Shown: in pieces, positions 1-64,000 of the stretch
Position numbering within the stretch: the stretch's first letter is position 1
How the letters are laid out: each line of letters begins with the position of its first letter
Position numbers and translations under genes: made by a program
Origin: Helicobacter sp. MIT 21-1697
Lineage (GTDB): Bacteria > Campylobacterota > Campylobacteria > Campylobacterales > Helicobacteraceae
Reading direction: 5' to 3'
Assembly (NCBI RefSeq): GCF_026241255.1
Contig: NZ_JAPHNC010000008.1
Coordinates: 1 to 64,000 of the forward strand
Length of the DNA stretch: 64,000 nt
The notes under the pieces: model-generated
The model's database searches: none
What the model was told of the DNA's origin: nothing
What the model saw: the letters and a program-made list of their open reading frames with translations, nothing else

Positions 1-423
1 GTTTTCAAGAACATCATCATCTTTACTGCCTAATTGAGCTCCTACAATACCAGAACCAGAATTAAAACTATCCCAAGCATAACCTACACTAAGATAAAGT
101 GGGATATTTTGAGTGAGGAGATTGACCCCAGCACTTATGCGCAAATCATCCATTACAAATGTATCGTTTTTAGCCCCATCTCTTTTAGTCTTACCCAAAC
201 CAATATCAAGTCCAAATTGGAGCAAAATTCTTTCATTGGCATAGGTATCCATACCCCATAGGGCAAGGTAACCACCTGTATTGGTAATGTCTTTTTCCCC
301 GCTTGGCTGTTGGAGGCTATATATGCCACCTAAGCCAATTCTTGCTATATGATAATCATCTGCAAATGCACATACTGCACCAAAGAGAGAAAAGCTTAAG
401 AATATTTTGCGTAAATATTTCAT
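1..423 (-). CDS. Outer-membrane beta-barrel protein of the peptide/OMP cassette family (3' end outside window)
   Basis: The start codon is at 423 and the gene runs off the left edge, so only about 140 N-terminal residues are seen. It opens with a Sec signal peptide (LFGAVCAFA), then alternating polar and hydrophobic strands typical of a small outer-membrane barrel. It is a close paralogue of the gene at 62575 and almost identical to the one starting at 63922 over the 79 coding bases available. It follows the peptide gene 441-740 by 17 bases and is probably cotranscribed with it. Unlike the two right-hand copies, the spacer here has no G tract. Function is unknown; the surface location is inferred from signal peptide and barrel-like pattern. 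Confidence 0.8.
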   Translation of the reverse strand, partial: MKYLRKIFLSFSLFGAVCAFADDYHIARIGLGGIYSLQQPSGEKDITNTGGYLALWGMDTYANERILLQFGLDIGLGKTKRDGAKNDTFVMDDLRISAGVNLLTQNIPLYLSVGYAWDSFNSGSGIVGAQLGSKDDDVLEN

Positions 424-440
424 TGCTCACCTCTCGGATA

Positions 441-740
441 TTACCATTTAAACCATTTTTTAATTTTTTTGCCAATATCATATACCTGATAAGCTGTGTA
501 TCCTACTTTTATAGCAGTAAGGATAACTCCCTCACCCTCTGTCTCTGCCATTTCCTCATCACTCAAGGCTTCTACATTAATGTTATTAATGTTTTGTGCT
601 TGAGTGTTAAAGAGAAACTCTTTATCAGCTTTTGATAAAGCTACATTTTGCACACTCTTTTTGTGAGTAGATTCAACTGCACATAGCGGACTTAAACTGA
701 TTCCAAGGCATAAAGCCAATGTTATGATGTGTTTTTTCAT
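441..740 (-). CDS. Small Sec-exported bacteriocin-precursor-like peptide (copy 1, 99 aa)
   Basis: The start at 740 is chosen because AAGGAT sits 7 bases upstream; an in-frame upstream ATG at 779 lies inside the 5' hairpin. Visible order: Sec signal peptide (residues 1-22, LSLSPLCAVES-type end), a conserved pro-region (SVQNVALSKAD, then EFLFNTQ), a double-glycine-like motif ALSDEEMAETEGE at about 60-71, and a 28-residue C-terminus ending KKIKKWFKW. That tail is cationic and Trp-rich. The LSxEE...G pattern resembles class II bacteriocin leaders, but those are normally Sec-independent and end GG, so processing here is unknown. The partner barrel gene follows on the same strand. Close paralogues lie at 2686, 62252 and 63582. 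An antimicrobial or signalling role is inference only. Confidence 0.8.
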   Translation of the reverse strand: MKKHIITLALCLGISLSPLCAVESTHKKSVQNVALSKADKEFLFNTQAQNINNINVEALSDEEMAETEGEGVILTAIKVGYTAYQVYDIGKKIKKWFKW

Positions 741-763
741 AACCAAATCCTTTATTGTGAATT

Positions 764-818
764 TGTCCTTAAACTTCAAAATATTCTTTCAAAGCTTAAG
801 GACATTTCACATTCTATA
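764..818 (-). promoter_or_regulatory. Promoter -10 and 5'-terminal hairpin of peptide gene copy 1 (type A)
   Basis: On the minus strand a -10 box TATAGAAT (818-811) is followed after six bases by a 13-base stem (804-792 with 776-764) that has one mismatch. Transcription should therefore start at or next to the base of the hairpin. The same promoter and stem recur almost unchanged at 62173-62227. The ribosome-binding site lies outside the stem. Confidence 0.7.
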
Positions 819-902
819 AAACAAAGTTTAAAGTTTTATTAAATTATTGAAAAAATAATTTTTGTAATATTGAGAAGTCGGATAAATATATAAATATTAT
901 GA

Positions 903-954
903 AGATTCTAAAAAAAGAAAGCATTATAAATTTCCCTAAGGCATTATAGAATCT
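903..954. terminator. Inverted repeat after the barrel gene at 971; possible terminator
   Basis: AGATTCTA at 903-910 pairs with TAGAATCT at 947-954. The repeat lies just downstream of the stop codon of the barrel gene 971-1702 and upstream of the next cassette promoter. The loop is long (36 bases) and there is no strong T run on the exit side, so this is a weak terminator candidate. TATAAT-like boxes in the loop could equally be promoter remnants. The same arrangement occurs at 3580-3633. Confidence 0.35.
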
Positions 955-970
955 CATAAAATGTTACGAT

Positions 971-1702
971 TTAACCCAATAAGTTTTCAAGGCTTATGCC
1001 GCATTCAAGCATAAAAGCGTAGTCTCTGCGCGGAGGCAGAGTAGAGGTTGTCGCGTTATGATAAGCAATGGCATTAAGTCGCACATATATATCACTCTTT
1101 TTATGGTAAGTCTCCCCTCGTTTAAAGCGCATACCTAGAAAAGTATCAACGCGATAGCTTCTGTCAATATGGCTTGTTTCTCTCTCAAAGCCTTTATTGA
1201 CGCTTTCATTGATGTAGTCTCGCAGGATATTTGCGCCCATTCCCACTCCCACCTCTAGCACTATGCTATCACTTATGTTTGCATAATAAGCCATAGCAGG
1301 ACCTATGAAGAGTTGGCTTACATTGAGGCTTGTATCGTTGTATTCGCCGATTCCATATCGTTCCCACTGCGCTTGAATATAAACAAAAAGCGGATTTTCG
1401 CCACCGAGTTTTACACCAATGTGTGGGGTTATGGCAGTGAAAAGAGAGGTATCATTTTGGTTATATGTGTTTAAATCTGTTGTGGGTGTCAAGGTAGGGC
1501 TTACTTGTCCTATGATTACGCCCCCTGCGATATAAAAGATTCCCTTGTGGTAGGCAGCATATCCGGAGAGATATACGCCTGTGTTGTAGGTTTTGCTGTG
1601 ATGTGCCCCCAATCCCACTCGTATATCCTCGCAATGTGTGCTATAACAAGTATAGGCACAAACATTGCAAAGCATAAGGGCAAGAGCAAGGACTATCCGC
1701 AT
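971..1702 (-). CDS. Outer-membrane beta-barrel protein of the cassette family (243 aa)
   Basis: An N-terminal Sec signal peptide (MRIVLALALMLCNVCA) is followed by a Cys pair (CYSTHC) and a series of about eight amphipathic strands, fitting a small outer-membrane barrel. It is a distant paralogue of 1864-2592, which has a similar Cys pair after its signal peptide. It lies last in a probable transcript 2686 peptide -> 1864 barrel -> truncated peptide 1706 -> 971 barrel. Its start is only 3 bases past the stop of the truncated peptide gene, so translational coupling is possible. No function can be assigned; export to the outer membrane is inferred. Confidence 0.75.
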   Translation of the reverse strand: MRIVLALALMLCNVCAYTCYSTHCEDIRVGLGAHHSKTYNTGVYLSGYAAYHKGIFYIAGGVIIGQVSPTLTPTTDLNTYNQNDTSLFTAITPHIGVKLGGENPLFVYIQAQWERYGIGEYNDTSLNVSQLFIGPAMAYYANISDSIVLEVGVGMGANILRDYINESVNKGFERETSHIDRSYRVDTFLGMRFKRGETYHKKSDIYVRLNAIAYHNATTSTLPPRRDYAFMLECGISLENLLG

Positions 1703-1705
1703 AGA

Positions 1706-1813
1706 CTATAATTTTACCTCTACTTTCCAATCTTTGCATTTACGCTTTGCTGCACACAGCGGACTCAAGGCTAAGCCTAAGTGTGAAATGAGAATCAAAC
1801 TTGTCTTTTTCAT
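1706..1813 (-). pseudogene. Truncated peptide-gene remnant (signal peptide only, 35 codons)
   Basis: Reading from an ATG at 1813 with AAGGA upstream gives a signal peptide very like the intact peptide genes (MKKTSLILISHLGLALSPLCAA), but the frame then runs into unrelated basic residues and stops at 1706. The pro-region, the EGE motif and the C-terminal peptide are absent. It occupies exactly the position of a peptide gene, directly before a barrel gene. I read it as a decayed cassette peptide. It could still be translated and could couple translation into the barrel gene at 1702. Confidence 0.65.
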
Positions 1814-1863
1814 TGAAGATTCCTTGATTGAGTTAAGGATTAATGTTATTTACTCTGCTCAAG

Positions 1864-2592
1864 TTACAAACCCTTAAAACCTATCTCAAGCATAGCTACG
1901 AAGTTATGAGAAGCAGGAAATTGCTGCACATTTTGATAAAGAGCTTTTTGCAAGTTTTGATATTTGCCCCTAAGTCTTGCATAAAAGCCTGTATTATCTG
2001 ATATATTGCGCGTAAATCCTATGCTCGCATTGATTTCATCACTATAATTATTGACTTTTGACTTAATATCATTGACAACATACTGCCCAGAACCCACCCA
2101 AGCATAACCAAGTGAATAATCAAGCTGTGTAAGAGGACTTATTGCCATAGCACCCTCTAGCTCACCACCAAGCAAAATAAGGCTTCTATCAATACCATTA
2201 TGAGAAGCAATATTACCATTATGGTCATCTGCTTCAATCACGAGATTAACAAAAAGTGGTGTGCTTTTAGTAGCGATATTTGCACCAATTTTTACATAGG
2301 CATCAAAGATAAAAAGTGGAGCTTTGGATTCTATAAAAGGGATACTACTGCTTTGCGTTAAGCCTCCACCTATACGCCCACCCATAGCAAATTGAAACCT
2401 TTGATAATACACACTTTTGCCCTCTAATGAAATATATGCACCATAGCTTGAAATATCTGCACTGCCAAAGTCATAATACGCTCCACCTATACCAAAATGC
2501 CCAAGCCAACATTTACTCTCTTGGCATTGCGCAGCATTGGCATAGGAGGCAAAAAATAAGCAAAATAAAGCAAGAATTTTTTTATAAAACAT
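1864..2592 (-). CDS. Outer-membrane beta-barrel protein of the cassette family (242 aa)
   Basis: The protein has a Sec signal peptide ending ASYANA, a Cys pair (CQESKC) and then about eight Gly/aromatic-rich amphipathic strands. Length and pattern match the other cassette barrels (243 and 238 aa). GGAGCTC of the ribosome-binding site lies just upstream of the start at 2592. It follows the peptide gene 2686-2973 with a 93-base spacer that contains a perfect hairpin at 2657-2677. Function is unknown. A partner role with the upstream peptide, as export aid, receptor or immunity, is suggested only by the repeated gene pairing. Confidence 0.75.
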   Translation of the reverse strand: MFYKKILALFCLFFASYANAAQCQESKCWLGHFGIGGAYYDFGSADISSYGAYISLEGKSVYYQRFQFAMGGRIGGGLTQSSSIPFIESKAPLFIFDAYVKIGANIATKSTPLFVNLVIEADDHNGNIASHNGIDRSLILLGGELEGAMAISPLTQLDYSLGYAWVGSGQYVVNDIKSKVNNYSDEINASIGFTRNISDNTGFYARLRGKYQNLQKALYQNVQQFPASHNFVAMLEIGFKGL

Positions 2593-2656
2593 TTGAGCTC
2601 CTTTGAAGATTATGATTTGAGTATGAAATTTGTAATGTATAAATATTTAAAGTTGA

Positions 2657-2677
2657 GCAGGTGCTATATACACCTGC
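2657..2677 (-). promoter_or_regulatory. Perfect hairpin between peptide copy 2 and its barrel gene
   Basis: GCAGGTG (2657-2663) and CACCTGC (2671-2677) form a perfect 7-bp stem with a 7-base loop, 8 bases after the stop codon of the peptide gene. It is not followed by a T run, so a processing site or an attenuator that sets the peptide:barrel ratio is more likely than a strong terminator. This is an inference from sequence and position. Confidence 0.45.
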
Positions 2678-2685
2678 CAAAAAGT

Positions 2686-2973
2686 TTATTTCCACCAGCC
2701 GTTATTGTGCCCTACATCATATAGCCAATTTCCGCCAGCAATAACTACACCTACTATTTCCCAAAACTCACCTTGCGTATTTTTCATTTCCTCATCACTC
2801 AAAGCTTCTACATTAAGATTCTTTGTATTTGCTTGAGTGTTAAAGAGAAACTCTGTATCGGCTTTTGATAAAGCTACATTTTGCACACTCTTGTTTTGAG
2901 CAGATTCAACTGCACATAATGGGCTTAAACCCAAAGATAAACATAAAATTAAAGTTAAACTTGTTTTGTTCAT
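2686..2973 (-). CDS. Small Sec-exported bacteriocin-precursor-like peptide (copy 2, 95 aa)
   Basis: AAGGAGT 7 bases upstream supports the start at 2973. The signal peptide (ending SPLCAVES), pro-region (SVQNVALSKAD, EFLFNTQ) and motif LSDEEMKNTQGE match the other copies. The C-terminus differs completely: it is neutral, rich in Trp and Gly (NWLYDVGHNNGWWK) and lacks the KKIKKWF tail. So the leader is conserved while the presumed mature part varies, the pattern expected of secreted peptides under diversifying selection. It heads a probable four-gene transcript with 1864-2592, the truncated peptide at 1706 and the barrel at 971. The function of the product is unknown. Confidence 0.8.
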   Translation of the reverse strand: MNKTSLTLILCLSLGLSPLCAVESAQNKSVQNVALSKADTEFLFNTQANTKNLNVEALSDEEMKNTQGEFWEIVGVVIAGGNWLYDVGHNNGWWK

Positions 2974-3008
2974 AATGAACTCCTTTTAAAAATAAATTTA
3001 TGATTAAT

Positions 3009-3060
3009 GACTTTACTTTGGCTTTATTCAAGCTTAAAGTAAAGTCGCAAATATTTTATA
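3009..3060 (-). promoter_or_regulatory. Promoter -10 and 5'-terminal hairpin of peptide gene copy 2 (type B)
   Basis: On the minus strand the -10 box TATAAAAT (3060-3053) is followed six bases later by a perfect 11-bp stem: GACTTTACTTT (3046-3036) pairs with AAAGTAAAGTC (3019-3009). The about 95 bases upstream (to about 3150) are nearly identical to 63420-63515, upstream of copy 4. The stem sequence differs from type A but its position is the same. Confidence 0.7.
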
Positions 3061-3163
3061 AAATGAATATTTAAAAATTTATTAAATCAAGAAATATGAA
3101 TATAGAACTAATTTCAATTTGTAACACTCATTTATGTATTACATTATACACAATCATATCACA

Positions 3164-3559
3164 TCACATTCCTACAAAGGCTTCACCCGCTACATTGAAC
3201 ACAACTAAAATGCCTAGTAAGCCCATAAAGGCATAGAAATATGTGTGTTCATTTTTGACTTTCATCACCTTAAAGCACAGAAAACATACAAAAATCGCAT
3301 AGAGCGCAAGGCTTAGCAGCACCCAAATATGTATGCCTAAAGAAGTAAAGACAAAGCTGATATTCACAAAAGGTGATTGCAAAGACATACCCCACAAAAT
3401 CACTGCTATGCCACACACATAGCCAAGTAATACAGCCCAAAACTCATATTTATGTAAATATTTAAAACAAAAAAGGAGATAATTCACACAGAGCATAATC
3501 AAGAAAAAGAGCCATATACATAGTTGTTCTACAATGAATGTCATTTGGTACAACCTCAT
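3164..3559 (-). CDS. Hypothetical small integral membrane protein (131 aa)
   Basis: About four hydrophobic segments can be seen (roughly residues 9-32, 40-57, 68-95 and 107-125), with few charged residues between them, so this is an inner-membrane protein. I do not recognise the family. Its last 30 or so codons recur as fragments at 62029-62127 and 63368-63409, each time directly upstream of a cassette promoter. This gene is therefore the intact parent of the scars and marks the boundary of the duplicated block. It could be a neighbour swept up in the duplications or a functional member, for example an immunity protein. Confidence 0.65.
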   Translation of the reverse strand: MRLYQMTFIVEQLCIWLFFLIMLCVNYLLFCFKYLHKYEFWAVLLGYVCGIAVILWGMSLQSPFVNISFVFTSLGIHIWVLLSLALYAIFVCFLCFKVMKVKNEHTYFYAFMGLLGILVVFNVAGEAFVGM

Positions 3560-3579
3560 ACTGATTTTTATGATATGTT

Positions 3580-3633
3580 AAGATTCTATAAACACAAAGA
3601 AATATAAAACTTTCTAAAGCATTATAGAATCTT
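3580..3633. terminator. 12-bp inverted repeat downstream of the dehydratase-like gene
   Basis: AAGATTCTATAA (3580-3591) is a perfect inverted copy of TTATAGAATCTT (3622-3633). The repeat lies 5 bases past the stop codon of the minus-strand gene at 3639. The 30-base loop and lack of a T run make it a weak terminator. The TATAAT in the minus-strand arm could also be the -10 box for the membrane gene at 3559. Confidence 0.4.
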
Positions 3634-3638
3634 ATCTG

Positions 3639-4976
3639 CTATGCTTGTGCAGCGTGTGCCTTTTTGGCATTGCTAAGCATTAGCTTAATACGATTTTCTT
3701 GATTGACTTTTGTCGCACTCGGGTCATAATCAATAGAGACGATGTTGCTTTGAGGATTGCGCTCTTTGATAGTTTTCATCATACCGCGCCCTACGATGTG
3801 ATTAGGGAGGCAGCCAAAAGGTTGGGTGCAGACGATATTTTCTACACCTTGCTCAATAAGCTCAAGCATTTCAGCAGTAAGCAACCACCCCTCACCCATA
3901 TTCATACCTTGAGATACATAACCTTGCGCTACTTTTTTTGTGTGTTTAAACGCAGTAGGCGCTCTAAAGACGCCGTGCTTTTGAATGGCTTTAATCGTAT
4001 CAATTTGCTTGCTCGCAAAAAACCAATACACTATGCGATAAATGAGCGCTTGCATCAGTGTGCCACCATACATTTTGCCATCTACAATCGTATCATTGAT
4101 ACAATACAAACAAAAATCCATAAAGCCCGGAATCACAACTTCGCAATCTTCTGCCAAAAGGAAATCTTCAAGGTTATTATTCCCAAGTGGAGAAAATTTG
4201 ATATAAATCTCGCCCACAATGCCCACGCGCACCTTTTGCTTCGTCTCTCTAGGGATAGAGGCGAAATCATCAAGGATAAGTTTCATATCTTTTTTGAGCA
4301 CACTATATTTTCTTAAGCCCTCGTTTGTGCCCTCACTCGTAATGCGGCGCACCCATTTATCTACCATCGCGTCAGTATCACCTTTGTTTTTCTCATAAGG
4401 GCGACATTGATTAGCAATGTGCATTATCAAATCCCCATAAACAATGGCGTTAAGGAGATTTTGCAACATCGGACGCGTAACGCTAAAGCCTTGATCAGAT
4501 TCTAATCCGCTAAAATTAAGAGAGATAACAGGAATATTCCCAAATCCTGCTTTGTTCAGAGCCTTTCGCAAAAGATAAATATAATTACTCGCGCGACAAC
4601 CTCCGCCTGTTTGTGTTATCAGCAGAGCGACTTTTTGCAAATCCCATTTGCCACTTTTAAGCGCGTCAATCATCTGCCCAATTACAAGCAAAGCAGGATA
4701 ACAAGTGTCATTATGCACATTGCGTAAGCCCTCATCTACAACGCCTTTGCCATCATTATGCAAAAGCTCGGCATTATAGCCGTGTAAGCGTAAGATATTG
4801 ACAAGCAATTCAAAATGCACAGGTAACATCATCGGCACAAGAATCGTATGCGTTTGCTTCATTTCTGCGGTAAAAGGCACGCGTTTAAGTTCGCGTTTAT
4901 TTTCTGGCTTGATAATCAATGATTGAGAATCTGGCATTTGCCAAGAATTGATATTTGGTGTCATTTTTTGCGTCAT
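3639..4976 (-). CDS. 2-hydroxyacyl-CoA dehydratase D-component-like protein (445 aa)
   Basis: The sequence fits the family of 2-hydroxyglutaryl-CoA dehydratase component-like proteins that occur next to the large activases. Cys residues in conserved-looking contexts (NDTCYPALL, GGGCRASNY, DFCLYCIND, CTQPFGCLPNH) could ligate an iron-sulfur cluster. It lies 21 bases downstream of the activase gene 4998-8027 and is surely cotranscribed. The pair is common in Clostridia and other anaerobes. The substrate is not known for this fused-activase subfamily; I would not claim hydroxyglutarate. Presence in a microaerophilic Helicobacter suggests an oxygen-sensitive, possibly acquired function. Confidence 0.8.
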   Translation of the reverse strand: MTQKMTPNINSWQMPDSQSLIIKPENKRELKRVPFTAEMKQTHTILVPMMLPVHFELLVNILRLHGYNAELLHNDGKGVVDEGLRNVHNDTCYPALLVIGQMIDALKSGKWDLQKVALLITQTGGGCRASNYIYLLRKALNKAGFGNIPVISLNFSGLESDQGFSVTRPMLQNLLNAIVYGDLIMHIANQCRPYEKNKGDTDAMVDKWVRRITSEGTNEGLRKYSVLKKDMKLILDDFASIPRETKQKVRVGIVGEIYIKFSPLGNNNLEDFLLAEDCEVVIPGFMDFCLYCINDTIVDGKMYGGTLMQALIYRIVYWFFASKQIDTIKAIQKHGVFRAPTAFKHTKKVAQGYVSQGMNMGEGWLLTAEMLELIEQGVENIVCTQPFGCLPNHIVGRGMMKTIKERNPQSNIVSIDYDPSATKVNQENRIKLMLSNAKKAHAAQA

Positions 4977-4997
4977 AGGATTCCTTTCTAAATAAAT

Positions 4998-7900
4998 TTA
5001 AGCATTTTCAAGTATTGGAGCTGATTGCATCAAATTTTTTGCATTTTTTTGCGCTTGTTTTTCTTCCATTGCTCCAAGCAGAGAGCGGATTCTGATTTTT
5101 ACTGCACCTAGATTGCTGATTTCATCAATTTTAAGTTGTGTGTAGAATTTCCCGTGAGATTCTAAAATCTCGCGCACTTCATCTGTGGTAATAGAATCTA
5201 TCCCGCAGCCAAAGCTTACAAGCTGCACAAGCTCAAGATTCTCATCAGCACTCACAAAGGCTGCTGCGTTATAAAGTCGTGAATGATAACTCCATTGATT
5301 AAGGATATGCAGCTCTCCTGCATCTGCTAAATGCCCTACACTATCTTCACTTAGCACGACAAGCCCTAAAGAATTAATGAGCTTATCAATGCCGTGATTG
5401 ATTTCTGGGTCAATATGATAAGGACGCCCACATAGCACGATAGCCTTGAGTTTGTTTGCTCGTGCGTAGGCTAAAGCCTTTTCGCCTTGTAGTTTTACAT
5501 CACTTAACCATTCATCGCGCACTTCATAGGCTTTTTCTACGGCTTTGAGGAATGATTTTTTATCTGCGCCTAATTCTTTTTTGAAAAATTCAAATCCTTT
5601 TTTTCTAAAATCATCTTTTTTGTGCAAACCAAAATATGGATAAAAAAAGCTCACTTCGCGTAATTTATCAACATTTGCATTAAGCAGCTCTGGGTAATAA
5701 GCTACCACAGGGCAGTTATAATTATTTGTGCTTGAATCTTTATGTTTTTCATCACCTGCGAAACTATAACTCATACAAGGATAAAAGATTTTATCCACTC
5801 CTTTTTTAAGGAGATTCTCAATATGTCCGTGCAGGAGCTTCGCAGGATAGCACACCGTGTCGCTTGGGATACTATATTGCCCTAAAGCAAAGGTTTTGCG
5901 TGTGGTAACATCAGAGACTACCACCTCATAGCCTAGCTCACTAAGCAATGTATGCCAAAAAGGCAGATTCTCATACATATTAAGCCCTAAAGGAATACCG
6001 ATTTTTCCCTTTGTGAGGCGGGATTTGTCCATATTTTCATACGCACATAGCGATTTAATTTTATTGAGTTTATAATCATACAGATTAGGCAAAAAGAGGA
6101 GTTTTTTAAAGCCTAGTGGTTTATCACAGCGATTGCCTGATATGAATTTTTTGCCCTCGCCAAAGCGATTAATGGTTAAATGGCAGTTATTTCCGCAGAT
6201 TTTACATACACTTGCAGTTGCAGTGTGTTTGAAGGTGGCTAGTTCTTCTTGCTTCATCGTGTTTGAATGTCCTAAGTTTAAGTCTTTTGCATATAACGCT
6301 GCACCAAAAGCCCCCATAAGTCCGCTGATTTTAGGGCGAATAACCTCTCTGCCAATTTCTTTTTCAAAGCTTCTAAGCACCGCATTGTTAAGGAATGTGC
6401 CACCTTGCACAACAATTTGCTTACCTAAATCATCTGCATCTCGGGCGCGTATGACTTTATAAATCGCATTTTTCACGACACTCATAGAAAGCCCAGCACT
6501 AATATCCTCAATACTTGCACCCTCTTTTTGTGCTTCTTTAACCGAGCTATTCATAAACACAGTGCAGCGACTTCCAAGTTCCACAGGTTGCTTGGATTCT
6601 AAGCCGAGCTTTGAAAAGGTTTGTATATCATATCCCATAGATTTTGCAAAGGTTTCAATAAAGCTTCCACAGCCAGAGCTACACGCTTCATTAAGCATTA
6701 TAGAATCTATGGTTTGGTTTTTGATATAAAAGCATTTCATATCCTGTCCGCCAATATCAATGATGAAATCTACTTTGGGATTGAAGTATTTAGCAGCTTT
6801 AAGATGTGCCATTGTCTCTACAAGTCCAGCATCTAAAGTAAAAGCAGCTTTTATAAGCTCTTCGCCATAGCCTGTAACTGCACTTCCTTTGATATTGATT
6901 TTATCGCCAAAATGTTCATAAATAAAGCTAAGTTGCGTTGATATGACTTCTACGGGATTGCCTTTGTTGGAATTGTAATACTGATACACAATGGCATTGT
7001 GGCTATCAAGCATAACAAGCTTAGTTGTAGTGCTTCCGCAATCTATGCCGATATACACATCAATTTTTTGATGATTATTTGCCCTATAAGCTTGTTCAAT
7101 GTCTATTTCTTCCACACTTGCGCTTTCGTGCCGCGCGATAAAGTCATTGTAATCAGATTCTGAAGCAAAAAGCGGCTCAAGGTATTTATTGCTTGAAGCG
7201 GTGTTTTTGCTTTCTTCAAGTGTAGCAATGAGTGATTCACAAGTGTAAGTTTTTGTCAATTCGCGTGCTTGGAGTGAGACACCAATCGCTACTGCATATT
7301 GGGCAAAATCAGGGAAAATGGCGTGTTCTTTATCAAGTTTTAAAGTTTTTGCAAATCGCTCTTGTAAGCCTTTGTAGTAAAAGAGTGGTCCTCCAAGAAA
7401 GAGAATCTTCCCCTCAATCTTGCGTCCTTGCGCCAAGCCCGTAATGGTTTGATCTACCACAGCCTGAAAAATACTCGCAGTAATATCTTCTTTATTCACG
7501 CCTTGATTAAGGAGCGGCTGCACATCAGTTTTGGCAAATACGCCACAACGAGATGCTATGGGATAGAGTTTTTGGCATTTGAGTGAAATCTCATCAAATT
7601 CTTCGGGTGTAATCGCAAGTAGAGTTACCATTTGGTCAATAAACGCACCTGTTCCACCAGCACAAGAGCCATTCATACGCTCTTCAGTCCCGCCTGTGAG
7701 GAATATAATTTTTGCATCTTCTCCGCCAAGCTCAATAACTGCATCGGCATCTGGCACAAGATGACGCACTGCACCAGCTGTGGCAAATACTTCTTGCACG
7801 AAATCAATCCCTGTAACTTTGCAAATACCAAATCCAGCAGAGCCTGAAATGGCGACTTTAAATTCTCTATCGCCAATAATTTGTGCAATTTTATGCACGA

Positions 7901-8027
7901 TTTGTATAGCTTTTTCGCGCACTTTTGAATAATGTCGTTCATATACTTGAAAAATGATGTTATCTTCGTCCATAAGAGCAACTTTTGCTGTGGTGCTTCC
8001 AATATCAATCCCTAGTGTTAAACTCAT
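4998..8027 (-). CDS. CoA-dehydratase activase, double BcrAD/BadFG-type ATPase (1009 aa)
   Basis: Two tandem ASKHA-fold ATPase domains are visible, each opening with the phosphate-1 motif: GIDIGSTTAKVAL at about 5 and GIDCGSTTTKLVML at about 327. Each half carries a pair of Cys motifs for the bridging 4Fe-4S cluster (SCAGGTGAF with SRCGVFA, and SSGCGSF with SRCTVFM). The C-terminal third has a further Cys cluster (CKICGNNC) and the domain often called DUF2229. In the family, ATP hydrolysis drives an electron into a 2-hydroxyacyl-CoA dehydratase. The partner protein is encoded directly downstream at 3639. The pair stands alone, without a recognisable CoA-transferase or dehydrogenase nearby. Confidence 0.88.
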   Translation of the reverse strand: MSLTLGIDIGSTTAKVALMDEDNIIFQVYERHYSKVREKAIQIVHKIAQIIGDREFKVAISGSAGFGICKVTGIDFVQEVFATAGAVRHLVPDADAVIELGGEDAKIIFLTGGTEERMNGSCAGGTGAFIDQMVTLLAITPEEFDEISLKCQKLYPIASRCGVFAKTDVQPLLNQGVNKEDITASIFQAVVDQTITGLAQGRKIEGKILFLGGPLFYYKGLQERFAKTLKLDKEHAIFPDFAQYAVAIGVSLQARELTKTYTCESLIATLEESKNTASSNKYLEPLFASESDYNDFIARHESASVEEIDIEQAYRANNHQKIDVYIGIDCGSTTTKLVMLDSHNAIVYQYYNSNKGNPVEVISTQLSFIYEHFGDKINIKGSAVTGYGEELIKAAFTLDAGLVETMAHLKAAKYFNPKVDFIIDIGGQDMKCFYIKNQTIDSIMLNEACSSGCGSFIETFAKSMGYDIQTFSKLGLESKQPVELGSRCTVFMNSSVKEAQKEGASIEDISAGLSMSVVKNAIYKVIRARDADDLGKQIVVQGGTFLNNAVLRSFEKEIGREVIRPKISGLMGAFGAALYAKDLNLGHSNTMKQEELATFKHTATASVCKICGNNCHLTINRFGEGKKFISGNRCDKPLGFKKLLFLPNLYDYKLNKIKSLCAYENMDKSRLTKGKIGIPLGLNMYENLPFWHTLLSELGYEVVVSDVTTRKTFALGQYSIPSDTVCYPAKLLHGHIENLLKKGVDKIFYPCMSYSFAGDEKHKDSSTNNYNCPVVAYYPELLNANVDKLREVSFFYPYFGLHKKDDFRKKGFEFFKKELGADKKSFLKAVEKAYEVRDEWLSDVKLQGEKALAYARANKLKAIVLCGRPYHIDPEINHGIDKLINSLGLVVLSEDSVGHLADAGELHILNQWSYHSRLYNAAAFVSADENLELVQLVSFGCGIDSITTDEVREILESHGKFYTQLKIDEISNLGAVKIRIRSLLGAMEEKQAQKNAKNLMQSAPILENA

Positions 8028-8100
8028 AAAAACCCCTTAAATAAAATAACAAAATTCAGGCATAAAATAATATTGTATCAAAAAAAAGAAAAAGGATGCA

Positions 8101-8763
8101 TTAGCAACAACAAATTTTTAATGTATTATTATGAATCTGTATCCACATTGGCGAGTCTATACCAATATGTTTTTTGCATTTATAGCATTCAAGATTGGCA
8201 ACTTGCAAAGCAATCATTTCTTTTTGTCGCAAGGTGGGATTTGCTTCTAAAAGTTCTAAATATTGATTCTTAAAAATATATACACTTAAGGTGCTATCAA
8301 TGATTTGTCCTTCTCTCATTTGGCTTAAAATATCACTACATAATGGGCAGAGTTCAAGTGGATAGTCATTATATAGTCCCACTTCGCTTATTCCTTGTTT
8401 GATACTCAAGCTAAAAGCATTGTGTTTTGCAATCTTGGCGGCGTAATGACGATGAGTGAGCGTGTGGTGCTTATTTACTGCGTTAAAGTCGTTTTGAATC
8501 TCACTGCATTGACAAAAATGCAGACGAGGCAAACCTTTTGTTTGAGATTGTTTATAACTAATGCGCTTTTCATACAAAAATACAGGCATAAGCACCCCAT
8601 CGCCTAATAGAACATATATAAAATAATGCCCAAAGATTAAATCTAGTGATGAGACACTAATACCATCACTATGGAGCATATCAAAAAGTGTATCTTTGAT
8701 AATGTCTTTTTGTGTGTCTTGGAGAGATTGAAAAGTTTTAGGCAATAACATTTGTGCTGCCAT
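8101..8763 (-). CDS. Hypothetical Cys-rich protein linked to the heptose cluster (220 aa)
   Basis: I do not recognise the family. The start at 8763 is preferred over 8772; either overlaps the end of gmhA, so the gene is translationally linked to it. Visible features are a CPLCSDIL motif in the middle, CYKCKKH near residue 200, a CQC motif and a terminal CCC, which suggest metal binding. There is no signal peptide and no membrane segment, so it should be cytosolic. Being last in the gmhB-hldD-hldE-gmhA direction it may be a passenger of the lipopolysaccharide operon. Function is unknown. Confidence 0.6.
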
Positions 8764-9328
8764 TTTCACCACATTGACTTTCTATAATATCACATAAAAT
8801 ATGAATAACTAAAATGTGCAATTCTTGGATTCTAGGCGTGTCATTATCTGGCATAATAAGATTAATATCACAAAGTGTGTTTAATTTGCCCCCATCTCGC
8901 CCACTAAGTCCGATAACAGAGCAGCCCATATCGCGTGCTATTTGTGCGGCTTTAAGCACATTATGAGAATTGCCACTTGTGGAGATACCAAAGAATACAT
9001 CGCCCTTTTGTGCAAGAGATTCTACTTGTCGTGAAAATATATGTTCAAAGCCGTAGTCATTGCCAATGGCTGTAAGCGCGGAAGTATCTACACTTAAAGC
9101 AATACCTGCTAAACCTTTTCGTTCTCTTTTATAACGTCCTGTAAGTTCGGCAGCAAAGTGTTGTGCGTCAGCTGCACTGCCACCATTGCCACAAATGAGA
9201 ATCTTGCCCCCATTTTTAAGAGACCCAATAAGAATATTTGCTGCTTTTTGTATTGCAGGGGTGAGAGTAAAAACCTTTTGTGCGCTTTGTAGATGAGCGT
9301 TAAATTCGGATTCTATGAATGTTTGCAT
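8738..9328 (-). CDS. gmhA: Sedoheptulose-7-phosphate isomerase GmhA
   Basis: This 196-aa protein has the SIS-domain pattern of GmhA: a phosphate-binding loop [17 protein letters not shown] at about 46-62 and STSGNS at about 115-120. It converts sedoheptulose 7-phosphate to D-glycero-D-manno-heptose 7-phosphate, the first step of ADP-heptose synthesis for the lipopolysaccharide core, in the cytosol. Its start overlaps the end of hldE by 16 bases, and hldD and gmhB follow upstream in the same direction, so the whole pathway is one operon. ADP-heptose and its precursor are also known activators of host ALPK1 signalling. Confidence 0.93.
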
Positions 9329-10761
9329 ACTTTGCTCCTTTGGATAGATTCTATAATATTTGAAGTAGAATGCCCTTCAATAAAATCAATAAGCACCACT
9401 TCTTTAGCATATTCGCTTCCAACAACTTCTTTATTGTGATAATCGCCACCCTTAACAAGCACATCGGGTTGAATAGCCTTAATGAGTTCTAAAGGTGTGT
9501 CTTGGCAAAAGCTCACCACATAATCTACGCATTCTAAGCCAGCAAGCATAAGGGCGCGATTATTTAAAGTGTTGATGGGGCGCTCTTTTCCTTTAAGTCG
9601 CTTTATAGAATCATCATCATTTAATCCCACAATCAAAATATCACCTAAATCCCGTGCTTTGTTAAGATAGTTTAAATGCCCTATATGCAAAATATCAAAG
9701 CAGCCATTTGTAAAAATGATTTTGCTTTGCTGTAAATCTTTAAGTAATTCAAATAAGCTTTCTTGGGAGATGATTTTAGATTCTATATGTTGTTGTAAGT
9801 TAGAGGGTTGTGTATGGGCGTATTGTAAAATCTCGCTATGGGTAGCTACTGCGCTTCCGACTTTTCCTACTACAACTGCTGCTGCGACATTGGCAAACTC
9901 ACACGCTTGAAAAATATCACAACCACTACTTAGGGCAAAGCTAAGTGCCGCAATCACCGTGTCTCCTGCACCTGTAACATCATACACTTCTTTTGCACGA
10001 GTAGGGATAATATGTATTTGATTATCATCAAATATAGCAATTCCATCTTCACTAAGTGTAATGAGTGAGATATCAAGCTGACATTGATTTTTAAGTGCCA
10101 TTCCTGCTTTGATAAGCGAATCTTTATCGCAAATAGTAATACCTGTGGCAAGTTCAGCTTCTTTTTTGTTAGGCGTGAGGAGTGTAGCACCTGTGTATTT
10201 GCTATAATCTTTGCCTTTAGGGTCGCAAAGCACAGGTTTAGATTTGCTTTTTGCATAATCAATGACAAAACGCGTGAGTTCATTATTTAATAATCCCTTG
10301 CCATAATCAGAAATAATGATACAATCCACTTCATTAAGCACTGCATAGAGGTTGTCTATAATTTTGCTGTGAAGATGAATATCTATGGGCATTTTACTCT
10401 CTCTATCTACGCGTAAGACTTGTTGATTAGCGATGATAATACGCGTTTTTTTAGTCGTAGGACGCGAAGTATCTACAAAAAGATAAGAAATATCCACCCC
10501 CATAGATTCTAATGTCTCGCCAAGCCATATTCCTGCATCATCATTGCCTACAACGCCACATACAAAGACTTGTGCGTTCAAGGCAACGAGATTATGTACA
10601 ACATTGCACGCTCCGCCTAGACGATTATTTTCATTTTTGACATCTACCACTTGCACAGGTGCTTCAGGTGAGATACGCTCACAGCTTCCCCATACATAAT
10701 GGTCTATCATTAAATCACCAATAACAAGGATTCTAGGACTTTTAGATTCTAAACCAAACAT
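9313..10761 (-). CDS. hldE: Bifunctional heptose kinase/adenylyltransferase HldE
   Basis: The 482-aa length matches full HldE (RfaE). The N-terminal domain is a PfkB/ribokinase type kinase, with the signature [13 protein letters not shown] at about residue 268. The C-terminal nucleotidyltransferase domain begins near residue 345 and carries [17 protein letters not shown] with its HxGH motif. The enzyme phosphorylates heptose 7-phosphate at C1 and, after GmhB action, adds AMP to give ADP-D-glycero-heptose. It lies between hldD and gmhA in the same operon and ends 16 bases inside gmhA. Confidence 0.95.
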
Positions 10762-10778
10762 TGCTCTTTATCCTTAAA

Positions 10779-11786
10779 TTACATTTTTGGATTTTCGCGT
10801 TCAAAGATTGCTTTAATTTCTTTAAGATATGATTTTATACCTTCTTCAAGGTTAAAACGTGGCATATAAGAGAGATGTTCTTTTGTAGAAGTAATATCAG
10901 CTTGTGTATGGGTTTGGAAAAACGCATAGGGATTGTCAAAATATTCTACTTCAAAGTCCCCAACTCCTGTTTTAAGGCATTCAATAATATCATTAAAACT
11001 TCTTGCTTCACCGCTACCGACATTATAAATGCCACTTTGCATAGATTCTATGGCTTTGATATTTGCCTGAATCACATCTTTGATATAGACAAAATCTCGT
11101 TTTTGTTCGCCATATTTAAAGAGCCTCACTTTTTTGTGTTTAAGTGCTTGGAGTCCAAGTTGCAAAATCATTGAGGCAGTTTTGCCTTTATAAAATTCCC
11201 TCTCTCCATATACATTGAAATATCTTAGCCCAATAATGGGATAACTTGGATTTGAAGCAAGAATCCTCCTCACACTTTCGTCCATACAGAGTTTGGAATA
11301 TCCATAAATATTTTCAGGCACTTCGCCACTTCCCACATTATTAGGTGCGGGAGAATTACCATAAGTTCCAGCTGATGAAGCATAGATAACCATAGCTTGA
11401 GATTGAGTGGCTATATCAAGTAAGCGCAAGAATGATTCGTGATTGGTTTTCATCACAAGTTCTTGATTAAGCACTGTGGTGTCAGAAATGGCAGCTTGAT
11501 GAAAGATAATATCAAAATCATAAGATTTGAGCTTTTGCAAATCACTCGGATTGTTAATATCACCAACAATTACTTTGTCTTTAAAGCCAATAAGATTCTT
11601 AAAATGCCCAAGTGTTGTTGGGTTACCACTAGGGAAAGTCTCATCGTTGCGAAATTTATCAAATACATAGACTTGAGCAAGCGGGTGATGTTTTTGAAAA
11701 TAAAAGGCGAGATTGCTCCCAATGAATCCAGCCCCACCTGTAATGAGTATTTTTTTCTCTGCAAGGTCATCATAAATGTATTTCAT
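10779..11786 (-). CDS. hldD: ADP-glyceromanno-heptose 6-epimerase HldD
   Basis: The 335-aa protein is an extended short-chain dehydrogenase. It has the NAD(P)-binding motif TGGAGFIGSNLAF at about 16-28 and the catalytic YGYSKLCMD (YxxxK) at about 176. HldD inverts C6 of ADP-D-glycero-heptose to the L-form used for the inner core. It overlaps gmhB (11783) by 4 bases and is followed by hldE after 17 bases, so the four heptose genes form one tightly packed operon reading leftwards. Confidence 0.94.
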   Translation of the reverse strand: MKYIYDDLAEKKILITGGAGFIGSNLAFYFQKHHPLAQVYVFDKFRNDETFPSGNPTTLGHFKNLIGFKDKVIVGDINNPSDLQKLKSYDFDIIFHQAAISDTTVLNQELVMKTNHESFLRLLDIATQSQAMVIYASSAGTYGNSPAPNNVGSGEVPENIYGYSKLCMDESVRRILASNPSYPIIGLRYFNVYGEREFYKGKTASMILQLGLQALKHKKVRLFKYGEQKRDFVYIKDVIQANIKAIESMQSGIYNVGSGEARSFNDIIECLKTGVGDFEVEYFDNPYAFFQTHTQADITSTKEHLSYMPRFNLEEGIKSYLKEIKAIFERENPKM

Positions 11787-12328
11787 TCTTGCTCCTTAAA
11801 AGTGAGATTCCTTATTATACTATGGAGTTGATGTAAAGTTGCAATCTTTTGCACATTTTTCAACGAATTATCATTGACTTGTGTATCTGCTAGTAAAAAT
11901 TTCCCATTAATGTTTGCACTTTGCGCACATTGCATATCTGTGATTTTATCGCCTACAAAAAATGAATGTGCTAAATCAATATCAAAATCCTTGCAAGCTG
12001 CTTGAATCATACCTATTTTGGGCTTACGACAATCACAATTTTCACTTGGTAAATGAGGGCAATAATAGATTCTATCAAAACCAAAGCCAAGCTGTGCTTT
12101 GAGTTGCTCTTGCATAGAGCAATGAAGTGTATTCAAATCAGATTCACTATAAAAGCCTCGCGCAATGCCAGATTGGTTGGTAATAACTAGCAAGAGGTAA
12201 TGTTGTGCTTTAAGCGTCTCTAGCAATCCAAAAAGCCCATCGCAAAAGATAAAATCTTCAATTTTATAGACATAACCATTGTCTTGATTGATTACTCCAT
12301 CTCTATCAAAAAACGCACATTTTTGCAT
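11783..12328 (-). CDS. gmhB: D-glycero-beta-D-manno-heptose 1,7-bisphosphate phosphatase GmhB
   Basis: HAD-superfamily phosphatase of 181 aa with motif I FFDRDGVINQD at about 6-16, ITNQSGIARG as motif II, the zinc-type Cys/His loop (CPHLPSENCDCRKP) characteristic of GmhB, and VGDKITD as motif IV. It removes the C1-distal phosphate of heptose bisphosphate between the two HldE steps. It is first of the heptose operon and lies 40 bases downstream of the phase-variable methyltransferase gene, so transcription may come through that gene. Confidence 0.93.
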   Translation of the reverse strand: MQKCAFFDRDGVINQDNGYVYKIEDFIFCDGLFGLLETLKAQHYLLLVITNQSGIARGFYSESDLNTLHCSMQEQLKAQLGFGFDRIYYCPHLPSENCDCRKPKIGMIQAACKDFDIDLAHSFFVGDKITDMQCAQSANINGKFLLADTQVNDNSLKNVQKIATLHQLHSIIRNLTFKEQE

Positions 12329-12367
12329 ACACTCTCCTTTAAAGTTATAGAGTATTTATAGCAAATT

Positions 12368-13199
12368 TTATTTATTTTTTGTCAGCATTTTATATATTTT
12401 GCGCAAAAACTTTTTACATTTTTCACTCCATTTTTTCTCAAGTCTGCTATGGAGAGAAGCATATCCACAAGCATACATTGCAAAGAGTTCGGGAATCACA
12501 AGATGTTGAGGGTTTGAGGTTGGTTTGAAACCTTGTTGTGTAAGCAAATGTGCTTTACTTTTATGAATATATAAAAATATATTTTGACGATACCAGCTTT
12601 CTATTTTTTGATTTTCCCATAATGGGTGTCGTAGAATATCAAAACATAAAAAATCATATTGCATAAAAAGTGTTGCCCAATATGATGGGGGTTGTTCATT
12701 GATATGATGATAGCCGCCTTGAAAAGGGATTGCCGCAGAGAAAAGCACAATATCAGAGAGTGAAGTGAGGAGAGTGATAAAATTTTGTGCGTCTTTTTCT
12801 TGCAGATGTTCAGCTACTTCAAGAGATTGCGCAAGGCAAAAAGGCTTATTATCCCCCCCCCCCGTTCAATGCTTTATAAGAAAGATTTTTTATAAGTGTA
12901 TGCGCATTTTGGGTTAAATCAACTTGTTGATAAGATTGTAAAGGAATTTGATAAAGATGCGAATCAACATTATTACCATCAATACCATAAATGCTAATGT
13001 CTGCATAGGATTCTTGCCATACTCTAAGCCAAGTGCCTACACCACAGCCTACATCAATAACAGAGTGAGGTTGAGGTAATAAAGTGTTAAGATAACCTAA
13101 TATCTCTTGCGCTGAAGTGTAGCTTCCTTGCATTTGTTTTTCATAAAATGCATTATCATAAGTGATTTGAGTAGCCGACATTGCGTTTCCTTCGTTCAA
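12368..13199 (-). pseudogene. SAM-dependent methyltransferase, out of frame at a G11 tract (phase OFF)
   Basis: The first part (13199-12849) has a class I methyltransferase SAM motif (VIDVGCGVGTWLRVW at about 48-62) and then runs through the tract coding Gly repeats to a stop. The second part continues one base out of frame and contains conserved features of the same fold (QSLEVAEHLQ, then FSAAIPFQGGYHHINEQ and WYRQNIFLY). With ten Gs instead of eleven the two parts join into one protein of about 276 aa. This is the classic layout of a phase-variable gene, here switched off. Location beside the ADP-heptose operon suggests it modifies lipopolysaccharide or another surface sugar; the acceptor is unknown. 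Confidence 0.88.
12853..12863. repeat. C11 homopolymer (G11 on coding strand), slippage tract
   Basis: Eleven Cs in a row lie inside the methyltransferase coding region. Loss of one unit (or gain of two) restores the reading frame. Long G/C tracts are a known source of phase variation in Helicobacter and Campylobacter. Confidence 0.95.
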
Positions 13200-13260
13200 A
13201 GATATAAGAGAATGCGGAGATTATAGCATAATTTCATAAAGTCAAATATTTTGTGATAAA

Positions 13261-13995
13261 TCAAGCGCTTATAAACCCTAAAGCCCTCAAAGCTTTATAT
13301 ATTTCATAGCAGCCAAAGCCTACCATACCCAATCCTCCAAGTCGTAAGAATAATATGCGCTTATGTTGTATTTTTGCGCTTATAAGTCCTAGCGCAAATA
13401 ATGCAGGTGCAGCAGCTATGCCAAAAAGACACATTATGATTGCGCCATTGATACCATTGCCTGAAACAGCAGCGGTGAGCAAGAAATAATAGACTATGCC
13501 ACAAGGGAGCAGTCCATTACACAAACCAAGCGCATAAAGCCGCCATACTGAACCTTTTGTGAGCAAAAAACGCATTATTTTGCTCAGTGATTTAAAAGGA
13601 AGCGGTGTATGGAAAAAGTGCGTAATTTTAGGCAACCACGCTATTGCTATGCCAAAAATAATAAGAAATGCGCCTACAATAAGCATTATTATATATTTTA
13701 TTTCATTATTGGGTGCAGCAATATAACCTAGGCTTCCAGCTAAGAATCCAAGTATGGCATAAGTCGTAGTTTTGCCACAATGATAGAGCAAATGATAGGG
13801 TATTTGAGCGATGAATGAGGAGAGAAAGGTTTGTGGTTTTTGCAAAGCGTGTGAAGTTGTGGTTGCTTGGGAATCTTGTGTGGGCACATAAAGTGCGCTA
13901 TATGCTAATACTATACCGCCACACATACCTATGCAATGTCCAAATGAGGCAAAAAAAGCAATGCTCAAAAGGCTTATAATTTCTATATGTTCCAT
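13261..13995 (-). CDS. SafE/TauE-type (UreH-domain) membrane protein (244 aa)
   Basis: An integral membrane protein with about six hydrophobic segments. The N-terminal motif FGHCIGMCGGIVLAYS is the hallmark of the SafE/'sulfite exporter' UreH-domain family (COG2836), which includes proteins found with cytochrome oxidase assembly and copper genes. LLPCGIVYYFLL near residue 170 is the matching second half motif. The Cys pairs could bind metal. It lies 6 bases downstream of prs and may be cotranscribed. The true substrate is not known; the sulfite label is a family name only. Confidence 0.8.
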   Translation of the reverse strand: MEHIEIISLLSIAFFASFGHCIGMCGGIVLAYSALYVPTQDSQATTTSHALQKPQTFLSSFIAQIPYHLLYHCGKTTTYAILGFLAGSLGYIAAPNNEIKYIIMLIVGAFLIIFGIAIAWLPKITHFFHTPLPFKSLSKIMRFLLTKGSVWRLYALGLCNGLLPCGIVYYFLLTAAVSGNGINGAIIMCLFGIAAAPALFALGLISAKIQHKRILFLRLGGLGMVGFGCYEIYKALRALGFISA

Positions 13996-14001
13996 AATGA
14001 T

Positions 14002-14931
14002 TTAGAAAAAGAGTGAATTAACACTCTCATTATGGCAGATTCTGCGTATGACTTCGGCAAAAAGTGGCGCGACACTTAAAACTTTAATTTTTGGGTGTGC
14101 CACGCGCAGAGGAATAGAGTTTGTTACCACAACTTCATCAAGCGCACTTTTGGCAATCCTCTCAAATGCAGGACCACTAAGCACAGGGTGTGTGCCTAGC
14201 GCAATGACACTACTTGCACCACGAGATTTGAGCACATCAGCGGCTTTGCACATTGTCCCTGCAGTATCAATCATATCATCTATGAGAATCACATCTTTAC
14301 CATCAACATCGCCGATGATATTCATCACCTCACTTTCATTTGCTCTCTCGCGCTTTTTATCTACAATAACTAAATCCATTCCGATTTTATTGGCAAAATG
14401 GCGAGCTCTCGCCACACCTCCAATATCAGGTGAAGCAACAATGGGGTTTTTAAAAGACTTAGCTCTTAAATAATCACGAAAAACGATAGAACCATAGAGA
14501 TTATCCACAGGTATATCAAAAAATCCTTGAATCTGCTCTGCGTGTAAATCCATTGTAACCACGCGATGAATCCCGCTTTGCTCTATGAGGTTTGCTACAA
14601 GCTTAGCACTAATTGGCACGCGTGGAACAACTTTTCTATCTTGTCTTGCATAGCCAAAATATGGAATCACCGCATTAATATTCTTTGCACCACTGCGCTT
14701 GAGCGCATCGGTCATAATAAGAAGTTCCATTAAATGATCATTAGCTGGAGCACAAGTGGGCTGAATAATGAAAATATCTTTACCCCGCACAGATTCTCCA
14801 ATTTGCACATTAATCTCACCATCACTAAAGCGGTTGATTGTTGTTTTAGAAAGGGAAATATCAAGGCATTTGGCAACTTCATTGCTAAAGAGTGTATGGG
14901 CTGAACCACTAAAGATTTTGAAACCTCGCAT
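14002..14931 (-). CDS. prs: Ribose-phosphate pyrophosphokinase Prs
   Basis: A 309-aa PRPP synthase by its start at 14931; a TTG two codons earlier is possible but less likely. Visible family motifs are [18 protein letters not shown] near 35-52, the ATP loop ARQDRK at about 100, the cation site [14 protein letters not shown] and the PRPP loop [13 protein letters not shown] near 217. It transfers pyrophosphate from ATP to ribose 5-phosphate, feeding purine, pyrimidine, His, Trp and NAD synthesis. Length is normal. Confidence 0.96.
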
Positions 14932-14987
14932 AAACAATAGCCTTTAAAAAGTAAAGTTAAATGTTTTGTATTATAGATAATGTCATT

Positions 14988-15698
14988 TTATATTTGGCTT
15001 ATTTGGTTTGAAATATCTTTATTTTCTTCTATGGAGCATTCTAAAAAAAGTTGTGTTTGCTCTTGAGTTAAAAGCTTGGCGTTAATATGTGTATCAAGAT
15101 TAATAAGCATTTCACTTCGCGCCCTATCGCGGATAAATTGATTACTTTGGACAATGATACAAGGCGCATTTAAAATAGCCTCATTGAAATTGTGGATTCT
15201 ATATACTTGTATGATTTCATTGGGTTCTTTGCTTTCATCACTTAATTCTTCAAGTGTGAGTTTAAAGCGTTTGGGAGCGATTCTATTATAGAGATTTGAA
15301 CCTTTATTGCTAGAATAATAAAAAAGAATATTTTTACCTTGATTATAAATTTGTGTCATACTCTTATTGGAGCGAAGTGTGCGCATATCAAACATTGATT
15401 GTTGTTGATTAAGAAATGCTTTAAGAGCTTTAGAGCGAGGCAAAAGGGCGTAAGATTCACCATAAAGTGCGATATTTGCATCATTTTCTTTAAGTATAAA
15501 GACTACGCCCTCATTGACATAGACTTCTTCAAATTTTGATTTTGTTTGAGATTGAGAGTCGGATTTGGTATTTTCTGTTTGAGCAAGTGTCTTAGAGGAC
15601 TGATTTTCTAAGGATATATGTGTTTTAGCACAGCCTATGATAAGTGTGCTTAGTCCAAAATATATGCAGTAGATAGTCAGATGTAGAGATTCTCTCAT
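14988..15698 (-). CDS. Putative lipoprotein, function unknown (236 aa)
   Basis: A hydrophobic N-terminus ends in a lipobox (TLIIGCAK), so Cys at about residue 23 should be lipidated and the protein anchored in a membrane. A Ser/Gln/Lys-rich linker follows (about 25-55), then a globular domain without a motif I recognise. It sits between prs and der without close linkage, separated from der by a divergent intergenic region of about 150 bases. Confidence 0.65.
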   Translation of the reverse strand: MRESLHLTIYCIYFGLSTLIIGCAKTHISLENQSSKTLAQTENTKSDSQSQTKSKFEEVYVNEGVVFILKENDANIALYGESYALLPRSKALKAFLNQQQSMFDMRTLRSNKSMTQIYNQGKNILFYYSSNKGSNLYNRIAPKRFKLTLEELSDESKEPNEIIQVYRIHNFNEAILNAPCIIVQSNQFIRDRARSEMLINLDTHINAKLLTQEQTQLFLECSIEENKDISNQISQI

Positions 15699-15851
15699 TT
15701 GTTTCCTTCATTATCAATCTGAATCTAGTTTATGTAAATATCGTTAGAAAAATATTTTATTAAAGAATTATAAAAAGCCTTTAAAATCCAACTTTAATCC
15801 AACTTTGGCTAAGATGAATGACAAAATATTTTATGCAATAGAGAATCCAAA

Positions 15852-17456
15852 ATGAAAACAATCGCAATTTTAGGCAAACCCAATGTCGGCAAAAGCTCCC
15901 TTTTTAATCGGCTCATCAAGGAGCATTTGGCTATCACTTCAGATGTGAGTGGCACAACGCGCGATGTGAAAAAGGCACATTTTGCTATAAGCGGCGTGAG
16001 AGTGGAGCTACTTGATACAGGCGGGATTGACAAAGCAGAGGGCTTATTTGCTAAAGTATCTCAAAACTCCCTCAAAGCAGGGCAAGAGGCGGATTTAGTG
16101 TTATATATGGTTGATGGGAATCTCATACCTCAAGATGATGATATTGCTTATTTTAGAGCGATTCAAAAAACCAAAAAACCGCTCGTGCTTGTTATCAATA
16201 AAGTTGATAATGATAAAATCAAAGCGCGTGCGTGGGATTTTGCTTGTTTTGGTGCGGAGCAGATGTGCTTTATCTCCGTGCATCATAATCGCGGGTTAAG
16301 CATTTTGCTAGAAGTGATTTTTGAATGCCTTGCCCTTGCCAAAGAGCAAAGTTTAAGTGAAAATCTCCGAATGCAAATGGGTGAAGATGAACTTGATGAG
16401 AGTTTGGAAGAGTTTTTGGGTATTTTAGAATCTCAACCAAAGCAAAGTGATGAAAGTATCGCTGTTGGGATTATCGGGCGTGTAAATGTCGGCAAAAGCT
16501 CTATTTTAAATGCACTTTTGGGTAAAGAAAGAAGCGTAGTAAGTGAGGTGGCAGGGACGACTATTGATCCGGTAGATGATGAAATGGACATAGAGGGCAA
16601 AAGAGTGAGATTTGTAGATACGGCAGGGATTAGACGCGCGAGTAAGATTTGGGGCATTGAAAAATTCGCCCTTATGCGCACAAACAAAGCTCTTGCTCAA
16701 AGCCACATCGCGATTTTAGTCCTTGATGCGAGCGAGAGTTTTGTTGAGCTAGATGAAAAAATCAGCTCTCTTATCCCTAAACACGCTTTGGGTGTGATTG
16801 TTGTGCTCAATAAATGGGATAAAAAACATAAGGAATACAAAGAGGTTATCAAAGAATTTAAGCATAGATTCCCTTTTCTTGCTTTCGCGCCTGTGATGAC
16901 ACTAAGTGCGCTTAATGGGCGAAATATTGATAAACTTAAAAAAGAGATTCTTAAAGTGTATGAGCGCTTTTGCTTTAGAATCCCCACAAGTGCTCTTAAT
17001 GATGTCATCGCTCAAGCAGTGGCACATCATCATATCCCAAGTGAGCACGGCAAGATTGTTAAGATTTATTATGCTACGCAATATGCCACACACCCGCCGC
17101 AAATCACCCTTGTGAGCAATCGCCCAGAAAGTTTGCATTTTAGCTACAAGCGGTATTTGATAAATGCGTTGCGAGAGCAATTTGATTTTGAGGGTGTGCC
17201 CATTGTATTAAGCGTGAGAGGCAAAAATACTAAAGCAGATTCTATTGAACATAATGTAGAAATAACACAAGGCGAGAAAATGCAATATGATGAGGCACAA
17301 TCTAAAAATATAGAATCTAAGTATGCAAAGCACACACAAAGTGGGAGAAAAACACCTAAGAGTGTATCCAAAGATTCTAAGTTGAATAAAAAGAGCAAAG
17401 ACAGAGCTAAGCAAGAGGCAAGAACCACAAAAAGCAAGAATACGCGCTTTGTGTGA
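15852..17456 (+). CDS. der: Ribosome-assembly GTPase Der (EngA) with long basic tail
   Basis: Two tandem GTPase domains are visible: GKPNVGKSS near 7 with DTGG and NKVD, and GRVNVGKSS near 205 with DTAG and NKWDKKHK, followed by the C-terminal KH-like domain to about residue 460. Der acts in late 50S assembly. The protein is 534 aa, about 70 more than usual; the extra C-terminus is Lys/Ser/Arg-rich and looks disordered, possibly an added rRNA-binding tail. The ATG at 15852 directly precedes the first G1 motif. Confidence 0.95.
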   Translation: MKTIAILGKPNVGKSSLFNRLIKEHLAITSDVSGTTRDVKKAHFAISGVRVELLDTGGIDKAEGLFAKVSQNSLKAGQEADLVLYMVDGNLIPQDDDIAYFRAIQKTKKPLVLVINKVDNDKIKARAWDFACFGAEQMCFISVHHNRGLSILLEVIFECLALAKEQSLSENLRMQMGEDELDESLEEFLGILESQPKQSDESIAVGIIGRVNVGKSSILNALLGKERSVVSEVAGTTIDPVDDEMDIEGKRVRFVDTAGIRRASKIWGIEKFALMRTNKALAQSHIAILVLDASESFVELDEKISSLIPKHALGVIVVLNKWDKKHKEYKEVIKEFKHRFPFLAFAPVMTLSALNGRNIDKLKKEILKVYERFCFRIPTSALNDVIAQAVAHHHIPSEHGKIVKIYYATQYATHPPQITLVSNRPESLHFSYKRYLINALREQFDFEGVPIVLSVRGKNTKADSIEHNVEITQGEKMQYDEAQSKNIESKYAKHTQSGRKTPKSVSKDSKLNKKSKDRAKQEARTTKSKNTRFV

Positions 17457-17465
17457 GTTTCATAT

Positions 17466-18626
17466 TTATTTTATGCCGCAAAAATCTTTAATTGCTTCAA
17501 CTTTATCAGTTCTCTCCCAAGAAAATTCGCTCAATTCTCGCCCGAAATGTCCATAAGCTGCAGTTTTGCGATAAATTGGGCGGAGTAAGTCTAAGGATTC
17601 TATAATCCCTTTTGGTGTGAGGCGGAATACCTTTTGCACACATTGCGTGAGCTTAGAATCTTCAACCTTTCCTGTGCCTTGTGTATCTACAAGAATTGAA
17701 ACAGGCTCTACTACACCAATAGCATAGGCTACTTGCACAATGGCTTTATCGCATACTCCGCTTGCTACAAGATTCTTAGCGACATAACGCGCTGCATAAG
17801 CGGCACTTCTATCTACTTTGCTTGGATCTTTGCCACTGAATGCTCCCCCGCCGTGTGGGCAACTTCCACCATAAGTATCTACAATAATCTTACGCCCTGT
17901 TAAACCTGCATCGCCTTGTGGTCCGCCAATGACAAATTTGCCTGTGGGATTGACAAAATAGCGAATATTATCGTTTAAATATTCTTTTGGAAGCACTTTT
18001 TGCACGATTTCTTCAATCACAGCATCTTTCAAATGGCTTTGTTGCGTCTCTGGGCTATGTTGAGTAGAGATAACAATCGTATCAATGCTCACAGGTTTGC
18101 CATCTTCATAGCGCACTGTTACTTGTGATTTACCATCAGGGCGCAAAAAGGGCAATGTGCCGTCTTTTCTTTTTTGTGCTAAACCCTCTGTGAGGCGATG
18201 AGAGAGCCAAATGGGCAAAGGCATAAGCGAGGGCGTTTCTTTGCACGCATAGCCAAACATAAGCCCTTGGTCGCCTGCACCAATTTCGCCATCTTCTCTA
18301 TCTACACCTTGATTAATATCTGGGCTTTGCTCACCAATGCCATTAAGCACCGCTGCAGAGCGATAATCAAAGCCATAAAGCGCGTCTGTGTAGCCGATTT
18401 CTTGCACTACTTTGCGTGCAATTTCTTGCATAGGCGCATATACACTTGTTTTGAGCTCACCTGCAATCACGCAAAAACCATTGCTCACAAGTGTTTCACA
18501 CGCTACACGCGCGTTTTTATCACGCTCAATGATATAATCAAGCACAGCATCGCTGATTTGGTCAGCCATTTTATCTGGGTGTCCCTCGGTTACAGATTCT
18601 GAAGTGAAAAGAAACGATTTTTTCAT
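17466..18626 (-). CDS. metK: S-adenosylmethionine synthetase MetK
   Basis: The start at 18626 ([19 protein letters not shown]) has AAGGTGAG upstream and matches the family start; upstream in-frame extension is not needed. The protein is 386 aa. Signature segments include [12 protein letters not shown] near 118 and [19 protein letters not shown] near 265. It makes SAM from ATP and methionine. It converges with der, with only 9 bases between the stops. Confidence 0.97.
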
Positions 18627-18762
18627 AAACTCACCTTGTATTTTGAATTTTATGTAAAATGCTAACACAAAATTTTAAACTTACATATTGTAATTTGCAT
18701 TTTGTGCAAGTTTTACATCAAATTTTCTCAAAATATGAATATTTTTAGAAAATAAAGCTTGA

Positions 18763-18776
18763 TTTTTTTTTTTTTT
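18763..18776. repeat. T14 homopolymer in the promoter of the copper receptor
   Basis: Fourteen Ts lie immediately before TAATAAT (18779-18785), a plausible -10 box, 43 bases upstream of the receptor start codon. A length change would alter the spacing between upstream promoter elements and the -10 box, a known way to phase-vary transcription in Helicobacter. The switching itself is inferred. Confidence 0.6.
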
Positions 18777-18818
18777 GTAATAATGGCAAGAAATTTTGGC
18801 AGGGGCAGGGGAGTGTTT

Positions 18819-20867
18819 ATGAGCAAGATTTATGCTTCTATGGGAGCAGCTATGTTGTTAGGGACTTTTGTTTGTGCAGATACTTTATCAGAATCTGCTG
18901 CGAGTGAGCGAGCAAACACAAGCGGAGGCATAATTGAAAATAAACGCGTATTGCCCAAATCTGTGGTCAAGGCGGTTTTTAGCAAAGATTTACAATCTAC
19001 AACAAATATCACTTGGCAGGGCAAAGATACGATTTTGCACAGCGGTGATATAGCCAAATCAATGCTGCAAATACCCGGATTCTCTATGACGCGCAAAGGT
19101 GGTGGAGGAAGCGAGGTAATATTCCGCTCATCAGCTGCTTCAAGATTGCCTATTTTCTTAAATAGTGGCGTGCTCAATGGCGCGTGTGGTGGGCGTATGG
19201 ATACAACTACGACTTATATTTTTCCAGAAAATTACAATTCTATTACCTTTCTTAAAGGTCCTCAAGATGTGCGATATGGCGCACTTATAAGCGGTGGTTT
19301 GTTGTTTGAACGCGATATACTAAGGCTTGAGAAAGGAAGTTTTAATGCTGATGCAAGTGCAATGTATGGGAGTTTTCATCGTTTTGATATGAATGTAAAT
19401 GCTTTGGCTGGAGGGAAGTATGGCTCTTTGCAGGCGATAGTTTCACATTATGAATCTGCAGATTATCGCGCTGGAGATAACGCAATCGTGCATTCGGCTT
19501 ACAATAGAGAATCCGCAAGCATTATAGGCACACTCACGCCTACTTCAAGCACAGCGATTGAGTTTGATATTGATGTGGGGCGAGGCTGGGCTTCTTATGC
19601 AGATAGAGCAATGGACGCGAGGACATTTGATAGAATATCCTATAATCTTGCCTTGCAGCAGCATATTAATGATACTTTTGATAGGCTTGATGTGCGGCTT
19701 TGGCATAATGCCATAGATCATATTATGGATAATTTTTCACATCGCCCCCCAAAAGCTATGCCAAATGGGAATCTTTACAATATGAGTAACCCAAAACGCA
19801 CCAATACAGGCGGGAGGGTAGAGGGGAGATTCTATTTTGGGGAGAGCGTGGAGCTGTATGTAGGGAGTAATTATAACCACGATGCGCACGAGATTCGTAT
19901 GGGTGGTGGAGGGGCTTTACAAGATGCCAATAATGTGCTTTCCCAAAAATATAATCCAAATTTTACTTTTACAAACCTTGGGTTTTTCACGCAAGGGCAG
20001 TATCATTCACAATCAAACTTTGGCATAGCTTTTGGTGCAAGATATGATTATTTGACAACAGAGCGAAAGCAACGAGGAACAATGCAGAGTGCAGCAGAGG
20101 ATAAAAATAACCTCGCAAGTGCCTTTGTGCGTTATGAGCATTATTTGGATAAATCTACATTTTATGTGGGTGTTGGCACAGCACAAAGAGGAGCTGATTT
20201 TTGGGAAGTAAATAAGACAGGAGGAATGGCACTCAAGCCTGAAACAAATGTCCAACTTGATATAGGGCTTACCTATCAAGATAATGTGTTTAAGGGTAAG
20301 ATTTCAACTTATGCTTCGCATATTGCAAATTATATAGTGTTAGATTATACGCAAACAAATGTAGCGGCTTTTAATACTAATGCTATGCTTATGGGTGGAG
20401 AGATTGAGGCGGAGGCTATTGCTTGGGAGGTTTTGCATTTTTATAGCTCTCTTGCTTATACTTATGGTATGAATCTAAGTAGCCAACAAGGCTTGCAATC
20501 TCATTCGCCACTCCCACAAGTAGCGCCGCTTCAAGCGCAAGTCTCAAGCTTTTATGAAAGCGGTAATTGGCTTTTGCGCCTTGATGTCATAGCAAATGCG
20601 GCACAACACCGCTATGCGTTGAATTATGGTAATGTGATAGGACGCGATTATGGTAACTCTAAGGGTTTTGCGCTTTTAAATCTGTATGGTGGCTATAAGA
20701 GTAAATATTTTATGCTTCTTGCAGGAGTGGATAATCTCACAAATACGCTCTATGCGTATCATTTGTCTAAAAATGGCATAGATATTGGTGCGTTAAATAT
20801 CATTCCCACACAGAGAATCTATGAACCCGGACGAAGTATATGGGCAAAAATAAGAGTGTATTTTTAA
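18819..20867 (+). CDS. TonB-dependent copper receptor, OprC/NosA-like (682 aa)
   Basis: The start at 18819 (MSKIYASMGAAML) has GGGGAG upstream and begins a signal peptide ending at about FVCA; the in-frame upstream start lies over the T tract and is unlikely. The plug contains IPGFSMTRKGGGG, then ACGGRMD and TYIFPE near 130-140, and FLKGPQDVRYG, which match the OprC/NosA copper receptor family. The CGGRM Cys and Met correspond to the copper ligands known in OprC. The barrel follows, ending in Phe (IRVYF). It should import copper across the outer membrane with TonB energy. Expression is probably phase-variable through the T14 tract. Confidence 0.85.
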   Translation: MSKIYASMGAAMLLGTFVCADTLSESAASERANTSGGIIENKRVLPKSVVKAVFSKDLQSTTNITWQGKDTILHSGDIAKSMLQIPGFSMTRKGGGGSEVIFRSSAASRLPIFLNSGVLNGACGGRMDTTTTYIFPENYNSITFLKGPQDVRYGALISGGLLFERDILRLEKGSFNADASAMYGSFHRFDMNVNALAGGKYGSLQAIVSHYESADYRAGDNAIVHSAYNRESASIIGTLTPTSSTAIEFDIDVGRGWASYADRAMDARTFDRISYNLALQQHINDTFDRLDVRLWHNAIDHIMDNFSHRPPKAMPNGNLYNMSNPKRTNTGGRVEGRFYFGESVELYVGSNYNHDAHEIRMGGGGALQDANNVLSQKYNPNFTFTNLGFFTQGQYHSQSNFGIAFGARYDYLTTERKQRGTMQSAAEDKNNLASAFVRYEHYLDKSTFYVGVGTAQRGADFWEVNKTGGMALKPETNVQLDIGLTYQDNVFKGKISTYASHIANYIVLDYTQTNVAAFNTNAMLMGGEIEAEAIAWEVLHFYSSLAYTYGMNLSSQQGLQSHSPLPQVAPLQAQVSSFYESGNWLLRLDVIANAAQHRYALNYGNVIGRDYGNSKGFALLNLYGGYKSKYFMLLAGVDNLTNTLYAYHLSKNGIDIGALNIIPTQRIYEPGRSIWAKIRVYF

Positions 20868-20884
20868 GCACAACACGAAACCCA

Positions 20885-21343
20885 ATGACAAAAGCACGAT
20901 TAAAATTCAAACTAGAGAATCACGATTATTTGAATTTGGGCAGTAGTGTATTATTTGATATGCTAACCTTTAAAATTGATTTTGATAAAGAAGAGTTTTT
21001 AAGAATAATTAATGGTATGCGAGAAAATGTAGGTTTAGCTCCTATTGATTATGTATTGCCTGATAAGAATACAAGAGATAAAGAATCTATAATGCAAGAG
21101 ATAGAGAATCTCAATTTTATCACAAGTAAGCCTAGCTTTGGTGGAGTGCATCAATATTTAGTCAAAGGTAGGAATGCAAAACAAGAATTATACGAGGAAT
21201 TCTACAAGTATATATTCTACAATTATGAGTTATTAGATTTTACTTATTCAAACTATTATAAAAAGATAGTATGGAATGGTAGGCAGTATTGGATTATGAA
21301 TAGTGATATTAGGTATTCTAGTATTATTAATAGGAATATTTGA
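20885..21343 (+). CDS. Hypothetical protein, AT-rich (152 aa)
   Basis: The frame is open from 20840, but an ATG at 20885, 18 bases after the receptor stop, avoids overlap. No signal peptide, membrane segment or known motif is seen; the sequence is rich in Tyr, Phe, Asn and Lys. It may be cotranscribed with the copper receptor. Codon use is more AT-rich than that of its neighbours, so it could be a transferred gene or the surviving part of a longer one. No function can be given. Confidence 0.45.
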   Translation: MTKARLKFKLENHDYLNLGSSVLFDMLTFKIDFDKEEFLRIINGMRENVGLAPIDYVLPDKNTRDKESIMQEIENLNFITSKPSFGGVHQYLVKGRNAKQELYEEFYKYIFYNYELLDFTYSNYYKKIVWNGRQYWIMNSDIRYSSIINRNI

Positions 21344-21400
21344 TAAAATAATTACCTCTTGTTACTATTGAGTTACTTGTGCATATTACAATAGCATTTC

Positions 21401-21417
21401 AATAACAATTTGTTATT
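21401..21417. promoter_or_regulatory. Perfect palindrome upstream of ahpC, candidate PerR/Fur-type operator
   Basis: AATAACAA-T-TTGTTATT is a perfect 17-base palindrome ending 24 bases before the ahpC start codon. Fur-family repressors such as PerR bind AT-rich inverted repeats, and PerR regulates peroxide-stress genes in related bacteria. The match to PerR is inferred from gene context, not from a known H. hepaticus consensus. Confidence 0.5.
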
Positions 21418-21441
21418 AATATTTTTTATTAGGAGTTAAAT

Positions 21442-22038
21442 ATGTTAGTTACAAAGCCAGCACCAGATTTTACAGCAGAAGCGATTAAGGCAGATGGGAC
21501 TTTTGAGGATAGTTTTAACCTCTATAAAAACATCGGCAAAAATGGTGCAGTTGTATTTTTTTGGCCTAAGGATTTTACTTTTGTATGTCCAAGCGAGATT
21601 ATTGCTTTTGATAAACGCGTGAAAGATTTTGAAGCGCGTGGAGTAAAAGTGATTGGGGTATCTATTGATTCTAAAGAAGTGCATTTTGCGTGGAGAAATG
21701 TGCCCATAAATGAAGGAGGGATTGGTGCAGTAACATTTCCTATGGTATCTGATATTACAAAACAAATCTCTCGTGATTATGATGTGCTTTTTAATGGTGC
21801 AGTTGCACTTCGTGGTAGCTTCCTTATTGATAAAAATAAAGTAGTGCGCCACGCAGTGATTAATGACCTCCCACTTGGACGCAATGTTGATGAAATGATT
21901 CGTATGGTAGATGCGATGTTGTTTGTTGAAGAGCACGGCGAAGTGTGTCCTGCAGGTTGGAACAAGGGCGATGAGGGTATGAAAGCTAATGCTAAAGGCG
22001 TAGCAGAATACCTTGCTAAAAATGCCAATAAGCTCTAA
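21442..22038 (+). CDS. ahpC: Alkyl hydroperoxide reductase / 2-Cys peroxiredoxin AhpC (TsaA)
   Basis: 198-aa typical 2-Cys peroxiredoxin. The peroxidatic Cys is in FTFVCPSEI at about residue 49 and the resolving Cys in GEVCPAGW near 171. It reduces hydrogen peroxide, organic peroxides and peroxynitrite, in Helicobacter with thioredoxin as electron donor. AGGAGTTAA precedes the ATG. It stands as a single-gene unit between an upstream palindrome and a downstream terminator-like hairpin. Confidence 0.96.
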   Translation: MLVTKPAPDFTAEAIKADGTFEDSFNLYKNIGKNGAVVFFWPKDFTFVCPSEIIAFDKRVKDFEARGVKVIGVSIDSKEVHFAWRNVPINEGGIGAVTFPMVSDITKQISRDYDVLFNGAVALRGSFLIDKNKVVRHAVINDLPLGRNVDEMIRMVDAMLFVEEHGEVCPAGWNKGDEGMKANAKGVAEYLAKNANKL

Positions 22039-22047
22039 GATATGAGG

Positions 22048-22095
22048 CTTACCTTGCACTTTGTGCGAGGGTAGCTAAGCTACTTTTATTCTTTT
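22048..22095 (+). terminator. Terminator-like hairpin after ahpC
   Basis: A GC-containing imperfect stem (CTTACCTTGCAC - TTT - GTGCGAGGGTAG) is followed by a T-rich run (TACTTTTATTCTTTTATTTC) about 10 bases after the ahpC stop. It fits a Rho-independent terminator. Confidence 0.6.
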
Positions 22096-22309
22096 ATTTC
22101 TCCATTTTTTATCATTCTTTTTTTCTTACTCTTATTCAAAATCTCAAATAGAATATAAAAATATTGTGTTACAATTTTTCTATTTTTCAATAAAGTTTTA
22201 TCCAATAATTACTTTTTGTTGCATATATTTTTTTAGTATAAATATATGTTACCTTATTGCACAGAGTATTGAGCAACAAGGCTAACAAAAATAAATTAAG
22301 GAGGAGAGT

Positions 22310-22696
22310 ATGAAACTATCTGAAAAGCAGCAAAAAGCTCTTGTAAGGTTTAGCAATTTTATTTCTTTTAGAAACAAAATTTCGCTTATTCTATCACTCA
22401 TCATTTTGGTGTGTTATTATGTCTTTGTATTGGGAGTGGGACTTTTCCCTGAAGTGCTAGGCTATCGTTTAGGACCTAGCTCCATTACGCTTGGTATTCT
22501 TGCAGGAATCTTTCTCATTGCACTCTGTATTATCGCTACGGGACTTTATACATTCTTAGCAAATACTTATTTTGATAAAGATCAGAGTGAAATACTTGAG
22601 CAATTACAGGAAAACAATGTGATTGAATCGCTTAAGAGCGGTGAGATTGACTATAAAGAATATGGGCAAATCCATAGAGCAAAAAAGGAGGAATAA
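22310..22696 (+). CDS. DUF485-family small membrane protein
   Basis: 128-aa protein with two membrane segments (about 25-48 and 62-85) and a cytosolic C-terminal helix, the usual form of the DUF485 (YjcH-like) proteins that accompany acetate/pyruvate symporters. GGAGGAG precedes the start. The gene ends 3 bases before the symporter gene at 22700, so the two are an operon and probably form one transport unit. Confidence 0.85.
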   Translation: MKLSEKQQKALVRFSNFISFRNKISLILSLIILVCYYVFVLGVGLFPEVLGYRLGPSSITLGILAGIFLIALCIIATGLYTFLANTYFDKDQSEILEQLQENNVIESLKSGEIDYKEYGQIHRAKKEE

Positions 22697-22699
22697 TCA

Positions 22700-24343
22700 A
22701 TGAAAAAGCTTATTTTAAGTTTATTGAGCGTAAATTCGCTTTTTGGCGCATCTATTGATTTTGGCGGTGCAAAATCAGACCTTAATCCTATGGCAATAGG
22801 TATGTTTTTAGCCTTTGTGCTTGCGACTTTATTTATTACTTATCTCTCTAATAAAAAGAGTCAATCAGCAAGTGGATTCTATACTGCAGGTGGGAATATT
22901 ACAGGTATGCAAAATGGCATAGCTATTGCGGGCGATTATATGAGCGCAGCAAGCTTTTTGGGTATTACAGCTTTGGTTTTTACAAATGGTTTTGATGGGT
23001 TGATTTATTCTATTGGATTCTTAGTAGGGTGGCCTATCATTTTGTTTTTAATAGCTGAAAAATTCCGCAATCTTGGTAAATTCACTTTTGCCGATATTAC
23101 AGCTTATCGCTTAGATGCAAAGCCCATTCGTATTATTTCAGCTATTTCAGCCTTAAGCGTTATCGTGTTTTATTTGATTGCGCAAATGGTTGGAGCAGGG
23201 CAGCTCATACAGGTGCTTTTTGGTTTGCCTTATGGCGTGGCAGTAGTGCTTGTGGGAATCTTAATGATTTGCTATGTCGTTTTTGGTGGAATGCACGCAA
23301 CAACTTGGGTGCAAATTATTAAAGCGATTTTGCTTTTAGCAGGTGCGAGTTTTATGGCAATTATGATTTTGTATTTGACAAAATTTGATTTGCATAATTA
23401 TTTCTCTAAGGCAATTACTCATCACCCAAAAGGTGAAGCCATTATGTCGCCCGGAACATTTTTGCCTGATACAATTTCAGCAGTTTCTTTGGGACTTGCA
23501 TTGATGTTTGGCACAGCGGGATTGCCTCATATTTTAATGCGTTTTTTCACGGTTAAAGACGCTAAGGAAGCAAGAAAATCAGTATTTTATGCTACCGGCT
23601 TAATAGGATATTTTTATATTCTTACTTTTATCATTGGTTTTGGTGCAATAGCGCTTTTATATGGGCAGCCAGAATTTACAAATCCCGATGGTAGCTATAA
23701 TGGTCCTACAAATATGGTTGCTGTGAATCTCGCAGCCGTGCTTGGTGGAGACTTGTTTTTGGGCTTTATTTCGGCAGTGGCATTTGCTACGATTTTGGCG
23801 GTTGTTTCAGGATTGGCAATCTCTGGAGCAGGAGCGATTAGCCACGATTTGTTTGTAAATGTATGCAAAGATGGGAAATGCGACCCTACACTTGAAATGA
23901 GAGTAACTAAAATCGCTACAATTTGTATTGGTGTGTGTGCGATTGCACTTGGCATTGTTTTTGAAAAACAAAATGTTGCTTTTACCGTTGGACTTGCTTT
24001 TGCTATTGCTGCAAGTGTGAATTTTCCTATTTTGCTTTTGTGTATTTATTGGAAAAATCTCACAACAAAAGGCGCATTTTGGGGCGGATTATTAGGACTT
24101 GTAGTTGTGCTTACTCTTGTGATTCTAAGTCCTAGTATTTGGGTGAAGAGCTTTGGCTTTAAGAGTGCAATTTTCCCCTATGACCACCCTGCAATTTTCA
24201 CTATGCCACTTACTTTTATCGCAATTTTTATTATTTCAAAATTGGATAATTCCAAACGAGCAAAACTTGATAGAGCAGGTTTTGAAGCACAGGATTTCCG
24301 CGCACAAAGTGGTATAGGCGCAAGTGAGGCTGTGGCACATTAA
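22700..24343 (+). CDS. actP: Sodium:solute symporter, ActP-like (acetate/monocarboxylate)
   Basis: 547-aa SSS-family transporter of ActP size, with a cleavable-looking N-terminus and about 13 membrane segments. Family-like segments include [20 protein letters not shown] near 56 and AGAISHDLF near 375. ActP of E. coli carries acetate and glycolate; homologues next to DUF485 genes also carry pyruvate or propionate, so the exact substrate is open. Uptake of small organic acids would suit an asaccharolytic Helicobacter. Confidence 0.85.
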
Positions 24344-24396
24344 GTGTAGAAAATAAGGCGAGAAAGAATCTTTATTGAGAAATGAATGAGAGTTTA

Positions 24397-24416
24397 AAGC
24401 TCCCTTATGGGAGCTT
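24397..24416 (+). terminator. Perfect hairpin after the symporter gene
   Basis: AAGCTCCC-TTAT-GGGAGCTT is a perfect 8-bp stem with a 4-base loop, 54 bases after the actP stop. No strong T run follows directly, so termination may be partial or bidirectional with the convergent uvrB gene. Confidence 0.6.
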
Positions 24417-24552
24417 GGCTATATATTGGTATTTTTAGCATTAAGCTTTATAAGCTGTTGGTGAATATCAATAAACACAAAAAGCAAGTAAAAGCTCATA
24501 GCGTTTTTTTGAATCTGGCACTTTTTGTTACATAAATTTCAGTAGAAAGTTT

Positions 24553-26529
24553 TTACATCGTGCGGATTCTAGCAATTTCATCTCTTAATCTTGCTGCTTC
24601 CTCAAACTCAAGTGCTTTAGCTGCTTGGTGCATTTTGACATTGAGATCTTTAATAATACTTTCGCGCTCACTTTTTGGAATCTTTTTACTTCCTTTTTCA
24701 TAGAGCCTACTTAAACCACTAGATTCTATTTTAAGCTCTTGTTCTACATTTCTTTGCACAGATTTTGGCGTAATGTTGTGTTGTTTATTAAATGCTTCTT
24801 GCTTGGCGCGGCGATAATCTGTAATCTCAAAGGCTCTTTGCATTGAGCTTGTGATTTTTTTGGCATATAAAATCACTTTTCCCTCCACATTACGCGCAGC
24901 TCTACCCATTGTTTGTATAAGGCTTGTTTCAGAGCGCAAAAATCCCTCTTTATCTGCGTCCATAATGGCAATCAAGCTTACTTCGGGCAAATCAAGCCCC
25001 TCACGCAAGAGATTGATACCAATAAGCACATCAAACTCTCCAAGTCTTAGGGCGCGTATGAGGTGATTGCGTTCAATAGCGTCAATATCGCTGTGCATAT
25101 AGCGCACTTTTATGCCAAATTCTGCGTAATATTTGCTTAGCTCTTCTGCCATTTTTTTTGTCAGCGTAGTGATAAGCACACGTTGATTTTTAGCAATTCT
25201 TGCTTTAATTTCATCATATAAATCAAGCACAGCATTATCAGTATCTCGCACTTCATAGAGAGGGTCAAGTAGCCCTGTGGGGCGAATAATTTGTTCTGCA
25301 ATATGTGCTTGACTAAGCTCTAATTCTCTCTGTGCAGGTGTAGCGGAGACAAAAAGAAAATGAGGTGCTTTTGTGATAAATTCATCAAAGCGCAAGGGAC
25401 GATTATCAAGTGCGCTTGGCAAACGGAATCCATATTCTACAAGCACTTCTTTGCGACTTCTATCTCCTGCATACATACCGCCAAATTGTGGCAAACTCAC
25501 GTGAGATTCATCAACGATGAGAAGATAAGGCTTACCCTTTTGCTCAAAATAATCAAGGAGTGAATAAGGCGTCTCACCTGCCTTCTTGCCTGTGAGATGA
25601 CGCGCATAATTTTCAATCCCTTTGCAAATCCCTGATTCTTTTATCATTTCTAAATCAAACTCTGTGCGGGTTTTAAGCCGTTGATATTCAATATGTTTAT
25701 CTTGCGCAATAAATTCCTCAAGGCGATACTCAAGTTCAGATTCTATATCTTTAATCGCTCTCTCAAGCCTTTGTGCGCCTACGATAAATTGATTTGCTGC
25801 ATAGAGGACAAAAGATTCTAATTGCGTAAGGGCTGTGCGTTCTAGCGAATCAAATACGCTCATACGTTCAATTTCATCGCCAAAAAACTCAATGCGGATA
25901 AACTCTCTTTCATTATATGCAGGAAAAATATCAATGACTTCCCCATTTACACGGAAGTTTCCACGTTCAAAAATGGTGTCATTGCGCGTATAGCCCATAT
26001 CTACAAGTTTTAAAAGAAGTGATTTTTGAGGTTCTTCTTGTCCGATTTCAAATTTGTGAATCATCGTAAGATATTCCGCTGGGTTTCCTAAACCATAGTT
26101 TGCCGATACACTTGCTACGACAATAATATCATCATAGGCTAAAAGTGAGGTTGTAGCCGAGAGACGCAGTCGCTCCAAATCTTCATTGATACTAGAATCT
26201 TTTTCAATAAACAAATCGCGGCGGGGTATATAGGCTTCTGGCTGGTAATAATCAAAATGTGAGATAAAGTATTCAACGTGATTTTTAGGGAAGAAACCAC
26301 GAAATTCGCTGTAAAGTTGTGCTGCAAGGGTTTTATTATGTGTCATAATGAGTGTGGGGATATTCAGATGAGCGATGATATTTGCCATCGTGTAAGTTTT
26401 ACCACTTCCTGTAACACCCACAAGTGTGGTGTATTGCGCACCATTACGAATAAATTGTGTGATGTGTTTAATGGCTTGGGGTTGGTCTCCTGCGGGCGCA
26501 AATTGAGAATCTAAGATAAATTTTCCCAT
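24553..26529 (-). CDS. uvrB: Excinuclease ABC subunit B (UvrB)
   Basis: The ATG at 26529 ([10 protein letters not shown]) is preferred to the upstream GTG because GGAG lies 10 bases before it. The 658-aa protein has Walker [14 protein letters not shown] near 37, the damage-contact beta-hairpin region [13 protein letters not shown]-type helicase motifs including [10 protein letters not shown], and a C-terminal UVR motif ([15 protein letters not shown]) that binds UvrC/UvrA. It acts in nucleotide excision repair. Confidence 0.97.
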
Positions 26530-26597
26530 TTTATCCACACTCCTTGAGATTTTGTGTTAAAATTATAATCTATTTTTCACAACCAAAGGATTGTAAA

Positions 26598-26819
26598 ATG
26601 AGTAGCGTAATGGAAAAACTCTCCCAAAAAATTGAAGAAATGCTCTCAAAAATTGCCCATCAAAAAGAAGAAATAGAATCTTTACATCTTGAAATTTCTT
26701 CGCTCAAAGCACAAAATGAAGCTAAAGACAGCCAAATCTCTAACTTATATGAAGAAATTGCCTCTAAAGACAGAGGCTTTGAAAACCTTTTTGCTAAAAT
26801 TGATGAAGGGCTCAAATAA
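26598..26819 (+). CDS. Small coiled-coil protein upstream of priA (73 aa)
   Basis: AAAGGA precedes the ATG at 26598. The whole protein is a charged heptad-repeat coiled coil (KLSQKIEEMLSKI, then ISSLKAQNEAKDSQI). The stop overlaps the start of the next gene (TAATG). Size and structure recall ZapB-like division proteins, but coiled coils match many things, so this is only a suggestion. Probable operon with 26819 and priA. Confidence 0.65.
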   Translation: MSSVMEKLSQKIEEMLSKIAHQKEEIESLHLEISSLKAQNEAKDSQISNLYEEIASKDRGFENLFAKIDEGLK

Positions 26820-27085
26820 TGACGCACGAAAGCCTTGAAATAGTGCTGAATGGCAAACGTTATATGATTTCCCTTGATTGCTTACACGATGAGGTGAGAG
26901 AGAAACTTAAAGAGCTCTCTGCCCAAAAAATTGAGCCACTCACCCTCTTGAAACTCTATATCACTAAGGCTCAAGAATATGCCCTTATCTGCCAATCACT
27001 TGAAAATCTCTATAAAAGTCTTGAAAATGTAGAGATGCCTACTCCGCATACAAGTGTGGAGATTCACGCCATAGGGAATCTGTGA
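26819..27085 (+). CDS. Hypothetical small protein, possibly ZapA-like (88 aa)
   Basis: It starts with a beta hairpin-like SLEIVLNGKRYMISLD followed by two long helices, a layout similar to the FtsZ-associated ZapA (short beta part, then coiled-coil helix). Sequence identity to ZapA cannot be judged here. It overlaps the coiled-coil gene upstream and its TGA overlaps the GTG start of priA, so all three genes are translationally coupled. Confidence 0.6.
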   Translation: MTHESLEIVLNGKRYMISLDCLHDEVREKLKELSAQKIEPLTLLKLYITKAQEYALICQSLENLYKSLENVEMPTPHTSVEIHAIGNL

Positions 27086-29028
27086 ATTATTACCTTATAG
27101 CTCCGATTGGACTAAAATCTCCACCACTTGTTTATGAGTGCGCAGAGGAATGTGCCAAAGAGAGCATTTGTTCTATTGTTGTGCGTGGCAAAGCTTATCT
27201 TGGTGTCATATTACAATCGCTTGATAAACCTTCTTTTGAATGCAAAATCGCACATAAAATGATAGATTGTTTTTTGCCTCATCAGATACTTTTAGCTTCA
27301 TTTGTTGCACAATATTACTGCGTAGGTTTAGGGGAAAGTTACGGGCTTTTTATCCCCCAAGAGTGTAGCGGTGAGGAGGTTAAGAATGAGGAAAACAAGG
27401 ATAAGCAAAAAGAAAATGAGAATCTTGCAAGGTTAGCCTTTGAACTTAAAACTTTAAGCAAAGCACAAAATGAAGCTCTCACATTTTTATCATCTCATAC
27501 TAATCCTTTACTTTTTGGCGATACAGGAAGCGGAAAAACAGAAATATATATTCATCTCATCGCCCATACGCTTGCCAAAGCCCAAAATGCACTTTTTTTA
27601 ATGCCAGAAATTGCGCTTACTCCCCAAATAGAATCTCGTCTTAGGGAAGTATTTGGCGATGTAGTAGGAATCTGGCATAGTAAAATCACTCCTGCACAAA
27701 AAAGAAAACTTCTTCTTGCTTTATATAATGGCACGATACGCATAATTGCAGGAGCAAGGAGTGCGTTATTTTTGCCTATAAGAGAGCTTGGGCTAATTAT
27801 TGTTGATGAAGAACACGATGATGCTTATAAATCTCAAAGCTCACCGCATTATAATGCGCGTGATATGGCACTTTATCTTGGGAGCAAAACACATATCAAG
27901 GTTGTTTTAGGTTCGGCAACACCAAGCGTGGTAAGCTATCATAATGCGAGCAAACAAGGTAGTGTATATCGCTTGAAAGGACGATATTTTACTTCACATA
28001 AATCTATTCGTATTGTTGCTCAAAATGCACAAATAGCACATACACAAACAGAATCTGCACCTATTGATGAAGAACTTGTAGTAAAAATCAAAGAAAAACT
28101 TGAACATAATGAGCAAGCCATTGTATTTATCCCTACGCGTGCGCATTATAAGATGCTTGTATGTAGCGAATGTGGAAGCGGGGTAGAATGTGCATTTTGT
28201 TCAGTGAATATGTCTTTACATCTTGATAAAAATGCACTTATTTGTCACTATTGTCATTGGAGCACACCTATTCCTTCAATATGTCCTCAATGCAAGAGCG
28301 AGAGTTTGTGCTCTCATCGTATTGGCACTGCTCAAGTTGCACAAGCCTTACAAAATGCACTTCCGAATGCAAAAATTACACTTTTTGATAGGGATAATAT
28401 CACTACGCATACAAAATTAAAGACAATACTGCAAAAATTTAATGATGGCAAGATTGATGTGCTTGTTGGCACGCAAATGTTAAGCAAAGGACACGACTAT
28501 CATCGTGTGAATCTTGCGATAATACTAGGTATTGATTATGTGCTCAAAGGAAGTGATTATCGCTGCAATGAACGGGCGATAAGTTTATTGCACCAAATCG
28601 CAGGGCGCAGCGGGCGTAAATATGATGGTGAAGTATATGTTCAAAGTGCTAATGGTATGTTTTTGGAGCAGTTTTTAGGAGATTATGAGGATTTTTTACA
28701 TTATGAATTGCGCAACCGCCCACATCTTTATCCACCTTATCAGAGGTTGGCTACACTTACTTTTTCGCATAAGATAGAATCTAAAGCGTTGAATGCTATG
28801 CAAAATGTGCGAGACATACTTTTAAAAAGTGGTTTGGGCGAGGTAGAGATTGTGGGAGATTGCAAAGCATTGGTAGAGCGACTTTATAATAAATATCGCT
28901 TTGTATTATTGCTTCGCTCATCTTCTACGCGCGCACTTTTAGAGGTATTGCATTATCTCAATGCCCATATTCATCAAGAATTAAAGCGTATGTATGAAAT
29001 TGATATTGACCCTTTAAATATAGTGTAG
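27082..29028 (+). CDS. priA: Primosomal protein N' (PriA helicase)
   Basis: 648-aa protein starting with GTG that overlaps the previous stop (GTGA). Motifs: Walker A GDTGSGKTEIYIH near 148, DEEH box IIVDEEHDDAYK, GSATPS, and a Cys-rich zinc insert (CSECGSGVECAFC ... CHYCHWSTPIPSICPQC) near 360-405. PriA restarts collapsed replication forks. It is somewhat short compared with E. coli PriA (732), as in other Helicobacter. Confidence 0.96.
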   Translation: MNYYLIAPIGLKSPPLVYECAEECAKESICSIVVRGKAYLGVILQSLDKPSFECKIAHKMIDCFLPHQILLASFVAQYYCVGLGESYGLFIPQECSGEEVKNEENKDKQKENENLARLAFELKTLSKAQNEALTFLSSHTNPLLFGDTGSGKTEIYIHLIAHTLAKAQNALFLMPEIALTPQIESRLREVFGDVVGIWHSKITPAQKRKLLLALYNGTIRIIAGARSALFLPIRELGLIIVDEEHDDAYKSQSSPHYNARDMALYLGSKTHIKVVLGSATPSVVSYHNASKQGSVYRLKGRYFTSHKSIRIVAQNAQIAHTQTESAPIDEELVVKIKEKLEHNEQAIVFIPTRAHYKMLVCSECGSGVECAFCSVNMSLHLDKNALICHYCHWSTPIPSICPQCKSESLCSHRIGTAQVAQALQNALPNAKITLFDRDNITTHTKLKTILQKFNDGKIDVLVGTQMLSKGHDYHRVNLAIILGIDYVLKGSDYRCNERAISLLHQIAGRSGRKYDGEVYVQSANGMFLEQFLGDYEDFLHYELRNRPHLYPPYQRLATLTFSHKIESKALNAMQNVRDILLKSGLGEVEIVGDCKALVERLYNKYRFVLLLRSSSTRALLEVLHYLNAHIHQELKRMYEIDIDPLNIV

Positions 29029-29083
29029 AGGTAGTTTAGCTATAATAAAATATTGTGTAAGATACAGAATAAAAGGAGAGTAA

Positions 29084-29527
29084 ATGAAAATTGCCATATC
29101 TTGTTTTTCACCATTAGTGCAAAACAGCTTGAGTTTTTTTTTAAAAGATTATTTAAGTAGTGAGAGTGAATGTGATTTTATCATCACTGATGATATAAAT
29201 CAGAAACACTACACTAAAGCAGTATGTCTTGTAAGTGATGATGTGCATTCGCATATTCGCAAACCTTTTACACAACAAAGTCTATCTGAAGATATACAGG
29301 CTTTTTATGAGAAGATTCAATCTCAAGCAGTAGATATATCTCATCAATCAACACATTTACAAGAGACACAGACTTTACCAGAAGCCTTTGAGCCGCCTAT
29401 GTCGCCACCTAGTTATCCACAGCCCAAGATTCCAAAACAACTTGAAAGCCAAATTGAGCAACTCTGTCAAGAGAGCGCAAAGGAGCTTACACAGAAGATT
29501 CTTACCCTTCTTAAACATACACAATAA
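29084..29527 (+). CDS. Conserved hypothetical protein (147 aa)
   Basis: AAGGAG precedes the start. The N-terminal half (1-80) looks globular; the C-terminal half is Gln/Pro-rich and ends in a helix. No known motif. A T9 run (29134-29142) near the start is coding. Its stop overlaps the start of rsmD (ATAATGA), so the two are coupled. Function unknown. Confidence 0.6.
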   Translation: MKIAISCFSPLVQNSLSFFLKDYLSSESECDFIITDDINQKHYTKAVCLVSDDVHSHIRKPFTQQSLSEDIQAFYEKIQSQAVDISHQSTHLQETQTLPEAFEPPMSPPSYPQPKIPKQLESQIEQLCQESAKELTQKILTLLKHTQ

Positions 29528-30135
29528 TGAACAAGCAATCAACAATGAACATTGCAAGATTTCACATTCAAGCAGGAAAACTCAAGAATCTACCTTTAGT
29601 GTGGAATAATCAAGAAAGCACGCGTCCAACAAAATCTATTGTGCGAGAATCTTTTTTTAACACAATGAGCACAAATATTGTGGAGTGTGTATTTGTTGAA
29701 GCATTTGGAGGTTGTGGTTCAATGGGGATTGAAGCACTTTCTCGTGGTGCAAGTGAGGCAATATTTTATGAGATAGATAAAAGAGCCTATAATATCTTGT
29801 TGCAAAATCTCACATTTGCACAAAAAAGAGAAACAGCACTAAAATTTTATGCCTACAATACCGATTTTTTTACACAAAGTTTTCATAGATGGATTACTCT
29901 GAAAGAAAATGTGATTTTATATCTTGACCCACCCTTTTGTATTAGAGAAGGTATGGAGGATATTTATGAGCGTCTTTTGATAATGGTAGAAAATCTTGGA
30001 CGATGTAATGTGCATTTTATTGTTTTTGAACATTGGAGTGGGTATAATATGCCTTTTATTGTTGGGGAATATATACTGCTTAAAACGCGTCAATTTGGTA
30101 AAAGCAGCCTGACTTATTACACATTAAAGGATTAA
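29527..30135 (+). CDS. rsmD: 16S rRNA (guanine966-N2)-methyltransferase RsmD
   Basis: 202-aa Rossmann methyltransferase with the RsmD order of motifs: an N-terminal TRPTKSIVRESFFN (about 34-47), the SAM loop EAFGGCGSMGIEALSRGA, and the catalytic LDPPF near 138. It methylates G966 in 16S rRNA during 30S assembly. It lies in a compact run with 29084 and fliL. Confidence 0.93.
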   Translation: MNKQSTMNIARFHIQAGKLKNLPLVWNNQESTRPTKSIVRESFFNTMSTNIVECVFVEAFGGCGSMGIEALSRGASEAIFYEIDKRAYNILLQNLTFAQKRETALKFYAYNTDFFTQSFHRWITLKENVILYLDPPFCIREGMEDIYERLLIMVENLGRCNVHFIVFEHWSGYNMPFIVGEYILLKTRQFGKSSLTYYTLKD

Positions 30136-30137
30136 TT

Positions 30138-30728
30138 ATGGCAGAAGAAGAAAAAGCAGCAGAAAGTGGTGGAGATAAAAAGAGCAAAGCAATTTTATTT
30201 GTTGTTATTGGCATTGTGGTAGTGCTTCTTTTATTGGTAGGTGTTATGGTGTTGGTGATGACAAGTGGAGGGCACGATGAGGAGGAGCACGAACAAAAAC
30301 CAGCAGAAGTTACTCAAACTCAAGCTAGTGCGCCTTCACAACAAGCTGCAAAAATCATTGTAGGCAACACAGTTTCGGTGCGTAGCACAGATAAATTTGC
30401 TCCGGGCTTGATTTACCCTGCAGAAGGTCCCCTCCCTTTTACGGTGAATTTAATGACACAAACAGGCAAACGTTATCTTAAAACAAGTGTGCAATTTGAG
30501 CTTGATAAAGATGAACTGAAAGCAAATGCCACTAAGGCAGAGTTAGATAAAAAATTGCCTATGGTGCAAGATACCATTATTGAGATTCTCTCTTCAAAAT
30601 CTATTGAAGATGTTGCCACAGTGAAAGGGAAAAATCGTGTCAAAGATGAGATTGTAAAACGTCTTAATGAATTTTTGATTGATGGACAGGTGAGTGATAT
30701 ATTTTTTGTTGAGTTTGTGGTGAGTTAG
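30138..30728 (+). CDS. fliL: Flagellar basal-body protein FliL
   Basis: 196-aa protein with a short charged cytosolic start, one membrane helix (about 22-44, Val/Leu-rich), a Glu/Gln/Ala linker and a periplasmic FliL domain that includes YLKTSVQFEL near 115 and a DGQVSDIFFVEFVVS C-terminus. FliL rings surround the stator units of the flagellar motor. It starts 2 bases after rsmD, so is cotranscribed with it and probably with acpS. Confidence 0.93.
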   Translation: MAEEEKAAESGGDKKSKAILFVVIGIVVVLLLLVGVMVLVMTSGGHDEEEHEQKPAEVTQTQASAPSQQAAKIIVGNTVSVRSTDKFAPGLIYPAEGPLPFTVNLMTQTGKRYLKTSVQFELDKDELKANATKAELDKKLPMVQDTIIEILSSKSIEDVATVKGKNRVKDEIVKRLNEFLIDGQVSDIFFVEFVVS

Positions 30729-30731
30729 TGA

Positions 30732-31094
30732 TTGATAGGGATTGATATTATTAGTATTGCTCGTATGCAGAAATTTGTAGAAAAATTTGGCACAGCTGCA
30801 CTGGAGCGTTTTCTTTGCGAAAAAGAGATAGCTCTGTGCATAAATGCCAATGAAACTATAAATATTCCTCGTGTAGCTGGATTTTGGGCAGCAAAAGAGG
30901 CGTGTTCTAAAGCATTGGGCGTGGGTATAGGAAGTAAGCTAAGCTTTTTGGATATGCACATAAGCAAAAGTAGCACAAATGTGCCTAGCATTCATCTTGT
31001 ATCCGAAAAAATAAGTGATTTTAATATAAAAAATATTGCACTAAGTATCAGCCACGATGGAGGATTTGCGATTGCTGTAGTAGTTATTATTTAG
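30732..31094 (+). CDS. acpS: Holo-[acyl-carrier-protein] synthase AcpS
   Basis: 120-aa protein from a TTG start at 30732 (IGIDIISIARMQKF). Typical motifs are GIDIISIARM at the N-terminus and FWAAKEACSKALGVG near 55, with the Mg-binding Asp and Glu. It transfers 4'-phosphopantetheine from CoA to ACP. It follows fliL by 3 bases. Its 3' end overlaps a small gene on the other strand by 8 bases. Confidence 0.92.
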   Translation: MIGIDIISIARMQKFVEKFGTAALERFLCEKEIALCINANETINIPRVAGFWAAKEACSKALGVGIGSKLSFLDMHISKSSTNVPSIHLVSEKISDFNIKNIALSISHDGGFAIAVVVII

Positions 31095-31251
31095 GCTTAG
31101 GCTTCTTTGGTCTTTGTTTAATCCAAGCAACATCACTTAAAACATTTGCTTTCTCTATGTATGTTTTGTCGTAATTTTTAGTTATTTCATCTGCGAAACT
31201 ATGAGATAGCATACCAAAAGTAATGACAATAAAAACTAATATCTTCCCCAT
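31087..31251 (-). CDS. Small putative secreted protein (54 aa)
   Basis: An ATG at 31251 with GGAGGATGG just upstream begins a Sec signal peptide (KILVFIVITFGMLSHSFA) followed by only about 34 residues, ending in a Lys/Pro tail (KQRPKKPKPK). The stop overlaps the convergent acpS gene by 8 bases. The strong ribosome-binding site and clear signal peptide argue that it is real. No known family; a small periplasmic or secreted cationic protein. Confidence 0.6.
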   Translation of the reverse strand: MGKILVFIVITFGMLSHSFADEITKNYDKTYIEKANVLSDVAWIKQRPKKPKPK

Positions 31252-31314
31252 TCCATCCTCCAAAATAAAATTGATTCTATCATTTTAAAGTTTAATGAAT
31301 GCTTTTATGGAGTT

Positions 31315-32658
31315 TTATGAGCGATTTTTAATCATATCTGCGATAAGAAAAGCCATTTCAAGCGCTTGGATCGCATTGAGTCGTGGATCGCATTGAGTAT
31401 TATAATTGCAAACTAACCCTTCTTCGGTAATTGCTTGTGAGCCGCCAATACATTCTGTTACATCTGCTCCTGTCATTTCTAAATGCACTCCTCCAGCATA
31501 GCTTCCATAGGCTTTATGTATTTCAAAAAAGCTTTTCACTTCATCAAGCACACTATCAAATACACGCGTTTTGTAACCATTATTTGTTTTGATTGTATTG
31601 CCGTGCATAGGATCGCAGCTCCATAGAATCTCGCGTCCTTCAGCATTGATAGAATCTAATAATTGAGGGAAGTTGCTTTTAATTTTATCAGCCCCCATAC
31701 GCACAATGAGATTTAGTCTGCCACTTTGATTAAGCGGGTTAAGCTTATCGCAAATACCCATAATGTCATCTTTTGTAGCATTTGGTCCAATTTTTACGCC
31801 CACAGGATTCTTTACTCCGCGCAAAAACTCAATATGTGCTTCATCAAGCCCTCTTGTGCGTTCTCCAATCCATAACATATGTGCGGAGCAATCATACCAA
31901 TCCCCTGTGAGAGAATCTTGTCGGCAAAGTTGTTCCTCATAATGAAGCACAAGGGCTTCGTGCGAGGTGTAAAATTCTGTCTCACGCAATGTGGGGGAAT
32001 GTTCAGAATCAATGCCACAGGCTTTCATAAAATCAAGCGCTTGAGTGATACGAGAGGCAAGCTCTTCGTATTTTTGTCCAAATGTATTATTTTTGACAAA
32101 ACTAAGATTCCATTTATGCACTTGATTAAGATCAGCAAAACCTCCTTGTGCAAATGCGCGTAAAAGATTGAGTGTAGCTGCACTTTGATTATAGGCTTGA
32201 ATAAGGCGATTTGGGTCGTGTTCTCGCGCTTGTTGTGTGAATGCCATATCATTAATCATATCGCCACGATAACTTGGGAGTTCAAGATGTCCATTTGATT
32301 CTGTATCACTTGAGCGAGGTTTGGCAAATTGTCCTGCGATGCGTCCAACTTTGACTATTGGACACGAAGCACCAAAGGTAAGGATTGCACCCATTTGAAT
32401 GATAACTTTAAATAAATCGCGAATATTAATGGCGTTAAATTGCGAAAAACTCTCCGCACAATCCCCACCTTGCAATAAAAATGCCTCTCCTTTGCATACT
32501 TGAGCTAGACGTTCTTGCAATACACGCGCTTCACCTGCAAAGACAAGCGGTGGATAAGATTTAAGCTGCATTTCCACAGATTCTAAAAGCTGTTGATTTT
32601 TATAGACAGGGTGCTGCTTAATGGGTTTATTTCTCCAACTTTTTGCGTGCCACTGCAT
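31315..32658 (-). CDS. aroF: Class II DAHP synthase (3-deoxy-7-phosphoheptulonate synthase)
   Basis: 447-aa protein of the plant-like class II family: [11 protein letters not shown] near 59, [14 protein letters not shown] near 102, [10 protein letters not shown] near 282 and CDPMHGNT near 350, the last being part of the metal and substrate site. It condenses phosphoenolpyruvate and erythrose 4-phosphate, the first shikimate step. Class II is the form known in Helicobacter. AGGAGG precedes the start. The symbol varies between annotations. Confidence 0.94.
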
Positions 32659-32720
32659 AATATCCTCCTTTATTATTGTGTATAAAACTTAAAAAAGATG
32701 AGATTCTACCATACTTTTTG

Positions 32721-33473
32721 CTATTTTATATTTTTATATACATTGAGCGCTGCTGGAGCTTGGATTGTGGGCATTATTTCAAGCGTATTGATATTAATGT
32801 GCTGTGGTAGTGAAGCAACCCATAATACACTTTGAGCAATATCTTCAGGCATAAGCGGTGTTGTGCCTTCATATACGCTTTTTGCCTTGTTTTCATCGCC
32901 CTTAAAGCGCACTTGTGAAAATTCACTTCCACCACATAAGCCCGGCTCAATGTCGCTTATACGGATATTTTTATCATACAAATCAGCACGAAGATTGAGA
33001 CTAAATCGTTTTACAAAAGCCTTTGTCGCACCATATACATTACCACCCGGATAGGAATAAGTGCCTGCGATTGAGCCAATATTAATAATATGTCCATAGC
33101 CTTGAGCTACCATTTGAGGCAAAATAAGATGTGTAAGCTTGATAAGAGCTAGGATATTTACCTCTACCATTTGTTCCCAATCAGCAATATCTGCTTTATC
33201 TGCGCTGCTTAAGCCAAGTGCCAAACCTGCATTATTGATAAGCACATCAATATTTTGAAATTCTTGAGGAAGTAATTTGAGCGCAGATTCTATTTTTTGT
33301 GTATCTCGCACATCACATATAATTTTTTCACATAATATGCCAAGTTCGTTTTGAATCGCATTTATTCGCTCTCCTCTTCGTGCGAGAATAATTACTTTGT
33401 GCCCATTGCGGACAAAAAGCTCAGCAATTGCTTTACCAAAACCAGATGATGCTCCAGTGATGAGTGCAGTCAT
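32721..33473 (-). CDS. Short-chain dehydrogenase/reductase, YdfG-like
   Basis: 250-aa classical SDR: cofactor motif TGASSGFGKAIAE (6-18), NNAGLALG near 83 and catalytic Ser/Tyr/Lys in IGSIAG and YGATKAF near 145-156. The best family fit is the NADP-dependent 3-hydroxy acid (serine/allothreonine) dehydrogenase group, which has the NNAGLALG motif. Start overlaps the stop of 33470-34498 by 4 bases, so the two are coupled. Confidence 0.87.
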   Translation of the reverse strand: MTALITGASSGFGKAIAELFVRNGHKVIILARRGERINAIQNELGILCEKIICDVRDTQKIESALKLLPQEFQNIDVLINNAGLALGLSSADKADIADWEQMVEVNILALIKLTHLILPQMVAQGYGHIINIGSIAGTYSYPGGNVYGATKAFVKRFSLNLRADLYDKNIRISDIEPGLCGGSEFSQVRFKGDENKAKSVYEGTTPLMPEDIAQSVLWVASLPQHININTLEIMPTIQAPAALNVYKNIK

Positions 33474-34498
33474 AAAGTCTCCTTTTCTTGAGGTTTGTGA
33501 ATGCGTTCAAACATACGCTTATGGCTTATAAACTTAATCTCACCCTCTCTTGTGAGCTCATTAATAAGACGTTTAAAAAGTTTTTTGCTCATTTGTAGAG
33601 TATGAAAAACTTTTTGAGGTGAGGCAGAAAAATCAAGCGCTAAAGGCATACAATTGAGCAAAAATTGCTTTTGTTCTTGAGTGTGTGGCGGATTGAGTGT
33701 GAGGTCAAGTTTGCCATCGGAACGTTGGTGTGAATACGATGAGGCATTTTTAATATACACCTCAATGTGTGTGCCTACATTTAATACAATTCCTTGTGGT
33801 AATTCATTGTGATAAAGCAAGCCATAATAAGCATTTTCTACCACACAACCAAAGCCTAAGGGTGTTTGTTCAAAGACAAGTGCCTTTATTTTTTTGTGTG
33901 TTGATAGTTTTGGTGCGGGTTTGAGATAGGATTTGATATTCGTTTTGGCAAGTAGGCGCGATTGCTTATCAAGTGTAATTGCCACGATTACTTTTTGATG
34001 TAATTTAAAGTGTCTAGGGTTTTGAGTTGGCATAAAAATATGCTTATCAACACCTATATCTAAAAAGCAACCAAAAGGTGCAAAATCTATTACTTCAAGC
34101 TCTGCTATATCGCCATATTGTGCTTTTGGAGTTTGTGTGGTAGCAACAACTCGGTCATCTGAATCTGTAAGCACAAATACTTCTAATTCATCATTGATTG
34201 CACTTTGTGCAGGGAGAAATTTATTGGGTAAAAGCACTTCTGTGAAAATGGGTGTCGCAGATTCTATATTTTGTAGAGAATCTTGTGGTAATCCGCCAAG
34301 ATATGCTCCATATTTACTTAAACGTATAATGCGTAACCTTTGGATTTTGCCTATTTGTATTGCTTTTGTGTGTTGTATAAGCTTAGTGTGTGCAAGAGTT
34401 TTATTCACTCTTACATTTTTCACTTCAGCGGATTGTTTTGAGAATGGCTTGGAATGTCTCAATTTCTTTTCCTTGAGATTGAATAATGCGTTTGGCAA
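33470..34498 (-). CDS. S1-domain RNA-binding protein, CvfB-like
   Basis: The sequence has repeated S1-like beta domains: IQRLRIIRLSKYGAYLGG near 50 and YGDIAELEVIDFAPFGCFLDI near 125, then a winged-helix-like C-terminal end. This is the order in CvfB/YitL proteins that bind RNA. The frame is open from 34498 but would overlap the DUF305 gene by 74 bases; a GTG at 34423, just after that stop, is a likely alternative start and would give about 317 aa. Downstream it is coupled to the SDR gene. Confidence 0.8.
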   Translation of the reverse strand: MPNALFNLKEKKLRHSKPFSKQSAEVKNVRVNKTLAHTKLIQHTKAIQIGKIQRLRIIRLSKYGAYLGGLPQDSLQNIESATPIFTEVLLPNKFLPAQSAINDELEVFVLTDSDDRVVATTQTPKAQYGDIAELEVIDFAPFGCFLDIGVDKHIFMPTQNPRHFKLHQKVIVAITLDKQSRLLAKTNIKSYLKPAPKLSTHKKIKALVFEQTPLGFGCVVENAYYGLLYHNELPQGIVLNVGTHIEVYIKNASSYSHQRSDGKLDLTLNPPHTQEQKQFLLNCMPLALDFSASPQKVFHTLQMSKKLFKRLINELTREGEIKFISHKRMFERIHKPQEKETL

Positions 34499-35084
34499 TG
34501 TTTTTTATATCTTCATTTTGTGTGTATATCAAAATTTGTTTTGAAGCATCAATCGCACCTTGATGATGAGGAATCATACCCTCAAGGAAATCGCGGTCAA
34601 TTTGATTGCTAAGCTTAATTTCACTCATAGCCTTCATCATAGTGTCCATATCTGTTTTGGCTTGATTATTAAAGAGTGTTATTTCTTTGGGGCTATAAAG
34701 CTTTTTTTGTTCTTGTAGCTGTGGGAGAAGGGCTTGAAACTCTTGAATTTCCGCATTTTGTTCTTTAATAATTGCTTGAGCTTGAGCTCTTACTTTTTGA
34801 TTATGAGAATATTTTAAAAGCATTTGCGAAGCATCAATCGCACCTTGATGATGAGGAATCATATTTGAAAGATAATTTAAATCTATATTATCACTTTCTA
34901 CAAATGCTGTATCCATCATAGGCTTATGCATTGAATTTATGATTATTTCTGAAATAGTGGAATTTGTTTTATATTCGTGAGTGTGAGTTGAATGTATAGT
35001 TTCTTCTGCTATGGCAGCAGCACTTATTAAGCTTATACTCGCCACTAGATTCGGTAAAAGGTTTGATAAAGTTATATTTTTCAT
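34425..35084 (-). CDS. Periplasmic DUF305 protein with duplicated domain (219 aa)
   Basis: A Sec signal peptide ends at about residue 27 (ISAAAIA-EE). Two copies of the DUF305 signature MIPHHQGAIDAS occur, near 80 and 180, each followed by a long helix with the KIRxxAxxII-type pattern. The His/Met-rich helical fold is related to ferritin-like proteins and several members sit with copper genes, so metal handling is possible but unproven. AAGGAGT precedes the start. Confidence 0.85.
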   Translation of the reverse strand: MKNITLSNLLPNLVASISLISAAAIAEETIHSTHTHEYKTNSTISEIIINSMHKPMMDTAFVESDNIDLNYLSNMIPHHQGAIDASQMLLKYSHNQKVRAQAQAIIKEQNAEIQEFQALLPQLQEQKKLYSPKEITLFNNQAKTDMDTMMKAMSEIKLSNQIDRDFLEGMIPHHQGAIDASKQILIYTQNEDIKNIAKRIIQSQGKEIETFQAILKTIR

Positions 35085-35190
35085 AATATACTCCTTATAA
35101 TACTCTTATACAAAAACAACTATAACAAAGTTATTTGTTATTTGTGTAAATATAAGAGATGATTTGCATTGAAGAGAGAAGTAGCTTATT

Positions 35191-35955
35191 TTAAACAATC
35201 CCATTGCGATAGAGTGTGCAGAATTCTTGGGCGATTCGTGGGCTGCACGAGCCTTTGATAGCACTAAATTGCAATGCTTTTTGCTTGAGGCTTTCATCAA
35301 AAGGCTTGTCAAGAAGTGTTTTTAGAATCTCTATAAATTCAGCACGACTAGGAGCATAAAATCCTAACACAAGTCCAAACCTATCGCTTAGTGAGAGAAT
35401 CTCATCTTGAGCATCATTAAGATGAAGAGTGTCTTGAGGGTAAGATTCTGTAATGAGATGGCGGTGATTTGAAGTGGTATAAAAAAGGATATTGTGTGCT
35501 TTATTTTCAAAAGAGCCTTCAAGAAGTGTTTTGAGCGACTTGTAATGTTCTTCATAAGGAGTAAAACATAAATCATCACATACAATAATAAATTTATAGG
35601 GTAATTCTCGCACACAATCTTGCACCATAGGCATAATGCCTAAAGATTCTTTATTGATCTCTATGATGCGTAAAAGTGAAGTGGGGGAGAGCAAATGGCT
35701 TAATACAAAGTGAATTGAAGAACTTTTACCACAACCTCTAGCTCCCCATAATAAAGCGTGAGAAGCTTTTTCTCCCCGCATAAAGGCAAATGTATTATTT
35801 TTTAAGGCACTTATTTCTTTTTCTAAACCGATAAGTTGAGTGCATCGCTTAAAATCTACAATAGGTTTAAAATATCCATTTAAGTTTTCAAATGCAGGGC
35901 GATACACACAGGCAAGATGTTCTTCCCAAGAAAAATCAAAGAGCTTTGGTAGCAT
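35191..35955 (-). CDS. DUF815-family AAA+ ATPase (254 aa)
   Basis: Walker A GARGCGKSSS near 72, Walker B FIIVCDDLCF near 123 and FYTTSNHRHLI near 157 are the typical features of the DUF815 predicted ATPases, which have an N-terminal LIGLE helper helix. No partner is established for the family. It overlaps the 3' end of clpA by 20 bases, so it is translationally coupled to clpA and clpS, which hints at a role in protein quality control. Confidence 0.82.
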   Translation of the reverse strand: MLPKLFDFSWEEHLACVYRPAFENLNGYFKPIVDFKRCTQLIGLEKEISALKNNTFAFMRGEKASHALLWGARGCGKSSSIHFVLSHLLSPTSLLRIIEINKESLGIMPMVQDCVRELPYKFIIVCDDLCFTPYEEHYKSLKTLLEGSFENKAHNILFYTTSNHRHLITESYPQDTLHLNDAQDEILSLSDRFGLVLGFYAPSRAEFIEILKTLLDKPFDESLKQKALQFSAIKGSCSPRIAQEFCTLYRNGIV

Positions 35956-38218
35956 TGTTTGTTGTGCGTTTTGAAGTATTTTTGTGCGATGTTAATTTAT
36001 TGCACTCAAGCGTGATATGAGGTGTTGGCAATGGAGTAAGAGTAATTTTAGCACTTCCTCCCTTTTTGAGTGCGCCAAAGAGTATTTCATCGCTGAGAGC
36101 GAGTTTAATTTGGCTGTCTATAATTTTTTTCATTTCACGCGCACCAAGTGCTTTGTCCATACTTTGTGAAGCAAGGTAATTGAGTGCTTTGGAATCTATC
36201 TTAAGGTGAATATGCCGTGCTTTAAGTGAAGTAGCAAGGTCATTAATGTATTTTTGCGCAATAAGCTTGTATTGTTCAAAGCCAAGCGGATTAAATGCAA
36301 TGATTCTATCAATGCGACTACGCAATTCAGGTGAAAAGAGTGATTTGATTGCTGTGTGATTTTTACTTTGTGTATTGGCATTAAATCCAAGAGTGTTCGT
36401 TTCTTGACTTCCTGCATTGCTTGTCATAATAACAATTACATTTTTAAAATCTGCCCTGTTTCCTGCATTATCTGTTAAGCTTGCCGCATCAAGAATCTGT
36501 AATAGAATATTATAAATATCGTGATGAGCTTTTTCTATTTCATCAAATAATAAGACACAATGAGGGGTTTTGCGCACTGCATCTACAAGCAACCCTCCTT
36601 GTTCAAAGCCTACATATCCAGCAGGCGCTCCAATAAGGCGTGAGATAGAGTGAGGTTCCATATATTCGCTCATATCAAATTTTACAAAGCCAATACCAAG
36701 TATGCGTGCTAACTCTTTTGCAAGTTCTGTTTTCCCCACACCGCTTGGTCCAGCAAATACAAAGCTACCAATAGGCTTGTTACCCTCACTTAAGCCTGCC
36801 TTGTTTGTTTTAATGACATTGCTTAGATCATCAATAGCCTTATCTTGTGCGAAAATCCGCTCTTTAAGTTTAATGGAGAGATTTTGCAGAGATTTTCCCT
36901 CATCTTTGCTTATAGAGCTTTTAGGAATATGCACGCTTTTGCTAAGAATAGATTCTATATCTTTGATTGTGATAGTTGGGGTAGAATCTATTTTGTTGTG
37001 ATAGATTCTCATATTTGCTCCCACTTCATCAAGTAAATCAATGGCTTTATCAGGGAGGAATTTATCGCTTACATACCTTGCAGATAAATCTACACACGCT
37101 TTGAGGGCATTTTTGGTATATTTAATATGATGATAAGATTCATAAATAGGAGCTAAACCCTCAATAATTTTATAACAATCCTCTAGGCTCGGTTCTTTGA
37201 CTTCTATCTTGCTAAAGCGACGTGATAAAGCTTTATCTTTGTCAAAATGTGTTTTAAACTCGGCAAATGTAGTTGCTCCAATACATCGCAATGAACCATT
37301 AGCAAGGGCGGGCTTAAGGAGGTTTGATGCATCGAGATTTGAACCTGAAGTCGCTCCTGCACCTACAATGGTATGAATCTCATCAATAAAAAGCACACTA
37401 TGAGGTGTTTGTGTTATTTCTTTCAGTACGCCTTTGAGACGTTTTTCAAAATCGCCACGATATTTGCTCCCTGAAATCATCGCGCCCACATCAAGAGCAA
37501 AAATTTGTGCATTATGTAGTACTTTTGGGAGTCGTTTGTGATAAATCTCAAGTGCTAAACCTTCAGCTATCGCAGTTTTTCCTACACCGGGCTCTCCTAC
37601 GAGGATAGGATTATTTTTTTTGCGCCGAGTGAGAATTTCGCTTACGCGCCAAATTTCTTCCTCTCGTCCAATTACAGGGTCAATCTTTCCTTCTTTGGCA
37701 AGAATAGAAAGATTTTTCGTGTATTTGTTTAAATAGCTCTCATTTGTATCCTGTGATGATTCTTTATGCTCTTGGTATATGTCTTGCTCTTGTTCTTGGT
37801 GAGTAATGATTTCTAATACACTTAATCTATCTATGCCTTGTGATTTAAGAATCTGTGTGCTAAAACTTTGATTTTCTTCCATAATTGAGGCGAGTAAATC
37901 GCCTACATCTATGTTTTGGCGATTACTACTTTGTGCGTGTTTTACCATTGCTTCAATGATTCTATCAAGTGCTGGTGTTTGCTTTGGATTTTTAGTAAGC
38001 TCGTGAGAAAAAGGGACATATTTTTGTAAATACAGGTTTGTCATTCGGCGCATTTCTTGGATATTGCCCCCACATTTTTTTAAAATAGACATACCTTGCG
38101 TGTTATTTAAGGTAGCAAGAAAAAGATGCTCTGTTGTAAGGATATTATGTCGCATTTCGCGTGCAATATCAATAGATTCATTAAATACAAGTGTAAGATT
38201 TTGTCCTATCATTGACAC
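35936..38218 (-). CDS. clpA: ATP-dependent Clp protease ATP-binding subunit ClpA
   Basis: 760-aa class I Clp ATPase: N-terminal double ClpN domain (about 1-145), first AAA+ domain with GEPGVGKTAIAEG near 206 and second with GPSGVGKTELAKE near 490, followed by the D2-small domain. There is no ClpB-type middle coiled coil, which with the adjacent clpS identifies ClpA. It unfolds substrates for ClpP. ClpS ends 8 bases upstream. Confidence 0.95.
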   Translation of the reverse strand: MSMIGQNLTLVFNESIDIAREMRHNILTTEHLFLATLNNTQGMSILKKCGGNIQEMRRMTNLYLQKYVPFSHELTKNPKQTPALDRIIEAMVKHAQSSNRQNIDVGDLLASIMEENQSFSTQILKSQGIDRLSVLEIITHQEQEQDIYQEHKESSQDTNESYLNKYTKNLSILAKEGKIDPVIGREEEIWRVSEILTRRKKNNPILVGEPGVGKTAIAEGLALEIYHKRLPKVLHNAQIFALDVGAMISGSKYRGDFEKRLKGVLKEITQTPHSVLFIDEIHTIVGAGATSGSNLDASNLLKPALANGSLRCIGATTFAEFKTHFDKDKALSRRFSKIEVKEPSLEDCYKIIEGLAPIYESYHHIKYTKNALKACVDLSARYVSDKFLPDKAIDLLDEVGANMRIYHNKIDSTPTITIKDIESILSKSVHIPKSSISKDEGKSLQNLSIKLKERIFAQDKAIDDLSNVIKTNKAGLSEGNKPIGSFVFAGPSGVGKTELAKELARILGIGFVKFDMSEYMEPHSISRLIGAPAGYVGFEQGGLLVDAVRKTPHCVLLFDEIEKAHHDIYNILLQILDAASLTDNAGNRADFKNVIVIMTSNAGSQETNTLGFNANTQSKNHTAIKSLFSPELRSRIDRIIAFNPLGFEQYKLIAQKYINDLATSLKARHIHLKIDSKALNYLASQSMDKALGAREMKKIIDSQIKLALSDEILFGALKKGGSAKITLTPLPTPHITLECNKLTSHKNTSKRTTNNATKAL

Positions 38219-38225
38219 TCCCTAA

Positions 38226-38525
38226 TTAAGGCATTTCCTCTGTAATAACGCGTAAAGGGTATCCGTGCTGTTTTGCCATTTGACTTACAATTTGCATTTT
38301 AAGTTCGGCAATATCATAGGTATAGATACCGCATACCCCTTTTCCATCATTATGAATTTTAAGCGTAATTGCCGTGGCTTCATCAGAAGTTTTATCAAAC
38401 ACCTCCATAAGAATGCGTGCTACAAAATCCATTGCTGTCCAATCATCATTTAAAAGCAAAACACGATACATTTTTGGTTCTTCAAGCAGAGTATCTAAGC
38501 TTGTTTCAAATGCTGTATGCGCCAA
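38226..38525 (-). CDS. clpS: ClpS adaptor for N-end rule substrates
   Basis: 99-aa protein with the ClpS core YRVLLLNDDWTAMDFV near 20-35, followed by VARILMEVF and a His/Gly-rich VCGIYTYDIAE segment. ClpS delivers N-degron proteins to ClpA. It is the first gene of the clpS-clpA-DUF815 operon. Confidence 0.96.
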   Translation of the reverse strand: MAHTAFETSLDTLLEEPKMYRVLLLNDDWTAMDFVARILMEVFDKTSDEATAITLKIHNDGKGVCGIYTYDIAELKMQIVSQMAKQHGYPLRVITEEMP

Positions 38526-38675
38526 GAGAATCCTTTATGAAGTAAAATATTTTAGAGATTCTATCAAAAATAATACAACAATGTAAAGAATATCAAGGGT
38601 AAGCAAGCAAGAGAAAAAGAAAGATGAAAGTATCGTTGGAGATGAGAGAGCATATTTTTACTCTCTCAATATCAC

Positions 38676-39233
38676 CTATGAGTGTATTTTAGCTTCCTTG
38701 GCATATTTTTCACCAAGCTCAAAAGCTTTTTTATTTGCTTCTTGAACTTTAGCTGGCACTTTTTCTATCATCGTTTGGAATACAAGATTTCTATCTACAC
38801 ATTGAGTAAAGGTGGTCGTAATAGCAAGTGCTACAACAGATTGCGTTACGACATTGCCCACTTCTTCTTTTGCGATAGTGATGATAGGAATCTCATAAAT
38901 TTTAAATTTTTTTCTATCTTCTTCGCTTGGTCGCACGAGATTTGGCTCAACAACGATGATACCACCTTCTTTTACACCATTTTTAAAAGAATCATAACTC
39001 ACTTGTGCTGTGGAGAGCATAAACTCAATTTCACCTTCATTTGCATAAGGATAAAGGATTTCTTCATTGCTCAGTAGAATATCTACTTTTGTTGGTCCTC
39101 CACGCACTTGACTTGTGTAGGTTGCAGCTTTTACTCCATAACCTTTATCTTTAATTTGCGCTTCAGCGAGAATCTCTCCTGCCAAAAGCACACCTTGTCC
39201 TCCTACGCCTGTAAATCGTAACTGATGCATCAT
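38676..39233 (-). CDS. oorC: 2-oxoglutarate:acceptor oxidoreductase subunit OorC (gamma)
   Basis: 185-aa gamma-type domain of 2-oxoacid:acceptor oxidoreductases, with FTGVGGQGVLLAGEILAE near 7-24 and VRGGPTKVDI near 44. The four-subunit enzyme oxidises 2-oxoglutarate to succinyl-CoA, passing electrons to a ferredoxin or flavodoxin, and replaces 2-oxoglutarate dehydrogenase in Helicobacter. Last in the mdh-oorDABC order, one base after oorB. Confidence 0.95.
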   Translation of the reverse strand: MMHQLRFTGVGGQGVLLAGEILAEAQIKDKGYGVKAATYTSQVRGGPTKVDILLSNEEILYPYANEGEIEFMLSTAQVSYDSFKNGVKEGGIIVVEPNLVRPSEEDRKKFKIYEIPIITIAKEEVGNVVTQSVVALAITTTFTQCVDRNLVFQTMIEKVPAKVQEANKKAFELGEKYAKEAKIHS

Positions 39234-39234
39234 T

Positions 39235-40062
39235 TTAATGTCCCCCTTTAGCTTGAGCTTTTTTAATTACATCTTCGTATGCTTGACAATATTCAACTCT
39301 ATCTGTTTGATGCTTGAGGATTCCTGTAGGGAACTTACCTGCGCGTTCTTCAGGTGAGAGCGTGTCAAATTTATTTTTAGACACAAGACGAGATTCTATC
39401 CATTTAAGCATAGATGTTGCTTCACCCATTTTATTCTTGCGCCCAAGATTGATATGACAATTACTATGAATATCAAAAAAACTAAATCCTTTATGGGTAA
39501 AACCTTCCATAAGGACTTTTTCAAGTTTTTTGGGAGTGAGCACGCTTTCACGCGCAACAAAACTTGCTCCTGCTGCACTTGCCACTTCACAAGGGTCAAA
39601 ATTAGGGTCAATATTGCCATATTGTGCTGTAACTGTCCAAAAATCTTTAGGTGTAGTAGGTGAAGTTTGAGAATTAGTAAGCCCATAGATGAAGTTATTA
39701 ATCATCACAAGGTTAAGGTCAATATTGCGCCGACAAGCGTGAATTGTGTGATTTCCACCAATAGCCATAGAATCTCCATCACCAGAGATAACAACTACTT
39801 TTTTATCGGGGTTGGCAAGCTTAATGCCCGTAGCATATGCCATTGTTCTGCCGTGTGTGGTATGCACAGTGTTGCAATTCACATATGAAGAGAATCTTCC
39901 CGAGCAACCAATCCCGCTTACAATACATACATCATTCATATTCCAGCCAAGTGCATCAATAGCGCGTATTACGCTTTTTAAGATAACACCATCGCCGCAG
40001 CCCCAACACCAAAGTGTTGGCATTTTATCCATTCGTAAATATTCTTCGTAATTAAAAGCCAT
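39235..40062 (-). CDS. oorB: 2-oxoglutarate:acceptor oxidoreductase subunit OorB (beta, TPP)
   Basis: The ATG at 40062 (MAFNYEEYLRMDKMP) has AAGGAGATG upstream inside the end of oorA; a longer frame upstream is not needed. The 275-aa subunit carries the thiamine diphosphate site: LWCWGCGDGV near 17, SGIGCSGRF, and GDGDSMAIGGNH near 91, the GDG...N motif that holds Mg-TPP. Part of the oorDABC operon. Confidence 0.95.
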   Translation of the reverse strand: MAFNYEEYLRMDKMPTLWCWGCGDGVILKSVIRAIDALGWNMNDVCIVSGIGCSGRFSSYVNCNTVHTTHGRTMAYATGIKLANPDKKVVVISGDGDSMAIGGNHTIHACRRNIDLNLVMINNFIYGLTNSQTSPTTPKDFWTVTAQYGNIDPNFDPCEVASAAGASFVARESVLTPKKLEKVLMEGFTHKGFSFFDIHSNCHINLGRKNKMGEATSMLKWIESRLVSKNKFDTLSPEERAGKFPTGILKHQTDRVEYCQAYEDVIKKAQAKGGH

Positions 40063-40063
40063 T

Positions 40064-41188
40064 TTACATCTCCTTGATTGTTGTGATAATCTCTGTGGGT
40101 GAAATACTGCGTCCATTAGCCTTGCCTAGAAAAGCAATATCTTTTTGCATAATACGTTCCACCTCTTGTCTGTATTGTCCCTTATTGAGCTCAATCATAA
40201 GAATTTTCTCAAATTTTTTGCCTAGTGCCTTAAGTTGTTTTGCGGGGCTAGGCCACATTGTGATAGGACGGAAAAGCCCTACTTTTACACCTTGTTTTCT
40301 TAGAGTATGAATAGCCTCTTTTACAGAAAGCGAAACAGAACCATAGGCAATAATAAGAATCTCTGCATCATTTATCTCATATTCTTCATACTCCACAATA
40401 TCATCAATATGAGATTCAATCTTATTAAAAAGTCTATCAATAAGGTTTTGCGATAGCTTTTCATCTTCAGTTGGGAATCCGCTTGCTCCGTGATGAAGTC
40501 CTGTGATATGGTATTTGTAGCCCTTGAAGAACGGATTAAGCACAGCAGGTTTATCTTGTGCAACACCATAAGGCTGATAATCTTTTGGGTCGCCTTTAAA
40601 TTCTTCGCGATTGTAGATTGTAGGTTTAATATCTTTGAAATCAGGAATGAGCGTTTTGCCGTGCATATGTCCTATTGTTTCATCAAGAAGCAAGAAAACA
40701 GGTGTCATATACTTTTCTGCAAGATTAAATGCACGAATAGTTTGTGTATAAGCCTCTTGAAGATTCCCTACTGCAAGTGCGATTGAGCAAAAATCGCCGT
40801 GGCTGGGAGATTTAGTTTGGTTAATATCACCTTGCGATACACGTGTAGGCAATCCTGTGGAAGGTCCTCCACGCATTACATCAACTACCACAAGAGGAAT
40901 TTCAGCCATAAAGCCATAACCAATTTGTTCAGATTTAAGCGATATGCCCGGTCCAGAAGTAGCAGTCATCGCTTTGACACCACTCATTGATGCTCCTAAT
41001 GCCACAGCAATGCCACTAATTTCATCTTCCATTTGGATAAACTTTCCTCCAATTTTTGGTAGTTCCACACTCATCTCGTGCGCAATTTCACTTGAAGGCG
41101 TGATGGGATAGCCACCAAAAAAACGACAACCTGATTCTATCGCAGCTAACGCGACAAGTTCATTTCCTCCTGTAATTAGCTCACGCAT
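40064..41188 (-). CDS. oorA: 2-oxoglutarate:acceptor oxidoreductase subunit OorA (alpha)
   Basis: 374-aa pyrimidine-domain subunit: GYPITPSSEIAHEM near 22, EDEISGIAVALGASMSGVKAMTATSGPG near 56 (split here only for description) and RVSQGDINQTKSP near 118. It pairs with OorB to form the TPP site. It lies 9 bases downstream of oorD and its end carries the ribosome-binding site of oorB. Confidence 0.95.
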   Translation of the reverse strand: MRELITGGNELVALAAIESGCRFFGGYPITPSSEIAHEMSVELPKIGGKFIQMEDEISGIAVALGASMSGVKAMTATSGPGISLKSEQIGYGFMAEIPLVVVDVMRGGPSTGLPTRVSQGDINQTKSPSHGDFCSIALAVGNLQEAYTQTIRAFNLAEKYMTPVFLLLDETIGHMHGKTLIPDFKDIKPTIYNREEFKGDPKDYQPYGVAQDKPAVLNPFFKGYKYHITGLHHGASGFPTEDEKLSQNLIDRLFNKIESHIDDIVEYEEYEINDAEILIIAYGSVSLSVKEAIHTLRKQGVKVGLFRPITMWPSPAKQLKALGKKFEKILMIELNKGQYRQEVERIMQKDIAFLGKANGRSISPTEIITTIKEM

Positions 41189-41197
41189 TTTCTCTCC

Positions 41198-41509
41198 TTA
41201 TATCACCATAAATTTGTTTTCTTTGATTTTTGCAGCGCGTTCTTGCGCTTCTTTGCTGACTTTGGCGAACTTGAATTCTTCCTTATCGGCAACAAAAATT
41301 GCAAAATCAGGACAATGCAGCTCGCATTCTCTACAACCAATACAACTCTCTGGATAAGCCACAGAGATGATTTTTCCTAGAACTTTATGTTCATCTTTTT
41401 TCATACCCAAAACGCCACTCGGACAGAGCGACACACATACATCACACGCTTTGCAACGTGTCTCATCAACCCATACCGGCACATTTTGCGGTGCTTTTTT
41501 GATTCCCAT
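41198..41509 (-). CDS. oorD: 2-oxoglutarate:acceptor oxidoreductase subunit OorD (ferredoxin)
   Basis: 103-aa ferredoxin-like delta subunit with two 4Fe-4S motifs, CKACDVCVSLCPSGVL near 19 and CIGCRECELHCPDF near 57. It takes electrons from the catalytic subunits. The start at 41509 has AAGGAAGG upstream. It follows mdh by 36 bases, so the operon reads mdh-oorD-oorA-oorB-oorC. Confidence 0.95.
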   Translation of the reverse strand: MGIKKAPQNVPVWVDETRCKACDVCVSLCPSGVLGMKKDEHKVLGKIISVAYPESCIGCRECELHCPDFAIFVADKEEFKFAKVSKEAQERAAKIKENKFMVI

Positions 41510-41545
41510 TTCCCTTCCTTTCTCGTTTAGAATAGATGTGTTACT

Positions 41546-42502
41546 TTAAGATTCTCTGTTTAACAATGCGTTATCTTTAAGAATCTCAACTTGTTGTTTG
41601 ATACCCTGTGTGGAAATATTTAACATTTCCTGCTCTTGCTGATTCAATGGTAATTCTACAATGTGTTTCACTCCTTTTTTGCCAAGTTTAATTGGAAGCC
41701 CAAGATAAATGTCTTTTATTCCATATTCACCCTCTGTAAATACGCTACATACGAGTGTCTCTTCATTTGGGGTGGCAATAGCCTCAAGTATTTTTATCAC
41801 TCCACTTGCGGGAGCAAAATATGCCGAGCCTTGTTGATAATAATTTACAATTTTAGCTCCGCCACCTTTTGTTTCTCTGATGAGTTCCTCTTGCATTTGA
41901 GGGGTAAAAATATCAGTAAAACTTTTACCCTCACAAAGGCAATAACGCAACAAAGGTAACATATCATCACTATGAGCCCCTATTACAAATGATTGTATAT
42001 GTTTATTAAAATTTCCAAGCATTGCTTTGCTTTCATAGGTAAGTCGTGCGCTATCAAGCACTCCTGCCATACCAATTACACGTTCTTTTTCAAATCCACT
42101 CCAATGTTTTGCCACAAGACACATTGCATCAAGTGGGTTTGAAACAATAATCAGTAGTGCTTGAGGAGCAACCCTAGCCACATTTGAGCTAATCTCTCGT
42201 AAAATAAACGCATTTTTAAGTAGTAAATCATTACGCGTCATATTAGGAGTGCGTGGGAATCCAGCAGTGATTATTACCACTTCACTATCAGTCATTTCTT
42301 CATAAGAATCACAACCCCTGATAAGAGTAGGAATATCAAAAATGGCTGCAGCTTGTGAAATATCAAGCCCCACACCTTTGCAACGAGGAATATCATTGCT
42401 AAAAAGGAGAATCTCTCTTGCAATATGTCGCATAGCACCTAAAAATGCAATATGAGAGCCGACATTGCCAGAGCCGCCGATGATAGCGATTTTCCCAAAC
42501 AT
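41546..42502 (-). CDS. mdh: Malate dehydrogenase, lactate/malate dehydrogenase family
   Basis: 318-aa protein with the NAD site IIGGSGNVGSHIAF (7-20), substrate Arg loop PRTPNMTRNDLL near 80, SNPLDAM near 117 and the catalytic His in IGAHSDDMLP near 172, where most relatives have GxHGDxM. The Arg pattern favours malate over lactate. Placement directly before oorDABC joins two TCA-cycle reactions in one operon; C. jejuni has mdh-sucCD-oor, but sucCD is absent here. Confidence 0.88.
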   Translation of the reverse strand: MFGKIAIIGGSGNVGSHIAFLGAMRHIAREILLFSNDIPRCKGVGLDISQAAAIFDIPTLIRGCDSYEEMTDSEVVIITAGFPRTPNMTRNDLLLKNAFILREISSNVARVAPQALLIIVSNPLDAMCLVAKHWSGFEKERVIGMAGVLDSARLTYESKAMLGNFNKHIQSFVIGAHSDDMLPLLRYCLCEGKSFTDIFTPQMQEELIRETKGGGAKIVNYYQQGSAYFAPASGVIKILEAIATPNEETLVCSVFTEGEYGIKDIYLGLPIKLGKKGVKHIVELPLNQQEQEMLNISTQGIKQQVEILKDNALLNRES

Positions 42503-42567
42503 TTTTCTTCCTAAAGACTAAAAATATTTTTTGTATAGCTTTTAGAGATTTTTAGATAATACTTAAA

Positions 42568-42590
42568 AAGTTAAACAAAAAATTTAACTT
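42568..42590. promoter_or_regulatory. Perfect 8-bp inverted repeat between mltG and mdh
   Basis: AAGTTAAA-CAAAAAA-TTTAACTT lies 66 bases upstream of the mdh start and 40 bases past the mltG stop. It could be an operator for the mdh-oor operon or a weak terminator for mltG. Two further TTAAC(T) copies nearby favour a binding site. Inference only. Confidence 0.35.
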
Positions 42591-42629
42591 GCTAACTATG
42601 AAACAATTTAACTTAAAAGCAAATAAAAC

Positions 42630-43559
42630 TTAGAAATAGCTACGATGTTCTTCATAAGTTTTACTAAATTTATGTGTGCCTGTAGTTCTATCTCGCACAA
42701 AGTAAAGATAATCCACATCAGCAGGTTTGAGCACTGCCTCAATGGCTTGTAAGCTTACACTTCCAGCAGGATAGGGCGGCACACCTTTGTTTTTGTAAGT
42801 ATTATAGGGCGTATCATCATTGCGAATACGTTCAGGTGTAACTTTAGAGTGTGAATAGTGCCCATAATTAAGTGAGCCGTCCATTTGCAAGGGCATATTT
42901 TTTTTGATACGATTAAATACTACGGCTGCTACAATAGGCATTTCTTCATTATTTGCTGCTTCTTTTTGCACCACAGAGGCAATACTTACATTTTTAAACC
43001 ATTGCTCTTGATTGTAAGAGCCAAGTAGTTTTATTGCATTTTGTTCGTGTCGCTTCATAGAGATTTCATAGAGAATCTTCATTATTTCATCTTCCTTGAT
43101 ACCAACGGGAAGATTATAAGTATCTGGGAAAATTACCCCATCAGGATAGGGGAAATACTTATCATAAGCACTTTGGAGTTCATCTGCAGAGAGATTAAAT
43201 TTTTGTGCAAGTATGCGAATAAAATAATACAAGGTTTCGCCCGGAATCAGCGTAACTTCTTTAGTAGCAGCTTTTGAGCTTACAAGAGCTTTAAAAAATG
43301 CACCTTTAGGTAACAATTCAGATTTCATATCAATATAGCCACTTTGCGGTTGTCCTAAGAAACGAATGAATAGAGCATCTAATTTATTAAGGTGTTGCCC
43401 GTTATTATTTAAGTATGTTATAATTCTAGGTAGTGAGCCTTTGGGTAGATTGACTATGCGTTCAGTTTGCACAGGGTGGAGCAAATAAAACAATACGGTT
43501 ACAACAATAATGATAAAAAAATCCAAAAGCATTGCAAGTATAGTTATTTTTTTACTCAT
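42630..43559 (-). CDS. mltG: Endolytic transglycosylase MltG (YceG-like)
   Basis: From the ATG at 43559 the protein is 309 aa: one membrane anchor (about 5-28) then the YceG periplasmic domain, with the catalytic Glu in VQKEAANNEEMPIVA near 200 and the conserved LQMDGSLNYG and PYNTY segments. It cleaves nascent peptidoglycan glycan strands. Its first 50 bases overlap head-to-head with the start of the AsmA-like gene at 43510 on the other strand. A further upstream start at 43601 would overlap even more. Confidence 0.9.
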   Translation of the reverse strand: MSKKITILAMLLDFFIIIVVTVLFYLLHPVQTERIVNLPKGSLPRIITYLNNNGQHLNKLDALFIRFLGQPQSGYIDMKSELLPKGAFFKALVSSKAATKEVTLIPGETLYYFIRILAQKFNLSADELQSAYDKYFPYPDGVIFPDTYNLPVGIKEDEIMKILYEISMKRHEQNAIKLLGSYNQEQWFKNVSIASVVQKEAANNEEMPIVAAVVFNRIKKNMPLQMDGSLNYGHYSHSKVTPERIRNDDTPYNTYKNKGVPPYPAGSVSLQAIEAVLKPADVDYLYFVRDRTTGTHKFSKTYEEHRSYF

Positions 43560-46446
43560 TTTACTTTCGCTTTCAATTATAGGATATAAGGTTCTTTCCA
43601 ATGGTATTTATAGCCCTTCTATAAGTTTTGGAAAGACTCATATTGAGGGATTGTATCTTAGATTAAATAACAAGTTGGTTTTAGAAGTCCAAAAACTTGA
43701 TATATCGGCGTGGCAGACTGAAGATAATTCGCAATCGCAAGATAAAAAAGATACATCTATGAGCGCCGATGAGATATTAGGCTGGATTAAGAAGTTTTTA
43801 TTTGTTACTTCGTATTTTGAAAAGCTTGATATTAAGAATCTTGTTTTAGTAGATAAGCTTCAACGAAGTGTTTATTATGATGGTAAAGAATATGTCATTA
43901 ATACACCTGCACTTATCGCAAGATTGGGCGTAGAAGATAACAATAAAGTTATAGAACTCTTTATTTATCAATTTGATATTTTGCAATTTGGTTTGCAAAT
44001 GCAAGGAAAATTTTCTTACCAACCGCTTAAAAAAACACTTGAAATGAGGATCGCAATTTCGCCTCAAGAGCAGACTAATGACCCAGAGCAACCTACACTT
44101 TTTGTGCATGGTGTTACAGATTTTCATAAAATCAATATGGAGGCTTCTAGTTCTCATCTTTATAATCTTGAGAGTATTAAGCCCTATATTTTAAAACTCA
44201 ATAATCCAATACTTAATGATTGGCTGTTTAAAAATGTGCATTATGATGTGTTAAAACTTCATTCTCTTAGATTCCAAAGCACACTTAATAAGCATTTTTT
44301 TCCCCAGCTCCAAAAAACGCTTGCTCTTGACTTAGCCATAGAATCTCCAAAAGTTTATCTAGCACCCCATCTTAAGCCTATTGAGGCAACACGTGTGATT
44401 TTATATATGCGAGATGAAAAACTCACTTTTTTACTCAAAGAACCATTTTTTACAAATATGAATCTTGATGGCTCTGAAGTTACAATAAGTAATATTTTTA
44501 CCCAACCTCCTAGCGTTCAAGTTGCCATTCGCTCTCATAATGCTGTGTTGAATAATGAGTTGAGCAATTTGCTCCAAATTTATAATATTAATGTGCCTTT
44601 GCGCAGTGTAGATTCTGTCTTAGATGTGAATCTTGATATTGACATACAGAGTAAAGACAAGCAACTCCATACATTTGTCAATGGCAATATTGCTACGCCA
44701 AATACGACATTGGACATAGGAGGACAAAAGCTTATAGTGGATAATTTCAACCTTATTTTTGCTAATGCTCCCAATAGGGCTTATGTCCAGCTTCTTAATA
44801 CAAAGATTAATTATGCTAATGACATTCAAGGCATACTTAATATTTTGTGGAATCTGCAAGATTCTAAGCTACAAGGAAATTTGCTTATTGATAAATTTGC
44901 CCTGAGATCACACAATCTCTCTCAAGCTAAGGCTTTACCACAAATATCAAAAGAAAGCGATGAACTGACAAGGCGCATTATTCAAGCTATTTATGACGAA
45001 TCACAAAAAGGATTGAGCGAAGAGATTCTCAAAATTGATAAAAATAATCTTAAAAAAGTAAGTATTTTCGGAGATTTAGGACAAGATAAAGTTATTACTC
45101 TGCCAGATTTTGGTGTGAATATTTACATAGGGGAGGAGAGTGTATTTGAATTGAGTGATATTGCTAAAATTTATCCCTATTCCCCTATTTTGCAATATTT
45201 TGGCATACCAAAAGGTTCGCTCAAGCTTTGGACAAAAGATTTTGAAACTATGCGTTTAAGTGCCGAAGTCAATAATTTAACTTATCCACTTTATGATAAA
45301 AATGCTCAACGTTTAAGTCATTTTTTTCTTGAAGGAGTAATTGATAAGCGCGGCATATTCATTGGTTCAAAAAATAAAAAATTTATGTTTGTCAAAGAGG
45401 GCAATATTGTTAAAGTTATTCTTGATGGTTATAATCTGCGTATTGATGAGGTTTTTTCCAGCAAGATTCCCGCTCTTGCACAGATTAATCAAGAAAATGA
45501 GAAAAAAGAGATTCTTACTCCAGAGCAACGTAGAAAACAAGAAGAATTTATTAAAGCAAAACAAAGATATGAGCGCGAAAATAAACTCTCACCACATATT
45601 GTTTATCTTGAAACACGCAATATGGATTTTTATCTTAAGCAATATGTGATTCCATCAGATGTTGCATCTGTTGCTTTGCGCGATGGAATGATACGAGCTG
45701 ATGTTACTTATGGTAATGGAGTGGCAAATGTTGATATGGCATATTCACGAGCAATTTTGCGCTTGAGCAATTTTAGTGCTACATTTCTTAATCGTGTGTG
45801 GCAACGTAATATTTTTCGGGGAGGGCTTTTTAATTTTAAGGGTATTTATGACGATGGCACGCTTAAAGGTGAAATTAGTATGCAAAATACGATTTATCAA
45901 GATTTGGCTATTGTGCAAAATGTTCTTGCACTTATTGATACAATTCCTGCATTGCTTACTTTTCGCAAACCCGGACTTGGCGCAAATGGTTATGAGATTA
46001 AAAATGGTAAAGTGAATCTCCTTATCAATGATGAATATTTGGTGCTTGAGAATATTCATTTGGTGGGCAGTTCTATTGATGTGGAAGGCGGAGGACTTGT
46101 TACATTAAAGAATCAGGCACTTGATATAGTCCTAAAAGCCTCTACGCTTAAGACTTTAACAGATATTATTAATACTATTCCATTGCTTAATTATGTCATT
46201 TTAGGGAGTGATGGTAAGATAACTACGGGAATTGTGCTCAAGGGCACGCTTGATAATCCAAAGAGTGAAGTAAGTGTTGTTGAAGATATTTTACTTAGCC
46301 CCTTTGAAATGGTTGGTAGAATCTTAAAGCCAGTAGATAAACTTTTAAATAATCTTTCCAATGCACTTGATGAAAGTGTAGAATCTATCCCACCAGAGAT
46401 GTTTGATTCTAGCCAATCACCTCAAAAGTTGGATACAATAGAGTAA
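43510..46446 (+). CDS. Large AsmA/DUF3971-like membrane-anchored protein (978 aa)
   Basis: One N-terminal membrane helix (about 8-29) is followed by a very long beta-rich periplasmic part. The C-terminal region (about 780-940) resembles the AsmA-like C domain (GGGLVTLKNQALDIVL, GTLDNPKSEVSVVEDILLSPFEMVGRI split by a few residues). Such proteins (TamB, YhdP, AsmA) are thought to bridge the periplasm and move lipid to the outer membrane. It is the positional equivalent of H. pylori HP0586 next to mltG. Its start codon lies inside the mltG coding region on the opposite strand. Confidence 0.82.
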   Translation: MIKKSKSIASIVIFLLILLSLSIIGYKVLSNGIYSPSISFGKTHIEGLYLRLNNKLVLEVQKLDISAWQTEDNSQSQDKKDTSMSADEILGWIKKFLFVTSYFEKLDIKNLVLVDKLQRSVYYDGKEYVINTPALIARLGVEDNNKVIELFIYQFDILQFGLQMQGKFSYQPLKKTLEMRIAISPQEQTNDPEQPTLFVHGVTDFHKINMEASSSHLYNLESIKPYILKLNNPILNDWLFKNVHYDVLKLHSLRFQSTLNKHFFPQLQKTLALDLAIESPKVYLAPHLKPIEATRVILYMRDEKLTFLLKEPFFTNMNLDGSEVTISNIFTQPPSVQVAIRSHNAVLNNELSNLLQIYNINVPLRSVDSVLDVNLDIDIQSKDKQLHTFVNGNIATPNTTLDIGGQKLIVDNFNLIFANAPNRAYVQLLNTKINYANDIQGILNILWNLQDSKLQGNLLIDKFALRSHNLSQAKALPQISKESDELTRRIIQAIYDESQKGLSEEILKIDKNNLKKVSIFGDLGQDKVITLPDFGVNIYIGEESVFELSDIAKIYPYSPILQYFGIPKGSLKLWTKDFETMRLSAEVNNLTYPLYDKNAQRLSHFFLEGVIDKRGIFIGSKNKKFMFVKEGNIVKVILDGYNLRIDEVFSSKIPALAQINQENEKKEILTPEQRRKQEEFIKAKQRYERENKLSPHIVYLETRNMDFYLKQYVIPSDVASVALRDGMIRADVTYGNGVANVDMAYSRAILRLSNFSATFLNRVWQRNIFRGGLFNFKGIYDDGTLKGEISMQNTIYQDLAIVQNVLALIDTIPALLTFRKPGLGANGYEIKNGKVNLLINDEYLVLENIHLVGSSIDVEGGGLVTLKNQALDIVLKASTLKTLTDIINTIPLLNYVILGSDGKITTGIVLKGTLDNPKSEVSVVEDILLSPFEMVGRILKPVDKLLNNLSNALDESVESIPPEMFDSSQSPQKLDTIE

Positions 46447-46541
46447 GACTAACAAATAAAAATGAGGAGTAATCTTGTTATCTGATTTGAGTTATAATCT
46501 TACTCTTCAAAAAAAACACAAAGATAGGGCAAAGGATTCAT

Positions 46542-46772
46542 ATGACACTTTATGATTGCAATCTTGGAGAAGAGTGCAAGATAGTGCGCTGTGATACACA
46601 AGATAGCGCACTTAAAGATAGGTTTATATCTTTTGGCATAGTGAAAGATAAAATATGTCGTGTAGTGAGGCATTCAATCAATCATTTGGCAGTGGCAGTA
46701 GTGATTGAAGGCACACAAGTAGCCTTGCGAGATTCTGAAGCAAAATTAATCATTGTTGAACCCATAAAGTGA
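46542..46772 (+). CDS. FeoA-domain protein (76 aa)
   Basis: A single SH3-like FeoA domain: LKDRFISFGIVKDKICRVV in the middle and IEGTQVALRDSEAKLIIVEP at the end match the family (LxxxGhxxGxxhxh and hhRxxxAxxIxV). FeoA regulates the ferrous iron permease FeoB, but no feoB is nearby, so the partner could be encoded elsewhere. It lies 9 bases before nth and is probably cotranscribed. Confidence 0.8.
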   Translation: MTLYDCNLGEECKIVRCDTQDSALKDRFISFGIVKDKICRVVRHSINHLAVAVVIEGTQVALRDSEAKLIIVEPIK

Positions 46773-46781
46773 AAGCATATC

Positions 46782-47474
46782 GTGGCAACACAAAAAGTTA
46801 TAAAAAAACCTATACCTAAGTCAAAGGTTTTCAAAAAGCATAATAAAAAAGACATTGAGATTATTAAATCACGATTTTTAGAACATTATGGCAATGCAAA
46901 AACTGAACTCGTGTATCGTAATATTTACGAGTTGCTTGTATGCGTAATGCTTTCGGCTCAATGCACGGATAAGCGTGTGAATCTTGTAACACCAGCATTA
47001 TTTAAAGCCTATCCAAATGTGGCAGCTTTAAGTCAAGCACATCTTGAAGATATTAAGGTTTTGATTCAATCTGTTTCATTTTTTAACAATAAGGCTAAAC
47101 ATCTTCTCACAATGGCAAATCAAGTAATGAATGATTTTAATGGGCAAATTCCAACCACACAAGCAGAGTTAAAGACTCTTGCGGGTGTGGGGCAAAAAAC
47201 TGCCAATGTAGTGCTTATAGAATTTTTTGAGCAAAATTATATGGCAGTGGATACACACGTATTTCGTGTTTCCCATCGTTTGGGATTGAGCAGAGCTAAA
47301 AGTGCTCTTGAGACAGAAAAGGAGCTTACGCAGGTTTTTAAAACACAGCTTAGCACTCTTCATCAAGCTTTTGTGCTTTTTGGTCGTTATACTTGTAAGG
47401 CTTTAAAACCGATATGTGAAAATTGTTTTGTAAGTGAATTTTGTCAAAAAAAATGTAATTTTAAGCCTGCTTAA
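46782..47474 (+). CDS. nth: Endonuclease III (Nth)
   Basis: 230 aa from a GTG start. The helix-hairpin-helix LAGVGQKTANVVL supplies the catalytic Lys (about 141) and VDTHVFRVSHRLGL the catalytic Asp (about 159). Four Cys in the order C-x6-C-x2-C-x5-C (CKALKPICENCFVSEFC) bind the 4Fe-4S cluster. It removes oxidised pyrimidines and cuts at abasic sites. A basic 25-residue N-terminal extension is present. Confidence 0.96.
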   Translation: MATQKVIKKPIPKSKVFKKHNKKDIEIIKSRFLEHYGNAKTELVYRNIYELLVCVMLSAQCTDKRVNLVTPALFKAYPNVAALSQAHLEDIKVLIQSVSFFNNKAKHLLTMANQVMNDFNGQIPTTQAELKTLAGVGQKTANVVLIEFFEQNYMAVDTHVFRVSHRLGLSRAKSALETEKELTQVFKTQLSTLHQAFVLFGRYTCKALKPICENCFVSEFCQKKCNFKPA

Positions 47475-47555
47475 AATATAAACTTCAATATTTTAATTGT
47501 ATAGTGTATAATACTTGCTATACAACATTATCTTGTAAAGTAAAGGTGGTTTGGT

Positions 47556-47960
47556 ATGGATATTATTCATCGTAGTTTTTTTGACATTGTGCAAAATAGC
47601 ATTAATAAAACACCCCACGATTCAATTATGCCGCTTAAAAAGGGGTATTTAAGCAGGATTAGTATGATTGGCACACATAATAATGTATATTTGCTTTTTG
47701 ACAAGGCTTTTTTGCGTATTTTTTGTGCAGAGTTTTTGGGTGAAGAAAATCCAAATGAACAAGCCTTAGAAGATATGGCAAAAGAGTTGGCAAATCTTAC
47801 CGTTGGTAGAGCAAAGGTAATGACGCAGGAGCTTGGTAAAAGCTTTAATATTTCTACACCTGATTTTTTGGGGCATCGTTTGATTAAAAATTATGACCAC
47901 GGATTACACTTTCGGCTTAATAATGGGCGATGTAGTATATATATAAGACGTGTAGATTAA
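47556..47960 (+). CDS. CheX-like chemotaxis phosphatase domain protein (134 aa)
   Basis: The layout matches CheX: a beta part with LLFDKAFLRIFCAEFLGEE, then the helix ALEDMAKELANLTVGRAK, which parallels the CheX signature (ExxxNxxxGxAK). CheX removes phosphate from CheY-P. It ends 16 bases before fliN, placing it at the switch complex where CheY acts. The family call rests on pattern only, but the context supports it. Confidence 0.75.
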   Translation: MDIIHRSFFDIVQNSINKTPHDSIMPLKKGYLSRISMIGTHNNVYLLFDKAFLRIFCAEFLGEENPNEQALEDMAKELANLTVGRAKVMTQELGKSFNISTPDFLGHRLIKNYDHGLHFRLNNGRCSIYIRRVD

Positions 47961-47976
47961 TTTTTAGGGAGTTATA

Positions 47977-48330
47977 ATGGCAGGCGAAAGTATTTTAGAT
48001 AAACAACGTATTCATTCAGCCAAAGAGATAGAACTTGCTACATATCTTGAAGATATGATGAAAAACTATACAGGGCTTTTGGATATGGAGGCATTATTTA
48101 ATGCCGAGCTTGGCAGCACAAAGATTCCACTTGGTGAGATTTTGCGTTTTGAAAAAGGATCAATTATTGACCTTGGCAAGCCTGCTGGGGAGAGTGTTGA
48201 GATTTTCATTAATGGACGTGTGATTGGAAAGGGTGAAGTAATGGTTTATGAACGCAATCTTGCTATTCGTATTAATGAAATTTTAGATTCTAATGCAATT
48301 GTGTATTATCTTACACGTGAGAAAAAATAA
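47977..48330 (+). CDS. fliN: Flagellar motor switch protein FliN
   Basis: 117-aa FliN: a C-terminal SpoA domain with TKIPLGEILRFEKGSIIDL near 46 and VFVNG-type IFINGRVIGKGEVMVYERNL near 80. It forms the C-ring with FliM/FliG and binds CheY-P and FliH. Operon with the CheX-like gene upstream and the FliO-like gene downstream. Confidence 0.95.
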   Translation: MAGESILDKQRIHSAKEIELATYLEDMMKNYTGLLDMEALFNAELGSTKIPLGEILRFEKGSIIDLGKPAGESVEIFINGRVIGKGEVMVYERNLAIRINEILDSNAIVYYLTREKK

Positions 48331-48348
48331 ACTAAGTGAGAGAGACAA

Positions 48349-49236
48349 ATGAGAATTAATATATTTCTCTTGTTGTTTATATTCTTTGCAAATATACTTT
48401 ACGCTCAAGTGCAAGTGCAAAATATGGAGATAAAACAGGAAAATAATAAGATTGAGTTGATTCTCACGCTCAATGATGTTTATAATAAGCCTCCGCGTTT
48501 AAGCTCACAAAATGGATATAGAGGGGTTATATTTCCTGATTTGCAAGCAAAATCGCGGAATGAAAGCTTTAAGAATTTTTTTGTGAATGAAATGCAAATT
48601 TTTAATATTCAAAATGATCTTTATGTATTGGGTATCGGGGATACAAAGTTTATAGATGTGAGTGTCAGTAGAGCATCTCGTGCATTTAAAATTACTTTTA
48701 ATAAAATCACACCTCCACAAAGTGAGATTGAAAAACTCTTAGAAAAACCGCATCAATCACAAGTGCCAATTATTGATCAGATTCCCCAATCTTTAGAATC
48801 TCAAAATAAGCAACAACAGAGTATTTTGCCTTTTAAAAATGATATAGGAATTGATACTTGGCGGTATGTCGCAGTTTTAGCCGTGATGAGTGTGCTTGTG
48901 CTTGTACTATGGTTTGTTAAACGATATATGATAAATAAAAAGCAGTTTGGGCATTATCTTGCACGTTTTGGCTCTCAAAAAGAAGCATTTGACCCTACCA
49001 AAATAGAAGTGGTATCACAAAAAAATCTTGATTCCAAACATCGCATTTTGACCATAGAATCTAATGGCTATCGGTATTTGATACTTATTGGAGCTACAAA
49101 TACCACTTTGATTGACCGCTATCCTATCCCACAAAATATTAGCACACAAGAAAGATTACGTTTTGATGACCAATTTACGAAGCTTTTAGAGCAAAAGCAA
49201 GAACGACTTTCTAAATATCTCCATAATGATAAGTAA
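48349..49236 (+). CDS. FliO-like flagellar membrane protein with large periplasmic domain (295 aa)
   Basis: A signal-like helix (1-20) is followed by a periplasmic beta-rich domain (about 20-165) and a membrane helix (about 173-192). The cytosolic end contains KIEVVSQKNLDSKHRILTIES and RYLILIGATNTTLI, the pattern of FliO after its membrane helix. FliO helps assemble the FliP export gate. The position after fliN is the same as H. pylori HP0583. The large periplasmic part is unlike enterobacterial FliO. Confidence 0.72.
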   Translation: MRINIFLLLFIFFANILYAQVQVQNMEIKQENNKIELILTLNDVYNKPPRLSSQNGYRGVIFPDLQAKSRNESFKNFFVNEMQIFNIQNDLYVLGIGDTKFIDVSVSRASRAFKITFNKITPPQSEIEKLLEKPHQSQVPIIDQIPQSLESQNKQQQSILPFKNDIGIDTWRYVAVLAVMSVLVLVLWFVKRYMINKKQFGHYLARFGSQKEAFDPTKIEVVSQKNLDSKHRILTIESNGYRYLILIGATNTTLIDRYPIPQNISTQERLRFDDQFTKLLEQKQERLSKYLHNDK

Positions 49237-49988
49237 TGACATATAAAATGCTCACATATTCTCCCTCGCGCCTTTGGCTATGGTTTATTGTATCATTTTT
49301 GATTCATATGATTATTATTGTTTTTTTGCTCGTGCATTTTGAACAAATGCAGTTTAAAAAAGGAACTTCTACTGATACGCGTATGAAAGTAGCAGGATTC
49401 CAAATTGTAGGTGGCGGAGAGTTAGAATCAACACAAAATACACAGCAGCATTCAGCAAGCCCATTGGAATATTCTCCTACATACATTCCCAAATCCTATG
49501 CTCCATTGAGCACTTCGCAGCCTTTTGATTTGAGCTCTTTAAGTCTTTATGATGGCAAAGGCAAAGCACAGCAAACTCTCAAGTCTAAAAGCCATATTAA
49601 AGCTCTTGCAAAGTTTCCAAGTGTAGATAACTTTGCACAAAGAGATATTGAAGAGCTTTATGGAGCTGAATTTGGCGATTATGGATTGGCTGAACAAGAG
49701 TTTTTAGTGAATCATTTGCGAGATATTGGGCGCATTACACAACGTTATTTGCAGTATCCCCCAAGTGCATTACGTTTAGGGCAGGAAGGTTTAAGCGCGG
49801 TGGAATTTTATCTCCACCCTAATGGCGATATTAGCGGACTTAAGGTTATTGTTTCTTCAAATTATATGCTACTAGACCGCAATAGTGAGCGCACGATAGA
49901 AATTGCCTATAAAGACTATCCGCGCCCCATAAGCAAAACAAAAATTCGTATTTTTGTCAGTTATGGCATTTCTTACTATAGATATTAG
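49236..49988 (+). CDS. TonB-like periplasm-spanning protein (250 aa)
   Basis: It starts on the overlapping ATG of the previous stop (TAATG). A membrane anchor (about 14-33) is followed by a low-complexity Ser/Gln/Pro spacer and a C-terminal domain with GRITQRYLQYPPSALRLGQEG and VEFYLHPNGDISGLKVIVSS, the TonB C-terminal pattern (YP..A...G..G.V...F...DG). There is no Pro-Lys/Pro-Glu repeat, and no ExbBD nearby. It is the positional equivalent of H. pylori HP0582. Confidence 0.78.
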   Translation: MTYKMLTYSPSRLWLWFIVSFLIHMIIIVFLLVHFEQMQFKKGTSTDTRMKVAGFQIVGGGELESTQNTQQHSASPLEYSPTYIPKSYAPLSTSQPFDLSSLSLYDGKGKAQQTLKSKSHIKALAKFPSVDNFAQRDIEELYGAEFGDYGLAEQEFLVNHLRDIGRITQRYLQYPPSALRLGQEGLSAVEFYLHPNGDISGLKVIVSSNYMLLDRNSERTIEIAYKDYPRPISKTKIRIFVSYGISYYRY

Positions 49989-49992
49989 ATTC

Positions 49993-50298
49993 TCACATTG
50001 ATGAATGCAAAAAATCTGTAAGTATTTGTGCGTGAAGTATGGGCTCAAATTCAAGAATCTCATACTGCGCAAGATTATATTGCGTAAATGGGTCAGCTTC
50101 AGCAAAGCTTAAAGCTTCATTTTTGTTGGAAAATTTACCAATAATAATACCTCCATCTTTTGGAATCCTAGGACCAGAGGCAAGTAAAATACCCTTATCA
50201 TAGCCTTTTTTGAGATAAGCTCGGTGTTCCTCTAACTTTGCAAGCACTTCTTCAAGCGGCTTTGTATAATGCACAAGGCAGACAAATAAATGTGTCAT
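49993..50298 (-). CDS. YciI-like protein (101 aa)
   Basis: The YCII fold pattern is clear: LEEHRAYLKKGYDKGILLASGPR near 21 with the His-Asp type active-site layout, and AEADPFTQYNLAQYEI near 65. Members are small dimeric cytosolic proteins, some with dehalogenase-like or peroxidase-type activity, mostly unknown. It follows thiC by 11 bases and converges with the TonB-like gene. Confidence 0.85.
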   Translation of the reverse strand: MTHLFVCLVHYTKPLEEVLAKLEEHRAYLKKGYDKGILLASGPRIPKDGGIIIGKFSNKNEALSFAEADPFTQYNLAQYEILEFEPILHAQILTDFLHSSM

Positions 50299-50309
50299 TG
50301 TGTTGCTCC

Positions 50310-51683
50310 TTATTGATTTGATGCTAGAGGTTGAGAATCTTCAGATTCGTTATGAGCGTGGGCTTTGAAAATATCTTGTGAAATTTTATAGCTACAAAAT
50401 TTTGGACCACACATTGAGCAAAACTCTGCATCTTTAAATACTTCTTGAGGCAAGGCTTCATCGTGGTATTCACGCGCCCTATCTGGGTCTAGGGCGAGTT
50501 CAAACTGCCTATTCCAATCAAAGCTATATCTTGCATCGCTCATTGCATCATCTCTATCACGCGCACCTATGCGCCCACGAGCAATATCTGCAGCGTGCGC
50601 AGCGATTTTATAGGCTAAAATACCCTCTCGCACATCTTTAGCATTAGGTAAGCCTAGATGTTCCTTTGGTGTTACATAGCAAAGCATAGCCACACCTTTC
50701 CACGCCGCGACACACGCTCCAATAGCACTTGCAATATGGTCATATCCTGCCGCAATATCTGTAACTAAGGGTCCTAGCACATAAAAAGGCGCTTGATTAC
50801 AATATTGCTTTTGAAGTTCAACATTGCGTTCAATTTGATTAAGTGGCACGTGTCCGGGTCCTTCTATCATTACTTGCACATCGGCTTCCCACGCTCTTTT
50901 GGCAAGCTCTCCCAATACTTTAAGTTCAGCAAATTGCGCCTCATCGCTTGCATCAGCCAAACAGCCCGGACGCAAAGAATCTCCAAGTGAGAGAGATACA
51001 TCGTATTCTTGGCAAATTTTAAGAATCTCATCAAAATGCTCATAGAATGGATTTTCTTTATGATAGTGCATCATCCAGCTTGCCATAAGACTACCGCCAC
51101 GCGAGACAATACCCATTTTTCGCTTAGCGACAAATGGCATATGCGAGAGTAAGAATCCGCAATGAATAGTGAAATAGCTCACGCCTTGCTTGGCTTGTTT
51201 TTTAAGCACGGCAAGCATAGTGTCAATATCAAGTTGTAATACATCATTTTTTACATCATAGAGAATCTGATACATTGGCACCGTTCCAATAGGCACACTT
51301 GAAGCTTGAATAACTGCAGTGCGTATTTCATCTAAATCCCCACCTGTGCTTAAATCCATAATTGTATCTGCACCATATTTAATAGACACTTTGACTTTTT
51401 CTACTTCTTCGTCAATAGAGCTTGCAAGCGAGGAACTACCAATATTTGAATTAATTTTAGTGCGTGTGGCTATACCAATTCCCATAGGTTCAAGATTTGT
51501 GTGATTGATATTTGCTGGGATAATCAGCCTTCCACGTTCAATCTCTTGTCGTATAAGTTCAGGGCTTATATTTTCAATATTGGCTACATATTCCATTTCT
51601 TTTGTGATCATACCTTTTTTTGCATAATGAAGCTGTGTGCGAATCTTATCATTTGCGCGTTGTTGCACCCATTGTGTTCTCAT
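50310..51683 (-). CDS. thiC: Phosphomethylpyrimidine synthase ThiC
   Basis: 457-aa radical-SAM enzyme. Visible are [18 protein letters not shown] near 100, [12 protein letters not shown] near 245, and the C-terminal cluster motif [13 protein letters not shown] near 426 (CxxCxxxxC). It converts 5-aminoimidazole ribotide to hydroxymethylpyrimidine phosphate for thiamine. I see no TPP-riboswitch sequence in the 180 bases upstream, so control here must differ from that of many thiC genes. Confidence 0.96.
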
Positions 51684-51864
51684 TGAAAGTCCTCCAAAAA
51701 TATGATTTAGTTTTAAACTTGCGTTATGCTATTTAAATTTCCAAAATATACCTTAGATTCTTTAAAAAAAGTTAAATAATATGGGTATTTAAGTAACAAT
51801 TTTTAGTTTATTTTTTGTTTTAGAGTGATAGAATACCGATTAAAATAGAGTTTAGGATAAGAAT

Positions 51865-53034
51865 TTGGTTTTGGATAATGTTTCACTTATTATGATGGCA
51901 GCAGGAGATTCTACAAGATTTTGTGCTTCAAATGCACAGAACTTTAGATGCAAAAAGCAATGGTTGCGTGTGGGGGAAGAGCCATTATGGCTTGTGGCTA
52001 CGCACAATCTTACGCGTCATTTTTCTTTTAAACAAGTGATTTTGACTGCTTCAAGCCAAGATTGTGGTTATATGCAAAATATAAGTCCTTATAAAGTTGT
52101 GCAAGGTGGGCAAACGCGCTGTCAATCCCTTAGAAATGCCCTTAAATATATTGATACACCCCTTGTTCTTGTAAGTGATGTGGCACGATGGGATAGTTCA
52201 GATTCTGTCATTAAGGCAATGTTGGCTACACTTGATGAAAATGTAGCCTGTGTTGTGCCTTTTGTCGGGGTGGCAGATACGAGTTTTTATGAGGGGGAAT
52301 ATCTTAAGCGTGAGAATATTAAACTCATACAAACGCCGCAGTTAAGTAGAGTAGAGGATTTGAGGGAAGCCCTTAAAGATACAAACAAAGATTTTAGCGA
52401 TGAAAGCTCTGCTTTGTATGCATTTGGTAAAAAAATTGCTTTTGTGCAAGGAAGCACATTAATGAATAAATTGACTTTTGATAGTGATTTGAAGGCGCAT
52501 ATTACGCGTTTGTCTCCACCTTCAAAAAAGATTTTTGTCGGCAATGGCATAGATGTGCATCAATTTGAAGAAGGTAAGCAAATGTGGCTTGGCGGGGTAC
52601 AAATAGAATCTGCATTTGGATTTAAAGCTCATAGTGATGGTGATGTGGCACTACACGCTTTAAGTGATGCGATTTTGGGAGCTATCGGCGGAGGCGATAT
52701 AGGGGAGTGGTTTCCCGATATAGATGAGACATATAAAAATGCAGATTCCAAAATGATGCTAGATAACATTTATACTTTTGCCCAAAGTGTGGGCTATGAA
52801 CTTTATAATGCAGATATAAGTATCATAGCGCAAACGCCTAAAATTGCTCCCTATAAGAATGCAATGCGTGAATGTATAGCCCATATTTTGAGAGTGCCAA
52901 ACTCACGTATTAATATTAAGGCAACTACAACAGAGAGATTAGGCTTTATAGGGCGTAAGGAGGGTATATGCGTAGAGGTGTGTGTAAGTATGGGGTTTGC
53001 AGATTGGCATACACCTATACAAAATTTATGTTAA
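51865..53034 (+). CDS. ispDF: Bifunctional IspD/IspF isoprenoid enzyme
   Basis: 389 aa from a TTG start with AGGATAA upstream. The N-terminal part (1-215) is the CDP-ME synthase with [10 protein letters not shown] and KKQWLRVG; the C-terminal part (about 220-389) is the MECDP synthase with GNGIDVHQF, the metal-binding DxH, and [18 protein letters not shown]. These are steps 3 and 5 of the MEP pathway. Fusion of the two is usual in Helicobacter and Campylobacter. Confidence 0.95.
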
Positions 53035-53081
53035 TAAGGAGGCTACACGATGTATAAAATCCATTATAAAAGGGAGTTTGT

Positions 53082-54014
53082 ATGAAAGTTTTAATTATTG
53101 AAAATGAAATTTATCTCGCGCAAAGTATTGCTAATAAAATAAGTGATTCTCATTTAGAATGTGTTATTGCTCATTCACTTGGAGATGTTCAAAAAGACCA
53201 TTATGATGTTATTTTGGCTTCTTTTGGCACAATTGGTGAGGGTTATATAGAGCTAAGCAAGACATATCCACAAGCTATTATGATTCTTATGATTGCATAT
53301 ATCAATGATGATACCGTTATTAAGCCCTTGCGTAATGGCGTAACAGATTATATTGTTAAACCTTTTATTGTTGATGAACTTATGCGCAAAATCACGCATT
53401 ATAAGGTTTATCGTGAGATTAATGAGGAAATTAAATTTTATCGGAGCTATTTTAGTTTTATAGAGCGTGAGCTTGGCACACCCGAGCCTTTTTTGTATAA
53501 TCCGCCTTTTGTGATTAAGACTAATACTCAAAGAAGCGCAGATATTTACGCAATGCGGTATGCGCGTGAGAAACATATTCATTTCCAATTTTATTCACTC
53601 AAAGAAGAAACTTGGAAAAGTATTTTTCGTGTGCCACCAAAGAAGAATGAGGTATATTACATTACCAATCTTGAGGAGCTTAAAAAGAGCGATAGAAAAG
53701 ATTTTTTGGAGATGGCTTTAAAACATAGCGTCATCGTTTCAGTTGTCTCAAGCGAGAAAATTGCTTTTCCACAGGTGATTGATATTTCGCGTCAAGCCAA
53801 TAGTGTAGAGCTAAGCGGGGAGATTCTCTCTGTGAAAGAATATGAAAAAATTATTATCACCAAATTTGAGAGTCGCTATCCTGATATTGAGCTTGCAAAA
53901 AAGCTCGGTATGAGTCGCAAGAGCTTGTGGGAAAAGCGCAAAAAATATGGCATTATTCGTAAAAATAAAAATACTCCCCAAAATCCCAATGAACAAGAGA
54001 ATCAAATTGATTAA
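53082..54014 (+). CDS. Atypical orphan response regulator, HP1021-like
   Basis: 310 aa with an N-terminal receiver domain and a C-terminal helix-turn-helix (DIELAKKLGMSRKSLWEKRKKYG near 270). The usual phospho-acceptor Asp is missing: the position after beta-3 reads VILASFG. The place beside ispDF and the degenerate receiver match H. pylori HP1021, an orphan regulator that binds oriC and controls many genes, and is redox-responsive. This protein has only one Cys (residue 27), so a disulfide-based switch would have to differ. AGGGAG precedes the start. Confidence 0.85.
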   Translation: MKVLIIENEIYLAQSIANKISDSHLECVIAHSLGDVQKDHYDVILASFGTIGEGYIELSKTYPQAIMILMIAYINDDTVIKPLRNGVTDYIVKPFIVDELMRKITHYKVYREINEEIKFYRSYFSFIERELGTPEPFLYNPPFVIKTNTQRSADIYAMRYAREKHIHFQFYSLKEETWKSIFRVPPKKNEVYYITNLEELKKSDRKDFLEMALKHSVIVSVVSSEKIAFPQVIDISRQANSVELSGEILSVKEYEKIIITKFESRYPDIELAKKLGMSRKSLWEKRKKYGIIRKNKNTPQNPNEQENQID

Positions 54015-54474
54015 AGACTTATTTTTAAGCCTATTTTATAGTGGCTATTCTCCTAAGGCTCCGGGCACAGCTGGGAGTGTTGTAGCTCTAATCTTGGGTG
54101 CGCCCATCGTGTATTATTCTCAAGAGACACTTTTTTTATTAAGCATTTTTATCGCACTTGTGGCGATAAAGCATATTGATATTTATGAGCAACGCACTCA
54201 AACTCACGATGATAAAAGTATCGTTATTGATGAGCTAGTGGGTGTATGGCTCGCAATGTCAATTGTTGGCTTTGGCGTGTGGGAACTTATTTTGGCTTTT
54301 GTATTTTTTAGAATCTTTGATATTTATAAGCCCTCCTTTATTGGCAGAATTGATAAAGAGGTAAAAGGTGGCTTAGGTGTGGTAGGTGATGATGCGCTTG
54401 CTGGGATTTTGGCAGGGATTGTGAGTGTGCTTGTGCTTCACATCGCTCAAAGGATTTTGTCCTTTTTGGCTTAA
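53989..54474 (+). CDS. pgpA: Phosphatidylglycerophosphatase A (PgpA)
   Basis: 161 aa from the ATG at 53989 (MNKRIKLIKDLFLS), which overlaps the regulator gene by 26 bases. PgpA features: GYSPKAPGTAGSVVAL near 18, DDKSIVIDELVGVWLAM near 68 and a late GVVGDDALAGILAG. It is an integral membrane phosphatase making phosphatidylglycerol. Confidence 0.93.
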   Translation: MNKRIKLIKDLFLSLFYSGYSPKAPGTAGSVVALILGAPIVYYSQETLFLLSIFIALVAIKHIDIYEQRTQTHDDKSIVIDELVGVWLAMSIVGFGVWELILAFVFFRIFDIYKPSFIGRIDKEVKGGLGVVGDDALAGILAGIVSVLVLHIAQRILSFLA

Positions 54475-54728
54475 GCTTTAGTTATATTATTTTTGTATTT
54501 TTAAACCCTATTGTTATGGGACAATCCTTAGAGCAACACAGGGTGAAAGTTGAAAGCACTCTCTTTAAAACTCTTACTCGTTGCTAGAAAATCACAACCG
54601 AGATGAAAGCGTTTTTTGGGTGTTTTGGCAGTTATAAAATGCGGTAAGTCTTTGTATGTTTTATACATAAGATTATCTCGCCAATATTCCATTATTCATA
54701 ATACTTTCTTTAAGCATTGCTCCAAGTA
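54475..54728. other. Intergenic stretch without a recognisable gene
   Basis: No ORF with a plausible start, tRNA or clear terminator is seen. A short frame after 54549 (LKALSLKLLLVARKSQPR) could be a fragment of a signal or anchor sequence but ends at once. Confidence 0.4.
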
Positions 54729-55149
54729 TTACAAATGGAGAGCAAGCCAAGCCATTATATCCACTAGCAATAATCCAATCAACAATGAAGTCATAGCAAA
54801 TATAATAATATTTTGTGTCAATCCAAAATGAATACCTGATGTGTTATTGCATAAATGAAATTTTAATAGCATTCCATAGATTTGCATTCCTCCACCACTT
54901 ATAAATGTCAGCAAAATCAAAAAAATTGCCCTTATGCCTTCTTTGGTATATATAATGATTGCGTAATACAAACACACAGCTACTATTCCGCATATACAGC
55001 CAAATAAAAAACTTTTACAAACAAATATTCTATAAAAAAAGCTATTTGATTGATGTGTTTTATCACAAAGAATGCCATAAAGAAATAAAATATCCAGCCC
55101 ATTAGTAAGATAAAATAATTTTGATAGACATAAAAATAAATAAAACTCA
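54729..55149 (-). pseudogene. Frame-disrupted membrane-protein gene
   Basis: An ATG at 55149 opens a hydrophobic frame (MSFIYFYVYQNYF) that stops after about 60 codons, while the frame one base over is open through the whole region (YLTNGLDILFLYGILCDK ... LLVDIMAWLALHL at the end) and encodes about four membrane segments but has no usable start. Only its last 83 codons have an in-frame GTG (54977). A one-base slip, for example in a run of seven Ts/As at the overlap, would join them. I read it as a decayed small membrane protein of unknown family. Confidence 0.5.
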
Positions 55150-55276
55150 TAATCTACCTACTTCAAAGATAATTTTTAAATCTTCGTTTTTTATCATTTC
55201 TATCACCTTAGCATTCTTGCTAAAGATTCTATAATCTAATTGCTTTTATCACCCATATTAATCTTTTATGCCTAGT

Positions 55277-56941
55277 CTATACTACTTCAATCCACTTTGG
55301 AAGATAAGTGGCAAATCTATCCTGTATAAGTGCATTTTGTATTAGATTCCCTTTGAATACTACTTGCTCTAAATGATAATATGTGCAAAGCTGCGTAAGT
55401 GCAAGAGATAATATCTCGCATATAGAACTTACTGCACCATAGGCTACACCTTCAATTTCTAATCCTCCAAGCAGATAGCATAAAGGCAAACGCAGAGATT
55501 TATCTATTTCAATATTGCAGCTTTCTTCGCCATTAAGTTTCATATCAAGCCTACTGATATGCGGAAAAAGATAGCTTTGTGCGCTTTGGAGAGTATCAAG
55601 TGCGTTAGGATTGCTCTTACCAAACATTTCACCCACTAGCTTTAAAATATCACTTGCATTACGGGAGAGCTCACCTTGAGAATCTTCATCTGTGTTTATA
55701 TGAGGGAGTTGTTGTTGCACACGCCATTGTTGATAGTTTTCCACAAGTCGCGCACCGAGCTTATTTCTTTTTGCGATTTGCATAAGTAGGGTAGGGAGAT
55801 GAGATTGGAAGCAAAGTGCGATTAGGTTATCTTGTGCTGATTGTGTGTGCGTATATATACGCGTGGGAGAGAGTGTATCAAACTCAAGACACAGCGTATT
55901 TTTTGGTATAGATTCTATCAAAGTGTGTGTGCAAGGAAGTGTTTTGAGAGGCTTTTGTTTCGTGAGATACGCATTTGCATTATTCAGTGGTTCTTCTATG
56001 CGCCCAAAACTATCCCAAAAATCAGGCTCACTACACGCAATACAGCCGTGTCCTGCTTGAATAGGGTAACTTGTTTTAGCATTAAATTTGACTTTAGGGC
56101 AGTTATTAAACACATAAGGTCCCTTACATCCGACTTTATAGAGACAATAACCATCTTGTAAATGCACATCATCAAAGCTCTGCACAAAATCGCCAGATTC
56201 AAATTTTGCCTTACGCTCACACATATCGTGTAGATTCTTGCCATAGCTCCATATCGGACGATGCAAAGAATCTGTTGGGGGAAGCTCTTGTAAAAGAATA
56301 TAATAGAGGATACTGCCGATAATATTTGCCTCACTTGGCGGACAGCCCGGTATATTAATAATGCGTTGCGCAAGAGCAGAATCTACCCCTATGGATTGCG
56401 TAGGATTGGGATATGCTGCTTGCACTCCACCAAAGCTTGAGCAAGTGCCCACTGCGAATATAACTTGAGCCTTTTGTGCTACTTCTTTGCATTCTTGCTC
56501 GCCTGTGATACTATCTGCGCCAGAGGTAAGAAAATGTGCATTATTTCCCAGCGATATGCCACCTTCAATAACGAGGATAAACTCTTTGTCTAAAGCATCG
56601 TGTAAGGATTTTTTCGCGCTAAAGCCCACTGCTCCCATAATCGTTTCATGATATTCAAGGGTGATGTATTCAAGGAGGACAGATTCTATGTCTGGTTTAT
56701 CAAGGCGCAAAAAACTGCTGCTACAACCTGTGCATTCTGCCAAGTGAAGCCATACAAGCCGCGTGGGTGGCTTAAGAGCGAGGATTTGGGCACAGAGTTC
56801 TACGCCTTCTTTGGGGATACCTATAAGAGAGCAGATACGAGTGAGCCACTCTATATTTACCTTACAACGAGTTTCTTTATGTATGCTGTTAAGGGTATGG
56901 AGATGTGTTGTTAATCGTTCAAGTATTTGTGTTTTATCCAT
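55277..56941 (-). CDS. hydE: HydE-like protein: NiFe-hydrogenase small-subunit domain with HypF-like C-terminus (554 aa)
   Basis: The ATG at 56941 has GGAG 6 bases upstream. Residues 65-320 carry all the small-subunit cluster ligands: ECTGCSS, GTCSSFGG, IPGCPPSEANI, HDMCERK, GYCLYKVGCKGP and GHGCIACSEPDFWD. There is no Tat signal. The last 230 residues are not small-subunit-like; the end (YGAVSSICEILSLAL ... VVFKGNLIQNALIQDRF) resembles the C-terminal part of HypF. H. pylori HydE, required for hydrogenase activity, has this general nature. It stands alone here, away from hydABCD. Confidence 0.78.
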   Translation of the reverse strand: MDKTQILERLTTHLHTLNSIHKETRCKVNIEWLTRICSLIGIPKEGVELCAQILALKPPTRLVWLHLAECTGCSSSFLRLDKPDIESVLLEYITLEYHETIMGAVGFSAKKSLHDALDKEFILVIEGGISLGNNAHFLTSGADSITGEQECKEVAQKAQVIFAVGTCSSFGGVQAAYPNPTQSIGVDSALAQRIINIPGCPPSEANIIGSILYYILLQELPPTDSLHRPIWSYGKNLHDMCERKAKFESGDFVQSFDDVHLQDGYCLYKVGCKGPYVFNNCPKVKFNAKTSYPIQAGHGCIACSEPDFWDSFGRIEEPLNNANAYLTKQKPLKTLPCTHTLIESIPKNTLCLEFDTLSPTRIYTHTQSAQDNLIALCFQSHLPTLLMQIAKRNKLGARLVENYQQWRVQQQLPHINTDEDSQGELSRNASDILKLVGEMFGKSNPNALDTLQSAQSYLFPHISRLDMKLNGEESCNIEIDKSLRLPLCYLLGGLEIEGVAYGAVSSICEILSLALTQLCTYYHLEQVVFKGNLIQNALIQDRFATYLPKWIEVV

Positions 56942-57028
56942 AGCAAACTCCATAGTGTAAATAAGCTATTGTAACGCACTCTCTTTAAAAGCTAAGTAAA
57001 AAACAACCTTGTTTTTGCTGTCATAGTA

Positions 57029-58207
57029 TTATTTGCAAGTTTTTGTAATTATCTCTATAATATTTTGTGCTTGTTGGGTGCTAAGGCTTTGATGACAAGG
57101 AATTGATATTTCGCTAAGATAGAATCTATCTGCATTTGGCAGGGATATGTCTCCAAAAAGATTCTTGTAGAGACTAAATTGATGAATAGGCTTATAATGT
57201 ACCTGCACACCCAAACCTTGTGCTTGTAGCTGTTGAAAAATATGCTCTTTTTGACACCATAAATGTGGATAAAGCAAAATAGGATAGAGATGATGAGAGC
57301 TACGAATATGTGTAGGTATAGGAATAATGCCAAAATCAGCATTATCCCTAAACGCTTCATCATAGAGTGTTGCGATATTATGCCGATGAGTGATAAAGGC
57401 ATCAAGCTTTTTAAGTTGGCTAAGACCAAGTGCTGCACCCACTTCGCTAAGGCGAAAATTCATACCCGCAAGCAAACAATCATAATTCCACAAGGATTTT
57501 TTTTCTATGCCGTGAGAGAGCAAAAGGCGCGCATAGTGCGCTAATTCTTCATCATTGGTGAGCAATGCTCCACCTTCTGCTGTGGTAATGGATTTAAGCG
57601 CGTGAAAGCTAAAAATAGTTGCATCAGCAAGTGAGCCTATGGTGTCTCCATTATAACTCCCCCCAAATGAATGAGAACTATCTGAAAAAAGCAAAAGATT
57701 ATGTTTTTGTGCAAGTGTGCGCAGAGAATCTATTTCTACACTTTTGCCCCCATAATCTACGCTTACAATCGCTCTGATAAGCGCTCTCTTAGGATGAGTA
57801 GAGAGAATGTGCGCAAGTGTATTTTCATCAATATTTCCATCATCTTTCACATCGCAAAATAGAGGGGTAATACCCCATTGAAGCATCATATTTGTTGTAG
57901 CGACAAAGCTAATGGGTGTAGTGATAAAATAAATTTCCTCTCTCTCTTGCTTTGACATTTTAGAATCCAAAGTATTATAAAAGTGTGCAAGATGTGGAAA
58001 GTATTTATACATAAATGCGCCATAGAGTGCAAATAAAGCGGAAGTAGCGGAGTTAAAGCTTATAGCATATTGCACATTTCCTTTTGAGGCAAGGGCGGCT
58101 TCAAATTGCTGCGTAAGAGTGCCTTGCGTAAGATGAGAAGATTGCAAAGCATAATTGACAGCCTCAATATCATCTTGCTCAATATGTTGCGTGCTATAAG
58201 GTATCAT
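57029..58207 (-). CDS. pseC: PseC aminotransferase of pseudaminic acid synthesis
   Basis: 392-aa DegT/DnrJ-family PLP enzyme. ISFNSATSALFALYGA near 50, DSSHSFGG near 175 and the PLP Lys in FSFHALKSITTAEGG near 196 match H. pylori PseC. It aminates UDP-4-keto-6-deoxy-L-AltNAc on the way to pseudaminic acid, which glycosylates flagellins and is needed for motility in Helicobacter. The downstream flagellin-like gene order (58217 upstream of pseC on this strand) is as in H. pylori HP0367-HP0366. Confidence 0.92.
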   Translation of the reverse strand: MIPYSTQHIEQDDIEAVNYALQSSHLTQGTLTQQFEAALASKGNVQYAISFNSATSALFALYGAFMYKYFPHLAHFYNTLDSKMSKQEREEIYFITTPISFVATTNMMLQWGITPLFCDVKDDGNIDENTLAHILSTHPKRALIRAIVSVDYGGKSVEIDSLRTLAQKHNLLLFSDSSHSFGGSYNGDTIGSLADATIFSFHALKSITTAEGGALLTNDEELAHYARLLLSHGIEKKSLWNYDCLLAGMNFRLSEVGAALGLSQLKKLDAFITHRHNIATLYDEAFRDNADFGIIPIPTHIRSSHHLYPILLYPHLWCQKEHIFQQLQAQGLGVQVHYKPIHQFSLYKNLFGDISLPNADRFYLSEISIPCHQSLSTQQAQNIIEIITKTCK

Positions 58208-58216
58208 CTTTAAGAA

Positions 58217-58906
58217 TCAAGCTAAAAGCTCTTGAACGCGTTGATTGCTTAGTTTGTCTGTATCGTGTGAAACGCGGAAAAGTGAGCCAAATTTTTTCAA
58301 GAATGAACCATCAGTATTTTGCTTGTCAGCACTATTTGTTTTGCCATTAGCAAGTTTGCTACTGCTTTCTTGTGCTTGTTCTTGGAGTATTTGGATAGCA
58401 TCTTTAATCTGCACTTGCTGCTCTTTGAGTACATCGTAGAATTTTTGTGCATCAGAATCAAGAAGTTTTACATTTAATTTTGGCGCATCAAAAATAATAC
58501 GCTCTTTATTGTCTTTGATACCTTTAGAAAAGACATTACTTCCTTCAAAAGTCGCTTTTTTAATCGCAGATTCTATATTTTTTTTCAATACAGACATTTC
58601 TTCTTTAAGCTCCTCTTGCTCTCCTTTATCAAGCGTTTCTTTGCTTTCTTTGGCAAGTTTGGCGATTTTTTTTGCATCTGATTCTATACTGCTAAGTGCC
58701 TTTTGTGCAATTTGCAATCTACCGATATTGCTATTAGTATTTTTAATGTTTTGACTTAATGGATTGTTTTTTATTTCGCTTGTGTCTATGTTTTTATTTT
58801 TTTCAAGTTTTTTATTCGTGGTTTGGGTAGCTTGTGTTTCTTGAATATCTTTTTTTTTGACTTCCTCTTTGGCGAGTTTTTGTGTTGTATTTGCGTTGAT
58901 TTTCAT
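58217..58906 (-). CDS. Coiled-coil, flagellin-like protein next to pseC (229 aa)
   Basis: The ATG at 58906 has AAAGGAGC upstream. After a disordered Lys/Thr/Asn-rich N-terminus (1-60), residues 60-135 read like a flagellin helical rod (NSNIGRLQIAQKALSSIE, then ATFEGSNVF), and the end is again coiled coil. It is the counterpart of H. pylori HP0367. An A9 tract on the coding strand (58858-58850) lies near codon 16-19. A flagellum or secretion role is plausible from neighbour and fold, not proven. Confidence 0.7.
   Translation of the reverse strand: MKINANTTQKLAKEEVKKKDIQETQATQTTNKKLEKNKNIDTSEIKNNPLSQNIKNTNSNIGRLQIAQKALSSIESDAKKIAKLAKESKETLDKGEQEELKEEMSVLKKNIESAIKKATFEGSNVFSKGIKDNKERIIFDAPKLNVKLLDSDAQKFYDVLKEQQVQIKDAIQILQEQAQESSSKLANGKTNSADKQNTDGSFLKKFGSLFRVSHDTDKLSNQRVQELLA
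58850..58858. repeat. T9 (coding-strand A9) tract in the flagellin-like gene
   Basis: Nine identical bases lie about 50 bases after the start codon. Slippage would truncate the protein early. The tract is short for efficient phase variation, so this is a possibility only. Confidence 0.5.
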
Positions 58907-58937
58907 TTTTGCTCCTTTATTCAATTATCTCGCCCAA

Positions 58938-60302
58938 TCATTCCATATCAAGCATATTTTGTTCCAAATACTTGGTATGAATCTTGGAAGCGAGAAAATC
59001 TTGGTTTTTCATCATTTTTATATGAAAAGGTAAAGTTGTCTTAATTCCCTCAATACAAAATTCTCTTAAAGCGCGGTGCATACGATTGATAGCTTGATTC
59101 CTATCTTCGCCCCACACAATAAGTTTGCCAATCATAGAATCATAATGCATTGGCACACTATATCCACCATAAGCGTGGGTATCAAGTCGCACATTTGCCC
59201 CACCGGGTGCTACCCATTTGGTAATTTTACCCGGGCAAGGATAGAATTTCTCTGGATCTTCGGCTGTAATGCGACATTCAATAGAGTGTCCCTTAAAGCT
59301 AATGCTCTCTTGACTTGGGAGCTTTTCGCCCTCTGCAATGCGTATCATCCACTCTACTAGATCAAGCCCACTTACCATCTCACTCACTGTGTGTTCTACT
59401 TGCAAGCGCGTATTCATTTCCATAAAATAAAAATCTTCATAATTTGCATCAAGCAAAAACTCAAAAGTCCCCGCACCTACATATTTAATATATTGCGCTG
59501 CTTTGACAGCGGTTTGGAGCAGTCTTTGACGCACTTCAGGTTTAAGCACCACTGCAGGAGATTCCTCAATAAGTTTTTGTTGTCGTCTCTGTGCAGAGCA
59601 ATCGCGCTCCCCAATGTGCAACACATTGCCATATTTATCTGCAAGAATTTGCACTTCAATGTGTTTAGGATTGCGGATAAATTTTTCCATATAAATTGTG
59701 CCATCGCCAAATGCGCTCACTGCTTCAGATTCTGCTGCAAGGTAGAGATTTTTTAACATTTCAGGTTTTTCAACTACGCGCATACCTCTTCCACCACCAC
59801 CTGCTGCGGCTTTGAGAATCACAGGATACCCAATTTCATCAGCGATTTTTTGTGCTTCTTTATAATCTTTTAAAGCCCCATCACTTCCCAAAATCACAGG
59901 CACACCTGCTTCTTTCATCACATCTTTTGCTTTTGATTTATCGCTCATAAGCACCATAACATCAGCTGTTGGACCAATGAACTCTATGCTATGGTGAGAA
60001 CAAATCTCTACAAAATTTTGATTTTCACTCAAAAATCCATAACCCGGGAAAATTGCATCAACCTTGAGAAGTTCGGCAGCACTCATAATAGCCGGGATAT
60101 TGAGGTAGCTTTCACTTGATTTATCTCCGCCTACACAGATTTTTGCATCAGCCACATCAAGGTAATATGCGTCTTTGTCGGCAGTGGAGTAAATAGCGAT
60201 AGCTTCTTTGCCCATTTCTTGGATTGTCCTAATAGCGCGTAGGGTAATCTCACCGCGATTTGCAATGAGAATCTTTTGAATCTTTCGTTGTTTTACACTC
60301 AT
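58938..60302 (-). CDS. accC: Biotin carboxylase AccC
   Basis: 454 aa, normal length. ATP-grasp features: ILIANRGEITLRAIRT near 11, the Gly-rich loop KAAAGGGGRGMR near 162, EMNTRLQVEHTVSE near 290. It carboxylates the biotin of AccB, the first half of acetyl-CoA carboxylase in fatty-acid synthesis. It follows accB by 9 bases in an accB-accC operon. Confidence 0.96.
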   Translation of the reverse strand: MSVKQRKIQKILIANRGEITLRAIRTIQEMGKEAIAIYSTADKDAYYLDVADAKICVGGDKSSESYLNIPAIMSAAELLKVDAIFPGYGFLSENQNFVEICSHHSIEFIGPTADVMVLMSDKSKAKDVMKEAGVPVILGSDGALKDYKEAQKIADEIGYPVILKAAAGGGGRGMRVVEKPEMLKNLYLAAESEAVSAFGDGTIYMEKFIRNPKHIEVQILADKYGNVLHIGERDCSAQRRQQKLIEESPAVVLKPEVRQRLLQTAVKAAQYIKYVGAGTFEFLLDANYEDFYFMEMNTRLQVEHTVSEMVSGLDLVEWMIRIAEGEKLPSQESISFKGHSIECRITAEDPEKFYPCPGKITKWVAPGGANVRLDTHAYGGYSVPMHYDSMIGKLIVWGEDRNQAINRMHRALREFCIEGIKTTLPFHIKMMKNQDFLASKIHTKYLEQNMLDME

Positions 60303-60311
60303 TGCATTACC

Positions 60312-60782
60312 CTAGAGTTTTTCAACTTTAATAAGTTGAGTGCTAAATTCCACAGGTTGTCCGTCATTTACTTCTATTGAAATAATTTTGCAATCAAATT
60401 CTGCTTCAATCTCATTCATAATTTTCATTGCTTCAATGATAGCAACCGTCTGCCCCTTTTTAACAATATCGCCGACATTGACATAAGGGGCTGCTCCCGG
60501 ACTAGGAGAGCGATAAAATGTCCCCACCATTGGCGAAGTAATAAAATGTCCGCTTGTGTCCTTTGGTGTGCTAGGTGTAGGAGAAGAATCTACGGCTTGA
60601 GTAACTGCGGTGATAGGAGCTGTTTGAGTAGGGAGCGTGATAGATTGAGGCATTACTTGGATTGGCTCATTTGCGCCTGTTTTTTGGAGTTTGAGTTCAA
60701 AACCCTCTTGTTTAATACTGAATTTAGCTATGCCGCTGTTGTCAAAGAGTTCCATAATCTTTTTGATTTCTTGCAAATTCAT
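60312..60782 (-). CDS. accB: Biotin carboxyl carrier protein AccB
   Basis: 156 aa with the biotinyl domain at the C-terminus; the biotin-accepting Lys lies in IEAMKIMNEIEAEF near 117. A Pro/Thr/Ala-rich linker (about 55-80) joins it to an N-terminal helix. First gene of accB-accC and divergent from dcd, so the 101 bases at 60783-60883 must hold both promoters. Confidence 0.96.
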   Translation of the reverse strand: MNLQEIKKIMELFDNSGIAKFSIKQEGFELKLQKTGANEPIQVMPQSITLPTQTAPITAVTQAVDSSPTPSTPKDTSGHFITSPMVGTFYRSPSPGAAPYVNVGDIVKKGQTVAIIEAMKIMNEIEAEFDCKIISIEVNDGQPVEFSTQLIKVEKL

Positions 60783-60883
60783 TTTACGCCTTTCATTTCT
60801 GTAAAATTTAATCTGCTATAATATCACAATTTTTCTTTTTCTAAGATAACAAAGTTTTTGCGAGATAGAGTGAGGTAATAGCA

Positions 60884-61450
60884 ATGGGATTAAAATCAGA
60901 TACTTGGATTAAAAAAATGAGCAAAAAGGGTATGATTGAGCCATTTTGTGAAAAACAAGTAGGAAAAAATATCGTAAGTTATGGGCTTTCAAGCTATGGA
61001 TATGATATTCGCGTAGGTAATGAATTTATGATTTTTACAAATATCGGTGCGAATCTTGTTGATCCTAAAAGCTTTGATGAGCGCAATGTCGTGGAAATTA
61101 CCACAGAGGAGAATGGCTATTGTCTCGTGCCACCTAATTCTTTTGCATTAGCGCGCACGATTGAATATTTTAGAATCCCACGCAATGTGTTGGCAATTTG
61201 TCTTGGCAAAAGCACTTATGCGCGGTGTGGGATTATTGTGAATGTTACGCCCTTTGAGCCAGAGTTTGAGGGGCATATCACTATTGAGATTAGTAATACT
61301 ACACCATTACCTGCTAAGATTTATGCGAATGAGGGCATTGCCCAAGTGCTTTTTTTGGAAGGAGATGAGCCTTGTGAGGTAAGCTATAAGGATAAAAAAG
61401 GCAAATATCAAGGACAGCAAGGCATTACTCTTCCAAAAGTAATAAAATGA
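60884..61450 (+). CDS. dcd: dCTP deaminase Dcd
   Basis: 188 aa, normal for the family. Motifs: [10 protein letters not shown] near 37, [12 protein letters not shown] near 105 with the catalytic region, and ITIEISN near 137. It converts dCTP to dUTP for thymidylate synthesis. Divergent from accB. In H. pylori the gene after dcd (HP0373) is an outer-membrane protein; here the peptide/barrel cassettes follow. Confidence 0.96.
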
Positions 61451-61523
61451 TTCTCTACAATGAGCAAACAAATATTTAAAACGAATTGCATAGAGTTTAA
61501 AGAAATATTAAATTTTTTAAGCC

Positions 61524-61561
61524 TATAATTCTAATCTCCCTTAGATGAATTTCTAAGGGAG
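61524..61561 (+). promoter_or_regulatory. Promoter -10 and 5'-terminal hairpin of an unknown transcript
   Basis: TATAAT (61524-61529) is followed six bases later by a perfect 10-bp stem, CTCCCTTAGA (61536-61545) with TCTAAGGGAG (61552-61561), loop of 6. This is the same promoter-stem geometry as the four peptide genes but with a third stem sequence. An AAAGGAG and ATG follow at 61587-61601. Confidence 0.7.
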
Positions 61562-61598
61562 TAAATTTTCATTTCTTTAGAAACATAAAGGAGTTGAA

Positions 61599-61664
61599 AT
61601 GAATAAAGGTTTTGGTGGTTATCGTGTCCGCTCTGCGGGGGGAGTATTCCTCACTCAATACTAG
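61599..61664 (+). CDS. Possible 21-aa ORF behind the hairpin promoter
   Basis: AAAGGAG lies 5 bases before the ATG. The frame gives a short Gly- and Arg-containing peptide (MNKGFGGYRVRS ...) and stops. The frame one base over is open for a similar length and looks more signal-peptide-like (KVLVVIVSAL), so this may be the start of a decayed gene, a real mini-peptide, or part of a structured RNA. Coding status is uncertain. Confidence 0.35.
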   Translation: MNKGFGGYRVRSAGGVFLTQY

Positions 61665-61985
61665 CTTTCAAAGACTTAATGGTCTTTGATTCTTCAGTAT
61701 GCAATAGCCAATCTCAATGGGGTGAATAATATTGTAAATAAAGTGTTTTAAACTTGATTAATGAAGCTTTGCTTACCCTTAAAACTAGGAGTAGGCAGCA
61801 CAGCTATATTTAAGTAGCTAGGTGCGCTAAGGAGGATACATATCTTGCCCGACCAAGTAAAGCACGGATGTTGTAGATATGGGGATATTTGAATCTACGA
61901 ATCTGCAAATGTTATTTTCTTTCAAATTATAAAGTGAAGTTTGATTCACAGCTTCGCTTTATACACATTCATAACTATGCTTTCT
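61665..61985 (+). other. Unexplained, probably transcribed stretch (decayed gene or RNA)
   Basis: No reading frame on either strand is convincing. The segment 61785-61925 is richer in G/C than its surroundings and has blocks such as GTGCGCTAAGGAGGATAC and CTTGCCCGACC that look neither like coding nor like plain spacer. It does not match tmRNA, RNase P, SRP RNA or 6S features that I know. It could be a structured RNA or a mobile-element end. Confidence 0.35.
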
Positions 61986-62028
61986 CTTTTTAACTCATAT
62001 CAAATTTTATGATATTGCTCAATTTTTA

Positions 62029-62127
62029 GTGCGTTTCTACAAACACCCATATTTCTATGCCTTTATGGGCTTACTAGGCATTTTAGTTATGTTTAATGTA
62101 GCAGGTGAGCACTTTGTAGTAATATAA
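62029..62127 (+). pseudogene. C-terminal fragment of the 3164-type membrane gene
   Basis: Translation gives FYAFMGLLGILVMFNVAGEH followed by FVVI and a stop, which matches the C-terminus of the intact gene at 3164-3559 (YFYAFMGLLGILV, FNVAGEAFV). The rest of the gene is missing. It ends 46 bases before the -10 box of peptide copy 3, the same relation as at 3164/3060, so the cassette was copied together with this upstream tail. Confidence 0.8.
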
Positions 62128-62172
62128 TTATATATATGTTTTAAAGGTTAAGCTTTATTTAATTTTTTGTTT

Positions 62173-62227
62173 TATAGAATGTGAAATGTCCTTAAGCTTT
62201 GAAAGAATATTTTTAAGTTTAAGGACA
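62173..62227 (+). promoter_or_regulatory. Promoter -10 and 5'-terminal hairpin of peptide gene copy 3 (type A)
   Basis: TATAGAAT (62173-62180), six-base gap, then TGTCCTTAAGCTT (62187-62199) pairing with AAGTTTAAGGACA (62215-62227), one mismatch. Almost identical to the minus-strand copy at 764-818. Confidence 0.7.
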
Positions 62228-62251
62228 AATTTTACAATAAAGGATTTGGTT

Positions 62252-62554
62252 ATGAAAAAACACATCATAACATTGGCATTATGCCTATCTTTGGGTTTAA
62301 GCCCATTATGTGCAGTTGAATCTGCTCACAAAAAGAGTGTGCAAAATGTAGCTTTATCAAAAGCTGATACAGAGTTCCTCTTTAATACTCAAGCACAAAA
62401 CATCAATGTAGTCGCATTAAGTGATGAGGAAATGGCAGAGACAGAGGGTGAAGCCATAGATCCTATTAGCGCTATACAAATAGCATACACTGCATATCAG
62501 GCATATGAAACAGGCAAAAAAGTTGTCAAAAAAATCAAAAGATGGTTTAGATAA
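62252..62554 (+). CDS. Small Sec-exported bacteriocin-precursor-like peptide (copy 3, 100 aa)
   Basis: Start chosen at 62252 (AAAGGATTTGGTT-ATG) as in copy 1. The signal peptide, pro-region and the ALSDEEMAETEGE motif are nearly the same as copy 1. The C-terminus after the motif is about 33 residues: IDPISAIQIAYTAYQAYETG and then a basic KKVVKKIKRWFR end. Copies 1 and 3 share the TAYQxYxxGKK pattern, so they form a subgroup. The barrel gene starts 20 bases after its stop, across a G11 tract. Function unknown; see copy 1. Confidence 0.82.
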   Translation: MKKHIITLALCLSLGLSPLCAVESAHKKSVQNVALSKADTEFLFNTQAQNINVVALSDEEMAETEGEAIDPISAIQIAYTAYQAYETGKKVVKKIKRWFR

Positions 62555-62557
62555 GCT

Positions 62558-62568
62558 GGGGGGGGGGG
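62558..62568 (+). repeat. G11 tract between peptide copy 3 and barrel gene
   Basis: Eleven Gs lie 6 bases before the barrel start codon; the tract plus following GGTGA supplies the ribosome-binding site. Slippage would change the distance between the peptide stop and the barrel start rather than the reading frame. Confidence 0.9.
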
Positions 62569-62574
62569 TGAGTA

Positions 62575-63291
62575 ATGAAATATTTACGCAAAATATTGTT
62601 AAGTGCCTCTCTCTTTGGTGCAGTATGTGCGTATGCAGGTGAATATAGCGCACTAAAGATAGGTATAGGTGGTGTATATATTCTCCAACAGCCAAGTGAT
62701 GAAAAAGATATTACCAATACAAGTGCTTATCTTGCTCTAAGGTCAAGATATTCTTTCCTTCAAGAAAGAATATTGCTACAACTTGAAGTTGAAACAAATA
62801 TCGGCAAGACTAAAAGGGAGAGAAACAAAAGCAATTCATTGCGTATGGAAAATTTTCTCTTAGGTGCTGGGGTCAATCTCCTCACTCCAAATACTCCGCT
62901 TTATCTTAGTGTAATGTATGGTATGGATAATTTTGAATATTGGGCATCAAATAGTTGGGTTGATAATGGACTTATGTTTGTAGGAGCCGATTTGCAAGGT
63001 TTTATCAAAAGCAATCATTTAACCTTTGAATACAATGTGGGCTATCACTATGTGCTAACAGGTTATTATGAACAAAATCAAAATAATTATGTTCGCGTAG
63101 ATACCGATAGTTCTAGCTATGCTATTAAAGGTGGGATAGGTTTTGTGTATGATATTACACAGCATATAGGTTTGTTTATGAATCTTCGTGCAAAATACTA
63201 TAATATAGCAGCTTCTAAGTTCAATGCAATCTTTACTCGTCCTACTACTAAACATTTCTTAGGTGGAGTGGAAGTAGGGATTAAGTTTTAA
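62575..63291 (+). CDS. Outer-membrane beta-barrel protein of the cassette family (238 aa)
   Basis: Signal peptide ending AVCAYA-GE, then about eight amphipathic strands and a C-terminal Phe (GGVEVGIKF), the usual BAM recognition end. Complete member of the subgroup to which 1-423 and 63922-64000 belong (MKYLRKI start). It follows peptide copy 3 across a G11 tract and should be co-expressed with it, with phase-variable translation possible. Function unknown. Confidence 0.82.
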   Translation: MKYLRKILLSASLFGAVCAYAGEYSALKIGIGGVYILQQPSDEKDITNTSAYLALRSRYSFLQERILLQLEVETNIGKTKRERNKSNSLRMENFLLGAGVNLLTPNTPLYLSVMYGMDNFEYWASNSWVDNGLMFVGADLQGFIKSNHLTFEYNVGYHYVLTGYYEQNQNNYVRVDTDSSSYAIKGGIGFVYDITQHIGLFMNLRAKYYNIAASKFNAIFTRPTTKHFLGGVEVGIKF

Positions 63292-63367
63292 GCGGCTTTA
63301 GAGATTCTTTATTAGAGATAGTGCAATGCACTATCTAACTTAAATAAAATTTTAAGGTTACACAAAT

Positions 63368-63409
63368 ATGATATTCAATGTAGCGGGTGAGCACTTTGTA
63401 GCAATATGA
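63368..63409 (+). pseudogene. Shorter C-terminal fragment of the 3164-type membrane gene
   Basis: FNVAGEHFVAI and a stop, matching the last residues of the gene at 3164 and of the fragment at 62029. It is followed by the type B upstream sequence of copy 4, as at 3163-3060. Confidence 0.7.
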
Positions 63410-63496
63410 TAGATTGTGTATATAAATGAGTGTTACAAATTGAAATTAGTTCTATATTCATATTTCTTGACTTAATAAATTTTTAAATATTCATTT

Positions 63497-63548
63497 TATA
63501 AAATATTTGCGAATTTACTTTAAACTTTGATAGTTTTAAGTAAAGTCA
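63497..63548 (+). promoter_or_regulatory. Promoter -10 and 5'-terminal hairpin of peptide gene copy 4 (type B)
   Basis: TATAAAAT (63497-63504) is followed by a stem: TTTACTTTAAACT (63514-63526) with AGTTTTAAGTAAA (63532-63544), one mismatch, extendable outward to start six bases after the -10 box. Upstream sequence matches the minus-strand copy at 3009-3150. Confidence 0.7.
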
Positions 63549-63581
63549 GATTCTAAAACTTTACTTCTTAAGGAGTGTATT

Positions 63582-63902
63582 ATGAAAAAAGGTGTTATCA
63601 GCTTGGCATTATGCCTATGTTTAGGGTTAAGCCCATTATGTGCAATAGAATCTGCTCAAAACAAGAGTGTGCAAAATGTAGCTTTATCAAAAGCCGATAA
63701 AGAATTTCTTTTCACTACAAATGCAACTCATCTTAATGTAGTGGCTTTAAGTGATGAGGAAATGGCAGAGACAGAGGGAGAAGCGTTAGACCCTATAACT
63801 GGTGGTTTGCTTATTGGAATCGCTTCAGGCGCAGGGGTTAAAATAGGCACAGAGTTAGCAGACAAAGCTATCAAAAAAATCAAAAAATGGTTTAAATGGT
63901 AA
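63582..63902 (+). CDS. Small Sec-exported bacteriocin-precursor-like peptide (copy 4, 106 aa)
   Basis: TAAGGAGTG precedes the ATG. Signal peptide (ending SPLCAIES), pro-region (SVQNVALSKAD, EFLF) and ALSDEEMAETEGEA are conserved. The C-terminus of about 37 residues has a Gly-rich hydrophobic stretch (GGLLIGIASGAGVKIG) and the KKIKKWFKW end shared with copy 1. Gly-rich helix plus cationic Trp end is typical of membrane-active peptides. The barrel gene starts 20 bases on, across a G10 tract. Confidence 0.82.
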   Translation: MKKGVISLALCLCLGLSPLCAIESAQNKSVQNVALSKADKEFLFTTNATHLNVVALSDEEMAETEGEALDPITGGLLIGIASGAGVKIGTELADKAIKKIKKWFKW

Positions 63903-63905
63903 GCT

Positions 63906-63915
63906 GGGGGGGGGG
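63906..63915 (+). repeat. G10 tract between peptide copy 4 and barrel gene
   Basis: Ten Gs in the same position as the G11 tract at 62558, 6 bases before the next start codon. The difference of one unit between two otherwise identical spacers is direct evidence that the tract length is unstable. Confidence 0.9.
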
Positions 63916-63921
63916 TGAGTA

Positions 63922-64000
63922 ATGAAATATTTACGCAAAATATTCTTAAGCTTTTCTCTCTTTGGTGCAGTATGTGCATTTGCAGATGATTATCATATAG
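63922..64000 (+). CDS. Outer-membrane barrel protein of the cassette family (5' part only)
   Basis: Only the first 26 codons are inside the window. They encode the signal peptide of the barrel family and are identical to the start of the minus-strand gene 1-423 over the whole visible stretch. The remainder lies beyond the right edge. Confidence 0.75.
   Translation, partial: MKYLRKIFLSFSLFGAVCAFADDYHI

Follow-up and report, generated by a model that had tools for sequence, protein, structure and literature searches.

Results

Peptide and Partner Genes in the Window

The window, a 64,000-nt stretch of the Helicobacter sp. MIT 21-1697 genome that makes up most of contig C8 and begins at its first base, carries four genes of short peptide precursors. 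Two of them lie on the minus strand at 441–740 (core type T1, core EGVILTAIKVGYTAYQVYDIGKKIKKWFKW, net charge +4) and 2686–2973 (core type T2, core EFWEIVGVVIAGGNWLYDVGHNNGWWK, net charge –2), and two on the plus strand at 62252–62554 (T1, EAIDPISAIQIAYTAYQAYETGKKVVKKIKRWFR, +4) and 63582–63902 (T1, EALDPITGGLLIGIASGAGVKIGTELADKAIKKIKKWFKW, +3). The earlier note, whose span of 62252–63902 takes in two of these genes, had assigned all four to one family, and indeed each ORF is found at its coordinates and the four are clear paralogues, matching with 97–206 bits when the whole genome (1.79 Mb, 34 contigs) is searched at the protein level. Two of the three other paralogues are 70–79% identical to the query across its full length, and the third is 73% identical across the leader. 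The same search yields seven family members in the genome, three of them beyond the window (C1:201772, C2:146727, and C12:142). One decayed copy comes in addition and is the fifth copy in the window: a T3 peptide gene (approximately 1706–1813, minus strand) with the pro-region and motif deleted and the signal peptide fused to the tail of the core (LSPLCAA-KRKCKDWKVEVKL).

Predicted outer-membrane barrels adjoin these genes. The barrel partner of the 441–740 peptide (1–423, minus strand) is truncated by the contig end; a frameshift considered here was discarded, another frame being open up to the contig end. The 2686–2973 peptide is accompanied by a barrel of the T2 subtype (1864–2592, minus strand), and the 62252–62554 peptide by a 10-stranded barrel (62575–63291, plus strand; model pLDDT 91). 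The partner barrel of the last peptide starts at 63922–64000 (plus strand), continues beyond the window, and is truncated by the contig end at C8:64338. One more barrel (971–1702, minus strand), of the T3 subtype and with a weak match to OMP_b-brl (E 8.9e-5), is intact, its own peptide being the decayed one. A small hydrophobic protein with several transmembrane (TM) segments is encoded at 3164–3559 (minus strand), with no T4 peptide here. Elsewhere in the window, we observe a 558-aa ORF (55277–56953), whose first half appears to resemble the small subunit of NiFe-hydrogenase, and whose second half is of no evident kind.

Architecture of the Precursors

The precursors are approximately 80–105 aa long and comprise, in this order, a Sec-type signal, a pro-region, the motif, and a variable core. 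The signal, as judged by eye, spans about 21 residues, with K in the n-region, a hydrophobic core, and LCA or a similar end ahead of an acidic start. The pro-region follows the pattern LSxADxEFLF...N-V and is succeeded by the motif LSDEEMxxTxGE; the invariant columns of the alignment are M1, K3, L35, L43, F44, L56, E60, M61, and G66. The motif is in register with the leader consensus of C39 peptidases, L(–12)xxxE(–8)L(–7)xxxxG(–2)G(–1) (PMC6959990), position –4 usually being T and the last residue usually E. In 60 sequences, the consensus positions are occupied by L in 57, E in 58, M or L in 60, T in 55, and G in 60, part of this being fixed by the search pattern itself. Because the second position of the site usually holds E, or else F, A, Q, K, or N, instead of G, the exact cut site is uncertain. 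The combination proposed in the earlier note, namely a Sec-type leader, a double-glycine-like motif, and a variable product, is supported.

Cores, counted from the E, are 27–40 residues long in the window, with the overall median of 33.5. Trp is present in 55 of the 60 distinct cores, where it constitutes 6.0% of residues vs. 0.06% in the leaders, and GxxxG is found 46 times, compared to 26 ± 4.5 in shuffled cores (none of 2000 shuffles as high). By inspection, at least six core types can be distinguished: cationic amphipathic T1 (KKIKKWFKW), T2 (GEFW...GWWK, acidic in the window), T3 with a Cys pair and a VRL/VRF-like end, T4 (NAPxP...YSGxP), T5 (GFGFW), and T6, which is short, basic, often with Pro, and located immediately before the FapF-like gene described below. 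The basic Trp-containing tail, noted earlier for three of the four window genes, holds for one core type and not for the rest. The best conserved core type is T4, with NAPxP(N)D/xxxYxGxP ending its cores in eight loci across distant families.

The peptides have no family match above the cut-off in Pfam and NCBIfam, and searches of PADLOC and PHROGs with the peptides, the partner barrel, and the TM protein gave nothing meaningful. Sub-threshold peptide matches are to Lactococcin (E 0.08) and, in one of 20 members, to Mersacidin/cytolysin (E 0.003).

Homogeneous Leaders and Divergent Cores

The contrast between a conserved leader and a diverging end, also pointed out previously, is real and sharp, with divergence beginning exactly after the motif. 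Leaders of window pairs are identical at 155–178 of 198 DNA positions (or 162 of 204), and same-genome leaders elsewhere, at 186 of 189 and 218 of 219 positions; past the motif, the DNA of the latter, near-identical pairs aligns at approximately 52% with many gaps, and the cores are unrelated. Where a genome has several units, the closest leader is one of the same genome in 11 of 21 cases, and the closest core in none of 21. This pattern suggests that the leader is kept alike among paralogues, while the core and its partner are exchanged as a unit.

Partner Genes

Peptides of types T1–T3 are followed, mostly within approximately 100 bases, by a gene of a barrel of about 240 aa. The model of one such barrel (62575–63291) has 10 strands and OpcA and OmpT as its nearest folds, at identity not exceeding 13%. 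Proteolytic immunity of the omptin kind, prompted by this fold match, was ruled out, since partner barrels have no Asp or His in invariant or near-invariant columns and no omptin family match was obtained.

Barrels and cores are paired. The best cross-genome match of the barrel is also that of the core in 15 of 31 units, and is among the top two in 20 of 31; free permutation gives 1.06 on average and seven at most, and permutation within genomes reaches 15 once in 1000. This nearest-neighbor test, the sharper of the two applied, was chosen after a weaker rank correlation between core and barrel similarity (Spearman 0.26, a value reached in 232 of 5000 permutations within genomes), which is only modest because most pairs are unrelated.

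All eight T4 peptides have a short TM ORF directly downstream (clear in seven cases, weak in one) and no barrel; likeness among these TM partners was judged by eye. The TM protein at 3164–3559 has no match in Pfam, NCBIfam, and PADLOC, and is similar, again by eye, to the TM partner of a T4 (NAPAP) peptide in genome G002 (L039:5319–5687); its gene is a candidate orphan immunity gene.

Approximately nine intact barrels adjoin a decayed or missing peptide, and the modes of decay differ: in the T3 gene of the window the middle is lost, in genome G009 there is an in-frame stop, and in G002 the gene ends directly after the motif. Where the downstream sequence suffices, we see no peptide of a barrel-associated type without a barrel; in one locus (L112) two peptides precede a single barrel. 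Partners that outlive their peptides, with no case of the reverse, fit the pattern expected of immunity genes, but fall short of proving immunity.

Standalone C39 Peptidase and FapF-Like Channel

Each of nine genomes of the genus encodes exactly one PF03412 (C39) protein, a standalone ORF of approximately 230 aa that bears a signal peptide of its own (by eye), and no C39-ABC transporter was found in these nine genomes. Canonical C39-ABC export was rejected, as the only C39 per genus genome is unfused to an ABC exporter. That a double-glycine motif should follow a Sec signal is explained by the standalone peptidase, which itself carries a signal peptide. The enzyme resembles FapD (NF058616; E 1.7e-24, 86 bits vs. 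the equivalog cut-off of 330 bits) and FilB (E 3.4e-22), its nearest solved relative is the protease domain of PCAT (E 1.9e-6), and Cys51, His147, and Asp163 are invariant.

In the genome studied, the C39 gene lies outside the window, on contig C12 (1348–2031), preceded by a peptide (142–384) and a 306-aa barrel (428–1348). The only PDB profile match of this barrel is FapF (E about 1e-3); its model is 12-stranded (pLDDT 84), and the top 18 matches in a fold search with the model are all FapF chains (TM score about 0.7). The gene order on C12 is peptide, FapF-like gene, C39, and flagellar genes, and on C8, dcd – peptide – barrel – peptide, the contig then ending in the partner barrel. Since the order dcd – peptide(s)/barrel(s) – FapF-like – C39 is contiguous in genomes G002 and G009, the right end of the window is probably part of such a locus.

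A second FapF-like paralog (RPPVEGDVLDSN...) adjoins T5 peptides in five loci of one genus, besides the paralog next to C39. In another genome (G005, contig C16), we observe a C39 remnant of 239 aa, with the first half replaced in frame by an N-terminus resembling a chemotaxis receptor; this genome is without a family peptide.

Distribution and Co-occurrence

Family members are present in eight of 11 genomes of the genus. A profile of 20 members matches 40 of 397 Campylobacteria genomes and, after removal of one false match, a TonB-type receptor, 39 genomes from several families. Peptide counts are minima, as draft contigs break at these repeats. With close C39 defined by E < 1e-20, the 397 genomes fall into 35 with both peptide and C39, four with the peptide only, eight with C39 only, and 350 with neither (Fisher p 6e-38), and the corresponding genus-level counts are 12, 1, 4, and 51 (p 3e-9); these counts are phylogenetically non-independent and the distribution is patchy. 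In two of the C39-only genomes, diverged peptides adjoin the FapF-like gene (E 3e-4). Three others, from one family, encode a more distant C39 group, and the two of them that were inspected carry Fap-like repeat proteins instead. The gene order peptide – (partner) – FapF-like – C39 recurs across several families.

Many other Campylobacteria, from another family, have no member of this peptide family and encode a distant standalone C39 of approximately 200 aa (E 1e-6 to 1e-16). At two loci (L134:4314–12000 in genome G067 and L135:4692–11375 in G262), a FapF-like ORF and the genes of long secreted proteins rich in repeats (amyloid-like) lie in the vicinity of a more distant standalone C39. The mature part of these secreted proteins starts with LSDDALGGVSAQG or LSDSDLGEISAQG, that is, with a C39-like motif right behind the signal peptide; found on possible amyloid substrates, this motif may bear on the target of FapD.

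Similar sets are plasmid-borne in Acinetobacter, as found by tblastn of plasmids with C39, the FapF-likeness of ORFs being judged by eye. On the 6.3-kb mobilizable plasmid pTR11_4, the genes of a Sec-type precursor with LSNQEMKDTQGA and of a hydrophobic protein of 108 aa are joined by C39 and an incomplete FapF-like ORF; on a plasmid of 135 kb, C39 and a FapF-like ORF occur together with three precursors containing LSRQEMKDTQGA. A peptide and a small TM protein on a small mobilizable plasmid is the typical layout of bacteriocin plasmids. Plasmids NZ_CP114260.1 and NZ_CP127913.1, on which we observe Sec-type precursors with LSxQEMKDTQGA, small TM proteins, FapF-like ORFs, and C39, look like uncharacterized bacteriocin plasmids. 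A literature search, in which subscription journals were thinly covered, found nothing joining Acinetobacter, bacteriocin, and “C39 family peptidase.”

Discussion

Proposed Route and Function

The motif register, the homology of the machinery, and the genetic linkage point, with good confidence, to a common route of processing and export. The Sec signal would take the precursor into the periplasm, where the standalone FapD-like C39 would read the pro-region helix L(–12)xxxE(–8)M(–7)xxT(–4)xG(–2)E(–1) and cut behind it; the short Trp-rich core thus freed would leave the cell via the FapF-like 12-stranded barrel. As effector, the core would most likely target membranes of related bacteria, and the gene directly downstream would encode its cognate partner, most likely for self-protection. 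In most types this partner would be an outer-membrane barrel of 10 strands, and in the NAPxP type, a small inner-membrane protein with several TM segments. We infer localization, cleavage, export, and the role in immunity.

Taken as a whole, these genes probably encode bacteriocin-like peptides that are exported by Sec, processed in the periplasm, and accompanied by cognate partners of an immunity-like kind. The earlier suggestion of secreted, perhaps antimicrobial or toxin, peptides still offers the best reading, with export machinery and partner genes now found; the antimicrobial or toxin role itself is putative. Judged from the sequences, antagonism with cognate protection seems the most plausible function; besides the E at the presumed cut site, three points weigh on the other side. 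Immunity through an outer-membrane barrel would be unusual, and the barrels have neither a catalytic signature nor a known family; to our knowledge, outer-membrane beta-barrels of this kind have not been known as immunity proteins. The T2 core is acidic in the window. Finally, caution is called for because the nearest analog, the Nap peptides of Neisseria, had no killing effect on other bacteria (PMC11798529).

A wider claim is possible, and we make it tentatively. Modular Sec-exported bacteriocins, activated by a periplasmic standalone C39 and leaving via FapF, might occur throughout Campylobacterota, and on plasmids in Acinetobacter, with the core and its partner swapped as a unit behind a homogenized leader, and with outer-membrane beta-barrels as cognate immunity proteins. 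If true, such peptide weapons would provide gut Helicobacter species with a means of competition, and barrels as immunity partners would constitute a new mode of self-protection.

Alternative Explanations

The peptides could also be agents of self-lysis (programmed cell death), as proposed for the nap island, with the same processing and export and the cell's own stationary-phase population as the target. The set of components is that of nap (GG-type cationic peptides, a standalone C39, and a FapF homolog), and Nap peptides promoted autolysis and caused no inhibition of competitors (PMC11798529). However, several swapped core types per genome, each with a matching partner, and the retention of partners after peptide decay fit competition and immunity better than a shared lysis program, and we consider self-lysis unlikely here.

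Involvement in a surface structure or adhesion is improbable as well. The peptides would assemble with or plug the cognate barrel, or form fibers as in Fap, consistent with the role of C39 and FapF homologs in amyloid export in Pseudomonas (PMC5557850), with the adhesin OpcA being nearest to the partner barrel model, and with the presence, at the related C39/FapF loci of two deep genomes (L134, L135), of long repeat proteins whose leader motif is similar. Still, the cores are short, Trp-rich, and highly diverse, without Fap-type Asn/Gln repeats, one core type pairs with an inner-membrane protein, and barrels persist without peptides.

Short exported peptides with C39-type leaders also act as signals in other bacteria, and the peptides might be pheromones, with related cells using the cognate partner to sense them. 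By inspection, however, no sensor kinase or regulator is adjacent in the mapped loci, the partner is either a barrel or a very small TM protein, and several unrelated hydrophobic cores are present per genome, which makes signaling very improbable.

That these are ordinary small periplasmic proteins or lipoproteins with a coincidental motif is hardly credible: they do share a signal peptide and small size, but most members have SPLC-A with Leu at –1 and others no Cys, hence no lipobox [LVI][ASTVI][GAS]C, on which ground the lipoprotein reading was rejected, divergence starts exactly past the motif, and the genes are tightly linked to those of C39 and the FapF-like protein.

Comparison With Known Systems

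Among known systems, the family is close to class II bacteriocins and microcins, which are exported by C39-ABC transporters and with which it shares LSxxE[LM]xx[T/I]xG in register, a short, amphipathic, GxxxG- and Trp-rich variable core, and an adjacent immunity-like gene. In contrast to them, the leader stands behind a Sec-type signal, there is no C39-ABC transporter in the genus genomes, and the exit would be FapF-like rather than a type I secretion system. In the literature, with subscription journals thinly covered, we found no such peptide weapons in Helicobacter or Campylobacter, nor double-glycine bacteriocins of Helicobacter itself.

The peptides had been thought to form an undescribed class. 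This needs qualification, as the three-part logic is already present in the nap island (PMC11798529), and a periplasmic C39 with FapF, in the Fap system (PMC5557850); what stands is a new variant. The nap island of Neisseria encodes small cationic GG-type peptides NapA/B/C, a standalone C39 NapP, and a FapF-family channel NapF; the peptides are proposed to be cut in the periplasm, and a candidate immunity-like gene adjoins them (PMC11798529). Both systems therefore combine several small C39-motif peptides, a standalone C39, and a FapF-family channel. NapH is suggested to carry Naps across the inner membrane, and GG leaders are described there with no mention of a Sec signal (PMC11798529). Compared to this published description, the Helicobacter family has a Sec-type signal ahead of the motif, the site GE, and exchangeable core units with dedicated barrels or TM proteins, and it extends over many genera.

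The likeness to Fap consists of a FapD-like C39 with a signal peptide and a 12-stranded channel of the FapF fold. Here, however, short peptides rich in Trp and with an unmistakable C39 motif take the place of amyloid repeat proteins as substrates, and by inspection the cores contain no FapA/B/C/E-type amyloid repeats; moreover, the FapF-like barrel (approximately 300 aa) is shorter than its Fap counterpart, and C39 scores below the FapD equivalog cut-off. The founding paper called the substrate of FapD unclear (PMC5557850). In the loci described here, the genes of a FapD-like enzyme and a FapF-like channel directly adjoin those of short substrates, putatively exported by Sec, that bear a textbook C39 motif, which makes the question of the FapD substrate testable in vitro. 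Fil of Acinetobacter (FilB C39, NCBIfam NF050078), annotated as a putative pilus system, has a similar standalone C39, the likeness resting on the C39 sequence.

New here are the Sec-type signal before a canonical C39 motif, the exchangeable core–partner units, the use of both barrels and TM proteins as partners, and the breadth of distribution; if the reading as bacteriocin-like peptides is true, the nap island would be one branch of a broader secretion class.
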